Below are positions 1 through 52,001 of a stretch of DNA of 52,001 nucleotides, one piece after another. The stretch comes from Neptuniibacter pectenicola (GTDB lineage Bacteria > Pseudomonadota > Gammaproteobacteria > Pseudomonadales > Balneatricaceae): NCBI RefSeq assembly GCF_001597735.1, contig NZ_LUTS01000015.1, forward strand, positions 1-52,001, in the 5' to 3' direction. Position numbers and translations under genes: made by a program. Under the pieces are notes generated by a model. The model was not told where the DNA came from. It worked only from the letters and a program-made list of their open reading frames with translations, and ran no database searches. How positions within the stretch are numbered: the stretch's first letter is position 1; each line of letters begins with the position of its first letter.

Positions 1-1
1 T

Positions 2-79
2 GCGGAAGCGGTGGTCAATAACCCTGATGAGTTTACCTTCAGAAATGAGCGTAACTCTAAAGTCTTTGCGAAGGGTTAG
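2..79 (+). CDS. C-terminal end of an unidentified protein (partial)
   Basis: An open frame enters from the left edge and ends at TAG 77-79, giving 25 residues that end in NSKVFAKG. The stretch is hydrophilic and has no recognisable motif, so neither family nor function can be given. It could be a chance open frame, but its end fits the start of a roughly 300-base non-coding gap before the next operon. Confidence 0.35.
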   Translation, partial: AEAVVNNPDEFTFRNERNSKVFAKG

Positions 80-172
80 TCTGTAAAACCTGATTGCGAG
101 CGGGGATGGTCTTGAGCCCCTCGTAATCAGATGCCCAACTCTTGCTACACTTGTTTGGTTTTAGCCGGTCAG

Positions 173-194
173 GTGTTCCTTTTAATTGCGACAC
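173..194 (+). promoter_or_regulatory. candidate activator-binding site upstream of the ABC operon
   Basis: The arms GTGT and ACAC enclose TGTTCC at 174-179. The layout (TGTTCC, then ACA about 10 bases later) resembles the inverted repeat at 9497-9519 upstream of the PQQ dehydrogenase. It lies about 60-80 bases before the -24/-12 sequence at 256-271, a usual distance for a sigma-54 enhancer site. The right arm overlaps the hairpin at 188-220, so only one reading may be right. This is inference from two sites. Confidence 0.25.
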
Positions 195-220
195 TCTGTT
201 GCAGTTACTGTCGCTTTTTT
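188..220 (+). terminator. candidate rho-independent terminator
   Basis: GCGACA (188-193) pairs with TGTCGC (209-214) and is followed by six T. The loop is long (15 bases), so it is weaker than a classical terminator. It could end transcription of the gene entering from the left. Confidence 0.4.
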
Positions 221-255
221 ATCTTAAATCGCCGGATTATACCGAATTGTGGGGT

Positions 256-271
256 TGGCCTAGTTGTTGCT
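256..271 (+). promoter_or_regulatory. sigma-54 (-24/-12) promoter of the ABC/Ped operon
   Basis: The sequence TGGCCTAGTTGTTGCT has GG and GC exactly 10 bases apart and matches the family consensus TGGCAC-N5-TTGCW in most positions. It shares TGGCCT and TTGCT with the candidate promoter of the PQQ dehydrogenase at 9637-9652. Transcription would start near 282, about 95 bases before the first start codon. Confidence 0.55.
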
Positions 272-378
272 GGAGACTAGGTAAGACTTAATGATGCAGA
301 GAGGTGTGATCGCTTTTGATCGCTGCTTTTACTGCTTATCTAGGTTTACCTATAACAATAAATAAAAAAGATAACGTT

Positions 379-1386
379 ATGCCACATTATGTAATTGTAT
401 TATTTATCGCCTTGTTTTCTTTACAGGCGAGTGCAGCAGACTATCCGAATGTACGTGTTGCAACCTTGCAGCATGGCACCGTTAATTGGGAGATGGATGT
501 TATCCATCATCACCGTCTTGATGCAAAAAATAATTTCACTCTGGACGTAATGCCTGTCGGTGGTAAAGATTCGAGCGCCGTTGCCTTGCAAAGCAAAGCT
601 GTCGATCTGATGTTTAGTGATTGGGTCTGGGTGAATCGTCAACGCTTCAATAATCGTATGTTTGGTTTTTCGCCCGTTTCCGCTGCGGCGGGAGGCTTAT
701 ATGCCCAACCGGACAGTGCGGTACGTTCGTTACAAGATCTGCATAACCAGCGCGTCGGTATTGCTGGCGGCTCGGTCGATAAAAGCTGGTTGTTACTGCA
801 AGCCTATAGCAAACAACATTTAGGTCGGGATTTAAAAGAGGTTATTGAGCCTGTTTTTGCCGCACCACCGTTATTAAATAAACTGATGTATGACGGTAAG
901 CTCGCTTTGAGTCTTAATTTTTGGCATTACAGCGCCAAACTTAAAGCGCGTGGCTTTAAGCCGATTATTACCGTTGAAGAAATTATCAAAGGCTTAGGTG
1001 TTGAGACTCAAGTGCCGCTTGTGGGCTGGGTGTTCGCAGAGGGCTGGCGCCAGAACAATCCTCAGCTTCTAGGTCAATTCCTGACGGCCTCTCAACAAGC
1101 CCGTCACATATTATTAACCTCTGACGCTGAGTGGCAGCGTATTCGTCCCCTGATGCGTGTTAAAAACGACGAGGTTTTTGATGCCCTTAAACAGAGTTAC
1201 CGTGCCGGCCTGTTGCGTCAGTTTGAGCGAACCGAATTGGATGCATTAGATAAGCTGTACCGTATTATGGCAAAAGAGGGCGGGGCTGCACTGACCGGTG
1301 GGGCCGAGCAATTAGACCGCACTCTGTTTTGGTTACCGAACCCTGATGGTGGTGTTATACAGCTGGACACAGGGAGTGCTCAGTAA
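379..1386 (+). CDS. NitT/TauT-type ABC transporter substrate-binding protein
   Basis: Periplasmic solute-binding protein of the nitrate/taurine/sulfonate class (NMT1-like fold). I chose ATG 379 because it gives a short signal peptide, MPHYVIVLFIALFSLQASA, whereas the frame upstream (TTG 316) adds a non-signal segment. The mature part has the family layout: an early VATLQHGTVNWEMDV strand, the mid-protein sequence VGIAGGSVDKSWLLLQAY, and a helical C-terminus. The stop overlaps the permease start. The substrate cannot be read from sequence. Its position directly before Ped-type genes suggests a solute or metal complex needed for PQQ-linked oxidation; this is inference. Confidence 0.85.
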   Translation: MPHYVIVLFIALFSLQASAADYPNVRVATLQHGTVNWEMDVIHHHRLDAKNNFTLDVMPVGGKDSSAVALQSKAVDLMFSDWVWVNRQRFNNRMFGFSPVSAAAGGLYAQPDSAVRSLQDLHNQRVGIAGGSVDKSWLLLQAYSKQHLGRDLKEVIEPVFAAPPLLNKLMYDGKLALSLNFWHYSAKLKARGFKPIITVEEIIKGLGVETQVPLVGWVFAEGWRQNNPQLLGQFLTASQQARHILLTSDAEWQRIRPLMRVKNDEVFDALKQSYRAGLLRQFERTELDALDKLYRIMAKEGGAALTGGAEQLDRTLFWLPNPDGGVIQLDTGSAQ

Positions 1387-2273
1387 TGCGCCATAGTCAA
1401 AGTCATGTGTTTCCAGAGACGGGCGTAGATAATACACAAGCCGCCGTTGATAAGCGGCTTGATCCGCCCTCTAAATTTAAAGCCGTACTGATCTCTCTGT
1501 TTCGTTGGTTAATTCCCTTAGGGGTAATTTTATTAGGCTGGCAAGCGACCTCTCTCTTTCTTGCAAGTGATAACGTGCCCAGCGTGGTCGAGGTGTTCGC
1601 AAGCTTACAGACCCATTTAATCCATGGCGATATGTTACATCATCTTGTGGTAACGCTATTGCGTGTGGCCTTAAGCTTTTGCATCGCTATGTTTTTTGGC
1701 GTCATGATCGGGATTGTGATGGGAGCGTTTCCGCGCTTGAATGAAGCAGGGGATTCGTTGCTGGTGATTGCACTGAATGTACCCGCTCTCGTGACGATTA
1801 TTCTGTGTTACGTTTGGTTTGGTTTGGTTGAAGCCGCGGCGATTACCGCTGTGGCGATCAATAAAATCCCTACGGTCATCGTGATGGTGCGAGAAGGGGC
1901 TCGTGTTGTGGATAGAGATCTGCTTCAAGTTGCCCAAGTTTTTAACGTCTCGCCACTTCGCTGCTTCTTTAAAGTTTACCTACCTCAGCTTTATCCGTTC
2001 ATTATGGCGTCCGCGCGCTCGGGGCTTTCACTTATATGGAAAGTTGTTCTCGTGGTTGAGCTTTTAGGCCGTAGTGACGGTGTAGGTTTCCAGTTAGGTA
2101 CCTTTTTCCACTTTTTCGATATTGCCAGTATTTTGGCGTACACCTTAGCCTTTGCGGCAATAATTTTGGTCATCGAGGGGCTCGTGATGCGTCCATTAGA
2201 TCGTTATATCGCAAGAGGCAACTATAACGGTGGCGGCCCAAGTGATAATCATCGTTATACAGGAGGGCTGTAA
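1386..2273 (+). CDS. NitT/TauT-type ABC transporter permease
   Basis: Inner-membrane permease of the BPD_transp_1 (SsuC/TauC) family, 295 residues. A roughly 40-residue cytoplasmic N-terminus is followed by about six membrane segments, the first near residues 35-55 (WLIPLGVILLGWQATSLF). The coupling-helix region VREGARVVDRDLLQVAQVF, around residues 167-187, is the EAA-like loop that contacts the ATPase. Start and stop codons overlap the neighbours on both sides (1386 and 2273), so translation is probably coupled. It pairs with the binding protein before it and the ATPase after it. Confidence 0.9.
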   Translation: MRHSQSHVFPETGVDNTQAAVDKRLDPPSKFKAVLISLFRWLIPLGVILLGWQATSLFLASDNVPSVVEVFASLQTHLIHGDMLHHLVVTLLRVALSFCIAMFFGVMIGIVMGAFPRLNEAGDSLLVIALNVPALVTIILCYVWFGLVEAAAITAVAINKIPTVIVMVREGARVVDRDLLQVAQVFNVSPLRCFFKVYLPQLYPFIMASARSGLSLIWKVVLVVELLGRSDGVGFQLGTFFHFFDIASILAYTLAFAAIILVIEGLVMRPLDRYIARGNYNGGGPSDNHRYTGGL

Positions 2274-3049
2274 TGGTCAATCTTAATATCGCTATTGAGC
2301 GCAAGTCTTATGCGTCCAATATGCCAGATGTACTAGGACCACTCGGGTTTAACGTTGCGCAGGGTGAATTTGTTTCGCTTGTGGGGCCGTCTGGAACCGG
2401 TAAAAGTACACTGCTAAATATGATTGCAGGGCTGGAGTCCATAGAGGCGGGGTCTATTCGTTTTAATGATCAGCTTTTAAAAGGGCCGCCCCCGTGTAAA
2501 TTGAGTTACATTTTTCAGCAGCCTCGGTTGATGCCTTGGTTGACTGTTTTTGAAAACCTTCGTCTTGTAATGCCTGATTCAGCACCGTTTGAGATAGAAA
2601 AGATGCTGGATAAGGTGGGCTTAAAAGGTAAGTCAGATTGTTACCCTAAGCAGTTGTCGGGTGGGATGCAGCGTCGTGTCAGTATCGCCCGTGCATTTTT
2701 GACTCGTCCCGATCTTTTACTGCTGGATGAGCCTTTTGTCTCGCTTGATGCACCTAATGCACAGCGTTTACGTTCTATTTTACTTGAGTTGTGGTTAGAA
2801 CATAAAACCACCGTTGTTTTTGTTACGCATGACCTGAATGAAGCGATTCAATTATCTGATCGCGTGCTTTTCTTATCATCGTCTCCGGGTACCGTTCTGT
2901 TGGATAAGGACATAGATCTTCCTCGCCCTCGCATTGACGATGTTCATTTTCAAAATTGGAAAAAACATTTGCTGAGTCAGAACCCTGGTTTATTAGAAGG
3001 ACAGGTGAGTGATGTTGCAAGCGAGTCTTTTTCGAGAGGTTTTATATGA
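2273..3049 (+). CDS. NitT/TauT-type ABC transporter ATP-binding protein
   Basis: Cytoplasmic ATPase of an SsuB/TauB-like importer, 258 residues. It has Walker A GPSGTGKST (about residues 38-46), the Q-loop sequence FQQPRLMPWLTV, the ABC signature LSGGMQRRVSIARAF and Walker B LLLLDEPFVSLD, followed by the switch histidine in VTHDLNEA. All catalytic motifs are intact. The ATG overlaps the permease stop and the stop overlaps the next ATPase by four bases. The operon therefore carries two different ABC ATPases back to back, one import-type and one ABC-2-type. Confidence 0.92.
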   Translation: MVNLNIAIERKSYASNMPDVLGPLGFNVAQGEFVSLVGPSGTGKSTLLNMIAGLESIEAGSIRFNDQLLKGPPPCKLSYIFQQPRLMPWLTVFENLRLVMPDSAPFEIEKMLDKVGLKGKSDCYPKQLSGGMQRRVSIARAFLTRPDLLLLDEPFVSLDAPNAQRLRSILLELWLEHKTTVVFVTHDLNEAIQLSDRVLFLSSSPGTVLLDKDIDLPRPRIDDVHFQNWKKHLLSQNPGLLEGQVSDVASESFSRGFI

Positions 3050-3810
3050 ATACCCCTACCGCGTTAGAACTGGTCGGCGTTAGTAAAAGCTACGGCCCGC
3101 TTACCGCACTGAATAACGTTAGCTTATCGATAAAGCCCGCCCAATTTATTGGTTTACTGGGTCAAAATGGCGCAGGTAAAACGACCCTGTTTCAGCTGTT
3201 AACCGGTTTATTTAATAGTGATGAAGGTCAGATCAGTGTGTGTGGTCATGATATCAGCCAAGACCCGATTGGTGCTTTGTCTACCTTAGGCGTGGTTTTT
3301 CAACAAGCCACGTTAGATTTAGATTTAACGGTTCATGGCAATCTTAAATTCCACTGTCTACTTCACGGTTTAAGCCGCAAGTTGGCAGAGGAGCGTATTA
3401 ATAGTGAGTTAGATCGCTTTGATATGCAGGCGGTTCGCGATAAGCAGGTGCGTAGCTTAAGTGGCGGTAACCGACGCAAGATTGAGTTAATCCGTGCCTT
3501 ACTGCATCAGCCCAAGGTTTTACTGATGGATGAGGCGACGGTTGGGCTTGATCCTGAATCACGAAAATCCCTTGTTAACCATGTGGTTTCCCTCTGCAAA
3601 GAGCGCGAAATTGCCGTGCTCTGGAGCACACATATCGTTGAAGAGGTTCAAGCAGCTGACCGTGTGATCGTATTAGATAAAGGGAAGATATTAGCTGAGT
3701 CATCCCCCGAAGAATTACAGGCGCAGGGCATAGAACCAAGGCTGTCGCTTGCCGATGCATTTTCACAATTAATCAATAATAACAAAGAAATAGGAGTCGC
3801 TTATGAATAA
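3046..3810 (+). CDS. pedA1: PQQ-associated ABC-2 type ATPase (PedA1-like)
   Basis: ATPase of the ABC-2 class, 254 residues, with Walker A GQNGAGKTT near residue 37, signature LSGGNRRKIELIRAL and Walker B VLLMDEATVGLD. It belongs to the set beta-propeller, periplasmic binding protein and PedC permease that follows; this four-gene set is a known companion of PQQ alcohol dehydrogenases. In Pseudomonas putida the PedA1A2BC transporter is needed for growth with scarce lanthanides. Family assignment rests on context plus sequence; the transported substrate is unproven. It overlaps the next gene by eight bases. Confidence 0.85.
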   Translation: MNTPTALELVGVSKSYGPLTALNNVSLSIKPAQFIGLLGQNGAGKTTLFQLLTGLFNSDEGQISVCGHDISQDPIGALSTLGVVFQQATLDLDLTVHGNLKFHCLLHGLSRKLAEERINSELDRFDMQAVRDKQVRSLSGGNRRKIELIRALLHQPKVLLMDEATVGLDPESRKSLVNHVVSLCKEREIAVLWSTHIVEEVQAADRVIVLDKGKILAESSPEELQAQGIEPRLSLADAFSQLINNNKEIGVAYE

Positions 3811-4798
3811 GTTTTTTAAAGGAATGAAGTTTGGGTTACAGGCCAGTGCGTTAGCCTTGTCGTTGAGTGTTGCGGCTCATGTACAAGCGAAATCAGGTTA
3901 TGTTTTCGTGAGCAGTGAAAAAGATGATGTGGTCACTGTTTTTGATGCCAAAGGTATGAATAAAGTTACTGAGATTAAAACCAGTGAACGTCCTCGTGCG
4001 ATGCAGTTAAGTAAAGATGGCTCCCTTCTTTATGTGGCTTGCGGCGATGATGATGCCATTGATGTGATTGATGTGGCTGCGCTAAAAGTTAAAAAGAGTA
4101 TCGATATAGGTGAAGATCCAGACCGTTTTGATATCTCTCCGGATGAAAAATTTCTTTATGCTTCAAATGAAGACGATGGTCTTGTCACGGTTTACTCGTT
4201 AGAAGAAGACAAAAAAGTTGCTGAGATTGAAGTCGGCGAAGAGCCTGAAGGTGTATTAGTTAGCCCTGATAACCGATTGGTTTATGTCGCATCTGAAGTC
4301 GCGAACATGATCCACGTGATTGATGTTGAAAGCAGAGAGATTATTGAGAACATCGTTGTTGGTAACCGTCCACGTCGAATGGAACTAACACCAGATTTGA
4401 AAGAGCTTTGGGTGAGTAACGAGGTGGGCGGCACGATCACCATTCTTGATACTACAACTTATGAGCAGACAGCTGAACTCAGTTTTGCCCCTAAAGGTAT
4501 GCGCGCTGAGAGTATCTCGCCAGTGGGTATGGCAATGACTAAAGATGGCAAGCTTACTTATGTGACCTTAGGTAACGCCAACCATGTTGCCGTTATTGAG
4601 ACAGCAACCCATAAAGTGCTCGATTATATCCTTGTCGGTAAACGTGCGTGGGGTATTAGCTTGAATGATGATGAGAGCAGACTTTATGTGACTAATGGTA
4701 AGAGTGATGACCTCGCTGTGATTGATACTGAGCGCTTAAAGGTTATTAAATCAGTCCCTGCGGGCCGCGTTCCTCATGATGTTGTTGTAGACGACTAA
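3803..4798 (+). CDS. exported YVTN-type beta-propeller protein (PQQ-associated, PedA2-like)
   Basis: 331 residues. A signal peptide ending near VAAHVQA is followed by about seven repeats of roughly 42 residues, each with a core like LYVACGDDDAIDVIDVAALKVKKSI or VYVASEVANMIHVIDVESREI. The repeats form a periplasmic seven-bladed propeller. The protein matches the PQQ-catabolism-associated beta-propeller family that always travels with the neighbouring ABC-2 genes. It is rich in Asp and Glu, which would suit cation binding, though no metal site can be defined. It has no catalytic motif; a role as a periplasmic partner of the Ped transporter is inferred. Confidence 0.85.
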   Translation: MNKFFKGMKFGLQASALALSLSVAAHVQAKSGYVFVSSEKDDVVTVFDAKGMNKVTEIKTSERPRAMQLSKDGSLLYVACGDDDAIDVIDVAALKVKKSIDIGEDPDRFDISPDEKFLYASNEDDGLVTVYSLEEDKKVAEIEVGEEPEGVLVSPDNRLVYVASEVANMIHVIDVESREIIENIVVGNRPRRMELTPDLKELWVSNEVGGTITILDTTTYEQTAELSFAPKGMRAESISPVGMAMTKDGKLTYVTLGNANHVAVIETATHKVLDYILVGKRAWGISLNDDESRLYVTNGKSDDLAVIDTERLKVIKSVPAGRVPHDVVVDD

Positions 4799-4818
4799 TA
4801 CTGGGAGGCATTCAGTTC

Positions 4819-6039
4819 ATGAAAGTGATTAGACCGTTATTGGCTTGCTGTGCAGTAGGATTAACCTTTATGGGGTTACCTGCGGTCGCACTATCCGCCG
4901 AACTACAAACCGTTAACATCGCCCTGATCGAGTATGAAGAAGATCCTCGATATAAGGATAATATCATCGATGCTCGCTATCAGGCTCAGCCTTGGGGACG
5001 TTTGGAGGTTGCGGCAAAACTTGCGATAAAAGAATCGCGTTTTGCGGCGCAGAAAAAAGGCGTTAAATTCGAGCTGGATCGGCAATCGGTCTCTGAGCTG
5101 AGTGCCTTACCTGAACTTATTCAGTCATTAGAAGCACAAGGCACGCAATATTTCCTCTTAGACCTACCCGGTGAAGGGGTCAAACAGGTTGCACAGGCGA
5201 GTAAAAAGCCCAGTAGCTTACTGTTTAATTTAAGTGCATTGGATAACAATTTGCGCAATGAATATTGCCAAGCCAACTTGCTTCATATTGCACCCAGTCA
5301 ACGCATGCTAACGGATGCGATGGCGCAGTACCTTGTCGCCAAAAAGTGGAAAGAGGTGTTGGTGCTTTACAGTGAAAGTGAAGCCGATACGCGTTATTTG
5401 AAATCATTACAAACGTCAGCCAAAAAGTTTGGTGTTGATATTGTTAATGAAAAACCATTTAAGCTAGGTAATGACCCGCGCCAGCGTTATCGCAATAACA
5501 TCTCCCTCTTAACCGCAAAAGATGACTACGACGTTGTTTATGTGGTGGATCACAGTGGTGAGTTTGCTGTTGATGTACCGTATTCAATTATACAGCCTCG
5601 TCCTGTTGTTGGGGCGGCGGGTCTGGTTGCCGATTGGTGGCACTGGGCATGGGAGCGTAATGGCGCACCTCAAGTCAATAAGCGTTTTATGAAAAAAGGA
5701 AAACGCCAAATGACAGGGTATGACTGGTCAGCATGGATGGCGGTAAAAGTGATTGCGGAGGGTGTTCTTCGCCAAGAGACTTTTGCGCCTAATCAATTGT
5801 TGGACACGCTACTGGATAAGGAGTTTAAGTTGGATGGTGCTAAAGGCTATCCGCTTAATTTTAAACCTTGGAATCATCAGTTGAGACAACCGGTGTTTTT
5901 AACATCGCTTAACCGAGTGATTGATCGTGCACCTGTCGAAGGCTTTTTACACCCCGTCAATAATTTAGATGTGCTAGGTAATGATCGTGGAGAGGGGCAG
6001 TGTGATTTGTCCAAGTCTACTGCGTCAGGAGCTAAATAA
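4819..6039 (+). CDS. PQQ-associated ABC transporter periplasmic binding protein (PedB-like)
   Basis: 406 residues with a signal peptide (hydrophobic to about residue 27, ALSAELQ). The rest has the two-lobed periplasmic-binding fold of the branched-chain/ANF type, seen in VLVLYSESEADTRYLKSLQTSAKKFG and DDYDVVYVVDHSGEF. It matches the family of binding proteins found in PQQ alcohol dehydrogenase systems between the beta-propeller and the PedC permease. The ATG has a GGGAGGC ribosome site 11 bases upstream, and the stop overlaps the pedC start. The ligand is unknown. Confidence 0.82.
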   Translation: MKVIRPLLACCAVGLTFMGLPAVALSAELQTVNIALIEYEEDPRYKDNIIDARYQAQPWGRLEVAAKLAIKESRFAAQKKGVKFELDRQSVSELSALPELIQSLEAQGTQYFLLDLPGEGVKQVAQASKKPSSLLFNLSALDNNLRNEYCQANLLHIAPSQRMLTDAMAQYLVAKKWKEVLVLYSESEADTRYLKSLQTSAKKFGVDIVNEKPFKLGNDPRQRYRNNISLLTAKDDYDVVYVVDHSGEFAVDVPYSIIQPRPVVGAAGLVADWWHWAWERNGAPQVNKRFMKKGKRQMTGYDWSAWMAVKVIAEGVLRQETFAPNQLLDTLLDKEFKLDGAKGYPLNFKPWNHQLRQPVFLTSLNRVIDRAPVEGFLHPVNNLDVLGNDRGEGQCDLSKSTASGAK

Positions 6040-6842
6040 TGAATACATCGCATGCTTTCAATGCGTTCACTGCATTATCTGCCCGAGAGACTGGAAAGTT
6101 TCTTCGGCAGAAAGGACGTTTGTTTTCTGCGTTGGTGCGTCCGGCACTCTGGTTGCTGGTGTTTGCTGCTGGCTTCCAAAATGTATTTGGCGTGGCAGTG
6201 ATACCGCCTTACGAATCGTATATTGAATATAACGTCTATATAACGCCAGGTTTGCTTTGTATGGTGATGCTCTTTAACGGGATGCAGTCATCGTTAACGA
6301 TGGTTTATGATCGCGAAGTCGGTGTGATGCGTTTATTGCTCACTGCGCCGTTACCTCGCTGGTATATTCTATTTTGCAAACTGATGGCGGGTACATTGCT
6401 TTCGTTGCTACAGGTCTATGCGTTCCTTGTGATCTGCTGGTTGTTTGATGTGGATATTCCTTTAATGGGTGTATTAACAGCATTGCCTGCATTCATCTTG
6501 TCGGCATTAATGCTCGGCTCTTTGGGGTTACTGTTGTCCGTATCGGTTAAGCAGTTGGAGAATTTTGCAGGCATGATGAATTTTGTCATCTTCCCTATGT
6601 TCTTTATTTCGCCGGCGCTTTACCCTTTATGGAAGCTGGAAGAGTCCGGTGCAGAGATTGTGTACCAAGTGGCGCAATACAACCCTTTCACCTATGCCGT
6701 TGAGTTAGTGCGCTTTGCTTTATATGGGCAATTAAGCCTGACTGCATTAGCGGTGGTCTTAGGGAGCTTTATCTTCTTCTTCGTCCTTGCGGTGATTGGT
6801 TATGATCCGCAAAAAGGTGTGATTACACGTCGTAAAGGATAA
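6039..6842 (+). CDS. pedC: ABC-2 type permease, PedC family
   Basis: 267-residue inner-membrane protein with about six hydrophobic segments. The stretch from VMLFNGMQSSLTMVYDREVGVMRLLLTAPLPRWYILFCK to MNFVIFPMFFISPALYPLW is typical of ABC-2 permeases (the NodJ/DrrB class). It belongs to the PedC family linked to PQQ-dependent alcohol oxidation. With the PedA1-like ATPase it would form an ABC-2 transporter; this class is usually an exporter, so its link to lanthanide use is not mechanistically settled. It is the last gene of the operon and is followed by a strong terminator. Confidence 0.87.
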   Translation: MNTSHAFNAFTALSARETGKFLRQKGRLFSALVRPALWLLVFAAGFQNVFGVAVIPPYESYIEYNVYITPGLLCMVMLFNGMQSSLTMVYDREVGVMRLLLTAPLPRWYILFCKLMAGTLLSLLQVYAFLVICWLFDVDIPLMGVLTALPAFILSALMLGSLGLLLSVSVKQLENFAGMMNFVIFPMFFISPALYPLWKLEESGAEIVYQVAQYNPFTYAVELVRFALYGQLSLTALAVVLGSFIFFFVLAVIGYDPQKGVITRRKG

Positions 6843-6879
6843 AAAAATCAGAGTCAGGATAACCTGACTCTGATTTTTT
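6842..6879. terminator. bidirectional rho-independent terminator
   Basis: A perfect stem of at least 13 pairs (AATCAGAGTCAGG with CCTGACTCTGATT, loop ATAA) is flanked by A on the left and T on the right. It lies between convergent genes, so it can stop both the Ped operon and the - strand HupE-like gene. Confidence 0.9.
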
Positions 6880-6900
6880 GTTTTAAGGCGCTATCCTTTC

Positions 6901-6935
6901 TCTTCTCTTCTCTTCTCTTCTCTTCTCTTCTCTTC
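6901..6935 (-). repeat. pentanucleotide microsatellite, (TCTTC)7
   Basis: Seven uninterrupted TCTTC units (GAAGA-type on the - strand) run up to the stop codon of the HupE-like gene at 6935-6937. The repeat lies in the 3' untranslated segment, after the stop, so a change in copy number would not alter the protein as it stands. Confidence 0.95.
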
Positions 6936-8164
6936 TAGGCAGCTGCGTATTCTACGAGAGGAATCGAGCGGGTAACGATCCAGTAGCTTGATACGGCGAG
7001 CGTACCTAAAGAGACGTAATAGGGAAGCGGCTTGTTGAATATTCGCTTCTGACTGAGCAGAGAGGTGAGGGCAAAAACCACAACATAGATAAAGAGCTGC
7101 CCTGCCTCTATGCCTATATTGAAGCCGAGGAGGTTAATAAGGCTGGTTTGAGCCCCTTCCTGCGCCAGTTCACTAAATACAAATGAGAAGCCAAAGCCGT
7201 GGATGACGCCGATAATAAGTAGGGGGGTTGTCCCTAAGTGTTGTGCTTTATTAAAAAGCAGCGCAACGGCGGTTATACAGATGGTTAGGGCAATTAAAAG
7301 TTCAATACCCGGGGTAAAAAGAGGGGATGAGATCGGTGCGCTGTCGCCTACGAATAAACTAAATGAGTGCCCAATGGTAAAGGCTGTGGCGAGCGATAAA
7401 AGTCTTAAAAAGGTTGGAGCACTAAAAAACAATAGGACGACGAAAAGCACGTGGTCTAAGCCAATCAAAATATGACTAAACCCATCCTTAAACCCGGTCA
7501 TTAACTTATGATAAAGCGTAGGTTGATGCTGAGAGGAGTAGTCTAAAATCCCAACGGTGGTTTTAGCGGCCTGTTGCTCATCTATATGGAGCGTAATGAT
7601 GTTGGCTAATCGATTGATAGCGTTAAATTTATCCCCTAAATAGCTTGTGATCGTAATATCATTATCGACAATTGAGGTATTCGGCAAGCGCAATTGAATA
7701 TCAATGCCTGCATCAAAGAGCTTAGTTGCGTCAGGGCTGATCGCCAGTTCGCCGCTAAAGTTCTCTAGTGCGGTATCTAGGTTGCTAAAGGGCTTGCGAC
7801 TATCGGTATTAAAAATATGGATCTGTTCAACAGCGAAGGGCTGAGCTGCACCATCTTTTGTGAAGGCGTAGCCTTGGGTGATGTAGCTTTTTAATCGTTC
7901 AAGCTCCGTTCGCACTTCATTATGCTTAATAAAATAATCACGTCCCTCCGGTGCCGCTCTTTTTTCTGTGAACGGTAGATCTTGATTGCTATCTATACCT
8001 TGCCAGGTATTGTCGAGAAGGATTAGCGGTAGGGGCATGCGCATCAAGGCAACGGTATCTTGGTTGTCTTGATAAAGATGGATGATACGGGGCTCGAAAT
8101 GCGTGAAATGCGCTTGAGCGGTTGAACAGAATAGTAGTACAAATGCTGCGAATATTTTTTTCAT
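6935..8164 (-). CDS. exported HupE/UreJ-type membrane protein
   Basis: 409 residues from ATG 8164, preceded by GAAGGTGG; a GTG four codons upstream is less likely because the signal peptide MKKIFAAFVLLFCSTAQA starts at the ATG. A periplasmic domain of about 200 residues is followed by a HupE/UreJ_2 membrane domain with about six to seven segments. It carries the family motifs GFSHILIGLDHVLF, TIGHS, VIHGFGFSF and FNIGIEAGQ, whose His and Asp residues suggest metal transport. Family members are often linked to nickel or cobalt. Here the gene sits beside pqqA and a PQQ dehydrogenase rather than with urease or hydrogenase, so another metal or role is possible. Confidence 0.8.
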   Translation of the reverse strand: MKKIFAAFVLLFCSTAQAHFTHFEPRIIHLYQDNQDTVALMRMPLPLILLDNTWQGIDSNQDLPFTEKRAAPEGRDYFIKHNEVRTELERLKSYITQGYAFTKDGAAQPFAVEQIHIFNTDSRKPFSNLDTALENFSGELAISPDATKLFDAGIDIQLRLPNTSIVDNDITITSYLGDKFNAINRLANIITLHIDEQQAAKTTVGILDYSSQHQPTLYHKLMTGFKDGFSHILIGLDHVLFVVLLFFSAPTFLRLLSLATAFTIGHSFSLFVGDSAPISSPLFTPGIELLIALTICITAVALLFNKAQHLGTTPLLIIGVIHGFGFSFVFSELAQEGAQTSLINLLGFNIGIEAGQLFIYVVVFALTSLLSQKRIFNKPLPYYVSLGTLAVSSYWIVTRSIPLVEYAAA

Positions 8165-8180
8165 TATTTTGGCCACCTTC

Positions 8181-8218
8181 GATTCATAGTGCCGCTCGTT
8201 ATGGGCGGACTATGAATC
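8181..8218 (-). other. long hairpin in the 5' leader of the HupE-like gene
   Basis: GATTCATAGT (8181-8190) pairs perfectly with ACTATGAATC (8209-8218), and an inner CCGC/GCGG stem extends it. It lies between the VOC gene and the HupE-like gene, ending 17 bases before the latter's start codon. No T-run follows, so a role in RNA processing or translation control is more likely than termination. Confidence 0.6.
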
Positions 8219-8247
8219 GCGTTTAAATAGTACGGATTAGGTATCTA

Positions 8248-8835
8248 TTAGTAACGTGGATCCCACATTCTACGACCTGTTTCTTTTTCATAACCTTGAC
8301 CAAATGGGTAACTAACAATCTCAAGTTGCATGCCCCATGGTGCCATGAAGTAAACCCATGTTAGGTCTTTCATACCGGTATCGGTAAATGTATGAGGTTT
8401 ACCTAGGATTTTGATACCTTTTTTCTCTAAATACGCGACAGCTTCTGCCATATCATCGACATAAAATGCAACATGATGGCCGCCAATATCACTATTACGT
8501 GGTGGTGTTTGCTTTTGATCGGGTGCGGAATATTCAAAAATCTCTAAAGCGGGACCATTACCACAGCGCATGAGGTGGGCTGTTTTAATAACGGCTTTCT
8601 TGTCCACATTAAGGTTTTCTGTCATCCAATCGTTGTCAAACGGGCCAAATGGGCCGATTGAGAAAAACGATTCACATCCAATTACGTCTTTAAAAAATGC
8701 GGTGGCTTCTTTTACATTCGGGACGGTAATCCCTAAATGCTGGATGCCGCGCATACCCGGCATCTCTGCCTGCGCTGCTTGGGTAAAGAACGTTAATAGA
8801 AACAGGCACGTTGTAATTATTTTTGTTTTTTTCAT
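8248..8835 (-). CDS. exported VOC/glyoxalase-family protein
   Basis: 195 residues with a clear signal peptide (MKKTKIITTCLFLLTFFTQAAQA). The mature part has the paired beta-alpha-beta-beta-beta modules of the vicinal oxygen chelate fold: MRGIQHLGITVPNVKEATAFFKDVIG near residues 28-53, then GGHHVAFYVDDMAEAVAYLEKKG and WVYFMAPWGMQLEIVSYP. The candidate metal ligands are the His of QHLG, the His of GHHVAF and the Glu of QLEIV. A secreted VOC protein is less common than a cytoplasmic one. The reaction is unknown; its place beside pqqA and the dehydrogenase suggests a role in periplasmic oxidation or aldehyde handling, by inference. Confidence 0.8.
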   Translation of the reverse strand: MKKTKIITTCLFLLTFFTQAAQAEMPGMRGIQHLGITVPNVKEATAFFKDVIGCESFFSIGPFGPFDNDWMTENLNVDKKAVIKTAHLMRCGNGPALEIFEYSAPDQKQTPPRNSDIGGHHVAFYVDDMAEAVAYLEKKGIKILGKPHTFTDTGMKDLTWVYFMAPWGMQLEIVSYPFGQGYEKETGRRMWDPRY

Positions 8836-9084
8836 TTGAGTATTCCATGTGTAACGAATGTTTAAACAGGGAGGAATACACGTTTTATGCCAGTTAGCTT
8901 ATTATTTTTTTTTATTGTGTACAGTTTGTTCTAGGGGGGGGCGGCGTGATTTTTTCGTGTGGTTATTCAGATCTTATAACAATGGGGTGATGCACTGAGT
9001 CAATGTGTGCCAGTGATTATGAACCATACTGTTTCATTATTTGAAGTAGAGTGGTTTATTAGGTAGGTGCGTTGGTGCGTTGAA
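8836..9084. other. non-coding stretch upstream of the VOC gene
   Basis: AT-rich segment with an eight-G tract at 8934-8941 and a T-run near 8907. It should hold the promoter of the - strand VOC/HupE genes, but I could not identify a convincing -35/-10 or -24/-12 pair. No open frame with a ribosome site was seen. Confidence 0.5.
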
Positions 9085-9125
9085 TGGGTTAAAAAAGGGG
9101 GAGGATAACCCCTGCAGAGCAGGGG
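9085..9125 (-). terminator. rho-independent terminator downstream of pqqA
   Basis: CCCCTGC (9109-9115) pairs with GCAGGGG (9119-9125) around a three-base loop. On the - strand the stem is followed, after a short C-rich spacer, by six T (9091-9096). It lies about 30 bases past the pqqA stop and would make a very short pqqA transcript. Confidence 0.7.
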
Positions 9126-9153
9126 CGGGCACGTATGTATTAATCTATGTTAC

Positions 9154-9228
9154 TTAGCGGTTAGCAAAGTACATTGTTACTTCGAAGCCAATTCGAAGGT
9201 CTTTAAAGGCTGGTTTTGTCCAGTTCAT
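9154..9228 (-). CDS. pqqA: PQQ precursor peptide PqqA
   Basis: A 24-codon gene that begins [17 protein letters not shown] and ends TMYFANR. Glu16 and Tyr20, the two residues that are cross-linked and become PQQ, lie in the diagnostic E-x3-Y pattern, and the WTKPAF and [15 protein letters not shown] segments match the PqqA family almost throughout. The ribosome site AAGGAG lies a few bases before ATG 9228-9226. PqqE/PqqD modify the ribosomal peptide and PqqB, PqqC and proteases finish the cofactor; none of those genes is in this window, so pqqA stands alone here. The -24/-12 sequence at 9297-9311 and the terminator at 9085-9125 make it a single-gene unit. Confidence 0.95.
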
Positions 9229-9271
9229 AAGTATGCTCCTTGTATCAGTTTTTTCTAAATGATTATTTTTA

Positions 9272-9283
9272 TGACATGTGTCA
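9272..9283. promoter_or_regulatory. inverted repeat in the pqqA leader
   Basis: TGACA-TG-TGTCA lies between the predicted sigma-54 start point and the pqqA start codon. It could be an operator or the base of a leader structure; there is no direct support for either. Confidence 0.3.
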
Positions 9284-9296
9284 CTGCATAATAAAA

Positions 9297-9311
9297 GCAA
9301 GGACCGTGCCT
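9297..9311 (-). promoter_or_regulatory. sigma-54 (-24/-12) promoter of pqqA
   Basis: Read on the - strand the sequence is AGGCACGGTCCTTGCTTTT, matching TGGCACG-N4-TTGCW at all positions except the first base, with GG and GC exactly 10 apart. Transcription would begin near 9285, about 57 bases before the pqqA ATG. The nearest sigma-54 activator gene is at 13957. Confidence 0.7.
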
Positions 9312-9496
9312 ATGTTGATATATTAATTTCTTATCACGATCGGAATGATCGTTTCATTGAATAGCCTATAAAAAGAAAGCGGTATTGATGGGTATGCCAC
9401 GTAAGGTGAGTAAAAAGGTCTTACCTGCCTAGATTATTTAGGCGGATATTCAGCGCTTATTTATATAGATGTCTATTGTTAAATATATCACTACAG

Positions 9497-9519
9497 ACTG
9501 TTCCATTGCTTGATACAGT
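9497..9519. promoter_or_regulatory. candidate enhancer site between pqqA and the dehydrogenase
   Basis: ACTGT (9497-9501) and ACAGT (9515-9519) form an inverted repeat enclosing TTCC. It is about 120-140 bases upstream of the dehydrogenase -24/-12 sequence and about 190 bases upstream of the pqqA one, so it could serve both divergent genes. A similar TGTTCC...ACA arrangement lies at 173-194. Confidence 0.3.
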
Positions 9520-9636
9520 TTGTGACGCACAGTGATAATTATAGGGGTAATTGATATTTTTTTTAAAATATAGACGCTTTGTTTTTTCCTTTTATATCAA
9601 TTAGATAGTTCTGTATTTGTTCCGTTATTTTGTTTC

Positions 9637-9652
9637 TGGCCTGCATTTTGCT
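9637..9652 (+). promoter_or_regulatory. sigma-54 (-24/-12) promoter of the PQQ dehydrogenase
   Basis: TGGCCTGCATTTTGCT has GG and GC exactly 10 bases apart and shares TGGCCT with the site at 256-271. Transcription would start near 9663, about 67 bases before the chosen GTG start. Confidence 0.55.
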
Positions 9653-9729
9653 GTTTGTAGGGTACATAGAGGGTGGACTTATTCGCTTTAGTTTAAGTTT
9701 GCATGATATTGATAGATGGAGAACGAGAA

Positions 9730-11403
9730 GTGATTACAATAAAAAAATTAGTGCTATCGGCAAGTATTGCATCATGTATTGCATTATCTGGTGCAGCTAC
9801 ATCGGCTGCAGCAAGTCCTGCTGCAGAAAACCCTAATGATTGGCCTCAATACCACAGAACGTCTGATGCATGGCGCTTTAGCCCTCTGGATCAAATTAAT
9901 GTGGGTAACGTTAATAAGTTGAAAGTTGCATGGATTCATCAGCCTGGTGATATCGAGATGGGTCTACAAGCGACGCCTATCGTTATTGATGGCGTAGCTT
10001 ACTATATAGGTCCTAACAACAATGTGTTTGCGGTAAACGCAGCCACAGGTAAAACCATTTGGCACTACCAGCCAGACCTTGACTCAATCGTAGATGAAGT
10101 TTTCTATGTTGCGGCAAGCCGTGGTGTAACGGTAGGACATGGTAATGTTTATGTTGGTTCTTTGGATGGTCGTTTTATCGCGATTGACCAGAAAACAGGT
10201 AAAGAGAAGTGGTCTACTCAGATCACTGATTTAGAAAAATGCTACGGTTGCCTTTTTTCATCGCCTCCTCAGTTAGCGGGTGATGTTTTATTTGGTGGTA
10301 CAACCGGTGGTGATCAGCCAACGCAAGGTAAGATCTTCGCGGTTAATGCGATTACCGGTAAAAAAATGTGGACCTTCGATATCCTGCAAAAGGATGATCC
10401 TAAAAGCTGGCCTGGTGATTCAGGTGAAGTGGGCGGGAGTGGTGCATGGTTGCCAGGTACCTATGATGCCAAGAGCGATACGATCTTTATCGGTACAGCC
10501 AACGCAGCGCCTGATTTCTATGGCGCCGAGCGTGAAGGTGATAATAAGCACAGTGCCAGCCTTTTGGCGCTTGAGCCTAAAACAGGTAAGTTGAAGTGGG
10601 CTCGTCAAGAGATTCCTCATGATGTTTGGGATTATGATGCTTCCTATGAAGCACTTAGCCTGAAGCATAATGGTAAAGATGTGCTGGTTCACCTGAATAA
10701 AAGTGGTTATGTATTCGTACTCGAAAAGAGCACCGGTGAAGTGGAAAATGTTTGGCCGTTGGCTGAAAACATCACCTTTGCTAAAGGGATCAACCCTAAA
10801 ACTGGCGAGTTAATCGGCCGTAAGGCGATGCCTGTTGGTGAAGAAACCACGATCTGCCCGTACCTACTAGGTGCGCGTAGCTGGAACCACGGTGCCTACA
10901 ACCCTAATACAGGTTTGTGGTACACCAATGCGATGGAAGTTTGTAACGTCGTTGTGCCAGCCCCTCAGGAACATGAAAATATCGGTATTGCTGGCCTTTA
11001 TTTAGGTGTTAGTAAGCTGGTCGCTGTTCCACCTCCAGGCAAAAAAGCCTCAGCCCGTCTTGATGCGCGTGATCCTATCACGGGTAAATTGAAATGGTCT
11101 ATTGATTATCCATTACCTGGTCTAGGTAGCGTGTTAACTACTGGCGGTAATCTTGTATTCAATGGTGACCCTTACGGTGTTATCCATGCTTACAATGCCC
11201 AGAATGGTAAAGAGGTTTGGAACTTCAATGCAGGTTCCGGTATCCGTGGCGGTATCGTAAGTTACTCAGTTGATGGCAAACAGTACATTCTTGCGTCAAC
11301 AGGCTTTGGGTCCCATGCACCTGGCTTTATGGCCAGTGCATTCCCTGAAGTAGGTGGATTACCAGGTGGTGCAGCGCTAGTTGCATTTACGTTGGAAGAT
11401 TAA
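9730..11403 (+). CDS. exported PQQ-dependent alcohol dehydrogenase, lanthanide-type active site
   Basis: Quinoprotein of the methanol/ethanol dehydrogenase class, an eight-bladed propeller acting in the periplasm. I chose GTG 9730: GGAG lies eight bases upstream and the signal peptide starts there; an in-frame ATG at 9703 lacks both. Numbering from the GTG, Trp240 is the PQQ-stacking residue, Asn258 a metal ligand, Asp301 the catalytic base and Asp303 the extra Asp (WDYD) that marks lanthanide-dependent enzymes. By eye alignment the Glu ligand of MxaF is Asp195. The vicinal Cys-Cys pair of methanol dehydrogenases is absent; a C-x-x-C (171, 174) appears instead. At 558 residues it is slightly shorter than XoxF/ExaA. 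Substrate is unknown. A cytochrome gene follows. Confidence 0.92.
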   Translation: MITIKKLVLSASIASCIALSGAATSAAASPAAENPNDWPQYHRTSDAWRFSPLDQINVGNVNKLKVAWIHQPGDIEMGLQATPIVIDGVAYYIGPNNNVFAVNAATGKTIWHYQPDLDSIVDEVFYVAASRGVTVGHGNVYVGSLDGRFIAIDQKTGKEKWSTQITDLEKCYGCLFSSPPQLAGDVLFGGTTGGDQPTQGKIFAVNAITGKKMWTFDILQKDDPKSWPGDSGEVGGSGAWLPGTYDAKSDTIFIGTANAAPDFYGAEREGDNKHSASLLALEPKTGKLKWARQEIPHDVWDYDASYEALSLKHNGKDVLVHLNKSGYVFVLEKSTGEVENVWPLAENITFAKGINPKTGELIGRKAMPVGEETTICPYLLGARSWNHGAYNPNTGLWYTNAMEVCNVVVPAPQEHENIGIAGLYLGVSKLVAVPPPGKKASARLDARDPITGKLKWSIDYPLPGLGSVLTTGGNLVFNGDPYGVIHAYNAQNGKEVWNFNAGSGIRGGIVSYSVDGKQYILASTGFGSHAPGFMASAFPEVGGLPGGAALVAFTLED

Positions 11404-11419
11404 TTCGCTGAGCAGTAAG

Positions 11420-11457
11420 GAGGAGGTGGTGAGTACAGCCACCTCCTCTGTTTTTTT
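11420..11457 (+). terminator. intra-operon terminator-like hairpin
   Basis: GAGGAGGTGG (11420-11429) pairs perfectly with CCACCTCCTC (11439-11448), followed by TG and seven T. It lies between the dehydrogenase and cytochrome genes, so it would lower cytochrome and binding-protein expression relative to the enzyme, or protect the dehydrogenase mRNA. Confidence 0.85.
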
Positions 11458-11485
11458 AAAAGCTATCTATTGGGAGTAGATAACG

Positions 11486-11914
11486 ATGAATAATAAAAAT
11501 ATTTTTACACGTGTTCGATTTGGTTTATTAGCGCTAGCACTGACAAGTAGTGTTGCTTACGCCGTGGCGCCACCCGTAGATGACCAGGGAAAAGCAGAGA
11601 AGAAAAAAGATAAAGAAACACCCGAACATATCGCCGCAATGAAAGCGAAAGTATTTAGTAAAGAAAGTGTCTCCGTTGCCATTGGTGAGAAACGCTTTAA
11701 CCAGACATGTGTTTACTGCCATGGATACGAAGGGTCAGGCGGTAAAGCGCGCAAGTTACAAGGTAGAGATTTTGATGCGGACTACCTTTTCAAAACCATT
11801 ACCAAAGGAAAGAAACGTGGTTCGCTTGTAATGCCACCATGGAAAAGAACATTTACACCTGAACAGCGTTGGGAGTTGGTGACTTATATATTGTCTTTAA
11901 GTGAAGAAAAATAA
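11486..11914 (+). CDS. periplasmic c-type cytochrome (XoxG-like)
   Basis: 142 residues with a signal peptide (hydrophobic to VAYAVA) and a short Lys-rich linker. The haem site CVYCH is at Cys75-Cys78-His79, and Met116 in VMPPWK is the likely distal ligand. This is a small class I cytochrome, by position the direct electron acceptor of the PQQ dehydrogenase, like XoxG/MxaG or ExaB. A weak TATCTA/TAGATA stem and a GGGAG ribosome site precede the ATG. Sequence similarity to XoxG itself is not strong enough to name it. Confidence 0.88.
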   Translation: MNNKNIFTRVRFGLLALALTSSVAYAVAPPVDDQGKAEKKKDKETPEHIAAMKAKVFSKESVSVAIGEKRFNQTCVYCHGYEGSGGKARKLQGRDFDADYLFKTITKGKKRGSLVMPPWKRTFTPEQRWELVTYILSLSEEK

Positions 11915-11930
11915 GTCTGGAGACGCCGAT

Positions 11931-12692
11931 ATGCTTACAACAATAAAAAAATTAACCCTATTGAGTTGTGTTTTGCTGAGCCCGTTGGCTACCGCAGGCA
12001 CCCTTGAACATATTATCGAAAAGGGTGAGCTGCATTTATGCGCTCACCCTGCTCAAATGCCTTTTTCATCAAGAGTAGAAAAGCCTAAAGGCTTCCAAAT
12101 TGATGTTGCTAAGGCGATTGCTGAAAAGCTGGATGTCTCGCTTAAAGTTTCGTGGATCATGCCGAGGCGTCAAGCAAAGAAAGTAGGTTGTGATTTGTAT
12201 TCAGGTGTTGCCAGATTGGGAGATGGTGACTCTAAATATATGTTGATTTCAGATCCGTACCTACGCTTAGAATTTAAATTGGTTACGTTAAAAAACAAGG
12301 CGCCTATTCATAACCTAGATGACCTTAAAACGATGGTTGTTGGGGTGTCATCCGGCAGTATTGCCTCCCATGCTTTGAGTTCAAAGAACGTGGAGATCGC
12401 GGTGCGGTTTGCGGATGAAGCGAGCCGTTTACAGGCACTTGCTGATGGTCTTATTGATGCGGCTATCGTGAGTAATGTGTCGAGTGGTTGGTTCCAGCGT
12501 CAGCACGGCCAGCAATTAACTGAGATTGATGCAGAGAAGGTGCTCAATGTCGGCCTTAATTATGACTACGCATTGGGTTTAAGAAAAGCAGACCAGAAAA
12601 CACGCGAAGCCTTTAATCAGGTATTAGTTGATCTTAAAAAAGAGGGCACCTTACCTACGCTTCTCAATGAATATGGTGTTTCACCTCTGTGA
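11931..12692 (+). CDS. XoxJ/MoxJ-like periplasmic binding protein
   Basis: 254 residues from ATG 11931, chosen because GGAG lies eight bases upstream and the signal peptide MLTTIKKLTLLSCVLLSPLATA starts there; the frame is open back to GTG 11901 inside the cytochrome gene. The fold is that of family 3 solute-binding proteins (LEHIIEKGELHLCAHPAQMPFSS, then GFQIDVAKAIAEKL), as in MxaJ and XoxJ. These act in maturation or activation of PQQ dehydrogenases rather than in amino acid uptake. The gene order dehydrogenase-cytochrome-binding protein is the xoxFGJ order. No ABC permease adjoins it, which supports that reading. Confidence 0.82.
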   Translation: MLTTIKKLTLLSCVLLSPLATAGTLEHIIEKGELHLCAHPAQMPFSSRVEKPKGFQIDVAKAIAEKLDVSLKVSWIMPRRQAKKVGCDLYSGVARLGDGDSKYMLISDPYLRLEFKLVTLKNKAPIHNLDDLKTMVVGVSSGSIASHALSSKNVEIAVRFADEASRLQALADGLIDAAIVSNVSSGWFQRQHGQQLTEIDAEKVLNVGLNYDYALGLRKADQKTREAFNQVLVDLKKEGTLPTLLNEYGVSPL

Positions 12693-12752
12693 GGATTCGC
12701 GGTGAAAAAGTTGTTGTCACCTCCGATTCTGCGCTCCCAAAGCAGAACTTTT

Positions 12753-12778
12753 GAGCGCGCACTCCGCGCTCCTTTTTT
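12753..12778 (+). terminator. rho-independent terminator
   Basis: GAGCGCG (12753-12759) pairs with CGCGCTC (12765-12771) around a five-base loop, followed by six T (12773-12778). It ends the dehydrogenase operon, so lipA should have its own promoter or depend on read-through. Confidence 0.88.
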
Positions 12779-12799
12779 ATTTTTGGAGTTTGCATTGTT

Positions 12800-13744
12800 A
12801 TGCAGAAAGTAAGTATTCAGCAGGGAATTAAACAACGAGGTCAGGATAAAGTAGATCGTATTCCCGTTAAGATTATTCCAACAACGGAAGAGGGGAAGCT
12901 GAAAAAGCCGGATTGGCTCAGAGTGCGCTATAACGACTCGCCTCAAGTTGATGCGATTAAACAGACCCTGCGTCAACATAGCCTAGCGTCAGTATGTGAA
13001 GAAGCCAGTTGCCCTAACCTTTATGAGTGTTTTAGTAAAGGGACCGCCACGTTTATGATCATGGGGGATATCTGTACCCGCCGTTGCCCTTTTTGTGATG
13101 TGGCACATGGTCGCCCCAATGCGCTTGATAGTGATGAGCCGGCTAAGCTTGCCGAAGCCGTCACAAGTATGGGGCTGAAGTATGTGGTAATCACGTCGGT
13201 GGACAGAGATGATTTACGTGACGGCGGTGCAGGGCACTTTGTTGCCTGTATTGACGAGATCCGTAAGCGTAGCGATAGCATTAGAATTGAGTGTTTAGTG
13301 CCTGATTTTCGTGGTCGACTTGAGGATGCAATCGCGAAATTCAAAACGTGTGTGCCTGACGTGTTAAATCACAACTTAGAATCCGTGCCGCGGCTTTATA
13401 AACAGATTCGTCCGGGGTCTAGTTATGAAGAATCTTTACGCTTGCTTAAAAGCTTTAAAACAGAGCATCCCGATATTATGACCAAGTCTGGGATTATGTT
13501 AGGGCTGGGGGAGACCGAGAGCGAAATTCATGAGGTAATGAAAGCGCTAAGAGAAGCGCATGTGGACATGATTACGATAGGGCAGTACTTACAGCCAAGT
13601 AAACACCATCTTCCTGTTGATCGCTATGTGACACCAGAGGAGTTTGACCGGTTACACGATCTGGCGATTGAGATGGGTTTTGTACATGCCGCGTGCGGAC
13701 CGTTGGTTAGATCCTCCTACCATGCTGATGAATATTCGTTCTAA
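12800..13744 (+). CDS. lipA: lipoyl synthase
   Basis: Radical SAM enzyme that inserts two sulfurs into octanoyl groups on lipoyl domains; 314 residues. Both iron-sulfur sites are complete: the auxiliary cluster Cys pattern C-x4-C-x5-C in [12 protein letters not shown] and the radical SAM C-x3-C-x2-C in CTRRCPFC. The C-terminal RSSYHADE carries the Ser ligand of the auxiliary cluster. A GGAG site lies about 11 bases before the ATG. The gene is usually beside lipB; here it stands alone among alcohol-oxidation genes, suggesting an added demand for lipoylated enzymes, or a second copy. Confidence 0.93.
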
Positions 13745-13956
13745 TCATTATAGTGAACTATAATTTACAGTGGCGCTTTTTGCTGAAAGGGCGCAATGTA
13801 ATATAAATTTAAAACCTTCGGGGCTTTATAAGCGTAAATAATTGTTGCTTGTTGGCCCCAAAGTGCCGCAGACTGGCACTAGCATAGTATAAATATAAAA
13901 AAAATTACCTTGCCCTAGGTAGTATCTCTGTGAGGCAAGGAGTGAGCAGGTGAATA
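13745..13956. other. intergenic region before the sigma-54 regulator
   Basis: Several short inverted repeats occur: TATAGT/ACTATA near 13746, AGTGCC (13862-13867) with GGCACT (13875-13880), and a GGGGC/GCCCC pair (13820-13859). They may hold the promoter and an operator of the regulator gene. None is a clear terminator, and no -24/-12 pair with correct spacing was found. Confidence 0.4.
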
Positions 13957-15951
13957 ATGTCTTCTAAAAGTGCAGATTATTCTAATGAAAAGAGTTTTCT
14001 CGCCGGAGAAACTCCAGAGAAAGACGATGCTTTAACTGATAGATACATTGAGAACTCGTGGGAAAGGTGTCGCGATAGATACAAAATCTCTCAGCACAGT
14101 GATGTGAAGTTAGTATCACTGACTGACACTGAGGTTAAAGAGCATCGCGAGCCTTTAGAGAAACTACTGAGTGATTCGGTAGAAGTATTCGATAAAATAA
14201 GAACCTTATCTAAAAACAGTGGTTATACCGTTCTTATCACTAATGAAAAGGGTGTAGCGGTTAAGTCGTTTGCCGAGTCCAGTGTTGGGCATGATTTAGT
14301 TGCAAAAGGACTGAGACAGGGCACCTTATGGTCAGAAAGCCTTGTTGGTACTAATGGATTAGGCACCTGCTTAACGGAGTGTAGCCCGGTTACGGTGTAT
14401 GCTGAAGAGCATTACGGCAGTAACCTACAAAACTTCAGCTGTTCTGCTGCCCCGCTTATCTCCCCTGATGGTACGCCGTTTGGCGCTATTGACGCGTCCA
14501 CATTTGCCAATGGCAACCGGCTTGGTCAGGCGTTAGCATTAAATATGGTCTGTGAGACCGCTGATGAAATTGAAGCGTTGGTATTTAAAGATGCTTATCA
14601 TAATCAGAGGGTTATTAGTTTTTCAGTTTCCCCAGTGGTCTCCATTACCAAAGCGCTGGTTGCGGTTAATGATAGCGGTACCATTGTGGCTGCGACGACC
14701 CCGATTCTTTTAACACTCGGGTGCCGTGACCGTTATGAGATCGTCGGCAAAAAGTTTCAAGATGTCTTTAATTTAAGCTTTGAGCAACTGGAAGCCGCAG
14801 GGTCCGGTAGTGTTGAGCATTATATGCAAGTCATGGGGAAACCTTATAAATTCCATGCGAACTTTTTACAAAATAATGCATATCAAATTCAGAGCCCGCA
14901 ATCGCGAATTGTGACCGCTAAACCGCTAGAAATTGATACTAGTATTCCTGTTAATACCCCTCTGGTTCTAGCGGCAGGAAAAGAACCAACACTGCTCAAG
15001 CAGGCGACCCGCTGCCAGCGGATTGTCAACAAAGGGATCAGTATCCTTTTGCAAGGTGAAACGGGCACAGGTAAAGAGGTGTGGGCGAGAGCACTGCATG
15101 AGAGTAGTGATCGTGCTGATAAACCTTTTATTACGCTTAACTGTGCGGCGATTCCCGAGTCTTTAATCGAAAGTGAACTGTTTGGTTACGGTGCGGGCAC
15201 ATTCACGGGGGGGCTTAAAGCCGGCAAGATGGGTAAGATCCAAGCCAGTGATGGTGGTACCTTATTTCTAGATGAAATTGGTGACATGCCACTTGAGCTA
15301 CAGGCGAGTTTACTGCGTGTGCTTGCTGAAAGTGAAATTATCCCCCTTGGCGAACATGAGGCGGTCGGTGTTAGCTTAAATGTTATCTGTGCGACCCATC
15401 GAGATTTGAAGGAATATGTTGCGCGCGGTGAGTTTAGGGAAGATCTATATTACCGTATCAGTGGCTTCCAAGTAACACTGCCTAGCTTGCGCCAGCGCAG
15501 TGATCAGCCGGTCATTATTGAAAAAGTGTTACATATGCTCTGCCTTGATGATGGTGATGTGGGTCACGTTGAAATCCACCCTAAGGCGATGGAACTCCTA
15601 TGTCAGTATCGTTGGCCAGGAAATATACGACAGCTTAAAAATGTTCTTCAATACGCATTGTGTATGCGGGAGGGCGAAATGATCTGCATCGAAGACCTGC
15701 CTGATGAGGTCTTCTCGAGTGATCAGCTGGTGCGGAAAGAACAGGACATTGCTCCGCCTCCTTTGCGAATGCTTTCTATTTCGAGTGACTCCGGCAGTCT
15801 CTCAGAGAAAGAAGAGTTAGAGAATATATTGGAGCAGCATCGCTGGGTAGTGACCCGTGCGGCAAAAGCGATGGGGGTGAGTCGATCAACCTTGCATCGT
15901 AAAATTAAAAAGTACGGACTTTTGAGTGAAGATCAGCTTTTAGATCATTAA
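13957..15951 (+). CDS. AcoR-type sigma-54-dependent transcriptional activator
   Basis: 664 residues in the order: N-terminal GAF-containing sensor region (about 60-220), a PAS-like linker, AAA+ domain (about 335-560) and C-terminal Fis-type helix-turn-helix (VVTRAAKAMGVSRSTLHRKIKKYGL). Walker A is GETGTGKE at 367-374 and Walker B is GGTLFLDEIGD. The sigma-54 contact loop, usually GAFTGA, reads GTFTGG at 414-419, a variant known in this subfamily. Members respond to acetoin, alcohols or related small molecules through the GAF domain. Sigma-54 promoters before pqqA, the dehydrogenase and the ABC operon make it the obvious activator, by inference. A terminator follows. Confidence 0.9.
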   Translation: MSSKSADYSNEKSFLAGETPEKDDALTDRYIENSWERCRDRYKISQHSDVKLVSLTDTEVKEHREPLEKLLSDSVEVFDKIRTLSKNSGYTVLITNEKGVAVKSFAESSVGHDLVAKGLRQGTLWSESLVGTNGLGTCLTECSPVTVYAEEHYGSNLQNFSCSAAPLISPDGTPFGAIDASTFANGNRLGQALALNMVCETADEIEALVFKDAYHNQRVISFSVSPVVSITKALVAVNDSGTIVAATTPILLTLGCRDRYEIVGKKFQDVFNLSFEQLEAAGSGSVEHYMQVMGKPYKFHANFLQNNAYQIQSPQSRIVTAKPLEIDTSIPVNTPLVLAAGKEPTLLKQATRCQRIVNKGISILLQGETGTGKEVWARALHESSDRADKPFITLNCAAIPESLIESELFGYGAGTFTGGLKAGKMGKIQASDGGTLFLDEIGDMPLELQASLLRVLAESEIIPLGEHEAVGVSLNVICATHRDLKEYVARGEFREDLYYRISGFQVTLPSLRQRSDQPVIIEKVLHMLCLDDGDVGHVEIHPKAMELLCQYRWPGNIRQLKNVLQYALCMREGEMICIEDLPDEVFSSDQLVRKEQDIAPPPLRMLSISSDSGSLSEKEELENILEQHRWVVTRAAKAMGVSRSTLHRKIKKYGLLSEDQLLDH

Positions 15952-15977
15952 TAGCGCGACTCAACGGTTTAAAATAG

Positions 15978-16005
15978 GCCATGCCGAAATGCATGGCTTT
16001 TTTTT
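15978..16005 (+). terminator. rho-independent terminator
   Basis: GCCATGC (15978-15984) pairs with GCATGGC (15991-15997), followed by eight T. It ends the regulator gene. Confidence 0.9.
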
Positions 16006-16024
16006 ATCTATTTAATAGGAAAAG

Positions 16025-16061
16025 GTCGATTTTAGTGGCTGAAACTTCTTCGAAAATCGAC
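16025..16061. other. inverted repeat upstream of the moxR operon
   Basis: GTCGATTTT (16025-16033) pairs with AAAATCGAC (16053-16061) over a 19-base loop that itself holds GAA/TTC. It ends 23 bases before the predicted -35, so it could be an upstream operator. Confidence 0.45.
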
Positions 16062-16083
16062 GGTCAGAGGGTGTTAGACTGCC

Positions 16084-16115
16084 TTGAAATAAATAGAATT
16101 GATCTTATATTTCAA
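16084..16115 (+). promoter_or_regulatory. sigma-70 promoter of the moxR operon with overlapping inverted repeat
   Basis: TTGAAA (16084-16089) and TATATT (16106-16111) are 16 bases apart. TTGAAAT (16084-16090) and ATTTCAA (16109-16115) form a 7-bp inverted repeat spanning both elements, so a repressor bound there would block the promoter. The start codon of moxR follows about 45 bases later. Confidence 0.55.
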
Positions 16116-16164
16116 GCGTTAACCCGTTGAATTAACATAGTTAAAAGGTTCTAGGAGTAATGGA

Positions 16165-17172
16165 ATGACAGCAGATGTGGCAACTGAGACCGTTGAGGCG
16201 GCAGCGTTACAGGCGAAGGTGATGGGGCTGTCTGAGGCATTGAAAAAACGCGTGGTGGCTCAGGATGCATTAATAGAATACTTATTAATTGCACTGCTAA
16301 CCGATGGACATGTCTTACTAGAAGGCCCGCCTGGACTTGCGAAAACACGTACCATCCACGCCTTAAGTGACCTACTTGAAGGGACTTTTCACCGCGCCCA
16401 GTTTACACCGGACCTTTTGCCTAGCGACATTACCGGCACCGAGATCTATAACACCCAAAAGGGTGAGTTTAGTTTTCGTCCCGGCCCTTTATTTTGTAAT
16501 CTGCTCTTGGCTGATGAGATCAACCGGGCGCCGGCTAAAGTACAATCTGCGCTGTTGGAAGCGATGGCCGAACGCCAAGTAACCGTGGCAGGTAAAACAT
16601 ACCCTTTAGCTAAATTCTTTATGGTGATGGCAACACAGAACCCACTAGAGCAAGAGGGAACCTATCCTCTTCCTGAGGCGCAGTTGGATCGTTTTATGTT
16701 GCATATTAGGGTTGATTACCCAGCCCATGAGCAGGAAAAAGAGATTCTGCGTCTTGTGCGTAATGAGCACACTGCAAGCTTAGACGGCCAAACCGCATTG
16801 GCGGAGATCGCATTGACTGAAGATGATCTCTTCCGTGCACGATCGTCCATTATGAACACCTATATGGCCCCGAACCTTGAAGATTATTTAATTGCGTTAA
16901 TCATGGCGACCCGTGAACCTGAACGTTATGGGGATGATCTTAAAGGGAGTCTTATTTTTGGTGCAAGCCCGCGTGCCACCATCGCGTTAGACCGTGCTGT
17001 GCGGGCAAAAGCCTGGTTAGCTGGTCGAGACTTCGTCACCCCCGATGATATTCAAGAGATCGCTCCGAGTGTGTTGCGTCATCGTATCGGCTTAAGTTAC
17101 GTGGCAGAAGCTAAAGGGTTAGATAAAGACCAGATGATTGCCGAGCTTATTGCTCGTGTGGCTGTACCATAG
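16165..17172 (+). CDS. moxR: MoxR-family AAA+ ATPase
   Basis: 335 residues, cytoplasmic. Walker A is GPPGLAKTR (about residues 54-62), Walker B is LLLADEINRAP, and the sensor 1 region is MATQNPLEQEGTYPLPEAQLDRF, the MoxR signature. MoxR ATPases work with VWA-domain proteins as chaperones that help insert metals or cofactors. Five VWA/Bat-type genes follow in one run, the same order as mxaR-S-A-C-K-L-D in methanol-oxidising bacteria. The AGGAG site is correctly spaced. Generic MoxR-Bat operons also occur in non-methylotrophs, so the link to the PQQ enzyme is inferred from proximity. Confidence 0.92.
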   Translation: MTADVATETVEAAALQAKVMGLSEALKKRVVAQDALIEYLLIALLTDGHVLLEGPPGLAKTRTIHALSDLLEGTFHRAQFTPDLLPSDITGTEIYNTQKGEFSFRPGPLFCNLLLADEINRAPAKVQSALLEAMAERQVTVAGKTYPLAKFFMVMATQNPLEQEGTYPLPEAQLDRFMLHIRVDYPAHEQEKEILRLVRNEHTASLDGQTALAEIALTEDDLFRARSSIMNTYMAPNLEDYLIALIMATREPERYGDDLKGSLIFGASPRATIALDRAVRAKAWLAGRDFVTPDDIQEIAPSVLRHRIGLSYVAEAKGLDKDQMIAELIARVAVP

Positions 17173-17191
17173 TAGATAGGCGGTAGTTCAT

Positions 17192-18115
17192 ATGTTTCAG
17201 GGAGACAGTAGTCCAAGACCCGTTCCGGCTGCCCGCAACCTGCTGACCTTAGATGAGTTGGTGAGCTTGCGTCATTGGCCGCCGGCAAGGGGACAACAGC
17301 GTGAGCGCATGGCTATTCGTGAAGGTCATCATCTAAGCCATATTCGAGGTCGAGGTATGGAGTTTGATGACGTGCGCGAGTATCAGCCAGGCGATGATAT
17401 ACGCCACTTGGATTGGCGGCTTATGGCCCGTACCGGTGAAGCGCATACGAAGTTGTATCGGGAGGAGCGAGAACGGCCCGTATTTGTCGTGGCCGACCTA
17501 CGACAGCCAATGCATTTTGCAACGCGGGGACACTATAAATCAGTGTTAGCGGCTTATGCTGCGGCTATGGTGGTGTGGACGACATTGGCCAATGGTGATC
17601 GCGTGGGGGGGCGTATTCTAGGCCATGGCTCAGGCGGCCTTTTTCAGCCAACAAACAACCGCCAACAAGTGATGCAGATGATCTCAGCGCTATCCCAAGG
17701 GTTTACCGACAAGGCTGAGGTTGAGCCTGTGTCATTGACCACTCAATTGATAGAAATTGAACCCCTGCTAAGCAGTGGAACCATCATTTACCTCTTTAGT
17801 GATTTTCATGATGTTGATGCAACCTTGCAGCAGCACCTTATGCGCATAGCGCAGCGTTGTGAGCTAAAAATGGTGCTTATCTCGGACCCCCTAGAAGCGC
17901 AACTCCCTTCGGGAAAAAGTTATCGTTTTATGGGTAAAGGGCGTGAGGTTGTGATCGATGCCAATGCAAAACAACAGGCGCACTATTATGCGCAATTCCA
18001 GCAGCGAATAGATCTACTGGAGCAGTTGCGCAACCTGCGTGGGGTTGAGTTTGCCCATTGGCATAGTAATCAGCACCCCTTATTTACCTTAGTGGGAGGG
18101 CGTAATGGACTATAG
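17192..18115 (+). CDS. DUF58 protein (MxaS-like)
   Basis: 307 residues with the DUF58 core RGRGMEFDDVREYQPGDDIRHLDWRLMARTGEAHTKLY (about residues 50-90), then a VWA-like fold (FVVADLRQPM; GTIIYLFSDFHDVD). No membrane segment is evident. DUF58 proteins are the constant partner of MoxR ATPases, and MxaS is the one in methanol operons. The start ATG follows AGGCGG. Its stop overlaps the next gene by 11 bases. Confidence 0.85.
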   Translation: MFQGDSSPRPVPAARNLLTLDELVSLRHWPPARGQQRERMAIREGHHLSHIRGRGMEFDDVREYQPGDDIRHLDWRLMARTGEAHTKLYREERERPVFVVADLRQPMHFATRGHYKSVLAAYAAAMVVWTTLANGDRVGGRILGHGSGGLFQPTNNRQQVMQMISALSQGFTDKAEVEPVSLTTQLIEIEPLLSSGTIIYLFSDFHDVDATLQQHLMRIAQRCELKMVLISDPLEAQLPSGKSYRFMGKGREVVIDANAKQQAHYYAQFQQRIDLLEQLRNLRGVEFAHWHSNQHPLFTLVGGRNGL

Positions 18116-18581
18116 TCAGATCCCCCTGCGTGATATGCAGATGCCGGATACGATCGGCTGGTGGCCCTTAGCTTATGGCTGGTGGTTATTAATTATCAGT
18201 GTGATCATCATCGCGTTTCTGTTTGGCCGCTACCTCCGGAAAAAATTGAACGACCCACGACGTTATGCGCTGGACGCATTGAAGCAGGTTGAACAAGCAT
18301 ACCGACAAGACCCAGACGGCAAGCGGCTGGTCATGCAAAGTAATGCCCTGTTAAAACGGCTGGCCCTCTCTCTCTACCCGCGGGAGCAAGTGGCCCCCTT
18401 ATCAGGGGATCGCTGGTGTCGTTTTTTACAAGAAACCGGTGGGGTATCCGATCCCGCTGTGCTTGAGGTGTTAGCCCAAGGGCCCTATCAAGAGCAGCTC
18501 TCTGGCACAATTGATAGTGCTGCATTGATTCGGTTTACACGGCAATGGATAAAACAGGTTAAAGGGGTACCCCATGCTTGA
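18105..18581 (+). CDS. DUF4381 membrane protein
   Basis: 158 residues: a short N-terminal segment, a single membrane helix (about 20-42, WPLAYGWWLLIISVIIIAFLFGRYL) and a cytoplasmic helical domain with EQVAPLSGDRWCRFLQE. It matches the small DUF4381 protein that sits between DUF58 and the first VWA protein in MoxR operons. It overlaps genes on both sides, so translation is probably coupled. Its molecular role is unknown; it may anchor the complex at the membrane. Confidence 0.78.
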   Translation: MDYSQIPLRDMQMPDTIGWWPLAYGWWLLIISVIIIAFLFGRYLRKKLNDPRRYALDALKQVEQAYRQDPDGKRLVMQSNALLKRLALSLYPREQVAPLSGDRWCRFLQETGGVSDPAVLEVLAQGPYQEQLSGTIDSAALIRFTRQWIKQVKGVPHA

Positions 18582-19590
18582 GTTTGCTTGGCCTTGGTTA
18601 TGGTTGTTGGCACCACTGCCGTTGTTGGTGAGAGTGTTGATGCCACCCGCAAGTGGTGTCAGTCAAAACGCTTTGCATATCCCCTTTATTGACCAAATGG
18701 AAAAAGCCGTGGGTGGGCAGCGTGGTCTGGTTAGTCGTAACAGTTATACCGGTTTGATCTTAGCGTTTATTGTCTGGTTGCTTTTAGTGGCGGCGGTGAC
18801 TAAGCCGCAGTGGTTGGGTGAACCAATTCCTCAGCAGCTGGAAGGAAGGGATTTAGTCTTAGCGGTTGATTTATCGGAAAGTATGTTTGAAACCGATTTT
18901 GAACTGAATGGGCAGTTAATTAACCGTCTTGTTGCGACGCGTATTGTGGCAGGGGACTTTATTGAGCGGCGACAGGGCGACCGTGTGGGCTTGATACTGT
19001 TTGGTGAACAAGCCTATGTGCAAGCGCCTTTAACCCATGACCGGAAAACCGTGAAAGCCTTACTGGATGAGGCGCAAATAGGGTTAGCCGGTAAGTCAAC
19101 GGCGATCGGGGATGCGATCGGTCTTGCTGTTAAGCGTTTTCAGCAATCGGACAGTCAGCAGCGTGTGCTTATATTACTTACCGATGGCACCAGTAATGCG
19201 GGAGTTTTAGAGCCGTTGACTGCGGCTGAGCTAGCGGCTAAAGAAGGCTTAAAGATTTATACCATAGGGGTGGGCGCAGATACCCGTTTAGGGTTGTTAG
19301 GTGCGCTGTCCGATTTTAATTCCTATATACAAGCATCGTCGCCCACCAGTAATATTGACGAAGCAACCCTCACCACAATTGCAGACACGACCGGCGGTAA
19401 GTATTTCCGTGCGCGGGATATTGATCAATTAGCCAAAATTTATGAATTGTTGGATGAGCTTGAACCTATCGCGCAAGATAATGAGTTCTTTCGTCCCATT
19501 GAGTCGCTTTACCATTGGCCTTTATTCGCGGCACTGCTGTTAGGTTTTGTCTCGCTGATACTCTGTTCTAAGCATGTGAGGGAAGGGTAA
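18574..19590 (+). CDS. VWA-domain membrane protein, BatA/MxaC-like
   Basis: 338 residues: membrane helices near the N-terminus (about 5-20 and 58-78) and C-terminus (about 310-335) bracket a periplasmic von Willebrand A domain. The metal-ion-dependent adhesion site is intact: D-L-S-E-S in LAVDLSESMFETD, a Thr in GKSTAIGDA, and LLTDGTSNAG. It forms a pair with the next VWA protein, as BatA/BatB do. MxaC is the counterpart in methanol operons, where these proteins help insert the active-site calcium. Whether the ion here is Ca2+ or a lanthanide is open. Confidence 0.87.
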   Translation: MLEFAWPWLWLLAPLPLLVRVLMPPASGVSQNALHIPFIDQMEKAVGGQRGLVSRNSYTGLILAFIVWLLLVAAVTKPQWLGEPIPQQLEGRDLVLAVDLSESMFETDFELNGQLINRLVATRIVAGDFIERRQGDRVGLILFGEQAYVQAPLTHDRKTVKALLDEAQIGLAGKSTAIGDAIGLAVKRFQQSDSQQRVLILLTDGTSNAGVLEPLTAAELAAKEGLKIYTIGVGADTRLGLLGALSDFNSYIQASSPTSNIDEATLTTIADTTGGKYFRARDIDQLAKIYELLDELEPIAQDNEFFRPIESLYHWPLFAALLLGFVSLILCSKHVREG

Positions 19591-19610
19591 AAGATGGAGT
19601 TTTTTATACT

Positions 19611-21650
19611 ATGTTAGCCTCATTTCATTTTTTACAACCCTATTGGCTCCTGTTGATTCCTGTGGTGTTTGTTGTCGCCTATTTTTCGGTTAAACAGCGT
19701 GTTAACCGTACCCACTGGCAAACGGTTTGTGATCCTGAGTTGCTTCCTTTTCTCGAGCACAAAGGGCAGGGGCTATCCTCGTGGCTCTCCATTAGTTTGC
19801 TGGTAGCGGCCTTCATGCTGATTGTGGCGGCGGCTCAACCGGTTTGGAAAAAACAGCCTCAACCTGTTTTTAAGCAGGGGGATGCTTTAGTGATTGCACT
19901 GGACCTTTCAGCGTCAATGAATGCAGTAGACCTTAAGCCCAGTCGGTTGCAGCGAGCCCATTTTAAAATCGAAGATCTACTGGCACATATGCCCGATGCT
20001 AACGTGGCTTTATTGGTGTATGCCGCTGAAGCATTTAGCGTAACGCCACTTACGGATGATAGCGATACTATCTTGGCCCAACTACCGGCCATGGTGCCTG
20101 AGATCATGCCTGCCCAAGGGAGCCGCGCAGATAAGGCACTTGCACTGGCTGATCAGTTACTGGCGCAGGCAGGCGTTGCACGGGGCAATATTTTATTGAT
20201 CAGTGACGAAGTCATGCCTGTACAGATCGCGTCGATCGCTACACGGCTGAAAAGCCAAGGACGCCAAATCTCTATTTTGGGTGTAGGGACTGAGCAAGGG
20301 GCACCTATCAATACAGACCAAGGGCTATTAAAAGACCGAAACGGACAGGTTATCGTTGCTAAGGTACAAGCGTCGCTTATGCAAGAGTCGGCAGGTCTTG
20401 GTGGTGGTCAGGCGAAGATGATTACGGCTGATGATAGTGATGTTAATTATCTGATTGCTCAATTTCAGCGGGGTGATCAACAACCGGCAGAATCTAAGGA
20501 GAAAATAGACAGATGGGTGGCCGAAGGGCCATGGTTTATTTTGTTTGCTTTGCCTTTTGTTTTAATGGTGTTTCGTCGAGGTATTGTTACGCTCCTTATG
20601 CCGCTGTTGCTGCCTATCGTGCTCTTCGGCATAGGGCATAGCAGCCCGGCTCAAGCGGAGCCAGTTAAGGCGAGCGATGATAAAGGGATAGACATTATGG
20701 CGAGCGGTCGCCAAGTGTGGACAGATCTCTGGCAAACGAAAGACCAGCAAGGGTTAACGCTTTATCGCTCAGGGGATAAGGCTAGTGCAGCAGAGGTCTT
20801 TGAAGACCCTCAATGGAAGCAGCTCTCATACTATGAAAGCGGTCAATATGATAAGGCCGTTACGGCGATTGCTGCACCCCAGACGCCCACTGAGTGGTAT
20901 AACCTTGGCAACGTGTTAACGCGTAAAGGTGAGCTAGCACCTGCGTTGAACGCGTATGATCAAGCACTTGAAGCACAACCCGATTTTGAGGATGCGCGTT
21001 ACAACCGCAACTTAGTAGCGGAGTTGCTTAAGCAGCAACAATCTGAGCAGCAACAAAAGAATACAGCAAGTGATGAACAAAAAGAGGGGGAGTCTAAAGA
21101 GGATCATGCGGAAGGTTCCGAGAGCCAAGGTGCTAACGCCCAAAACTCAGAAGGGAGTGTGGCGAACGACACCAATACTGAAGGATTAGGTCCGCAGGAA
21201 GGCTCGTCACAAAATGCTAATGCTGAGGGGAGTGGTTTCGATAACCAATCCAAAGCCTCTAAGCAGCATGCAAAAAACAGTATGTCCGGTGACCAAGCCT
21301 CCTCTGATGGTAATGACGAATCCAGCAAACAAGAGAAACAAGCTGTTAGTGATCAGTTACAGCAAGCCTTAAAGGATAAAATCGATCAGCAGTTAAAAGA
21401 CGAGTCGGGTCAGGCGGCTATGAGTGATACAGAAGATGATGGAAGCGGTGATCAAAAGGAAAGGCCGCAGGGTGCAATGGCCGTACAAGGGGCAGAGCAA
21501 ACGCGCGAACCTTTAGATGAGGCAGCACAAGCACGACAACAGTTATTGAACCGAATTGAGGACGACCCCGCTGGGTTATGGCGAAGGAAGTTTATCTATC
21601 AATATCATCAGCAGCCTAATGGGCAAGCGCTTGAGGAGAAGCAGTGGTGA
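19611..21650 (+). CDS. fused VWA and TPR protein, BatB-BatC/MxaL-like
   Basis: 679 residues. N-terminal membrane helices flank a VWA domain with an intact site (IALDLSASMNAVD near residue 95; ILLISDEV). After a second membrane pair (about 300-345) comes a TPR segment (EWYNLGNVLTRKGELAPALNAYDQALEAQP, about 420-450) and a roughly 150-residue low-complexity tail rich in Gln, Ser, Glu and Asp. It is thus a BatB-BatC fusion, about twice the length of the BatA-like gene. The start is ATG 19611; a nearer ATG (19594) ends after a few codons. It overlaps the next gene by seven bases. Confidence 0.86.
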   Translation: MLASFHFLQPYWLLLIPVVFVVAYFSVKQRVNRTHWQTVCDPELLPFLEHKGQGLSSWLSISLLVAAFMLIVAAAQPVWKKQPQPVFKQGDALVIALDLSASMNAVDLKPSRLQRAHFKIEDLLAHMPDANVALLVYAAEAFSVTPLTDDSDTILAQLPAMVPEIMPAQGSRADKALALADQLLAQAGVARGNILLISDEVMPVQIASIATRLKSQGRQISILGVGTEQGAPINTDQGLLKDRNGQVIVAKVQASLMQESAGLGGGQAKMITADDSDVNYLIAQFQRGDQQPAESKEKIDRWVAEGPWFILFALPFVLMVFRRGIVTLLMPLLLPIVLFGIGHSSPAQAEPVKASDDKGIDIMASGRQVWTDLWQTKDQQGLTLYRSGDKASAAEVFEDPQWKQLSYYESGQYDKAVTAIAAPQTPTEWYNLGNVLTRKGELAPALNAYDQALEAQPDFEDARYNRNLVAELLKQQQSEQQQKNTASDEQKEGESKEDHAEGSESQGANAQNSEGSVANDTNTEGLGPQEGSSQNANAEGSGFDNQSKASKQHAKNSMSGDQASSDGNDESSKQEKQAVSDQLQQALKDKIDQQLKDESGQAAMSDTEDDGSGDQKERPQGAMAVQGAEQTREPLDEAAQARQQLLNRIEDDPAGLWRRKFIYQYHQQPNGQALEEKQW

Positions 21651-23365
21651 GATTTTTTAGGTTATTATCAATTGCATTGACGTTACTGATCAGCGTTCAG
21701 CTCCATGCGGCTATCAGTACTCAGATTGATCGTAATGTGGTTGAGCAGGGGCAAACATTTTTATTCATACTTAGCTTTGCGCAAAATAATTTAAGGAATG
21801 TAGATTTATCCCCATTAGAGAAAAACTTTGAAATAATTAGTCGTAGCCACCAATCAGGCACTAGCATTATTAATGGTGAATTGAAAACCAGCACTAAATT
21901 GGTTATCACTTTAGCGCCTAAACGCTCAGGTAAATTGGAGGTTCCAGCTTTAACCCTCAATGGTGAAAAAAGTCAGCCGCACAGCATTGAAGTTAAACCG
22001 GTGAAGCAGCTATCTGCGGTGGATGGCGGGGTGGAGTTACTTTCAACCTTGTCAGACTCCTCACCGATGGTGCAACAGCCCATCATCTATCAGATGAACC
22101 TTGTATTAGGTCAACGTATCTACAATGCCTCTTTTCAAGAGCCAACAATAAAACAAGGCAAAGCGCTGATTCAGCCCTTAGGCGAGCAGCGCCAATATCG
22201 CCAAACGTTAAATGGTCGAGAGATGCTGGTTGTTGAACAATCATGGCTGATTACGCCACAGCAAAGCGGATCGCTGAGCATCGAGGGGGCAAAGCTTAGT
22301 GCTGAGATCCGTAACCTTAATGCGGGGGTTGACCCGTTCCGACGTATGAATGATCCACGCGCCATACGACGTATTTTTCTGTCTGCCGATAGCTATACCA
22401 TAGAGGTTGCGCCGATCCCTGAAACCTTTACCGGACAAAACTGGCTTGCCGCCAGTGAACTACAGCTTAAGAGCGAGCTCAGTAGCCAGCAGTGGAAGGT
22501 GGGTGAGCCGATTACGCGTACGATCACCCTCAAGGCAAAAGGTATTGGTCAAGATCAACTTGCTGAGCTGGTGTTGCCCACCGTCGAAAATATTAAGCAA
22601 TACGCCGCAAAACCTGTGTATGAACAGGATCAGAAAGATAATGAGCTGAGCGTCACCATGACCCAAGAGGTGACTATCATTCCTAGCCAGCAAGGGGAGA
22701 TGGTGTTACCTGAGGTTAAGTTAGCGTGGTGGAATACGAAAACGAATAAAGAAGAGGTTGCACTCTTACCTCAGCAGGTTATTACTGTGGCACCGTCTGC
22801 TGAACATACGCAGACGGTAACGGTTGCGCCGGTGGAGGCTTTGCCCGTGACAGCGCCCTCAGCACCCGTTAACAGGGTGGGGAATAGCCAACCCAATGCC
22901 GAGAACGGATCAACCTTGGCCGCCGTGCAGCCGCTTAGCGCTTGGTTGATGGTTGCTATGGTTGTTGTGGCTGCTATTTGTGGGAGTGGGGGCACGATGC
23001 TGTATTACAAGCGTGCGGGCTTAAAGCCTCGTAAGGGTAAGGCTAAATCGGAGACTCAGCAGGTTGATCTGAAGCCATGCTTAGATGCGCTACAGCGCGC
23101 GTGTAAAAAGAATGACCCTCAATTAGCACGTGATGCCCTATTAGCATGGGGGCAGTTAGTGTTTCCTGGGTGTACCCATCTAAATCATTTACAGCAGGCG
23201 CTGCCGTTACCCATGAGCGATATGATTACCGAACTTAATCGCTGTTGTTATGACCGAGCCCCTTCAGTGTGGCAAGGTGATCAGCTTTGGCAAGCGATAA
23301 AGGGGTATCAACCCTCGTCTGTGTCTCAAGGTACAAATACCTTAGCCACGTTGGTGCCGAATTAA
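21644..23365 (+). CDS. BatD-family protein
   Basis: 573 residues: signal peptide (LLSIALTLLISVQLHA), a long periplasmic region of several beta-sandwich repeats (about 25-400; RNVVEQGQTFLFILSFAQNN, KRSGKLEVPALTLNGEKSQP), one membrane helix (about 430-455, WLMVAMVVVAAICGSGGTMLYY) and a cytoplasmic helical C-terminus. This is the oxygen-tolerance (BatD) layout. It closes the six-gene MoxR operon; a terminator follows. Confidence 0.85.
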   Translation: MVRFFRLLSIALTLLISVQLHAAISTQIDRNVVEQGQTFLFILSFAQNNLRNVDLSPLEKNFEIISRSHQSGTSIINGELKTSTKLVITLAPKRSGKLEVPALTLNGEKSQPHSIEVKPVKQLSAVDGGVELLSTLSDSSPMVQQPIIYQMNLVLGQRIYNASFQEPTIKQGKALIQPLGEQRQYRQTLNGREMLVVEQSWLITPQQSGSLSIEGAKLSAEIRNLNAGVDPFRRMNDPRAIRRIFLSADSYTIEVAPIPETFTGQNWLAASELQLKSELSSQQWKVGEPITRTITLKAKGIGQDQLAELVLPTVENIKQYAAKPVYEQDQKDNELSVTMTQEVTIIPSQQGEMVLPEVKLAWWNTKTNKEEVALLPQQVITVAPSAEHTQTVTVAPVEALPVTAPSAPVNRVGNSQPNAENGSTLAAVQPLSAWLMVAMVVVAAICGSGGTMLYYKRAGLKPRKGKAKSETQQVDLKPCLDALQRACKKNDPQLARDALLAWGQLVFPGCTHLNHLQQALPLPMSDMITELNRCCYDRAPSVWQGDQLWQAIKGYQPSSVSQGTNTLATLVPN

Positions 23366-23414
23366 TCGCATTTATCGTTTGTTATAGGAGGGGATCACTT
23401 CCCTTTGATGTGAA

Positions 23415-23437
23415 GGGCGGCGTTGCCGTCCTTTTTT
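23415..23437 (+). terminator. rho-independent terminator of the moxR operon
   Basis: GGGCGGC (23415-23421) pairs with GCCGTCC (23425-23431) with one G-T pair and a three-base loop, followed by six T. Confidence 0.85.
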
Positions 23438-23816
23438 ATGGCTTATCTCGCCTTTCTCCTCGTTGATCTCTTTCTGCTGTGTCTATAAAGCCATTGATCT
23501 GTGTCAGTTAATTGTTATGCTGCACTGCGTCATTATTTATTTTGTTATATCTGTGATTTATATTTTCAGTCATATCTGTTTTTCATTGAATTAATGAATT
23601 TTATTTTTTAATTTATTGAAAAATAAGGGTAATAGCTCTTTTAAATAGTGCTTTTATTCTTCATGATAGGTCTGCTTTAAATAGATACCGCGTACTTCTC
23701 AAAACTATTTTAAAAAATTCTTTTTATGTGCATTGCAATAATGAGTGTTAATGCAGTGATAAATTGTTGGTGGACAAGGAACAAACCGGACATTAGGTCT
23801 GTTACAGGAGTTGGGG
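23438..23816. other. AT-rich intergenic region before the chemoreceptor
   Basis: About 380 bases of AT-rich DNA without an open frame or RNA gene. It should hold the chemoreceptor promoter, but I could not find a clear flagellar-type (sigma-28) or sigma-70 sequence. The ribosome site AGGAG at 23806-23810 serves the next gene. Confidence 0.5.
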
Positions 23817-25358
23817 ATGCATTGCACAGATAAAGAGCAAAGATATTCAAGCAAACTTAGATTGATTTCTACGACGAATCTCAAGGGCGAAATTACCTAT
23901 GCCAACCCTGAATTTTGTGAGGTTGCAGGTTATACCGTCGATGAGTTAATAGGCAGACAACATAATATTGTTCGTCACCCGAATATGCCTTCCGCTGCGT
24001 TTACCGATCTTTGGACACATGCTAGTGAAGGAAAACCATGGATGGGGTTGGTTAAAAACCGCTGTAAAAATGGTGATTACTACTGGGTACAAGCCTATGT
24101 CACGCCTCTTTTCGATAAAGATGGGGTGAAAATCGGTTATCAATCGGTGCGTACAAAACCTAGTGATGAGCAGATCGCTCAGGCCGATAAGGTCTATTCT
24201 AAAATTTCACATAAACCGATCAACATTAAAACAAAGCGGTTAGCGTCAAGGGTTACCTTATGCTCTGTTTTGTTTTGCTTGGCGATTATGGCTACCGCGT
24301 TAAGCCCGTTGACTGACGGGATACAGGGCTCAATCATTGCCGGGCTTTGTTTGGTCATGGTGCTGATCAACTACGGTTTAATGAAGCCGCTTAACCGCGT
24401 TCAGCAATATAGCCAAGAGATCTACGATAATCCGTTAGCCCAGTATGCGATGACGGGGTGTATGAATGAGGTGGGTGCCGCTGAACTGGCCAACTTTATG
24501 ATGCAGTCACGCCTTCGAACAGTGATCGGACGCGTAGAAGATAGCATCGACATGTTGGGTCATTTTATGACAGAGACCCAACACTCCATTGGAGAAACGT
24601 CGCAAGGGATTATCCAGCAGAATTTAGAAAGTGACATGTTAGCGAGTGCCGCGACTGAGATGTCGGCGACCGCCCATGAAATTGCCGAAAATACAGCGCA
24701 AACCTCAGAAGCGACACAGTCAACGGCTCAGTTAGCCAACGCGGGTAAGGTGATCGTTGAGGATATGATTGATGGTATTAAAGAGCTGGTTAATGATGTT
24801 AAAAATGCGAGTCATTCATCAGAAGAGCTAAAAACCAAAGCCGCTGCCGTTGAACAGGTGGTTGATATTATTAACAGCATTGCTGAACAAACAAACCTAT
24901 TAGCCTTAAACGCGGCTATTGAGGCGGCGCGTGCCGGTGACCAAGGGCGAGGCTTCTCCGTTGTTGCTGATGAGGTGCGCGTGCTTGCGCAGCGTACGCA
25001 GGAGTCTACAGGTGAGATAAGGGAAACGATAGACGCTATACAAAAGCAAGTATCCTCCACCGTAGATGTCATGAACCGTTGCAACGAACATGCGCATTCG
25101 AATATTGAGCGAGCGGAAAATGCGGGACGCTCCTTTGATAATGTTAATGGTGCGATGACGAATATTACGGATAGGTCGACCCAAGTGGCCGCTGCGTCTG
25201 AACAGCAGAGCGCTGTGGCGGAAGAGGTGAGTCAGAATATTTATAATATTAGAGAAGTGGCGACCCGAAATACGGAGATATCAAAGCGGATGATGAGCTC
25301 ATCAGAGGAGCTGGCTACATTAATTGTCGATCTGAAATCTATGCTTAAAGCGATTTAA
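23817..25358 (+). CDS. Aer-like methyl-accepting chemotaxis protein with PAS domain
   Basis: 513 residues from ATG 23817, six bases after AGGAG. The N-terminal PAS domain (about 15-125) has the Aer-type run [31 protein letters not shown] and may bind FAD. Two membrane helices (about 147-190) follow, then a cytoplasmic signalling rod with the conserved hairpin tip [35 protein letters not shown]. It has no periplasmic ligand domain, so it should sense redox or energy state, as Aer does. It is a single-gene unit with a terminator after it. Confidence 0.9.
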
Positions 25359-25388
25359 ATAGAACGCATTCAATAACTGTACGAGCAA

Positions 25389-25420
25389 AAAAAAGGAGTG
25401 GTCTTTACCCCTCCTTTTTT
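25389..25420. terminator. bidirectional rho-independent terminator
   Basis: AAAAAAGGAG (25389-25398) pairs with CTCCTTTTTT (25411-25420). It lies between the chemoreceptor gene and the convergent TSUP gene and can end both. Confidence 0.85.
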
Positions 25421-25483
25421 CGTTTAACCAAACCGTTCAAATGGGAGTTAAGCCGTCGGTGCAGAATCACTGGGCTACGGAGA

Positions 25484-26257
25484 TTAACGCATATAGATGT
25501 CATAAAAAAAGTAGGCGGTGATTGCCACGCTGGCAACAATCACAAACTGGCGCACGGCCTGTTGTGGTAGCCTTTTTGATAAGATCGCAGCGACATAACC
25601 CCCCGCAAGTGACCCTGCCAAAACGATGGTGCCAGAGTACCAATCAATCGCGCCATCAAGCACAAACAGGATAATGGCGATCAGGGAGACTAAGGATGAG
25701 ACTAAGAGTTTTAGCCCATTCATCGCATTAATATCACTATAGCCTGCAAGCGCTAAGTAGCTCAGCGTAATGATGCCTAACCCCGCATTAAAAAAACCAC
25801 CGTAGGTGGCAACACCGAGTAGAAGCAGAGCCAGTAAGAAAGCCCCCATGGATGACGCATGACGATGTACCGTTGACAGTTTTTTTAATGCGCTATTGAG
25901 CTGGCCGCCAAAGATAAAGAGCAAGGTGGCAAAGAGTAGAAGCCAAGGTACCGCTTCCATAAAGAGTGCTTCAGGCGTTTGCAGCAGTAACCACGCGCCG
26001 GCAATCCCACCCACTAAGCTTAAAATGACTATTTTTAGTAGCTCTGGTTTGTGTGCCATTATCTCTTTGCGAAAAGCAAACGCGCCGCTGATATAACCTG
26101 CGCTGGATGAGAATGTGTTCGTCGCATTGGCGATAATCGGGGGCACACCGGCGAATAAGAGGGCGGGGAAGGTAATGAAGCTTCCTCCACCCGCAACAGA
26201 GTTTAAAATGCCGCCTAAAAAGCCGGCAATAAAAAGTACCAATATCTCGAAAGTCAT
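25484..26257 (-). CDS. TSUP-family (TauE/SafE) membrane permease
   Basis: 257 residues from ATG 26257; a TTG seven codons upstream is possible, and neither start has a strong ribosome site. About eight membrane segments form two similar halves. The first half has the family motif AGFLGGILNSVAGGGSFITFPALLFAGVPPIIANATNTF, and the second has GVATYGGFFNAGLGIITLSYLAL. TSUP proteins move sulfite, sulfonates or sulfur-containing organics across the inner membrane. The substrate cannot be deduced. It is a single-gene unit. Confidence 0.88.
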   Translation of the reverse strand: MTFEILVLFIAGFLGGILNSVAGGGSFITFPALLFAGVPPIIANATNTFSSSAGYISGAFAFRKEIMAHKPELLKIVILSLVGGIAGAWLLLQTPEALFMEAVPWLLLFATLLFIFGGQLNSALKKLSTVHRHASSMGAFLLALLLLGVATYGGFFNAGLGIITLSYLALAGYSDINAMNGLKLLVSSLVSLIAIILFVLDGAIDWYSGTIVLAGSLAGGYVAAILSKRLPQQAVRQFVIVASVAITAYFFYDIYMR

Positions 26258-26436
26258 AAGCTGATAATCATTAAACAATTAGAGGGTTTAAGCGTCTATT
26301 CTCGCATGTTCTGGGTTAACTCGAACCCGTATTTATACGTACTTAATTGTGGTGACACCGTTGAACTTATAGGTAAGCGGTCACGTTGATATATTACATC
26401 AAGATAACGTCATTATGTTGCGAACCTATATGCCGA

Positions 26437-27027
26437 TTAGGCAAGGGCTTGGGGTTCTCTGTTATCTAGCTGGGGGGCCGCGGTGATGATCTGCATTAAC
26501 GCGTTGACCCCTGCCTCTAATGAGTGGTTGTTATCGATATGTAGCATTGATGCGTCGGGCAGCGGGTGGAGTAAGGATGCATGTTGCGCTAAGCGTAGAT
26601 CGATTTCCGTTAGGGATTCACGGCCGCGCTTCAGTAATCGGTTTTTTAAGTGTGCTGTATCAACCTCGACCATGATGGGGGTAATACAGTCAAACTGCGC
26701 TAACGCTTCTGGCAGGTAATGTCTTGAACCATTAATAATGACATTGAGTCCGAGTGCGATCCATATTTCTACCTCTTTCCCTATGCCATACAGATGGCCA
26801 TGGGACGCCCAGTGCATGCAGAACATACCATTATCTCTTCGCAGGGCGAATTCTGACTCGGTCAGATGGATGTGGTTTTCGCCACCGGCGTCTGCGGTAC
26901 GGGTAATATAACGGTGTGCAATGACGGCGTTATGGCTATGGTCTAGTCGATCACGGCAACCTTGGAGTAGGGAATCTTTACCGGACCCCGACGCTCCCAT
27001 TAAATAATACACATGTCCGCTCATCAC
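26437..27027 (-). CDS. phnN: ribose 1,5-bisphosphate phosphokinase
   Basis: 196 residues, guanylate-kinase fold. The P-loop is GASGSGKDSLL (about residues 11-21); RYITR, HWASHGHLYGIG and the late VEVDTAHLKNRLLKRGRES match PhnN. The enzyme turns ribose 1,5-bisphosphate plus ATP into PRPP, the last step of phosphonate breakdown by C-P lyase. No other phn gene is nearby; solitary phnN genes occur in other proteobacteria as an alternative PRPP route. Confidence 0.85.
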   Translation of the reverse strand: MMSGHVYYLMGASGSGKDSLLQGCRDRLDHSHNAVIAHRYITRTADAGGENHIHLTESEFALRRDNGMFCMHWASHGHLYGIGKEVEIWIALGLNVIINGSRHYLPEALAQFDCITPIMVEVDTAHLKNRLLKRGRESLTEIDLRLAQHASLLHPLPDASMLHIDNNHSLEAGVNALMQIITAAPQLDNREPQALA

Positions 27028-27044
27028 TATCCCGTCAGCCGTTG

Positions 27045-27085
27045 AAATCTATCCTCTTTATACAGCATTGGAGGATAGATTTTTA
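27045..27085. terminator. strong hairpin terminator
   Basis: AAATCTATCCTC (27045-27056) pairs perfectly with GAGGATAGATTT (27071-27082), with T-rich sequence on the + side. It separates the DUF1127 gene from phnN. Confidence 0.8.
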
Positions 27086-27123
27086 TGTTGATTTATCTCT
27101 CTCGTCATTACTAAGCCCCTGTC

Positions 27124-27360
27124 TTATCGCCAAAATGGTTTGTTTGACTCCTGTTTTGCTTGCTCAGGGGTCACTCCAATATCGCTGAGGCGTGCGTTAT
27201 CGAGCTTAGCCAATGCGTTTCTTGATTGGTAGTTCTGCTGCCAATGGTGGAGCTGTTGCTGTAGCCTTTTTTGATAACGGCCTAATAATTGTAAATTAAA
27301 ACTTACTTGAAAGCGCTCCTCTAACGGGCCTTTTAAATGCCCTCTTGGTAAAGCGATCAT
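27124..27360 (-). CDS. DUF1127 small protein
   Basis: 78 residues. The C-terminal 45 have the DUF1127 pattern NALAKLDNARLSDIGVTPEQAKQESNKPFWR, rich in Arg and Lys. Family members are often small regulators of phosphate or carbon metabolism that bind RNA, but most are uncharacterised. The gene is divergent from the LysR-type gene with a 110-base gap, the usual arrangement for a regulator and its target. Confidence 0.85.
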   Translation of the reverse strand: MIALPRGHLKGPLEERFQVSFNLQLLGRYQKRLQQQLHHWQQNYQSRNALAKLDNARLSDIGVTPEQAKQESNKPFWR

Positions 27361-27471
27361 GATGAATACCTCATATTTGTTGAATTTGCAGGATGTTATG
27401 CATATTCTGAGGTTGTTGCTGCTACACTGACAAACGATATATTTTACAGTTCACTTAAGAAAATCTTAATT

Positions 27472-28404
27472 ATGAGCCGATTGCCACCGTTAAAAGCACT
27501 CAGGGTATTTCAGGTTGCTGCTGAGTGTGGCAGCTTTAAATTGGCTGCCGAGAAGCTTCATGTCACGCAAGCGGCCGTTAGTCAGCAGATTAAACTGCTG
27601 GAGGCATTTTTTGATGAGCCGCTGTTTACACGTCTAAATCGCGAAATTAGACCGACACCTTCAGCGCTTCAATTACTGCCGTTTATTCAACAGGCGTTTT
27701 CTTTGATTGAAGAGGGTAGTAAAGCCCTAGAGGCTGATGCCTTTCCCCATCAGTTAAAGATCACATCGATTCCCTCTTTTGCGGCCCAATGGTTAATTCC
27801 TAAATTAGGTGTTTTTCAAGCGCAACAACCGGACTTGAGCTGTTTTATCTCCACCTCGTTGGACCTACATGACTTCAGCGATGATTCTCAGGACCTCGCT
27901 ATCCGTTTCGGGTTGGGTGGCTTCGCCGGATTAAAGGAGAGAATGATCGCCCATGATTATATCTTGCCCCTTTGTCACCCGATGCTATTTGACTCGTTAA
28001 AGAGGGGGGAGCGTACCCTTGATGAGATGCCGATTCTCCTTGATAGCTCACCGGAACTCGCGCCCTTAAATGCAGCGTTTCAAGCTAAATTTGGCGCGCC
28101 GAGCAAAGTTGCACTGCAAGTCGAAGATTCAAGCTTACTCATGAATGCGGTGTTGAATGGACAAGGTGTTGCGCCTATCCGTTATAGCCTCGCTTTTGAG
28201 TTAATTCAGCGAGGGCAGTTAGTCTGTCCCGCTAACGTTTACTGGAACTCAGATTTTCGCTATTACTTGGTCGCGCCTGAAGCGTATTTCGAACGGCATA
28301 AGGTCAAGGTCTTTAGCCAATGGATTATCGATGAAGTCTCCGTGATCGAGAAAAGCTGGCAAGCCTACAAACAGCAAGCAGGGTTAACGCTACAGCTGCT
28401 TTAA
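27472..28404 (+). CDS. LysR-type transcriptional regulator (GcvA group)
   Basis: 310 residues. The N-terminal winged helix-turn-helix is MSRLPPLKALRVFQVAAECG then KLAAEKLHVTQAAVSQQIKLLE, as in GcvA. An effector-binding domain with periplasmic-binding-protein fold follows (about 90-295; SIPSFAAQWLIPKLGVF, then VEDSSLLMNAVLNGQGVAPI). It is divergent from the DUF1127 gene and may control it. The effector is unknown. Confidence 0.9.
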   Translation: MSRLPPLKALRVFQVAAECGSFKLAAEKLHVTQAAVSQQIKLLEAFFDEPLFTRLNREIRPTPSALQLLPFIQQAFSLIEEGSKALEADAFPHQLKITSIPSFAAQWLIPKLGVFQAQQPDLSCFISTSLDLHDFSDDSQDLAIRFGLGGFAGLKERMIAHDYILPLCHPMLFDSLKRGERTLDEMPILLDSSPELAPLNAAFQAKFGAPSKVALQVEDSSLLMNAVLNGQGVAPIRYSLAFELIQRGQLVCPANVYWNSDFRYYLVAPEAYFERHKVKVFSQWIIDEVSVIEKSWQAYKQQAGLTLQLL

Positions 28405-28433
28405 TTCAGCTGGGCAGCTTACCTCAGTACAAC

Positions 28434-28449
28434 TGGCACGAACACTGCA
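28434..28449 (+). promoter_or_regulatory. sigma-54 (-24/-12) promoter of the permease-kinase fusion
   Basis: TGGCACGAACACTGCA matches TGGCACG-N4-TTGCA at all but one position, with GG and GC exactly 10 apart. Transcription would start near 28460, leaving a leader of about 170 bases. Confidence 0.6.
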
Positions 28450-28450
28450 C

Positions 28451-28487
28451 TAATTGAATGCAAACAATGAAGGATTGTGCTCAATTA
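28451..28487. promoter_or_regulatory. imperfect palindrome at the predicted start point
   Basis: TAATTGA (28451-28457) and TCAATTA (28481-28487) enclose further paired blocks (GCA/TGC and CAAT/ATTG). It overlaps the predicted sigma-54 start point, so it may be an operator or form the first hairpin of the leader RNA. Confidence 0.45.
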
Positions 28488-28561
28488 AACTGCACCTCCC
28501 ACTATATAAAGGCTGCGAGCCTAGAGTCCCGCACGTGCTTTTGATCGTGCTATACCTAATA

Positions 28562-28607
28562 TGCACCGCATAGGTGCCTCGCTGCTCTTTTGTGGTGCGT
28601 TTTTGTG
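28562..28607 (+). other. alternative hairpins in the leader of the fusion gene
   Basis: GCACC near 28562 can pair with GGTGC close by (five-base loop) or with GGTGCG further on (about 28596-28601), which is followed by five T. Two exclusive stems, one with a T-run, are the layout of an attenuator. No known riboswitch class was recognised. It lies 30-70 bases before the start codon. Confidence 0.35.
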
Positions 28608-28633
28608 TGGGCATGATTTGGTGATAGGTGGAT

Positions 28634-31600
28634 ATGAGTGCTTCACAACGTATTTTAAAAGAGCGCCGGCATTACAATAAGTGGGTGGCAAACCAAACGT
28701 TAGAGGATTACGCCCTGCGTTTTACCGCTGTGGGTGGTCGCCATATGAGCATCTCCAAAGTAGGGATGACGGCGCTAGGCGGTGCCTCCTTTTTAGCGTT
28801 AGAGGGGTTAGCGGCGGCAGTCACTTTAAGTTATGGTTTTACCAACACGCTCATGGCGATGTTGGCGGTTTGCGTCGTACTATTTATTACCGGTTTCCCA
28901 ATCGCTTATTACTGCGCAAAACATGGTTTAGATATCGACCTGCTAACCCGTGGGGCTGGGTTTGGTTACCTTGGGTCCACCATCACCTCACTTATCTATG
29001 CCTCGTTTACCTTTATCTTTTTTGCGATTGAAGCCGCTATTCTTGCATCTGCATTACATGTGTTGCTCGGTATTCCCCTGTTTATCGGGTATGTCATCTG
29101 CGCGGTGGCTGTTATCCCTATTGTGACCCACGGTATTACCGCGATTAGTAAATTTCAGGTGGGCACTCAATTTATCTGGTTGCTATTACAGTGCTCTGCG
29201 TTAGCCGTCGTGTTGATCTATGAATACGATAACCTTGCGGGTTGGACTGAGTTTGTTGCGCCACAAGCACCGGAGGGTAGTGATTTTAATCTGGTGCTAT
29301 TTGGCTCGGCGGTATCAATTTTTATCGCATTGGTGGCACAAATAGGCGAACAAGCGGATTACTTACGGTTTATGCCGCCTAAAACGGTAGAAAATCGAAA
29401 GCGCTGGTGGTTTTGGTTAGTACTGTCTGGCCCTGGGTGGGTTTGGGTGGGCTTTATTAAAATGTTATTAGGGTCGTTTTTGGCTTACCTCGCCTTTACG
29501 CAGCTGATGCCTTTTGAGCAAGCAACGGACCCGACCTACCTCTATACGCAAGTGTTTCTAACGCTTACGGAATCACCGGTTATCTCGCTTATTTTGGCGG
29601 CGATCATGGTGATTCTTTGTCAGATGAAAATTAATGTGACGAATGCCTATGCGGGCTCAATCGCATGGTCTAACTTTTTCTCTCGATTAACCCACAGTCA
29701 TCCGGGACGTGTGGTTTGGTTGGTGTTTAACGTGTCTATTGCTCTGCTGTTAATGGAGCTTGGGATATATCAGGCGTTAGAAGCGATTTTGGGTATTTTC
29801 GCTATTTTAGCCCTCGGGTGGTTGGGGTCACTTTCGGCGGACCTTCTGATTAATAAGCCCTTAGGATTAAGCCCTAAAAATATCGAGTTTAAACGGGCTC
29901 ACCTGTATGACATCAACCCTGTGGGCATTGGCTCTATGCTGATCTCTACAGTATTAGGGTTGTTGGCATATCTGGGGCTTTTGGGTGAAGTGGCCAAACC
30001 GCTGTGTCACTTTGTGACCTTGTTGGCGTGTTTTATCTGTGTCCCACTGATCGCATGGTTGACGAAAGGGCGTTACTACATTGCCCGTGAATCCGCTAAT
30101 TTAAGCCGCTTTATGAGTGATGAAAAACGGATTCACCCTGCGGCGATTGCAACATTGACCTGTGGTATTTGTGAAAACAAATTTGAACTGGAAGATATGA
30201 GTTACTGCCCAGCCTATGAGCAGCCCATCTGCTCATTATGCTGCTCATTGGATGTGCGTTGTTTAGATGGATGTAAGCCAAAAACGGGTATCTCCCAGCG
30301 TTGGTTAAAATATTTATACCGTTATCTCCCGCGATCTGCGGTACGTTCTATCTACTCCCGCTTCGGCCGGTTTATTGCGTGGGTGTTCAGTGTAAACATT
30401 GTGTTGGGTGGGCTGTTGCTGCTGATCTATACCCAAATGAAACCTGCAAATGCGGCTGAAATAATGCTGCTTGAAAAAACCTTTATCTCTCTGTTTATTA
30501 CTTTGTTTATTGCATCCGGTGTGGCCACGTGGGTGTTTCTGCTTGCCCATGAGAGTCGGGTGACAGCGCAAAAAGAATCGAATCGACAAAGTTTAAAGCT
30601 CACACGTGAGATCGATGCCCATGAGCAAACGGATAGAGAGCTACAGCAGGCTAAAGAGCATGCTGAGCGGGCTAACGCGGCTAAAAGTCGTTACCTTACT
30701 GGTATAAGTCATGAGCTGCGGACGCCATTACAGTCTATTTTAGGCTATGCGCAGTTGCTCGGTGATAAAGACAGTATTGCGGATGAACATAAGCGGGGTT
30801 TAAAAATCATTCACCGAAGTGGACAGTACCTCACTGATTTAATTGAGGGGTTGCTGGATATATCTAAGATCGAAGCGGGGCGGTTAGACCTGTATCGCAA
30901 TCAAGTTCAGCTACCAGAGCTCATTGATCAGCTGGCCCAGATGTTTACGGTGCAAGCAGAACAAAAAAACTTAAAATTTAGTTGTCGAATTCATAACCCT
31001 CTGCCTGATGTAGTTATTACGGATGAAAAACGGTTAAGACAGATCTTAATTAACCTGTTATCTAATGCGATTAAATATACGCCTCAAGGTCATATTGATT
31101 TTGAAATAAACTATCGCAATCAAGTGGCTGAATTCTGTATTCGAGATACAGGCCCCGGTATTGATGAGGATCACTTGCAGCGTATCTTTGATCCCTTCGA
31201 GCGGGTCCGAAACAGGGATACGGCCAGTTTGCCAGGCACAGGGCTTGGGTTAACCATTGTAAAACTGCTCGCTGAGATTATGGGGGGCGACCTGCAGGTC
31301 GATAGCCAGCTAAAGAAAGGATCTGAATTTAAAGTGAGTTTGCTTCTGCCCTGGGTGGATGGTGCTCATATTGATGAGCCTAAGCTACGTAAAGTGATGG
31401 GCTATGAAGGGTTTCAGCGTACGATATGTTTGGTGGATGATGACCCCGTTCTACGTGGTTTACTGTCTGATCTGCTCGTTCCGCTAGGGTTTAACACCGT
31501 GGAAGCGCATGATGGCCCTAGCTGTTTGCAGTTGGTTAAGCAGGTAAGGCCCGATCTTTTTCTACTGGATATCTCGATGCCGGGGATCAGTGGTTTAGAG

Positions 31601-32110
31601 CTGGCCAGCCTGTTAAGGCAGCAGGGGCATAAAGAGCCGATCGTTATGCTGTCAGCTGATGCACAAGAGTATAATCAGCAAGCGGACTATCAATCGGTTT
31701 ATGATGATTACTTAGTGAAGCCAGTGAGTAATCATCTATTGCTGGATAAATTGGCTCAATACCTTGATTTAGATTGGGTGTATCGCACAGAATCGTCCAC
31801 ACTGGTTGTCCCTAGTCGTTTACAGATCAGTGACGCCGACACTGCACTGAACAGCACTGCGGTGGTCGGGGAGACTGTGGCGCCGTCAGCGGAGCATAAT
31901 AGGGCGGTTAAAAACTTACCTAAGCACAGCTTGCTGTTAGAGCTTAAAGCCTACGCTGAAATGGGGTACCAAAAGGGCGTCAATACTATTTTGCAGCAGA
32001 TTGATGAAGAAGGGATTCTCAATGCAGAGTCATTTGGGCACCTACAGGCATTATCTCAAGCATTCCAATTTGAAAAACTGGCACAGCATATAGAGGCACA
32101 TACCCTATGA
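28634..32110 (+). CDS. NCS1-type permease fused to a hybrid sensor histidine kinase
   Basis: 1158 residues from ATG 28634; AGGTGG lies five bases upstream, and GTG 28628 lacks a site. Residues 1-500 form a 12-helix NCS1 (cytosine/purine/hydantoin) transporter with TRGAGFGYLGS. Eight Cys follow at 510, 513, 525, 533, 536, 537, 543 and 547 (CGIC...CSLCCSLDVRC), a likely zinc or iron-sulfur site. Then come two membrane helices, a coiled coil, a HisKA domain (phospho-acceptor His693 in GISHELRTP), an intact HATPase domain, a receiver (Asp979 in LLDISMPG) and a helical C-terminus. The layout parallels CbrA: transport or binding gates a kinase. The ligand is unknown. The stop overlaps the response regulator by four bases. 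Confidence 0.88.
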   Translation: MSASQRILKERRHYNKWVANQTLEDYALRFTAVGGRHMSISKVGMTALGGASFLALEGLAAAVTLSYGFTNTLMAMLAVCVVLFITGFPIAYYCAKHGLDIDLLTRGAGFGYLGSTITSLIYASFTFIFFAIEAAILASALHVLLGIPLFIGYVICAVAVIPIVTHGITAISKFQVGTQFIWLLLQCSALAVVLIYEYDNLAGWTEFVAPQAPEGSDFNLVLFGSAVSIFIALVAQIGEQADYLRFMPPKTVENRKRWWFWLVLSGPGWVWVGFIKMLLGSFLAYLAFTQLMPFEQATDPTYLYTQVFLTLTESPVISLILAAIMVILCQMKINVTNAYAGSIAWSNFFSRLTHSHPGRVVWLVFNVSIALLLMELGIYQALEAILGIFAILALGWLGSLSADLLINKPLGLSPKNIEFKRAHLYDINPVGIGSMLISTVLGLLAYLGLLGEVAKPLCHFVTLLACFICVPLIAWLTKGRYYIARESANLSRFMSDEKRIHPAAIATLTCGICENKFELEDMSYCPAYEQPICSLCCSLDVRCLDGCKPKTGISQRWLKYLYRYLPRSAVRSIYSRFGRFIAWVFSVNIVLGGLLLLIYTQMKPANAAEIMLLEKTFISLFITLFIASGVATWVFLLAHESRVTAQKESNRQSLKLTREIDAHEQTDRELQQAKEHAERANAAKSRYLTGISHELRTPLQSILGYAQLLGDKDSIADEHKRGLKIIHRSGQYLTDLIEGLLDISKIEAGRLDLYRNQVQLPELIDQLAQMFTVQAEQKNLKFSCRIHNPLPDVVITDEKRLRQILINLLSNAIKYTPQGHIDFEINYRNQVAEFCIRDTGPGIDEDHLQRIFDPFERVRNRDTASLPGTGLGLTIVKLLAEIMGGDLQVDSQLKKGSEFKVSLLLPWVDGAHIDEPKLRKVMGYEGFQRTICLVDDDPVLRGLLSDLLVPLGFNTVEAHDGPSCLQLVKQVRPDLFLLDISMPGISGLELASLLRQQGHKEPIVMLSADAQEYNQQADYQSVYDDYLVKPVSNHLLLDKLAQYLDLDWVYRTESSTLVVPSRLQISDADTALNSTAVVGETVAPSAEHNRAVKNLPKHSLLLELKAYAEMGYQKGVNTILQQIDEEGILNAESFGHLQALSQAFQFEKLAQHIEAHTL

Positions 32111-33018
32111 AAGCGGCACTAGGGAAAGAGATCGTTTTAGTGGTGGATGATTCACCCGATGCCCTGAGTTTAATCAATGATGCCTTAGAGCACGCAGGCA
32201 TGGATGTATTAGTTGCACTTGAGGGGCGTCAGGCGCTGACCATTGCGCAACGGATTCGCCCCGACATTATCTTGTTGGATGCGATCATGCCTAATATGGA
32301 TGGGTTTGAAACCTGCTTAGCGCTTAAAGCCGACCCTACACTCGCATCCATCCCCGTTATTTTTATGACCGGGTTAACGGATACCTGTGATGTGGTGAGA
32401 GGGCTTGAGGCGGGGGGCGTGGATTACTTGACGAAACCGATCAACCCTCATGAGTTGCTTGCAAGAATGCGGGTGCATTTGGCCAATGCCCGTCAGGCCG
32501 TTAGCGTAGAGTCTGCATTGGATAGTAGCGGTCAGCATCTAGTGACCGTGAATGCCCACGGGGTGATGTTATGGGGTACGCCGCAGGCGCATGCTCTATT
32601 AGCAAAAGCCGAGATCGACTCCCTTCGTCAAGCAAAGGAGCTCGCGCCCCAGATACAGCGTTGGCTACAGCAGCCCGAGTTGGCGCAAAGCCAAGCGTTA
32701 AAGGTTAAGCAGCTGAGTTACCCCTTAGAGCTTAAACTGGTTGCTTACCAGAGTAGTGATGAAGTGTTAGTGCGGTTAATTGATGGAAATCGACCAACGG
32801 GGTCTGCACTGTTAAAAAGTAAACTTTCAATCACTGAGCGTGAATCTGAGGTGCTGCACTGGATTGCAAACGGAAAAACAAACCGCGAGATTGCAGAAAT
32901 TCTTGAAATGAGTCCCAGGACAGTGAATAAGCACCTTGAGCAGCTTTTTCCTAAACTCGGTGTAGAGAACCGTACCGCAGCGGCGGGTGTCGCATTGCGC
33001 GTCTTAGCCTCAGAGTAA
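32107..33018 (+). CDS. LuxR-type response regulator
   Basis: 303 residues. The N-terminal receiver has the acidic pair VVDDS, phospho-acceptor Asp in ILLDAIMPNMDG and Lys in YLTKPINP. A linker of about 100 residues leads to a LuxR/NarL helix-turn-helix (LSITERESEVLHWIANGKTNREIAEILEMSPRTVNKHLEQLF). It overlaps the kinase by four bases and is its natural phosphate acceptor, giving the relay His693, Asp979, then this receiver through an unseen Hpt, or direct transfer. Targets are unknown; AgmR/ExaE-like regulators of PQQ alcohol oxidation have the same architecture. Confidence 0.88.
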   Translation: MKAALGKEIVLVVDDSPDALSLINDALEHAGMDVLVALEGRQALTIAQRIRPDIILLDAIMPNMDGFETCLALKADPTLASIPVIFMTGLTDTCDVVRGLEAGGVDYLTKPINPHELLARMRVHLANARQAVSVESALDSSGQHLVTVNAHGVMLWGTPQAHALLAKAEIDSLRQAKELAPQIQRWLQQPELAQSQALKVKQLSYPLELKLVAYQSSDEVLVRLIDGNRPTGSALLKSKLSITERESEVLHWIANGKTNREIAEILEMSPRTVNKHLEQLFPKLGVENRTAAAGVALRVLASE

Positions 33019-33344
33019 GGCACACTGCATGTTTAGCGCCCTGTTTTGAGTATTCGAGCAGGGCATAATGAGCATATGCTCTCCCTCCCTGTGCTTTATC
33101 GCACCCTCAGCCTACGGGTGATAACGCCATCGCTAATATTATCGCCGTACTGTTGGAAACATTAGGCGGCCAGCGGATTATTAGTAGGTTATAAGCCTAT
33201 CGCCTTGTTTCCTGTGCCATTGAATCCATTCCCTTAACTCTATCTTTATAACCATTTGAAAAATAATGGCTATTATGATGAACTAAGAACTGCTTGCTGT
33301 ATTGATTACGTACTGCCAATGGCCTAAAAATGAAGGAAGCTGCT
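33019..33344. other. intergenic region
   Basis: About 325 bases with only small inverted repeats (for example CACCC/GGGTG at 33102-33120 extended by TTAT/ATAA). No terminator with a T-run, RNA gene or open frame with a ribosome site was seen. Confidence 0.4.
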
Positions 33345-34106
33345 GTGTCTTATCTTAAAAAAATAGTGTATGTCGCCGTGGCTGTATGGACGGTTGTGGC
33401 GTGTTCATTGACGTATGGACAGGCGGCACAGGCTGAATCAATCGAGTTGTATACTGTTGATTACCCGCCTTACACGATTATGGGTCAAGACGGTGTCTTT
33501 AGCGGTATTGATGTTGATGTGGTTAAAGCCGCATTTTTAGCGGTAGGTATTAATGTTGAGCTGAAAACGGCCCCCTGGACACGCATTTTAAAAAATATAG
33601 AGCATGGTCATACGTTAGGAACAATCAGCTGCTCTAAACGTCCTGAACGCCTTGGATATGTGATTTTCAGTGCGCCGATAAGTGCAGTAAACGATGTCGC
33701 GGTCATGGCTGCGCTGGCTGATGATCAAGCCTTAGCGCAGGTGAGTGATCTGGAAAAATTTGAGGTGATTGCGGTTAATGGTTGGGGGGTTGAGCAAGAA
33801 CTCAGTCGGCTCGGGATCGCCCATACAACAACACCTAGCATTGAAACAGGGGTCAATGCGGTTATAAATCGAGGTGTAGACGTTTTTTATAATGGAGAGC
33901 TATCAACGCTCTTTAGGGCTAGAGAATTAGGCCTTCTTGATAAGATCAAGTTAAAGCACTTTAAGGATAAAATGAGTACACCCTTACATATTTGCTTTAG
34001 TAAGCAGCATAGTGAGAGCCAGCGCCTAGTCGAACGCTTTAATCTAGGCTTGTCGCGTATAAAGGATCAGGGAATTTACCAAGCCATTTATGACAAGTAT
34101 CTGTAA
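33345..34106 (+). CDS. family 3 periplasmic solute-binding protein
   Basis: 253 residues from GTG 33345, chosen because AAGGAAG ends five bases before it; ATG 33330 also reads in frame but contains that site within its own codons. Signal peptide: SYLKKIVYVAVAVWTVVACSLTYGQAAQA. The mature part is a family 3 binding protein (ELYTVDYPPYTIMGQDG, then GIDVDVVKAAFLAVG and GTISCSKRPERLGYVIFSAPI). There is no ABC partner. It is 35 bases from a membrane GGDEF-EAL gene, so it may be the ligand sensor for that protein; this is inference from gene order. Confidence 0.85.
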   Translation: MSYLKKIVYVAVAVWTVVACSLTYGQAAQAESIELYTVDYPPYTIMGQDGVFSGIDVDVVKAAFLAVGINVELKTAPWTRILKNIEHGHTLGTISCSKRPERLGYVIFSAPISAVNDVAVMAALADDQALAQVSDLEKFEVIAVNGWGVEQELSRLGIAHTTTPSIETGVNAVINRGVDVFYNGELSTLFRARELGLLDKIKLKHFKDKMSTPLHICFSKQHSESQRLVERFNLGLSRIKDQGIYQAIYDKYL

Positions 34107-34141
34107 TTATTATGATCAGCTATCGCGAGTAGGGTATCTGC

Positions 34142-36559
34142 ATGGGGTTTAAGTTTCGGTATAAGATTGCGTTTAAGCAAGCTTGGGCTGTGCTGACTAT
34201 TTCACTCATACTCGGCCTGCTCTCTACCAGTGTGCAAATTTTTCTTGATCTTAGGCAGGAGACACGCAGCTCCGTTGAAGGGATTAACCGTTTAATTGAG
34301 TTGCATAAAGAGGCCGCGCAACGTGCGGTTTATAATTTAAATTACAGCAAGGCTGATGAGATCACGTCAGCGATTATTGCACACCCCGAGATATTACAAG
34401 CGACATTGGTTGATGATTTTGGTGATGCGCTAGCCCACCATGTGCGCGATAGCTCTGCTCCAGATACGTTTTTCTCTACGGTCGGCAACCTCTTCTTTCC
34501 GTTTAATTCGCACTATGAAAGTACCTTAACCATTGGGGACTCTCATTCCGGCGTTGCTAAGCTCATTATTGAGTTAGATTCGACCTACATCGCCCATAAC
34601 TTTGCCTTACGCGCTGTCACGAGCCTGCTCTTCGGCTTGCTACATACCGTTGTGCTGGCGTCGGTTTTCCTGTTTTTCTTTTATCGTTACCTGTCTCGCC
34701 CCATTTTGAATATTGCTAAGTGGGTAAATCGGTTGCGTACGGATGAGGATATTGCGTTGCCATACACAGGGTGTGATGAAATTGGTGACCTTGTTACCAG
34801 TTTTGCCTCACTTTGGGATGAGCGCAGGCAGGTGACAGACCGGCTAAATAAGACCATCCAAAAGCTATCCAAAAGCGAACACTTTTCCCGCTCCTTAATG
34901 GAAAATGCGGGGGATGCTATGTTTCTGTGTACGCCGAGTACCAAGATTATTGACCTTAACAATCAAGCTGTTGATACCTTAAAAAGCGATAAAGATCAGG
35001 TATTGGGGACGACATTATCTCGGTATAGTCAAAACTACACGGAAGATGCCTTAATTGATCTATTTAACTCGATGGATGAAAAGCAGGTATGTACCTTTGA
35101 AGACCTGCTTATCAATGAGCGCAATCGCGTTTTTCCTATTGAAGCCCGTGGTATAAGAATTAGATTAGATGATAAAGACTATATTCTTATCTCTGCACGG
35201 GATATCACCGCCCGTAAAGAATCAGAGAAGCAGATCTTTGAACTTGCCTTTTTCGATACGCTAACCGGCATGGCAAACCGCCGTCTTTTCTTGGACCGGT
35301 TATCGTCGGCATTAGAGTTACATAACGTCCATCAAGTGCATGGCGCGGTGCTGTATATGGATTTAGACCGTTTTAAAACCATCAATGATTCATTAGGGCA
35401 CAGCATCGGTGACCGCTTGCTGTGTACCGTTGCTAAACGATTGAATGAGATTGTGCCCGTTGAAGCAACGAGTGCCCGTTTTGGCGGTGACGAATTTGTT
35501 ATCTTGCTGCCTGAAGCGGGTGATTCGCGGGTGAGCTGTGCCGAAAGCGCTGTCCATATTTCTAAAAAAATACTCGAAGCGATTGCTGCGCCGTTTGAAG
35601 TAGACGGGCATACACTTTACTGCACGATGAGTATCGGCATCGCTGTTTTTCCAGAACAGGGGCTCTGTGCCACTGATGTTTTACGTTATGCGGATATTGC
35701 GTTGTATCGTGTTAAAGCGATGGGGAAAAATGGATTTCAGTTTTATGACCCTGAGATGCAATCTTCGGCGCAAGAGCGGTTGTTGATTGAGAAAGGTTTG
35801 TATCAAGCACTGGATAAAAAGGAGTTTCAGCTTTGGTTCCAGCCGCAAGTACAAGCGGATGGGGCAATTGTCGGAGCTGAGGTACTGTTACGTTGGATGC
35901 ACCCTGAAAAAGGGGTGATCAGTCCCGCTAGCTTTATTCAAATTGCGGAAGAGAGTGGGCAAATTGTTGAAATGGGCCAGTGGGTCTTAACGGAGAGTTT
36001 TGAGCAGCTGGCCCAGTGGAAGGCGCAAGGTCTACCTGCCAGCTTTAAACGCTTGGCTATTAATATCAGCCCGTTGCAGTTTATGCAGGTGGACTTTGTG
36101 GGTCGCTTTTTAACGATGCTGACCGACTATAAAATTCCGGGTGAGCTGATTGAATTAGAGATCACCGAGAATATGTTGCTGAATAACTTTGAGATTGCTA
36201 GCAACAAAATGAGAATTTTAAAACAGCGGGGCATCTCTTTTGCTATTGATGATTTTGGTACCGGTTACTCATCCCTAAGGTACTTACGCTACCTACCCTT
36301 AGATATCCTTAAAATTGACCGATCTTTCGTTACCAACCTACGTCCGTCATCGGAAGAGGCTGCCATTGTCGAAGTCATTATCGCGACAGCTGATCGTTTA
36401 GGGTTAACGGTTATTGCGGAAGGTGTCGAGACGGAAGAGGAGAGGGATACACTGCTTGAGCTTGGCTGCCTCTGCTTCCAAGGCTTCTTTTACGCCAGAC
36501 CTATGCCAGCCACGCCTTTCTATGAGCGGTTGCAACAGGACATGGATATCATGGCTTAA
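34142..36559 (+). CDS. membrane GGDEF-EAL cyclic-di-GMP enzyme with HAMP and PAS domains
   Basis: 805 residues: membrane helix (about 15-35), periplasmic sensor (36-160), second helix (about 160-185), HAMP (about 186-238), PAS (about 250-360), GGDEF (about 370-535) and EAL (about 545-795). The cyclase motif ARFGGDEFVILL is intact. The phosphodiesterase keeps EVLLRW (Glu of EAL), EITEN, DDFGTGYSSL and AEGVETEEE, so both activities are possible. The neighbouring secreted binding protein may pass a signal to its periplasmic domain. An inverted repeat follows. Confidence 0.9.
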   Translation: MGFKFRYKIAFKQAWAVLTISLILGLLSTSVQIFLDLRQETRSSVEGINRLIELHKEAAQRAVYNLNYSKADEITSAIIAHPEILQATLVDDFGDALAHHVRDSSAPDTFFSTVGNLFFPFNSHYESTLTIGDSHSGVAKLIIELDSTYIAHNFALRAVTSLLFGLLHTVVLASVFLFFFYRYLSRPILNIAKWVNRLRTDEDIALPYTGCDEIGDLVTSFASLWDERRQVTDRLNKTIQKLSKSEHFSRSLMENAGDAMFLCTPSTKIIDLNNQAVDTLKSDKDQVLGTTLSRYSQNYTEDALIDLFNSMDEKQVCTFEDLLINERNRVFPIEARGIRIRLDDKDYILISARDITARKESEKQIFELAFFDTLTGMANRRLFLDRLSSALELHNVHQVHGAVLYMDLDRFKTINDSLGHSIGDRLLCTVAKRLNEIVPVEATSARFGGDEFVILLPEAGDSRVSCAESAVHISKKILEAIAAPFEVDGHTLYCTMSIGIAVFPEQGLCATDVLRYADIALYRVKAMGKNGFQFYDPEMQSSAQERLLIEKGLYQALDKKEFQLWFQPQVQADGAIVGAEVLLRWMHPEKGVISPASFIQIAEESGQIVEMGQWVLTESFEQLAQWKAQGLPASFKRLAINISPLQFMQVDFVGRFLTMLTDYKIPGELIELEITENMLLNNFEIASNKMRILKQRGISFAIDDFGTGYSSLRYLRYLPLDILKIDRSFVTNLRPSSEEAAIVEVIIATADRLGLTVIAEGVETEEERDTLLELGCLCFQGFFYARPMPATPFYERLQQDMDIMA

Positions 36560-36567
36560 TCGAGGAA

Positions 36568-36610
36568 TGTGGTAATCAGCTATACATAAAAGGGTATAGC
36601 CGATTACACA
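36568..36610. terminator. hairpin between convergent genes
   Basis: TGTGGTAATCAGCTATAC (36568-36585) pairs with GTATAGCCGATTACACA (36594-36610), about 16 pairs with one mismatch and one bulge. There is no T-run, so it may act as an RNA 3' end barrier rather than a classical terminator. Confidence 0.55.
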
Positions 36611-36634
36611 ACGGCGGTTAACTATCGACGATAA

Positions 36635-38083
36635 TTAACGTGCTGTATTGGTTGCCGGTCTCTTTCTAACGCGGCGAGCTGGACGACTGTTTGCAGGGGT
36701 GTTGTTACCATGCGTCGTACCTTGACGTTGGCCTTGAGACCCCGTGCTGGCGCTTTTAGCGTTACCTTGGCTACTTGAATCAGTGCTGCGGCTCGTTCTT
36801 GATCCGGAGCGGTGTGATTTGTTTTTACCTTGGGGTTTATGGCCACGTGCGTTATCCGCTGAGCGTTGTCCATCTTTATGACCACCGCCACGATTCTGGC
36901 TAGGCTTTTTACGGCTAGGCTTTTTACTTAGATCTGATTCGGGTAGCGGGTGAACAGGGGCAAAGCCACTCAATTCCTGACGCTCCAAAATGGTTCCGGT
37001 TAGGTGCTCAATGGCGGCTAAATGTTCAAACTCATCAGCACAGACCAAAGAAACCGCTTCACCTGATGCGCCTGCACGGCCAGTACGGCCTATACGGTGT
37101 ACATAATCTTCAGGCACATTCGGTAGATCAAAATTCACCACATGAGGAAGTTGATCAATATCTAAACCGCGCGCGGCGATATCGGTTGCAACCAATACCT
37201 TAACAACGCCACTTTTAAATTCAGCGAGTGCTTTTGTGCGTGCGCCTTGGCTCTTATTGCCATGGATCGCTGCGGCAGAGATGTTAGCGGCATCTAGCTG
37301 TTTAGCTAAACGGTTAGCGCCATGTTTTGTGCGTGAGAAAACCAGCACCTGTTCCCAGTTGTTTGTTGAAATCAACTCGATCAAGGCGGGTGCTTTTCTA
37401 TTTTTGTCGACAGGGGATATCCACTGCTTGACGGTCGTAGCGGTAGAGTTCACCGGTGAGACAGAGATCTCGACCGGATCATTCACTAGGCCTTTAGCTA
37501 AACTGCGAATGGCCGGTGAAAAGGTCGCAGAAAACAACAGGTTCTGACGTTGTTTAGGCAAAACGGCTAAGATTTTTTTAATATCGTTGATAAAGCCCAT
37601 ATCAAGCATACGGTCGGCTTCATCTAATACCAGTACTTCCAGCTGAGAAAATTTAATAATGCGCTGGTTGTATAGGTCTAACAAACGTCCAGGTGTTGCG
37701 ACTAAAATATCTACGCCACCACGTAACTTGGCAATCTGCGGATTAATCTTTACGCCACCAAAAACAACGGCAGAGCGTAGGGGTAAATTCTTAGAATAGT
37801 CATTGACGCTTTCAGCAACTTGGGCAGCAAGCTCACGGGTCGGCGTTAAGATCAACGCTCTAATCTGATTACCCTGAGCAGGTTTGCCTGCACTTAAACG
37901 TTCTAAAAGAGGCAATGTAAAGCCCGCTGTTTTTCCTGTGCCCGTTTGGGCAGCCGCCATTAGATCTTTCCCTTCAATTACGGCAGGAATGGCAGCTGCT
38001 TGAATAGGGGATGGCGTGTCGTAACCTTTAGCGGAAACGGCATCCAAAATTGGGCGTGAAAGGCCCAGGTTGGCAAAACTCAT
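36635..38083 (-). CDS. rhlE: DEAD-box RNA helicase, RhlE type
   Basis: 482 residues. The helicase core has all motifs: Q-motif [31 protein letters not shown], the DEAD box [21 protein letters not shown], then [12 protein letters not shown] and [10 protein letters not shown]. The first motif, [21 protein letters not shown], is that of RhlE. A basic, Arg/Ser/Gly-rich tail of about 100 residues (from about 385) suits RNA binding. RhlE unwinds short RNA duplexes in ribosome assembly and RNA decay. Single-gene unit. Confidence 0.92.
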
Positions 38084-38419
38084 GTGTTGCTCTCTATATG
38101 GTATTTACAGAATTGCATTAAAACCCACTCGAACGAATGGTTCGATCTGAGTGCGATGCAGTGTTAATTCTATTTTTGCTATCTAGAATCGATGTGAAAG
38201 GAAGGATTCACTCTATCTAAAGCTCTCTGAAGGCCCCTGCATAAATGCTAGGAAGTGCTTAACACACGGTGCCAACAGGTCTTTTAGAGTAATTAAAGCT
38301 TTTAAGACTCGTTCGCTTTGATCTTCGGAACGGCGCAATTGTAACACTGTTCGGCCTCTAGGCGTAGCAAGGATTGATAAAACTTGGTTTTTGTTACAAA
38401 AAACAGCTTATTTCAGGGG
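38084..38419. other. non-coding region between rhlE and urtA (left part)
   Basis: About 336 bases with no open frame or RNA gene recognised. It must hold the rhlE promoter (- strand); no confident -35/-10 could be picked. Candidate -24/-12 pairs have wrong spacing. Confidence 0.4.
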
Positions 38420-38441
38420 ATATACGTCAAATGACGTATAT
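38420..38441. promoter_or_regulatory. 22-bp perfect palindrome upstream of urtA
   Basis: ATATACGTCA is followed by AA and by its exact reverse complement. Perfect ten-base arms with a two-base spacer are typical of a dimeric repressor or activator operator. It lies 130 bases before the urtA ATG in an otherwise unstructured region, so it may control the urea genes. The protein that binds is not known. Confidence 0.6.
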
Positions 38442-38570
38442 AGGTGCGTCAATCACCGCATACCTGTTCGGCCTTATTTGGAATAGCCTTATTGCATTGC
38501 ACAAATAAGCAAGCAAGTGACATCTATTTGAGCAGCGGCAGTTAATTTTATAATTAGGGGAAGGGCAGAT

Positions 38571-39851
38571 ATGAAACTTAAAAGTATTGCGGCAGGTGTA
38601 GCACTTTCATTAGGTGCTTCAGTGATTAGCATAAGCGCAATGGCGGCAGAAACCATCAAGGTTGGTGTCTTGCATTCACTATCAGGCACGATGGCTATCA
38701 GTGAAACAACACTGAAAGACACCGTGCTTATGATGGTTGAAGAGCAAAACAAAAAAGGTGGTTTGTTAGGTAAACAGCTTGAAGCGGTTGTCGTTGACCC
38801 AGCCTCTAACTGGCCTTTGTTTGCAGAAAAAACACGTGAGCTACTGACAAAAGAAAATGTCGATGTGATTTTTGGTTGCTGGACATCCGTTTCACGTAAA
38901 TCTGCACTACCTGTGTTAGAAGAGCTAAACGGTTTAATGTTCTACCCTGTACAGTATGAAGGTGAAGAGTCATCTAAAAATGTCTTTTACACCGGTGCAG
39001 CGCCAAACCAGCAGGCGATTCCTGCGGTTGATTATCTTGCCAATGACCTAGGCGTTGAACGTTGGGTTCTTGCGGGCACCGATTATGTTTACCCACGTAC
39101 AACGAACAAAATTCTTGAAGCCTACCTTAAATCTAAAGGGGTTGCGGCTGAAGATATCATGATCAACTACACACCTTTCGGCCACTCTGATTGGCAGTCT
39201 ATTGTCTCTGATATTAAAAAGTTTGGGGGTGAGGGCAAGAAAACAGCGGTGGTTTCTACCATTAACGGCGACGCAAACGTACCTTTCTACAAAGAGTTAG
39301 GTAACCAGGGTATCTCCTCTGAAGATATTCCCGTGGTTGCATTCTCAGTAGGTGAAGAAGAGCTGTCCGGTTTAGATACTAAGCCGCTTGTTGGTCACCT
39401 TGCTGCATGGAACTATTTCCAGAGTGTTGAAAACGATGCGAACACAGCGTTTATCAAACAGTGGAAAGCGTTTACAAGCGAAGAGCGTGTAACAAACGAT
39501 CCGATGGAAGCAACCTATATTGGTTTCAACATGTGGGCGAACGCGGTGACTAAAGCAGGCACAACGGATGTCGATGCGGTAGAGCAGGCGATGATCGGAC
39601 AGGAAACACCTAACCTTACCGGTGGTGTTGCTGTCATGAACAAAAACCATCACTTAAGTAAGCCCGTTTTAATTGGTGAGATCCAAGACAACGGTCAGTT
39701 TGAAGTGGTTTGGGAAACGGATGGCGTTGTTGCCGGTGATGCATGGTCTGACTTCCTTCCAGGGTCTAAAGATCTGATCTCTGATTGGACAAGCCCGACT
39801 AAGTGCGGCAATTACAACACTGTTACTAAAGCGTGTTCTGGTTCTAACTAA
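38571..39851 (+). CDS. urtA: urea ABC transporter substrate-binding protein
   Basis: 426 residues with a signal peptide (MKLKSIAAGVALSLGASVISISAMA). The mature protein has the UrtA pattern: ETIKVGVLHSLSGTMAISET, LLTKENVDVIFGCWTSVSRKSALPVLEE and GLMFYPVQYEGEESS. It binds urea in the periplasm for the UrtBCDE importer. The ribosome site GGGGAAGGGCAG precedes the ATG. Two hairpins after the stop suggest that its mRNA is stabilised relative to the rest of the operon, as is usual for binding proteins. Confidence 0.96.
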   Translation: MKLKSIAAGVALSLGASVISISAMAAETIKVGVLHSLSGTMAISETTLKDTVLMMVEEQNKKGGLLGKQLEAVVVDPASNWPLFAEKTRELLTKENVDVIFGCWTSVSRKSALPVLEELNGLMFYPVQYEGEESSKNVFYTGAAPNQQAIPAVDYLANDLGVERWVLAGTDYVYPRTTNKILEAYLKSKGVAAEDIMINYTPFGHSDWQSIVSDIKKFGGEGKKTAVVSTINGDANVPFYKELGNQGISSEDIPVVAFSVGEEELSGLDTKPLVGHLAAWNYFQSVENDANTAFIKQWKAFTSEERVTNDPMEATYIGFNMWANAVTKAGTTDVDAVEQAMIGQETPNLTGGVAVMNKNHHLSKPVLIGEIQDNGQFEVVWETDGVVAGDAWSDFLPGSKDLISDWTSPTKCGNYNTVTKACSGSN

Positions 39852-39869
39852 TGACCCACGCATAACGCA

Positions 39870-39909
39870 TGAAAGTACCTAGTAGATCGCGTATGACTAG
39901 GTACTTTCA
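39870..39909 (+). other. intercistronic hairpin after urtA
   Basis: TGAAAGTACCTAGT (39870-39883) pairs perfectly with ACTAGGTACTTTCA (39896-39909). No T-run follows, so it is better seen as an mRNA 3' stabiliser or partial terminator than as a full stop. Confidence 0.75.
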
Positions 39910-39943
39910 GCCGTTATATACGCTCTGTTTTTTTGAGAAAAAA

Positions 39944-39964
39944 GCACTTAATGAAATTAAGTGC
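39944..39964 (+). other. second hairpin between urtA and urtB
   Basis: GCACTTAAT (39944-39952) pairs perfectly with ATTAAGTGC (39956-39964) around GAA. A run of seven T lies before it rather than after it. Confidence 0.65.
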
Positions 39965-40022
39965 CCGCTAAGTTAACAGGTCGCTTTGTTTAATTAAGCC
40001 GAGCGACTTTCTATTCCTGATT

Positions 40023-40067
40023 CGCTGAAACGACGGTTACTTCGTTACCTACAAACCTGATTCAGCG
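40023..40067 (+). other. hairpin in the urtB leader
   Basis: CGCTGAA (40023-40029) pairs with TTCAGCG (40061-40067), with an inner AACGA/TCGTT stem. It ends about 20 bases before the urtB start codon and just before its AGGAG site, so it may modulate translation. Confidence 0.5.
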
Positions 40068-40087
40068 GTCTATACAGGAGAATTCAC

Positions 40088-41761
40088 GTGAGACGTCTGT
40101 TTGCCATACTATGCTGCTATGTTGCTACGTCCCTAACGTCGGTTCATGCAGATGAACCTATGACAACGGTCGATGCTGATCCAGCAACCTTAACGACGGT
40201 GTCCCCCCTTCCATCAGACCCTGTGGCTGAGCCTGTTTCTGTTGAAACGCTGCTGCAAAGTCTGACCGAGGTGAAATTGAGTAAAGCCTTACCTGTGCTC
40301 AAACAATTAGAGTCATTAGGGGGCGTTGCGCTGTTACCTATGTTTAAAGGGATGCTGGAGGGTGACTTGTATTTTGTTAAGTCCAGCAAAGAGGTCGTTA
40401 TGATCTCAACCATTAAAGGTGAATTGACGGCTCAAGGTGTTTTAAGCAAACAACCGTTACCGGGTGTGAGCAAAAACCAGCTTAAAAAAATCCGTGTTAA
40501 CAATAAGCTACGTGGATTTTTACGCCAAGCCATTGCGCGACTACAAATATCTCATCCCGACGCGAGCAAACGTTTAGCGGCGGTTCAAGCTTTATTGACG
40601 CACCTTTCCGATGAGACTATCGCCACCTTAGAGAGGGTTCGTCCTCAAGAGCAGGATGAAGATGTGCAGGCGATGATTGATTTGGCGTTAGCCTTACATC
40701 AGTCAGATTCAGCCGATCCCGCTGTACGGCTTGCCGCTGTCTATGTGATGGCGGACAGCCTTGAAAGTGATGCACGTAACAAATTAGTAAAAATTATTGA
40801 ACATGATACCGACCCCAAAGTAAAAGCGGCGGCGACCAAAGCACTTAAACAGATTAATGAAGAGATCGAGTTCTATGGTTTTATCGATCAGCTGTTTTTT
40901 GGTTTAAGTTTAGGGTCTGTTTTATTACTGGCCGCAATCGGCTTAGCCATTACGTTTGGTGTGATGGGGGTTATCAATATGGCCCACGGCGAGATGATCA
41001 TGCTCGGGGCATATACGACCTATGTTGTTCAGCTCATGATGCCTAATGCCATTGAATACTCTTTATGGGTTGCCATACCCTTAGCCTTTGTCGTTTCGGG
41101 CTTAGTCGGTGTATTAATTGAGCGGGGCGTTATTCGTCATCTGCATGGTCGTCCACTGGAAACCCTATTAGCGACCTTTGGTATCAGCCTTATTTTGCAA
41201 CAGTTGGTTCGCAGTGTTTTCTCTCCACTCAACCGCCAAGTGGCGTCTCCTGAATGGATGAGCGGCACGTTGGATATCAACCCTATATTAAGCTTAACCT
41301 TGAACCGCCTCTATATTCTTGCCTTTGCGCTTTTAGTCTTTGGTTTGTTGCTGCTTATCCTGCGTAAGACCTCCCTAGGGTTGAACGTTCGAGCGGTTTC
41401 TCAAAACCGTGATATGGCAAAAGCGATGGGGATTAGGACCGATTGGGTTGATGCCATGACCTTTGGTTTAGGTTCAGGTATTGCAGGTATAGCCGGTGTT
41501 GCCTTAAGCCAGTTGACCAATGTAGGCCCTAACCTAGGTCAAGCCTATATTATCGACTCGTTTATGGTGGTGGTCTTTGGTGGGGTAGGTAACCTGTGGG
41601 GAACCTTGGTTGCTGCATTCTCACTCGGTGTTGCTAACAAGTTCCTAGAGCCTGTTACCGGTGCGGTACTGGCCAGTATTTTTGTGTTGATCTTTATCAT
41701 CCTCTTTATTCAAAAACGTCCTAAGGGCTTATTCCCTCAGAAAGGGAGGGCTGCAGAATGA
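40088..41761 (+). CDS. urtB: urea ABC transporter permease UrtB
   Basis: 557 residues. A signal-like N-terminus is followed by a periplasmic, helical-repeat domain of about 240 residues typical of UrtB, then a LivH-type permease with about eight membrane helices (LFFGLSLGSVLLLAAIGLAITFGVMGVINMAHGEMIMLGAYTTYVV). GTG 40088 is the start, after AGGAG. With UrtC it forms the channel for urea. The stop overlaps urtC by four bases. Confidence 0.94.
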   Translation: MRRLFAILCCYVATSLTSVHADEPMTTVDADPATLTTVSPLPSDPVAEPVSVETLLQSLTEVKLSKALPVLKQLESLGGVALLPMFKGMLEGDLYFVKSSKEVVMISTIKGELTAQGVLSKQPLPGVSKNQLKKIRVNNKLRGFLRQAIARLQISHPDASKRLAAVQALLTHLSDETIATLERVRPQEQDEDVQAMIDLALALHQSDSADPAVRLAAVYVMADSLESDARNKLVKIIEHDTDPKVKAAATKALKQINEEIEFYGFIDQLFFGLSLGSVLLLAAIGLAITFGVMGVINMAHGEMIMLGAYTTYVVQLMMPNAIEYSLWVAIPLAFVVSGLVGVLIERGVIRHLHGRPLETLLATFGISLILQQLVRSVFSPLNRQVASPEWMSGTLDINPILSLTLNRLYILAFALLVFGLLLLILRKTSLGLNVRAVSQNRDMAKAMGIRTDWVDAMTFGLGSGIAGIAGVALSQLTNVGPNLGQAYIIDSFMVVVFGGVGNLWGTLVAAFSLGVANKFLEPVTGAVLASIFVLIFIILFIQKRPKGLFPQKGRAAE

Positions 41762-42933
41762 ATCAGTTAATGCGTTTTAGCCGTTTACATGGCGACAGTA
41801 AAGTCGCGCCGTTTGTTGCGATCTTAGTTGTTTTAACTTTATTGGCATCGATGGGTAATCTATTGATGCCCGAAGACTCAGCCTTTTATGTTAGTACCTA
41901 TACCATCACCTTATTAGGCAAATACCTGTGCTATGCCATGTTGGCGTTAGCGGTTGATGTGATTTGGGGTTACTGCGGGATCTTGAGTTTGGGTCATGGC
42001 GCTTTCTTTGCGCTAGGTGGCTATGCCATGGGGATGTACCTCATGCGTCAGATCGGTGATCGCGGCGTCTATGGTAACCCTGAGCTACCTGACTTTATGG
42101 TTTTCCTTAACTGGACTGAGCTGCCTTGGTTTTGGCAGGGTATGGATCAGTTTTGGTTTGCGATGTTGATGGTGTTATTGGTGCCGGGCATCTTAGCCTT
42201 TATCTTTGGTTGGTTAGCCTTCCGTTCACGTGTAACGGGTGTGTATCTTTCCATTATGACCCAAGCCCTAACGTATGCACTGTTACTGGCCTTCTTCCGT
42301 AATGAGATGGGGTTTGGTGGTAATAACGGCTTAACCGATTTTAAAGATATTTTAGGCTTTGACCTGCAAGCGGATACAACCCGTGTCACGCTCTTCGCCA
42401 TAACTGCGTTGTTGTTAGCGGTGATTCTGGTGGTCAGCCATAAAATTTTACAATCCCGTATGGGTAAAGTGATTGTTGCGATTCGTGATGGCGAAAGCCG
42501 TGCCCGCTTTATCGGTTACCGTACTGAGCGTTTTAAAGTCTGGTTGTTTGTTTACTCAGCATTAATTGCGGGTATTGCCGGTGCGCTGTATGTACCTCAA
42601 GTGGGGATAATCAACCCCGGTGAGTTCTCACCACTTAACTCGATAGAGATGGTGATCTGGGTTGCTGTTGGTGGTCGTGGCACATTGATTGGCGCCATTG
42701 TCGGTGCGCTGCTTGTCAACTTTGCAAAAACAAAATTCACCGCGATTATGCCTGACGGCTGGTTGTTTGCGCTGGGTGCGTTGTTTGTTTTCGTTACGCT
42801 TTATTTACCGCAAGGGTTGATGGGCTTGTATAAAAAAATGATGGATAAGCGCCGTCCTGATAACTCGGATAGTCATGGCTCCGATACGGAAGGTAAAAAC
42901 GCTGAGCCCGCTGTGAAAGGAGGTAATGTATGA
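41758..42933 (+). CDS. urtC: urea ABC transporter permease UrtC
   Basis: 391 residues, LivM-type permease with about ten membrane helices. The family core is seen in LGKYLCYAMLALAVDVIWGYCGILSLGHGAFFALGGYAMGMYL and in the late GGRGTLIGAIVGALLVNFAKT. It has a charged C-terminal tail of about 30 residues. It pairs with UrtB. It overlaps urtB and urtD by four bases each. Confidence 0.95.
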   Translation: MNQLMRFSRLHGDSKVAPFVAILVVLTLLASMGNLLMPEDSAFYVSTYTITLLGKYLCYAMLALAVDVIWGYCGILSLGHGAFFALGGYAMGMYLMRQIGDRGVYGNPELPDFMVFLNWTELPWFWQGMDQFWFAMLMVLLVPGILAFIFGWLAFRSRVTGVYLSIMTQALTYALLLAFFRNEMGFGGNNGLTDFKDILGFDLQADTTRVTLFAITALLLAVILVVSHKILQSRMGKVIVAIRDGESRARFIGYRTERFKVWLFVYSALIAGIAGALYVPQVGIINPGEFSPLNSIEMVIWVAVGGRGTLIGAIVGALLVNFAKTKFTAIMPDGWLFALGALFVFVTLYLPQGLMGLYKKMMDKRRPDNSDSHGSDTEGKNAEPAVKGGNV

Positions 42934-43763
42934 GCGCCTTAACGGATGTACGCGAAGTTATGCGTAGGGACCAAGTGTGGTCATTCTTAAAGGATGAGCA
43001 GAAGCAGGTCGATGTATCCCATGAGGTTATTCTGTATGTGGAAGGTTTAAACCTTAGCTTTGATGGCTTTAAAGCCCTGAATGATCTAAACCTGTACGTT
43101 AATGATGGTGAGCTGCGCTGCCTCATTGGTGCGAATGGTGCGGGTAAAACCACATTGATGGATGTCGTTACCGGTAAAACAACGCCGGATTCGGGCAGTG
43201 TTTATTTTGGTCAAAGCATTAATCTTTTACAGCACGATGAGGCTGATATTGCCCAACTAGGTATTGGCCGTAAGTTTCAGAAACCGACCGTATTTGAAGC
43301 CCTCAGTGTGTTTGATAATTTGGAGTTGTCGCTCAAACAGCAGAAGTCGGTTTTACCGATGCTATTTGCTCGCTTAACACCGACGGAAATTGATCGTATC
43401 GATGAAGTGCTTAATGTCATTGGTTTAAAAGAGCAATGCTTTATGCAAGCGGGCGCCTTATCCCATGGCCAAAAGCAGTGGTTAGAGATTGGAATGTTAC
43501 TCGTTGCTGAGCCTCGATTGCTCTTAATCGATGAACCGGTCGCGGGTATGACGGCCCAAGAGACTGAACGTACCGCCGAGCTACTGACCTCATTAGCGGG
43601 TGAGCGTACCGTTATAGTGGTCGAACATGATATGGAGTTTGTGCGTAGCATCGCGCGGACGGTGACCGTTTTACACCAAGGCTCTGTGTTGGCTGAAGGC
43701 ACGATGGACCAAGTTCAAAATAACCCTGATGTGATCGAAGTTTATCTGGGAGAAGCACCATGA
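42930..43763 (+). CDS. urtD: urea ABC transporter ATP-binding protein UrtD
   Basis: 277 residues, LivG-type ATPase with Walker A GANGAGKTT, signature LSHGQKQWLEIGMLL (His in place of the usual Gly, as is normal in UrtD) and Walker B LLLIDEPVAGMT. An N-terminal extension of about 30 residues precedes the core. It overlaps urtC and urtE by four bases. Confidence 0.95.
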   Translation: MSALTDVREVMRRDQVWSFLKDEQKQVDVSHEVILYVEGLNLSFDGFKALNDLNLYVNDGELRCLIGANGAGKTTLMDVVTGKTTPDSGSVYFGQSINLLQHDEADIAQLGIGRKFQKPTVFEALSVFDNLELSLKQQKSVLPMLFARLTPTEIDRIDEVLNVIGLKEQCFMQAGALSHGQKQWLEIGMLLVAEPRLLLIDEPVAGMTAQETERTAELLTSLAGERTVIVVEHDMEFVRSIARTVTVLHQGSVLAEGTMDQVQNNPDVIEVYLGEAP

Positions 43764-44455
43764 TCGATATCTCAAAAGTAAATCAACGTTATGGTGGTAC
43801 TCAAATTCTTTGGGACCTCGATTTAGCGATTAAACCAGGGTCTTGTACCTGTATTATGGGGCGTAACGGGGTGGGTAAAACGACCCTCTTAAAATGCCTT
43901 ATGGGCTTGCTGCCTATAGAAAGCGGCGAGATTTTACTTGAGGGTGAAGCGCTGCATACCAAGCCCGCTCAGTTTCGCGCACCGGCAGGTATTGGCTATG
44001 TGCCCCAAGGGCGAGATATTTTTCCGACACTGACGGTTGAAGAAAACCTGAGAATTGGCTTACCGATCCGTAAAGATAAAGCGAAACAGATACCGGAGAA
44101 AATATTTGAGCTCTTTCCTGTTTTAAAGGAGATGCTTCACCGTCGAGGCGGGGACCTTTCCGGTGGTCAGCAGCAACAGTTAGCCATTGGTCGAGCACTG
44201 GTTATTGAACCTAAAGTGTTGATCCTTGATGAGCCTAATGAAGGGATTCAGCCAAATATCGTGCAACAAATTGGTGATGTTATCCTCAAACTCAATCAGG
44301 AGGAGGGATTAACCGTTATCTTAGTGGAGCAAAAATTAGGATTTGCACGTAGAGTAGGCAAAGAGTTTAGATTAATGGAAAAAGGGCGTGTGGTCGCAAG
44401 TGACCAGATGGCAAATTTAAGCGAGGATCTGATCAAGCAGTATCTCGCAGTATAA
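43760..44455 (+). CDS. urtE: urea ABC transporter ATP-binding protein UrtE
   Basis: 231 residues, LivF-type ATPase: Walker A GRNGVGKTT, signature LSGGQQQQLAIGRAL, Walker B VLILDEPNEGIQP. The NEGIQP variant is characteristic of UrtE. It completes urtABCDE, and ureD begins 33 bases later, so uptake and hydrolysis are probably transcribed together. Confidence 0.95.
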   Translation: MIDISKVNQRYGGTQILWDLDLAIKPGSCTCIMGRNGVGKTTLLKCLMGLLPIESGEILLEGEALHTKPAQFRAPAGIGYVPQGRDIFPTLTVEENLRIGLPIRKDKAKQIPEKIFELFPVLKEMLHRRGGDLSGGQQQQLAIGRALVIEPKVLILDEPNEGIQPNIVQQIGDVILKLNQEEGLTVILVEQKLGFARRVGKEFRLMEKGRVVASDQMANLSEDLIKQYLAV

Positions 44456-44488
44456 CGATTTAGCATAAGCATTTAGGTTTGAGTGTCG

Positions 44489-45433
44489 ATGAATAATTGG
44501 GTAACACCCGCCAGAGGCGAAGGGGCCGATAAACCGTCTGATCCATTAGGGCTGCCAGAAAAAACTGAGCAGTCCAAGTGGAAAGCCGAACTAAGCCTTG
44601 GGTTAGCACATACTAAGCGAGGCTCAGTGCTGAATGCCTGTCGGCACCAAGGGCCGCTCTATGTGCAAAAAGCCTTTTACCCAGAAGGTCGAGATCTGGC
44701 GCATCTGTACCTTCTTCATCCGCCCGGCGGCATGGTGTCGGGGGATGATCTCCGCATTAATGTCACGATGGCTCAGGCCGCCCGTGCGTTGATTACAACA
44801 CCCGGTGCCGGTCGGGTTTATAAAGCGCGTGCCGATAAAACACTACAAACCCAGCATATCCAACTGCGCTTAGAACCGAACAGCAGCGTAGAGTGGTTGC
44901 CTCTCGAAAATATCATCTACCCCGGTGCGCATACGCGGCTACATACGGATATCCACCTTGATGTGGGCAGTACGTTTATTGGCTGGGAGATCAGTTGTTT
45001 TGGTTTACACGCCAGCCAACAACCGTTCGATCAGGGCCAAATAGAGCAGCGTTTACAAGTGTTTAGTCAAGGGCGCTTAAAGATTCGTGAGGCATTATCG
45101 CTTAACCCAGAGCAACATAACTTTATGCAGAGCCGAGCGGGGTTAGCCGGTCACTCTGTCAATGGATTGCTGATAGCAGGGCCGTTATCCAAAACCCATG
45201 ATACCGATACGTTGTTGAGTGCCTTGCAAGCGCAGTGTGAGGCATTAAACCAAACCGATAGTCAGTCTCAAAAAGCGCTATCTGCTGTCAGCATCAATGA
45301 TGAGTTTATACAGCTGCGCTATTTAGGTGATTGCTCAGAACAGGCACGTTTACTGTTTATTCGTTGCTGGACACTGTTGCGCCCTGCGTTGATACAGCGT
45401 GAGGCGTGTGAACCAAGAATTTGGGCGACTTAA
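44489..45433 (+). CDS. ureD: urease accessory protein UreD
   Basis: 314 residues from ATG 44489; a GTG two codons upstream is an alternative. Motifs: HQGPLYVQKAFYPEG, LLHPPGGMVSGDDL, ALITTPGAGRVYKA and SVEWLPLENIIYPGA. UreD (UreH) is the scaffold that binds apo-urease and, with UreF and UreG, forms the nickel-insertion complex. It starts the ure cluster, 69 bases before ureA. Confidence 0.94.
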   Translation: MNNWVTPARGEGADKPSDPLGLPEKTEQSKWKAELSLGLAHTKRGSVLNACRHQGPLYVQKAFYPEGRDLAHLYLLHPPGGMVSGDDLRINVTMAQAARALITTPGAGRVYKARADKTLQTQHIQLRLEPNSSVEWLPLENIIYPGAHTRLHTDIHLDVGSTFIGWEISCFGLHASQQPFDQGQIEQRLQVFSQGRLKIREALSLNPEQHNFMQSRAGLAGHSVNGLLIAGPLSKTHDTDTLLSALQAQCEALNQTDSQSQKALSAVSINDEFIQLRYLGDCSEQARLLFIRCWTLLRPALIQREACEPRIWAT

Positions 45434-45502
45434 GCCCGCAATAAAACACAACAATTAGATAAAATTTATCAATTTAATGACACCTGGCCAATGAGGTGAG
45501 TA

Positions 45503-45805
45503 ATGGAACTGTTACCAAGAGAAAAAGATAAGCTGCTTGTGTTTACCGCAGCACTACTGGCAGAGCGACGTCTTAATCGAGGCTTAAAGCTGAACTATCC
45601 CGAAGCGATGGCATTTATCACGATGGAGATCATTGAAGGCGCACGGGATGGAAAAACCGTGGCCGAGTTGATGAGTTATGGCAAAAGCCTGCTAACGGCG
45701 GATCAAGTCATGGAAGGGGTTCCAGAATTAATCCACGAAGTACAAGTGGAAGCGACATTCCCCGATGGCACTAAATTAGTGACGGTCCATAACCCAATTA
45801 ACTGA
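45503..45805 (+). CDS. ureA: urease gamma subunit
   Basis: 100 residues, full length for the separate gamma subunit of bacterial ureases: [53 protein letters not shown]. It has no nickel ligands and packs on UreC. The GAGGTGAGT ribosome site is six bases before the ATG. Confidence 0.97.
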
Positions 45806-45833
45806 TGGTTAACGACGCGAAGAGGATAGAACA

Positions 45834-46190
45834 ATGATACCAGGAGAGATTGAGACAGCAGAGGGGCGTATCGAGCTTAATGAGGGACGTAAAACCCAAA
45901 CGCTGCGCGTTGAAAACAGAGGTGACCGTCCAGTCCAAGTGGGTTCCCACTACCATTTTTATGAGGTCAATCTTGCGTTGGCCTTTAACCGTGAACCGAC
46001 CAAAGGCTACCGTCTTAATATCGCCTCAGGTACAGCGGTAAGGTTTGAACCGGGTCAAGGCCGAGAAGTTGAGTTAGTTGAGTATGCCGGCAATAAAATG
46101 ATCTACGGATTCCGTGGTGATGTTATGGGCCCCGTGGATGGGGAGACGAGCACCGCTCAAGAGAAATCACAGAAGGGGACAACAGCATGA
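45834..46190 (+). CDS. ureB: urease beta subunit
   Basis: 118 residues: [32 protein letters not shown], then GKNxxYGFRG-like [14 protein letters not shown]. The last 17 residues or so (from DGETSTAQ) are a charged extension beyond the usual 101-105. Its stop overlaps the ureC start by four bases. Confidence 0.97.
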
Positions 46191-47893
46191 GTTCAATGGA
46201 TCGTGTTAGCTATGCCCAGATGTTTGGCCCCACGACGGGCGACAAAGTACGGTTAGGTGATACTGATATCTGGATTCAGGTTGAAAATGACTTAACCACC
46301 TATGGCGATGAAGTGAAGTTTGGTGGCGGTAAGGTTATCCGTGATGGCATGGGCCAGAGCCAGCTAAGTAACGATATAGCGATGGATCTGGTGATCACCA
46401 ATGCATTAATACTTGATCACTGGGGCATTGTTAAAGCAGATATCGGAATTAAAGAGGGCCGCATTGCTAAAGTAGGTAAAGCGGGCAACCCAGATGTACA
46501 AGATAATGTCGATATAGTGATCGGCCCCGGCACTGAAATTATTGCAGGGGAAGGCTCTATCGTCACCGCGGGGGGCATTGATGCGCATATCCATTTTATC
46601 TGCCCCCAACAGATCGACGAAGCCCTCATGTCGGGTGTAACCACTATGATCGGGGGAGGCACAGGGCCTGCGACCGGCACTAAAGCGACCACCTGCACGC
46701 CAGGGCCTTGGAATATAGGCAAAATGCTGCAAGCAACCGATAGTTTACCGATGAACTTTGGCTTTCTTGGTAAAGGTAATGCCAGCTTACCTGCCGCACT
46801 CGAAGAACAACTGGAAGCCGGTGCGTGTGGATTGAAGTTACATGAAGACTGGGGCACCACCCCCGCATCAATCGATAACTGCCTTAGCGTGGCTGAAAAA
46901 TACGATGTTCAGGTGGCGATTCATACCGACACACTCAATGAATCGGGCTTTGTCGACGATACCATTGGTGCCTTTAAAGGCCGAGTGATTCATACCTACC
47001 ATACAGAAGGTGCGGGTGGCGGTCATGCTCCCGATATTATTCGGGCCTGTTCATACCCTAATGTTATGCCCTCATCGACCAACCCAACACGGCCGTTTAC
47101 CGTTAATACGGTGGATGAGCATCTGGATATGCTGATGGTATGTCATCACTTAGACAGTAATATTCCAGAAGATGTGGCCTTTGCTGATTCCCGTATTCGT
47201 AAAGAAACCATCGCCGCAGAGGATATCTTCCATGATCGGGGCGCGTTCAGCATGATCTCGTCAGATTCTCAGGCGATGGGACGTGTTGGCGAAGTGATTA
47301 CACGAACGTGGCAAACCGCACATAAAATGAAAGTCCAGTTTGGCCTATTAGCAGAAGACCTTGAAAGGGGAACCGATAACTTTAGGGCTAAACGCTACAT
47401 CGCTAAATACACGATTAACCCAGCCATTACACACGGCATCTCCCATGATGTAGGCTCGATTGAAAACGGTAAACTAGCGGACTTAGTCCTGTGGAAACCT
47501 GCATTTTTTGGTATTAAACCCTCCCTGATTCTGAAAGGTGGAATGATCGCTGCGGCGCCGATGGGTGACCCTAACGCATCGATCCCAACCCCACAGCCAG
47601 TGCATTACCGACCTATGTTTGGGGCCTGTGGTTTAGCGGCGGCGAAAACCAGCCTGACCTTTGTTAGTCAGGCGGCGTTAAACAATAACATTGCTGAAAG
47701 CTTAGGCTTACAGCGAGAACTCTCCGCCTGCTCGAATACCCGTAATATCAGCAAATCCGATATGGTATTAAACGACTGGATGCCTGATATCACGGTTGAC
47801 CCACAAACCTATGAAGTGCGTGCTGACGGTGAGATGCTGACCTGTGAACCGGCGGACAAACTGCCGTTAGCCCAACTTTATACCTTGTTTTAA
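46187..47893 (+). CDS. ureC: urease alpha subunit (catalytic)
   Basis: 568 residues. It hydrolyses urea to ammonia and carbamate at a two-nickel site. All ligands are present and fall at the standard numbers: His134 and His136 in AHIHF, the carbamylated Lys217 in GLKLHEDWG, His in AIHTDTLNE, the [11 protein letters not shown] segment, the flap CHHL, and Asp in SSDSQAMGR. The enzyme should be active once UreDEFG load nickel. Confidence 0.98.
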
Positions 47894-47908
47894 AAGGGGA
47901 GCTGTTAA

Positions 47909-48352
47909 ATGTTAGAAGTGTATGAACGCTTAGGCACCCATTGCCACCATAAAGCAGACAGTCAGGTCGTTTTAACCCATGAACAACGGGACCGGGGGCG
48001 CTTGAAACTGGTCAATGACCAAGGCCAAGAGGTGCGCGTTTTTCTGGAGCGGGGTAAACCCTTGCTGGTGGGGGAATATCTAAAAACAACCTGTGGTCAC
48101 TACATTCAAGTGGCAGGCGCTATTGAACCGGTTGCCTTAGCCTCGTGTGATGCCTGGCACACCTTCGCCCGTGCGTGTTACCACTTAGGTAATCGACATA
48201 CAAAAATAGAAGTGGGTGAACGCTGGTTGCGCATTAAACCGGATCACGTACTCGAAGAGATGCTTGTGCAGTTAGGGTTAGTTGTTAGCCATGAAGACGC
48301 CGTCTTTGTGCCAGAGTCAGGGGCGTATAATCATGGCCACGCCCATCACTGA
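47909..48352 (+). CDS. ureE: urease nickel chaperone UreE
   Basis: 147 residues: an N-terminal peptide-binding domain and a C-terminal metal-binding domain (CYHLGNRHTKIEVGERWLRIKPDHVLEEMLVQLG, with the conserved HLGNRH). The tail ends YNHGHAHH, a short His-rich nickel-binding end. It passes nickel to UreG. It overlaps ureF by 20 bases. Confidence 0.95.
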   Translation: MLEVYERLGTHCHHKADSQVVLTHEQRDRGRLKLVNDQGQEVRVFLERGKPLLVGEYLKTTCGHYIQVAGAIEPVALASCDAWHTFARACYHLGNRHTKIEVGERWLRIKPDHVLEEMLVQLGLVVSHEDAVFVPESGAYNHGHAHH

Positions 48353-49058
48353 TATGCAGCCTAACGTCGCAATTAACACCGATGATCGGGCGCTTTTTCG
48401 CCTGATGCAGTTAAGCAGTGCCAGCTTACCTGTCGGCGGCTACTCGTTTTCGCAAGGGTTAGAATACGCCATAGATTGCGGCTGGTTGAAAAAACAAGCG
48501 GAGGTACATGAATGGCTAGAGATGCAGATATTGCATGCGGTTGCTTATGTCGATCTCCCCGCACTTAAGCTGTTAATGGCGGCGGCCAAACAGGCTGATT
48601 GGCAAGAAGTAAAACGCTTAAATGACCTGGTTCTAGCCTGCCGAGAGACGAAAGAGCTGCGCTTAACCGATACCGCGATGGGCGAAGCCTTAGTGAGGTT
48701 ACTGAATAGCTTAGGCGTCGAACAGCCCTTTGCCCATGGGCGGGGGAGTGCACCGGAAGCCGTGAGTTTTATCTCGCTGTTTGCCATTGCGGCGGCCCAT
48801 TGGGATATTAACTATCCCAGTGCCGCACTCGGTTTTGCATGGTCATGGTTAGAAAACCAAGTGGCCGCCGCGACTAAACTTGTGCCGTTAGGCCAAACAC
48901 AAGCACAAGTGTTGATTGGCGATCTTCAACCGATCTTAAGCCAAGCACTCAACATTGCCGAACAGGTTGATGAAGAACAGGTAGGCGCCGGCCTTCCCGC
49001 ATTAGCGATTGCCAGCGCCCTGCATGAACAACAATATTCACGATTATTCCGTTCCTGA
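48333..49058 (+). CDS. ureF: urease accessory protein UreF
   Basis: 241 residues from ATG 48333, with AGGGG about 10 bases upstream; the frame is open from TTG 48282 inside ureE, and ATG 48354 is a poorer option. Family motifs: LMQLSSASLPVGGYSFSQGLEYAID, CRETKELRLTDTAMG, and the late SAALGFAWSWLENQV. UreF bridges UreD and UreG and controls the GTPase. Confidence 0.93.
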   Translation: MATPITDMQPNVAINTDDRALFRLMQLSSASLPVGGYSFSQGLEYAIDCGWLKKQAEVHEWLEMQILHAVAYVDLPALKLLMAAAKQADWQEVKRLNDLVLACRETKELRLTDTAMGEALVRLLNSLGVEQPFAHGRGSAPEAVSFISLFAIAAAHWDINYPSAALGFAWSWLENQVAAATKLVPLGQTQAQVLIGDLQPILSQALNIAEQVDEEQVGAGLPALAIASALHEQQYSRLFRS

Positions 49059-49098
49059 ACGTATATATAAGCGGACTAAACATAGAGGTAAGTGGTAG

Positions 49099-49746
49099 AT
49101 GAGTAAACCAAAACAGACACTGCGAGTAGGGGTCGGTGGACCCGTAGGTTCGGGTAAAACAGCTTTATTAAGGTCGCTCTGTGCCGCCATGAAAGACCAC
49201 TACGATATCGCCGTCGTCACTAACGATATTTACACCCAAGAAGACGCTAAGTTTCTCACCGAACATGAAGCCCTTAGCGCGGACCGAATTATTGGCGTAG
49301 AAACGGGCGGCTGTCCCCATACCGCCATACGGGAAGATGCCTCCATGAACCTTGCCGCGATCGATCAATTGATTGAACGGCACGGTGACCTCGATGTCGT
49401 CTTTGTTGAAAGCGGTGGTGATAACCTAAGCGCGACCTTTAGTCCTGAACTGTCGGACCTTACGATCTATGTGATCGATGTATCCGCCGGCGATAAAATT
49501 CCACGTAAAGGTGGGCCGGGTATTACCAAATCAGATCTGCTCATTATCAATAAAATAGACTTAGCCCCACTTGTTGGCGCCTCCCTAGAAGTGATGGACA
49601 CCGATACAAAACGCATGCGGGGCGAACGTCCATTTGTATTTGCTAATCTAAAACAAGCGAAAGGTTTAGATGATATTATCCAATTTATTATTAGCGAAGG
49701 CATGCTAACGGCTAAAACTTTACCACCTGCCGTTGCTGTTGTTTAA
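49099..49746 (+). CDS. ureG: urease accessory GTPase UreG
   Basis: 215 residues of the SIMIBI GTPase class: P-loop [12 protein letters not shown], the conserved C-P-H metal site in [17 protein letters not shown], the [17 protein letters not shown] switch and the specificity motif NKIDLAP. GTP hydrolysis drives nickel delivery from UreE to the UreDF-urease complex. Confidence 0.97.
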
Positions 49747-49786
49747 ATAAACCGCCAAAAAATTTAAAGAAAGAAAGGATTAAAAA

Positions 49787-49987
49787 ATGAAAAAAATAGC
49801 GATTAGCACATTGACTGGCGCCGCTGCATTAACGACATCACTACCTGCACTAGCACACTCAGAACACGCCAGCATTATGAGTGGTATTGTTCATTTTATG
49901 ACAGAGCCGGATCATCTAGCGATCTCTGGTTTAGTGTCTCTAGCCTTAATTTTTATCGTTCGTCGAATGGGCAAGAAAAAGGTTTAA
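49787..49987 (+). CDS. 66-residue exported membrane peptide resembling the start of HupE/UreJ
   Basis: Signal peptide MKKIAISTLTGAAALTTSLPALA, then HSEHASIMSGIVHFMTEPDHLAISG and one membrane helix (about 46-59, VSLALIFIVRRMG) with a basic end. The H-x3-x-x-DH arrangement echoes the first helix of HupE/UreJ permeases, which reads GLLHP...DHLLA. It follows ureG by 40 bases with an AAAGGA site, so it is probably part of the urease operon and may bind nickel. It is much shorter than HupE (about 190), and no remaining part of such a gene follows. Confidence 0.7.
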   Translation: MKKIAISTLTGAAALTTSLPALAHSEHASIMSGIVHFMTEPDHLAISGLVSLALIFIVRRMGKKKV

Positions 49988-50016
49988 AGGCATCCTAGCC
50001 AACGAGTAAAAGAGGT

Positions 50017-50051
50017 GCCAACCTTCAATAGGGCTTCGGCCAAAGGTTGGC
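50017..50051 (+). terminator. hairpin after the urease operon
   Basis: GCCAACCTT (50017-50025) pairs perfectly with AAGGTTGGC (50043-50051). There is no T-run; it overlaps the first REP-like element and could stop transcription or protect the mRNA end. Confidence 0.45.
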
Positions 50052-50059
50052 CTCCTACA
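50034..50059 (-). repeat. REP-like palindromic element, - orientation
   Basis: Read on the - strand: head TGTAGGA, a 6-bp stem (GGCCAA/TTGGCC) with a three-base loop, tail GAAG. It is 26 bases long, has the same build as the next element and faces it. The resemblance to Pseudomonas REPs (TGTAGGAGC...GCGAAG) is close. Confidence 0.7.
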
Positions 50060-50071
50060 GAAATACGCTGA

Positions 50072-50097
50072 TGTAGGAGCTCACCCCGTGAGCGAAG
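50072..50097 (+). repeat. REP-like palindromic element, + orientation
   Basis: Head TGTAGGA (50072-50078), 6-bp stem (GCTCAC/GTGAGC) with loop CCC, tail GAAG (50094-50097). Head, loop size and tail match the facing copy, while the stem bases differ but still pair, as expected of REP elements kept by an RNA or DNA hairpin. Confidence 0.7.
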
Positions 50098-50189
50098 GTA
50101 CAAGGTGAAGGCTTGTAATCTAGTTCGCTCTGGTTGAAGATATATCGCTTTGTATGCACGAATATTAGAATAAACAAAGGACTAGTATT

Positions 50190-50510
50190 ATGCCAAGGCG
50201 GCTAACTCAAACAAAACCTGGTACACACCAAGCTCTTAAAAATACATCTTATGAAAGCATGGTCGTAAGTTGGCTAATGCAAGATGGTTGGCAAGTATTT
50301 TTGCCAATTTTGGACCATGGGCACCAGACTGATATCCTCATCTCCGATGGCCCTTCCTATCATCGTATTCAAGTAAAAACAGTAGAAGCGAGTGGCGAAG
50401 ATCATATTGTTCATAATGCTTGGGTAGATAGTCATGTTGATGTTGTTGTTTTCTTTGCCAGAAATTCAAACTGGGGCGTTATAACTCCGGCATTTTCTGA
50501 AAAGAAATGA
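50190..50510 (+). CDS. PD-(D/E)XK nuclease-like protein, probably truncated
   Basis: 106 residues. The catalytic core D...QVK (HQTDILISDG, then YHRIQVKTVE) with NTSYESMVVSWLMQDGWQVFLPILDHG is that of small restriction-fold nucleases. The stop TGA at 50508-50510 is followed in the same frame by 24 more codons (50511-50582) of matching character and TAA at 50583-50585. The gene therefore probably lost its C-terminus to a nonsense change, though the nuclease core remains. ATG 50190 has an AAAGGA site. It may be a degraded resident or a cassette gene. Confidence 0.7.
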   Translation: MPRRLTQTKPGTHQALKNTSYESMVVSWLMQDGWQVFLPILDHGHQTDILISDGPSYHRIQVKTVEASGEDHIVHNAWVDSHVDVVVFFARNSNWGVITPAFSEKK

Positions 50511-50585
50511 GCATTAAATCACGATGGGCATCGTAAGTTTACACAGGATAGAAAAGAGTTCTTGCGTGAATTTCACCAGCTTTAA
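50511..50585 (+). pseudogene. in-frame continuation of the nuclease gene after TGA
   Basis: The 24 codons after the TGA read ALNHDGHRKFTQDRKEFLREFHQL-like sequence (Lys, Arg and Phe rich) and end in TAA. Codon frame is unbroken. That makes a point mutation at 50508-50510 more likely than a frameshift; sequencing error or stop-codon read-through are alternatives. Confidence 0.6.
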
Positions 50586-50598
50586 CAATATTAAAGCT
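50578..50598 (+). terminator. hairpin over the ancestral stop codon
   Basis: AGCTTTAA (50578-50585) pairs with TTAAAGCT (50591-50598) around CAATA. The following ATTT is weak for a terminator. Confidence 0.45.
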
Positions 50599-50741
50599 AT
50601 TTAATACATGTTTTTAGCGGCTGTATACACTAATTGAGTAAAGTCTTTTTGCCCAATGCGTAGCCTAAAAGGCTAGTTGTATTCCCTCACTGCTTAGGTT
50701 AAAAATATTTATAAATCAGAGAGATGGATGTCTGGCATGGA

Positions 50742-50764
50742 TAGATATACGGACCCCCGTATAT
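50742..50764. repeat. hairpin repeat, copy 1
   Basis: Core TAGATATACGG...CCGTATAT. GATATACGG (50744-50752) pairs perfectly with CCGTATATC (50757-50765) around ACCC. A second copy 133 bases later matches 22 of 23 bases. Confidence 0.8.
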
Positions 50765-50874
50765 CAATTGTTAATACGCATGCTTGATTTGTCACGGAAG
50801 AGTACGATTTGATTCTTTAGTTTCTCCTTCCTTTTCAAATAATTACATCTATTTTTAATCAATAGCGGTGTGGG

Positions 50875-50897
50875 TAGATACACGGACCCCCGTATAT
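50875..50897. repeat. hairpin repeat, copy 2
   Basis: Same core as copy 1 with one change (C for T at the fourth-from-stem base), so the stem has one mismatch. It ends 26 bases before the next gene. Both copies are preceded by GG-TAGATA or GATAGATA and followed by a similar AAxTGTTA run. Confidence 0.8.
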
Positions 50898-50923
50898 ACA
50901 AATGTTACATCCCTTGAGAGATT

Positions 50924-51418
50924 ATGAGTAAGCTGGAAACTAAGCTACGAGAAGTGAAGAACAAACGAGCGAGGCGCGAGCTTTTGGACTCAGTCGATCC
51001 TGTGCTTTCTTGCTTGCTTTCGGAAGTAGAATTTAGTCACGACGTGCAGTGCTTAAAGTACGCCGCTTTCTCGACATGGGATATGGAGGCGGACCAACAA
51101 ACTACCACTAGAGGTATGGTAGAGGGTTGGGATCTTAAGTACTTCGACACGATGGCTGAAATGACCAGCTTTATCAAAGCTAGTATCGAGCCGGCAATTA
51201 TTCCAGGATGGTTCTTTATTGATACCGATGGGCCATATTATTCTTTAACGCTTGCCGAGTTCGTTCTTAATCTTGACCTTCTCCAGAATTACTGTGAGGC
51301 GCAGGACCACTTCGATATAGGGTGGGTAGGTAAGTCGTCGGACATGGGTGTTATTTTCGAATTCAATCACACCTCTTTCTGTCGCAATCAATTGGAGGTC
51401 TGCACGTGGGGAATGTAA
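50924..51418 (+). CDS. hypothetical protein (cassette-like)
   Basis: 164 residues, soluble, no signal peptide or membrane helix; no family recognised. Notable stretches are RARRELLDSVDPVLSCLLSEVEF and WFFIDTDGPYYSLTLAEFVLNL. Acidic, with several Cys and Trp. The stop TAA (51416-51418) is part of TAAC, the start of an attC-like site, a feature of integron gene cassettes. The ribosome site is weak (GAGAG). Confidence 0.6.
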   Translation: MSKLETKLREVKNKRARRELLDSVDPVLSCLLSEVEFSHDVQCLKYAAFSTWDMEADQQTTTRGMVEGWDLKYFDTMAEMTSFIKASIEPAIIPGWFFIDTDGPYYSLTLAEFVLNLDLLQNYCEAQDHFDIGWVGKSSDMGVIFEFNHTSFCRNQLEVCTWGM

Positions 51419-51497
51419 CAAGGCCAGTCATGGCGACGTCTACTACATTGCGGCTTCGCCTTCATTTCGTAGCCGCGCGTGCTGAGCGGCGTTAGGA
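51416..51497 (+). repeat. attC-like integron recombination site
   Basis: TAAC (51416-51419) and GTTA (51491-51494) bound an 82-base imperfect palindrome. Inner arms GCCnnTCA (51423-51430) and TGAnnGGC (51483-51490) pair, and a central stem runs from 51450 to 51476 (GCGGCTTCG with CGTAGCCGC, one mismatch). The right end GTTAGGA is close to the consensus GTTRRRY. The upstream stop codon lies in the left box and the next ATG follows eight bases after the right box, as in cassette arrays. Confidence 0.6.
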
Positions 51498-51504
51498 GAA
51501 ATTA

Positions 51505-51834
51505 ATGTTCTGGATGATCGCTATTGTTGTAGCAATGCTTTTATTAGTTATCGTATTTGCGTTACTTCACAATAACGATCCCATCGATCGAGCCCCTGAA
51601 GAAATATGCGAAATTTTGAGAGATTGGCTCAATGATAAGATTGATTGGAAAGAGTGGGATTACTTTGAGTCGTGTGATATCAAGAATCCCGTACTAAATG
51701 AAATTAAGAATGAATGCATGAAAATAGACGTGCCGGGTTCTCCATATATGTCCGATCCGGAGATGAAAATTCTAAACAAATCGGGTAAAAAAGCTGTAGC
51801 TAAGCTTTTGGAAAAATGCGAATCTTTAGTTTAA
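51505..51834 (+). CDS. hypothetical protein with N-terminal membrane anchor (cassette-like)
   Basis: 109 residues: one membrane helix (about 2-22, MFWMIAIVVAMLLLVIVFALL) and an acidic cytoplasmic or periplasmic domain with ICEILRDWLNDKIDWKEWDYFESCDI. No family recognised. AGGAG at 51494-51498, part of the attC right box, is its ribosome site. It is followed closely by the group II intron. Confidence 0.6.
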   Translation: MFWMIAIVVAMLLLVIVFALLHNNDPIDRAPEEICEILRDWLNDKIDWKEWDYFESCDIKNPVLNEIKNECMKIDVPGSPYMSDPEMKILNKSGKKAVAKLLEKCESLV

Positions 51835-51849
51835 TGAGGGAGTCACCTA

Positions 51850-52001
51850 ATCGGGTAGCCGAGGGTCTCTAACCCTCAGCCCCCACAACACCCTGCATGC
51901 GGATCCGCACAGGGCGTTTCACTGAGAATGGTGAAGCTTGATCCATCCATCGCGCAATTCATAAAGCCCCTGAGATTTTAAGTAAGCATTGGATAATGCC
52001 T
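51850..52001 (-). mobile_element. 3' end of a group II intron (runs off the right edge)
   Basis: On the - strand the sequence ends with a domain VI-like hairpin (GCTGAGGGT with ACCCTCGGC, 51858-51880) and the terminal CTACCCGAT; upstream is a domain V-like hairpin (about 51884-51917, stem CCCTG...CAGGG). The C-terminus of the reverse transcriptase lies just before it. The 3' exon on the - strand begins TAGGTGACT. Only the last 150 bases are in the window, so class cannot be proven. Confidence 0.65.
51919..52001 (-). CDS. group II intron reverse transcriptase/maturase, C-terminal end (partial)
   Basis: On the - strand 27 codons are open from the right edge to TGA 51919-51921. The end reads ALSNAYLKSQGL, then YELRDGWIKLHHSQ, matching the end of group II intron proteins (a WL-x-x-QGL-x-x-x-x-x-x-W-x-K-x-H-like pattern). 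The stop is just before the intron domain V region, the normal place. The rest lies outside the window. Confidence 0.6.
   Translation of the reverse strand, partial: ALSNAYLKSQGLYELRDGWIKLHHSQ

Follow-up and report, generated by a model that had tools for sequence, protein, structure and literature searches.

Results

A third pqqA gene and its genome setting

The stretch of DNA analysed here (52,001 nucleotides; hereafter the window) is contig C57 of the 3.63-Mb draft genome of Neptuniibacter pectenicola. On its minus strand, at positions 9154–9228 including the stop codon, lies an orphan pqqA gene (pqqA3) for a peptide of 24 amino acids, preceded by the hexamer AAGGAG, its probable ribosome-binding site (9236–9241, minus strand). 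By its sequence, the product is a PqqA. In profile searches it scored 44.2 bits with PF08042 (cut-off 21.1) and 46.3 bits with TIGR02107 (cut-off 20), and no match to PF08042 was found in any of 14 control genomes. Glu16 and Tyr20 form the E-x3-Y pattern, and this core was kept in all eight loci carrying a pqqA of the same type. An earlier note on this DNA, made from its letters, had described a 24-codon minus-strand gene with these two residues and proposed a profile search; the gene proved to be real, its product matching above the curated cut-offs of both families.

The eight distinct loci with a pqqA of the window type are the window itself, L021–L026 and L155, and come from Neptuniibacter, Amphritea and one further relative. 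L021 belongs to Neptuniibacter sp. 1_MG-2023, whose DNA is identical there to that of the genus-mate G003, and L155 belongs to genome G004, of the same genus as the window. The pairs L021/L150, L022/L154, L024/L184 and L026/L170 represent the same DNA and were each counted once.

A search of the whole genome with PF08042 found three pqqA genes, namely pqqA3 and copies at C13:95478 and C113:27137. Both of the latter are followed by the start of pqqB right before the contig ends. The orphan gene had been said to stand alone without pqqBCDE, which was not confirmed: the window opens with the 3′ end of a pqqE gene (positions 2–79, plus strand; last 25 codons and stop, AEAVVNNPDEFTFRNERNSKVFAKG), recognized by comparison with the pqqE ends of L132 and L140 and lying about 9 kb from pqqA3. 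Bases 1–77 of the window occur again at C182:186842–186918, so that the genome has two pqqE ends. The search for the pathway genes that the earlier note had suggested thus returned two pqqB starts and two pqqE ends, and no full pqqE was found in the assembly of this genome. We rejected the explanation that pqqE is truly missing from the genome, as its tail is present at the start of C57 and again on C182. The pqq operon is probably duplicated, judging from these pieces, and a full pqqE is absent from the assembly because the middle of the duplicated operon, between the pqqB starts on C13 and C113 and the pqqE tails on C57 and C182, was probably lost from it. In the genus search, pqqE was above the cut-off in 8 of 11 genomes, with two copies each in G003 and G007. 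The two copies have equal scores within each of these genomes, and the stretch of 2130 bases, pqqE included, that is shared in G003 shows 95.8% identity. Another relative, G001, has five pqqA genes (C120, C109, C35, C113), two of which share one short contig. The gene for sigma-54, rpoN, is present in the window's genome (497 bits).

The divergent quinoprotein dehydrogenase and the neighbouring genes

Divergently from pqqA3, at positions 9703–11403 on the plus strand, lies a gene for a quinoprotein alcohol-dehydrogenase-like protein of 566 amino acids with a WDYD motif. Its score with the broader family PF01011 was 263.9 bits, above the cut-off, while with TIGR03075 it reached 403.8 bits, under the cut-off of 480.05. 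When alignments of the protein to solved relatives were read by eye, the Asp, Asn and Lys residues, which we take to be catalytic, were found to be kept, a Glu was replaced by Asp and the vicinal Cys pair was absent; WDYD, with its D-x-D, is presumably a motif of the lanthanide type. The sequence suggests that the enzyme likely uses PQQ, but this is less than certain because the score lies below the TIGR03075 cut-off and the vicinal Cys pair is missing. Five other dehydrogenases of the genome exceed this cut-off, and they could draw on the same PQQ too.

The dehydrogenase gene is followed on the same strand by genes for a cytochrome c (11486–11914; PF13442), which also comes after the dehydrogenase in L021–L028, and for a MoxJ-like periplasmic binding protein (11901–12692; PF00497, 46.1 bits; TIGR03871, 74.7 bits, under the cut-off of 212.15). 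Further downstream, after lipA, we found a gene for a sigma-54-dependent activator with a Fis-type helix-turn-helix (13957–15951, plus strand; PF00158 and PF02954), which is the module's candidate activator. In L021–L026, too, the dehydrogenase gene is followed by those for the cytochrome c, the binding protein and the activator, in this order, with lipA in between in L021 and L022 only. On the other side, downstream of pqqA3, the minus strand encodes a VOC-family protein (8248–8835) and a HupE/UreJ-like membrane protein (6935–8176; PF13795). The VOC gene has a weak −24/−12-like site at 8877–8892 (minus strand, score 8.4). Such a site was seen 34–43 nt before its start in all 12 rows of loci (8 distinct), with scores from 8.4 to 14.2, and the best matches to the palindrome described below had 5 to 9 mismatches in that region.

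The predicted −24/−12 promoters

At positions 9311–9296 of the minus strand, upstream of pqqA3, lies the sequence AGGCACGGTCCTTGCT, which differs from TGGCACGNNNNTTGCW at one position (the first T is A) and fits the GG-N10-GC arrangement within TGGCAYR-N4-TTGCW. A single match of this kind is weak evidence: in the window, 8 matches with at most two mismatches were found, while 9.4 are expected. We therefore compared the loci, using scoring weights for −24/−12 sites that we take to be appropriate. It was found that GG-N10-GC is kept in all eight. In each of the seven loci with the divergent dehydrogenase, the window included, the top site on the pqqA strand was the homologous one, 56–72 nt before the ATG, while the second-best sites scored at most 7.9. 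L155 has the site CGGCATAATCTTTGCT at a distance of 66 nt from the pqqA start. Every pqqA of the window type (8/8) is preceded by a site scoring at least 11.7, and among 5000 random 200-nt pieces 76 (1.5%) reached 11.6.

Similarly, the dehydrogenase strand carries the site TGGCCTGCATTTTGCT (9637–9652, plus strand), the best on its strand, and the homologous site was the best in seven of seven loci, 44–64 nt before the start used. When each locus was compared with 300 dinucleotide shuffles, the values lay between 0.003 and 0.017 for both strands, and the intergenic DNA around both sites is otherwise poorly conserved. These counts are not independent since the eight loci are related, mostly belonging to two genera, the palindrome consensus was read from the same loci and the −24/−12 weights are our own assumption. 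The near-consensus −24/−12 sequence that the earlier note had placed before pqqA was upheld by its conservation in the eight loci, and it is this conservation across loci, not the single match, that led us to reject a chance promoter. The comparison thus lends good support to a separate pqqA with a promoter of the sigma-54 type.

In a wider set of loci, 16 of 30 had a site scoring at least 11.6 in the roughly 800 nt that precede the dehydrogenase match; the background rate of this score, 1.5%, refers to shorter pieces of 200 nt. The 30 loci scanned come from a set of 33, of which three were too short, and L053–L060 and L062–L099 were left out. Sigma-54 control of such dehydrogenases may be common beyond these genera.

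A conserved palindrome between the two promoters

Between the divergent promoters, at positions 9493–9523, we noticed a palindrome, ACAGACTGTTCCA-N5-TGATACAGTTTGT. The half-site, ACAGACTGTGTCA, was read from the alignment, and the palindrome of the window differs from the consensus at 4 of 26 positions. It is present in all eight loci, with 1–5 mismatches of 26 and a spacer of 5 nt in seven of them and 3 nt in L026. Its centre lies 92.5–222.5 nt from the predicted pqqA start, the distance varying from locus to locus. The derived pattern, at no more than three mismatches, was found at one place in the genome, 9493–9523, where it matches by construction, and the reversed-pattern controls gave none. 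In 300 random pieces of 831 nt the best match usually had 11–12 mismatches; two pieces had at most 7, one of them only 2, which may be a resampled copy of the real site.

In addition, the half-site was found in the relatives, at six mismatches or fewer, at four more places outside the pqqA–dehydrogenase region, none of which had been used in building it. The palindrome at L154:9238 lies between two opposed −24/−12-like sites (15.4 and 15.4), one of which faces a porin gene; for the site at 9461 (plus strand), no open frame of more than 31 amino acids was present within the 350 nt examined. At L026:4169 it again lies between opposed sites (15.4 and 12.2), and at L028:1502 a one-sided site of 19.2, 100 nt away, faces a frame of 328 amino acids. 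The fourth, at L154:11795, precedes a VOC gene and has a weak site only (9.2). That three of the four places adjoin −24/−12-like sites supports the reading of the palindrome as an activator site. On this comparison, the palindrome at 9493–9523 is a probable shared activator site of both promoters, and its occurrence in L154 (9028–9476), L026 (4015–4423) and L028 (1502–1647) suggests a larger regulon in the relatives. The divergent quinoprotein dehydrogenase, its −24/−12 site and the palindrome between the promoters were absent from the earlier note, and the setting of pqqA3 is different from the one described there.

Hairpins at the ends of the predicted transcript

Counting 12 nt past the C of the −12 element, transcription of pqqA3 is predicted to start at position 9285 (minus strand). 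The predicted mRNA opens with a hairpin, GTGAC-ACAT-GTCAT (9271–9284, minus strand), and a hairpin folds there in all eight loci, at +1 in seven of them and at +2 in the window. The letters differ in L026, which has another stem, and in L155 (GTGG/CCAC), and the pairing is kept; loops of 3 to 7 bases occur. Since the base changes keep the pairing and the loop length varies, an RNA hairpin fits better than a protein site. In 300 plain shuffles per 26-nt leader, between 0 and 7.3% folded equally well, so single loci say little and the weight rests on the recurrence. A hairpin in this position would be expected to hinder degradation starting at the 5′ end, and it would be by this route that it stabilizes the pqqA mRNA.

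Past the stop codon of pqqA3, a GC hairpin is present at 9108–9126 (minus strand). Its stem is kept in seven of the eight loci, with a T-A pair swapped for C-G in L023–L025, while L026 has another hairpin. The earlier note had taken this hairpin for a terminator. The hairpin itself is there and is conserved, but no U-run was found right after it at any of the eight loci, the sequence at this point in the window being UUAUCC. A terminator is thus only partly supported, and we would not call the hairpin an intrinsic terminator, understood as a GC hairpin with an immediate U-run. The sole hit of a terminator scan was on another stem of 5 pairs (9113–9096; 1 found, 0.5 expected). The folding z-score of the window stretch with the 3′ hairpin was −1.23, and 24 of 200 shuffles folded equally well. 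An Rfam scan of the region gave a single match (E 0.6; 16.3 bits, the gathering score being 46.9), which we took as chance.

Comparison with other pqqA genes and dehydrogenase loci

L155 has at this locus neither the dehydrogenase nor the cytochrome c nor the binding protein, and genome G004 gave no dehydrogenase match at an E-value of 1e-180 or better. Its pqqA, the −24/−12 site and the palindrome (5 mismatches) are kept, and the pqqA adjoins lipA and the activator gene. As the promoter and the palindrome have been kept without the dehydrogenase, pqqA is not a mere passenger of the dehydrogenase promoter region.

We also looked at the association from the side of the enzyme. Among 144 genomes searched, a close homologue of the dehydrogenase was found in eight, our own included, and three of these eight, of genus g3, have a single pqqA elsewhere. 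A regular-expression search of 79 named dehydrogenase loci found a pqqA of the window type in L021–L026 only. It follows from genus g3 and from this survey that the pairing is not obligatory and that the dehydrogenase can do without the arrangement.

Scoring of 58 distinct upstream regions of pqqA, 200 nt each, gave 13 with a site of at least 11.6: all eight of the window type and five of a second type, while none of the 45 others reached this value. The survey covered L067, L083 and L091 as well; of these three only L091 gave a pqqA, which is counted among the 58. In the second type (L158:7134, L152:593, L168:6235, L163:364 and L172:370) the site resembles TGGCAYR-N4-TAGCW and lies 114–137 nt before the ATG. 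A pqqB gene follows within 630 nt in three of the five; of the other two, L163 lies at a contig end and L172 has a different gene next. In four of the five loci, a gene for a sigma-54 activator 35–36% identical to the 13957 protein is nearby. The pqqA on C113 is itself of the second type (pqqA2) and lies near a chemotaxis receptor gene and the gene of a second sigma-54 activator, while the copy on C13 has a −24/−12 score of 2.4. When the regions were sorted by context, sites of at least 11.6 were found in 9 of 21 regions without pqqB within 630 nt, in 3 of 35 with pqqB, and in one of two at contig ends. Since 12 of the 21 stand-alone-looking pqqA genes have no such site, this wiring is a property of these types and not of stand-alone pqqA genes in general. 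On L091, a planctomycete contig, a pqqA-like frame at 6384 (plus strand) is followed by a pqqB-like start; a dehydrogenase homologue is present and the −24/−12 score is 0.8.

Discussion

The reason for which some bacteria maintain additional pqqA genes at a distance from the other pathway genes is, to our knowledge, not settled. We propose that pqqA3, a third and stand-alone copy, would be an inducible source of precursor for PQQ. Upon a signal, a sigma-54 activator would bind the palindrome at 9493–9523, and RNA polymerase with RpoN would fire the two divergent −24/−12 promoters simultaneously, in one direction producing the dehydrogenase with the cytochrome c and the binding protein, and in the other the short pqqA mRNA with its 5′ hairpin. 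The PqqA3 peptide would then be converted into PQQ by PqqBCDE encoded at other places in the genome, and the precursor and the apoenzyme would rise together. That transcription of the orphan gene by sigma-54 takes place and that the peptide becomes PQQ is what we infer from the arrangement. We consider a sigma-54-controlled precursor supply matched to the enzyme to be probable, with a good deal of confidence for a reading drawn from sequence comparison. The earlier note had gone further, proposing that a separate, sigma-54-driven pqqA lets the cell raise the precursor only when an alcohol signal is present. The sigma-54-type promoter stands, but with two other pqqA genes in the genome the orphan copy would boost the precursor and not be its sole supply, and the words "only when" do not hold. 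That the signal might be an alcohol is a guess from the neighbouring dehydrogenase.

The product of the 13957 gene is most likely the activator of the module, although this assignment is less certain than the enzyme-matched supply itself. The module could be driven by sigma-54 with another activator, such as the paralogue that lies near pqqA2 on C113 and is 35% identical, and the genome does have at least one such paralogue. We regard this as unlikely, as in L021–L026 the dehydrogenase has the 13957 gene downstream of it and, in L155, this gene stays beside pqqA after lipA where the dehydrogenase is absent.

It is also conceivable that the promoter is real but that the main role of the peptide is not extra PQQ, the product binding metal, having some other function or being a redundant paralogue. 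The D-x-D motif of the neighbouring dehydrogenase, which we take to be of the lanthanide type, would suit such a role. So would the fourfold change that two orphan genes of M. extorquens AM1, pqqA2 and pqqA3, show with the neodymium source, and for these genes a role in lanthanide uptake has been speculated (PMC11317620). This explanation seems quite improbable to us, since all eight loci have kept the E-x3-Y core with its flanks, as expected of a PqqE substrate, and the window itself contains a pqqE end. Transcription of pqqA3 from an ordinary sigma-70 promoter, with the −24/−12 match arising by chance, is very improbable: single near-consensus matches are not rare and the intergenic DNA carries two overlapping sigma-70-like pairs (pqqA strand, 9567 or 9566 to 9538; 4 found in the whole region, 3.2 expected), but all eight loci have the −24/−12 site about equally far from pqqA, and the start that this site predicts is where the hairpin begins.

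If the matched supply of precursor and enzyme is true, cells would adjust PQQ by raising the amount of precursor peptide along with that of the enzyme requiring the cofactor. One palindrome and one activator gene would offer a simple handle on this idea, as well as a pattern for finding similar precursor genes. More speculatively, and with somewhat less than even weight in our judgement, the output of PQQ might be set by precursor supply in general: the duplicated pqqBCDE would process whatever peptide is made, and the separate pqqA genes would act as demand-driven valves. Sigma-54, with a different activator in each case, would control at least two of these genes, pqqA3 and the pqqA2 type; pqqA3 would share its activator site with the apoenzyme, and the 5′ hairpin would protect its mRNA.

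A 2017 study by Singh et al. reportedly describes, by its title, a quinoprotein alcohol dehydrogenase of Azospirillum brasilense that is regulated by sigma-54 and a LuxR-type regulator. Azospirillum brasilense would thus likewise have a quinoprotein dehydrogenase under sigma-54, with a LuxR-type regulator, going by that title, where the candidate here is of the Fis type. A pqqA:lacZ fusion in Azospirillum brasilense depended on RpoE6 (PMC12826043).

Orphan pqqA genes themselves are already known. In the portions of the reports at hand, Methylovorus MP688 has five copies and the availability of PqqA is called rate-determining (PMC11317620, citing Ge et al.), Methylophilaceae have 3 to 12 copies (PMC4109929), pqqA3–5 are separate in strain FJNU-6 (PMC9851590) and strain RH AL1 has three copies (PMC10848612). 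The methylotrophs (MP688, Methylophilaceae, M. extorquens AM1 and FJNU-6) likewise keep extra pqqA genes away from pqqBCDE, but neither a sigma-54 promoter nor a divergent dehydrogenase with a shared activator site is named in those portions. A symbiosis region of bug-associated Burkholderiaceae contains a sigma-54-dependent Fis family regulator, an amino acid ABC transporter binding protein, a PqqE gene and a piece of pqqA of about 100 bp (PMC9088363, from the part available). It resembles the window in these four elements; its authors call the pqqA piece a fragment, and a promoter or shared activator site is not named in that part of the text. In the open-licence literature, among the matches listed and as far as their accessible text goes (PMC5623727 included), we came across no account of an orphan pqqA driven by sigma-54, and the sigma-54 wiring with a shared activator site looks new.

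The ped cluster of Pseudomonas combines quinoprotein dehydrogenases with transport genes and PQQ biosynthesis, according to the accessible part of a report in which the table has one pqqA for P. putida, within the pqq operon, and RpoN occurs not once and sigma54 once, for CbrB (PMC12997753). The window bears a likeness to this cluster, as it also holds PedC-like and PQQ-ABC genes. A −24/−12-like site at 256–271 (plus strand, score 14.7), common to the window and L150, lies 44 nt upstream of the ABC transporter genes. We left this site out of the module; the nearest match to the palindrome has 11 mismatches. The top-scoring −24/−12-like site of the window (28434–28449, plus strand, 16.7) lies upstream of a gene for a hybrid histidine kinase of 1160 amino acids that starts at 28628.
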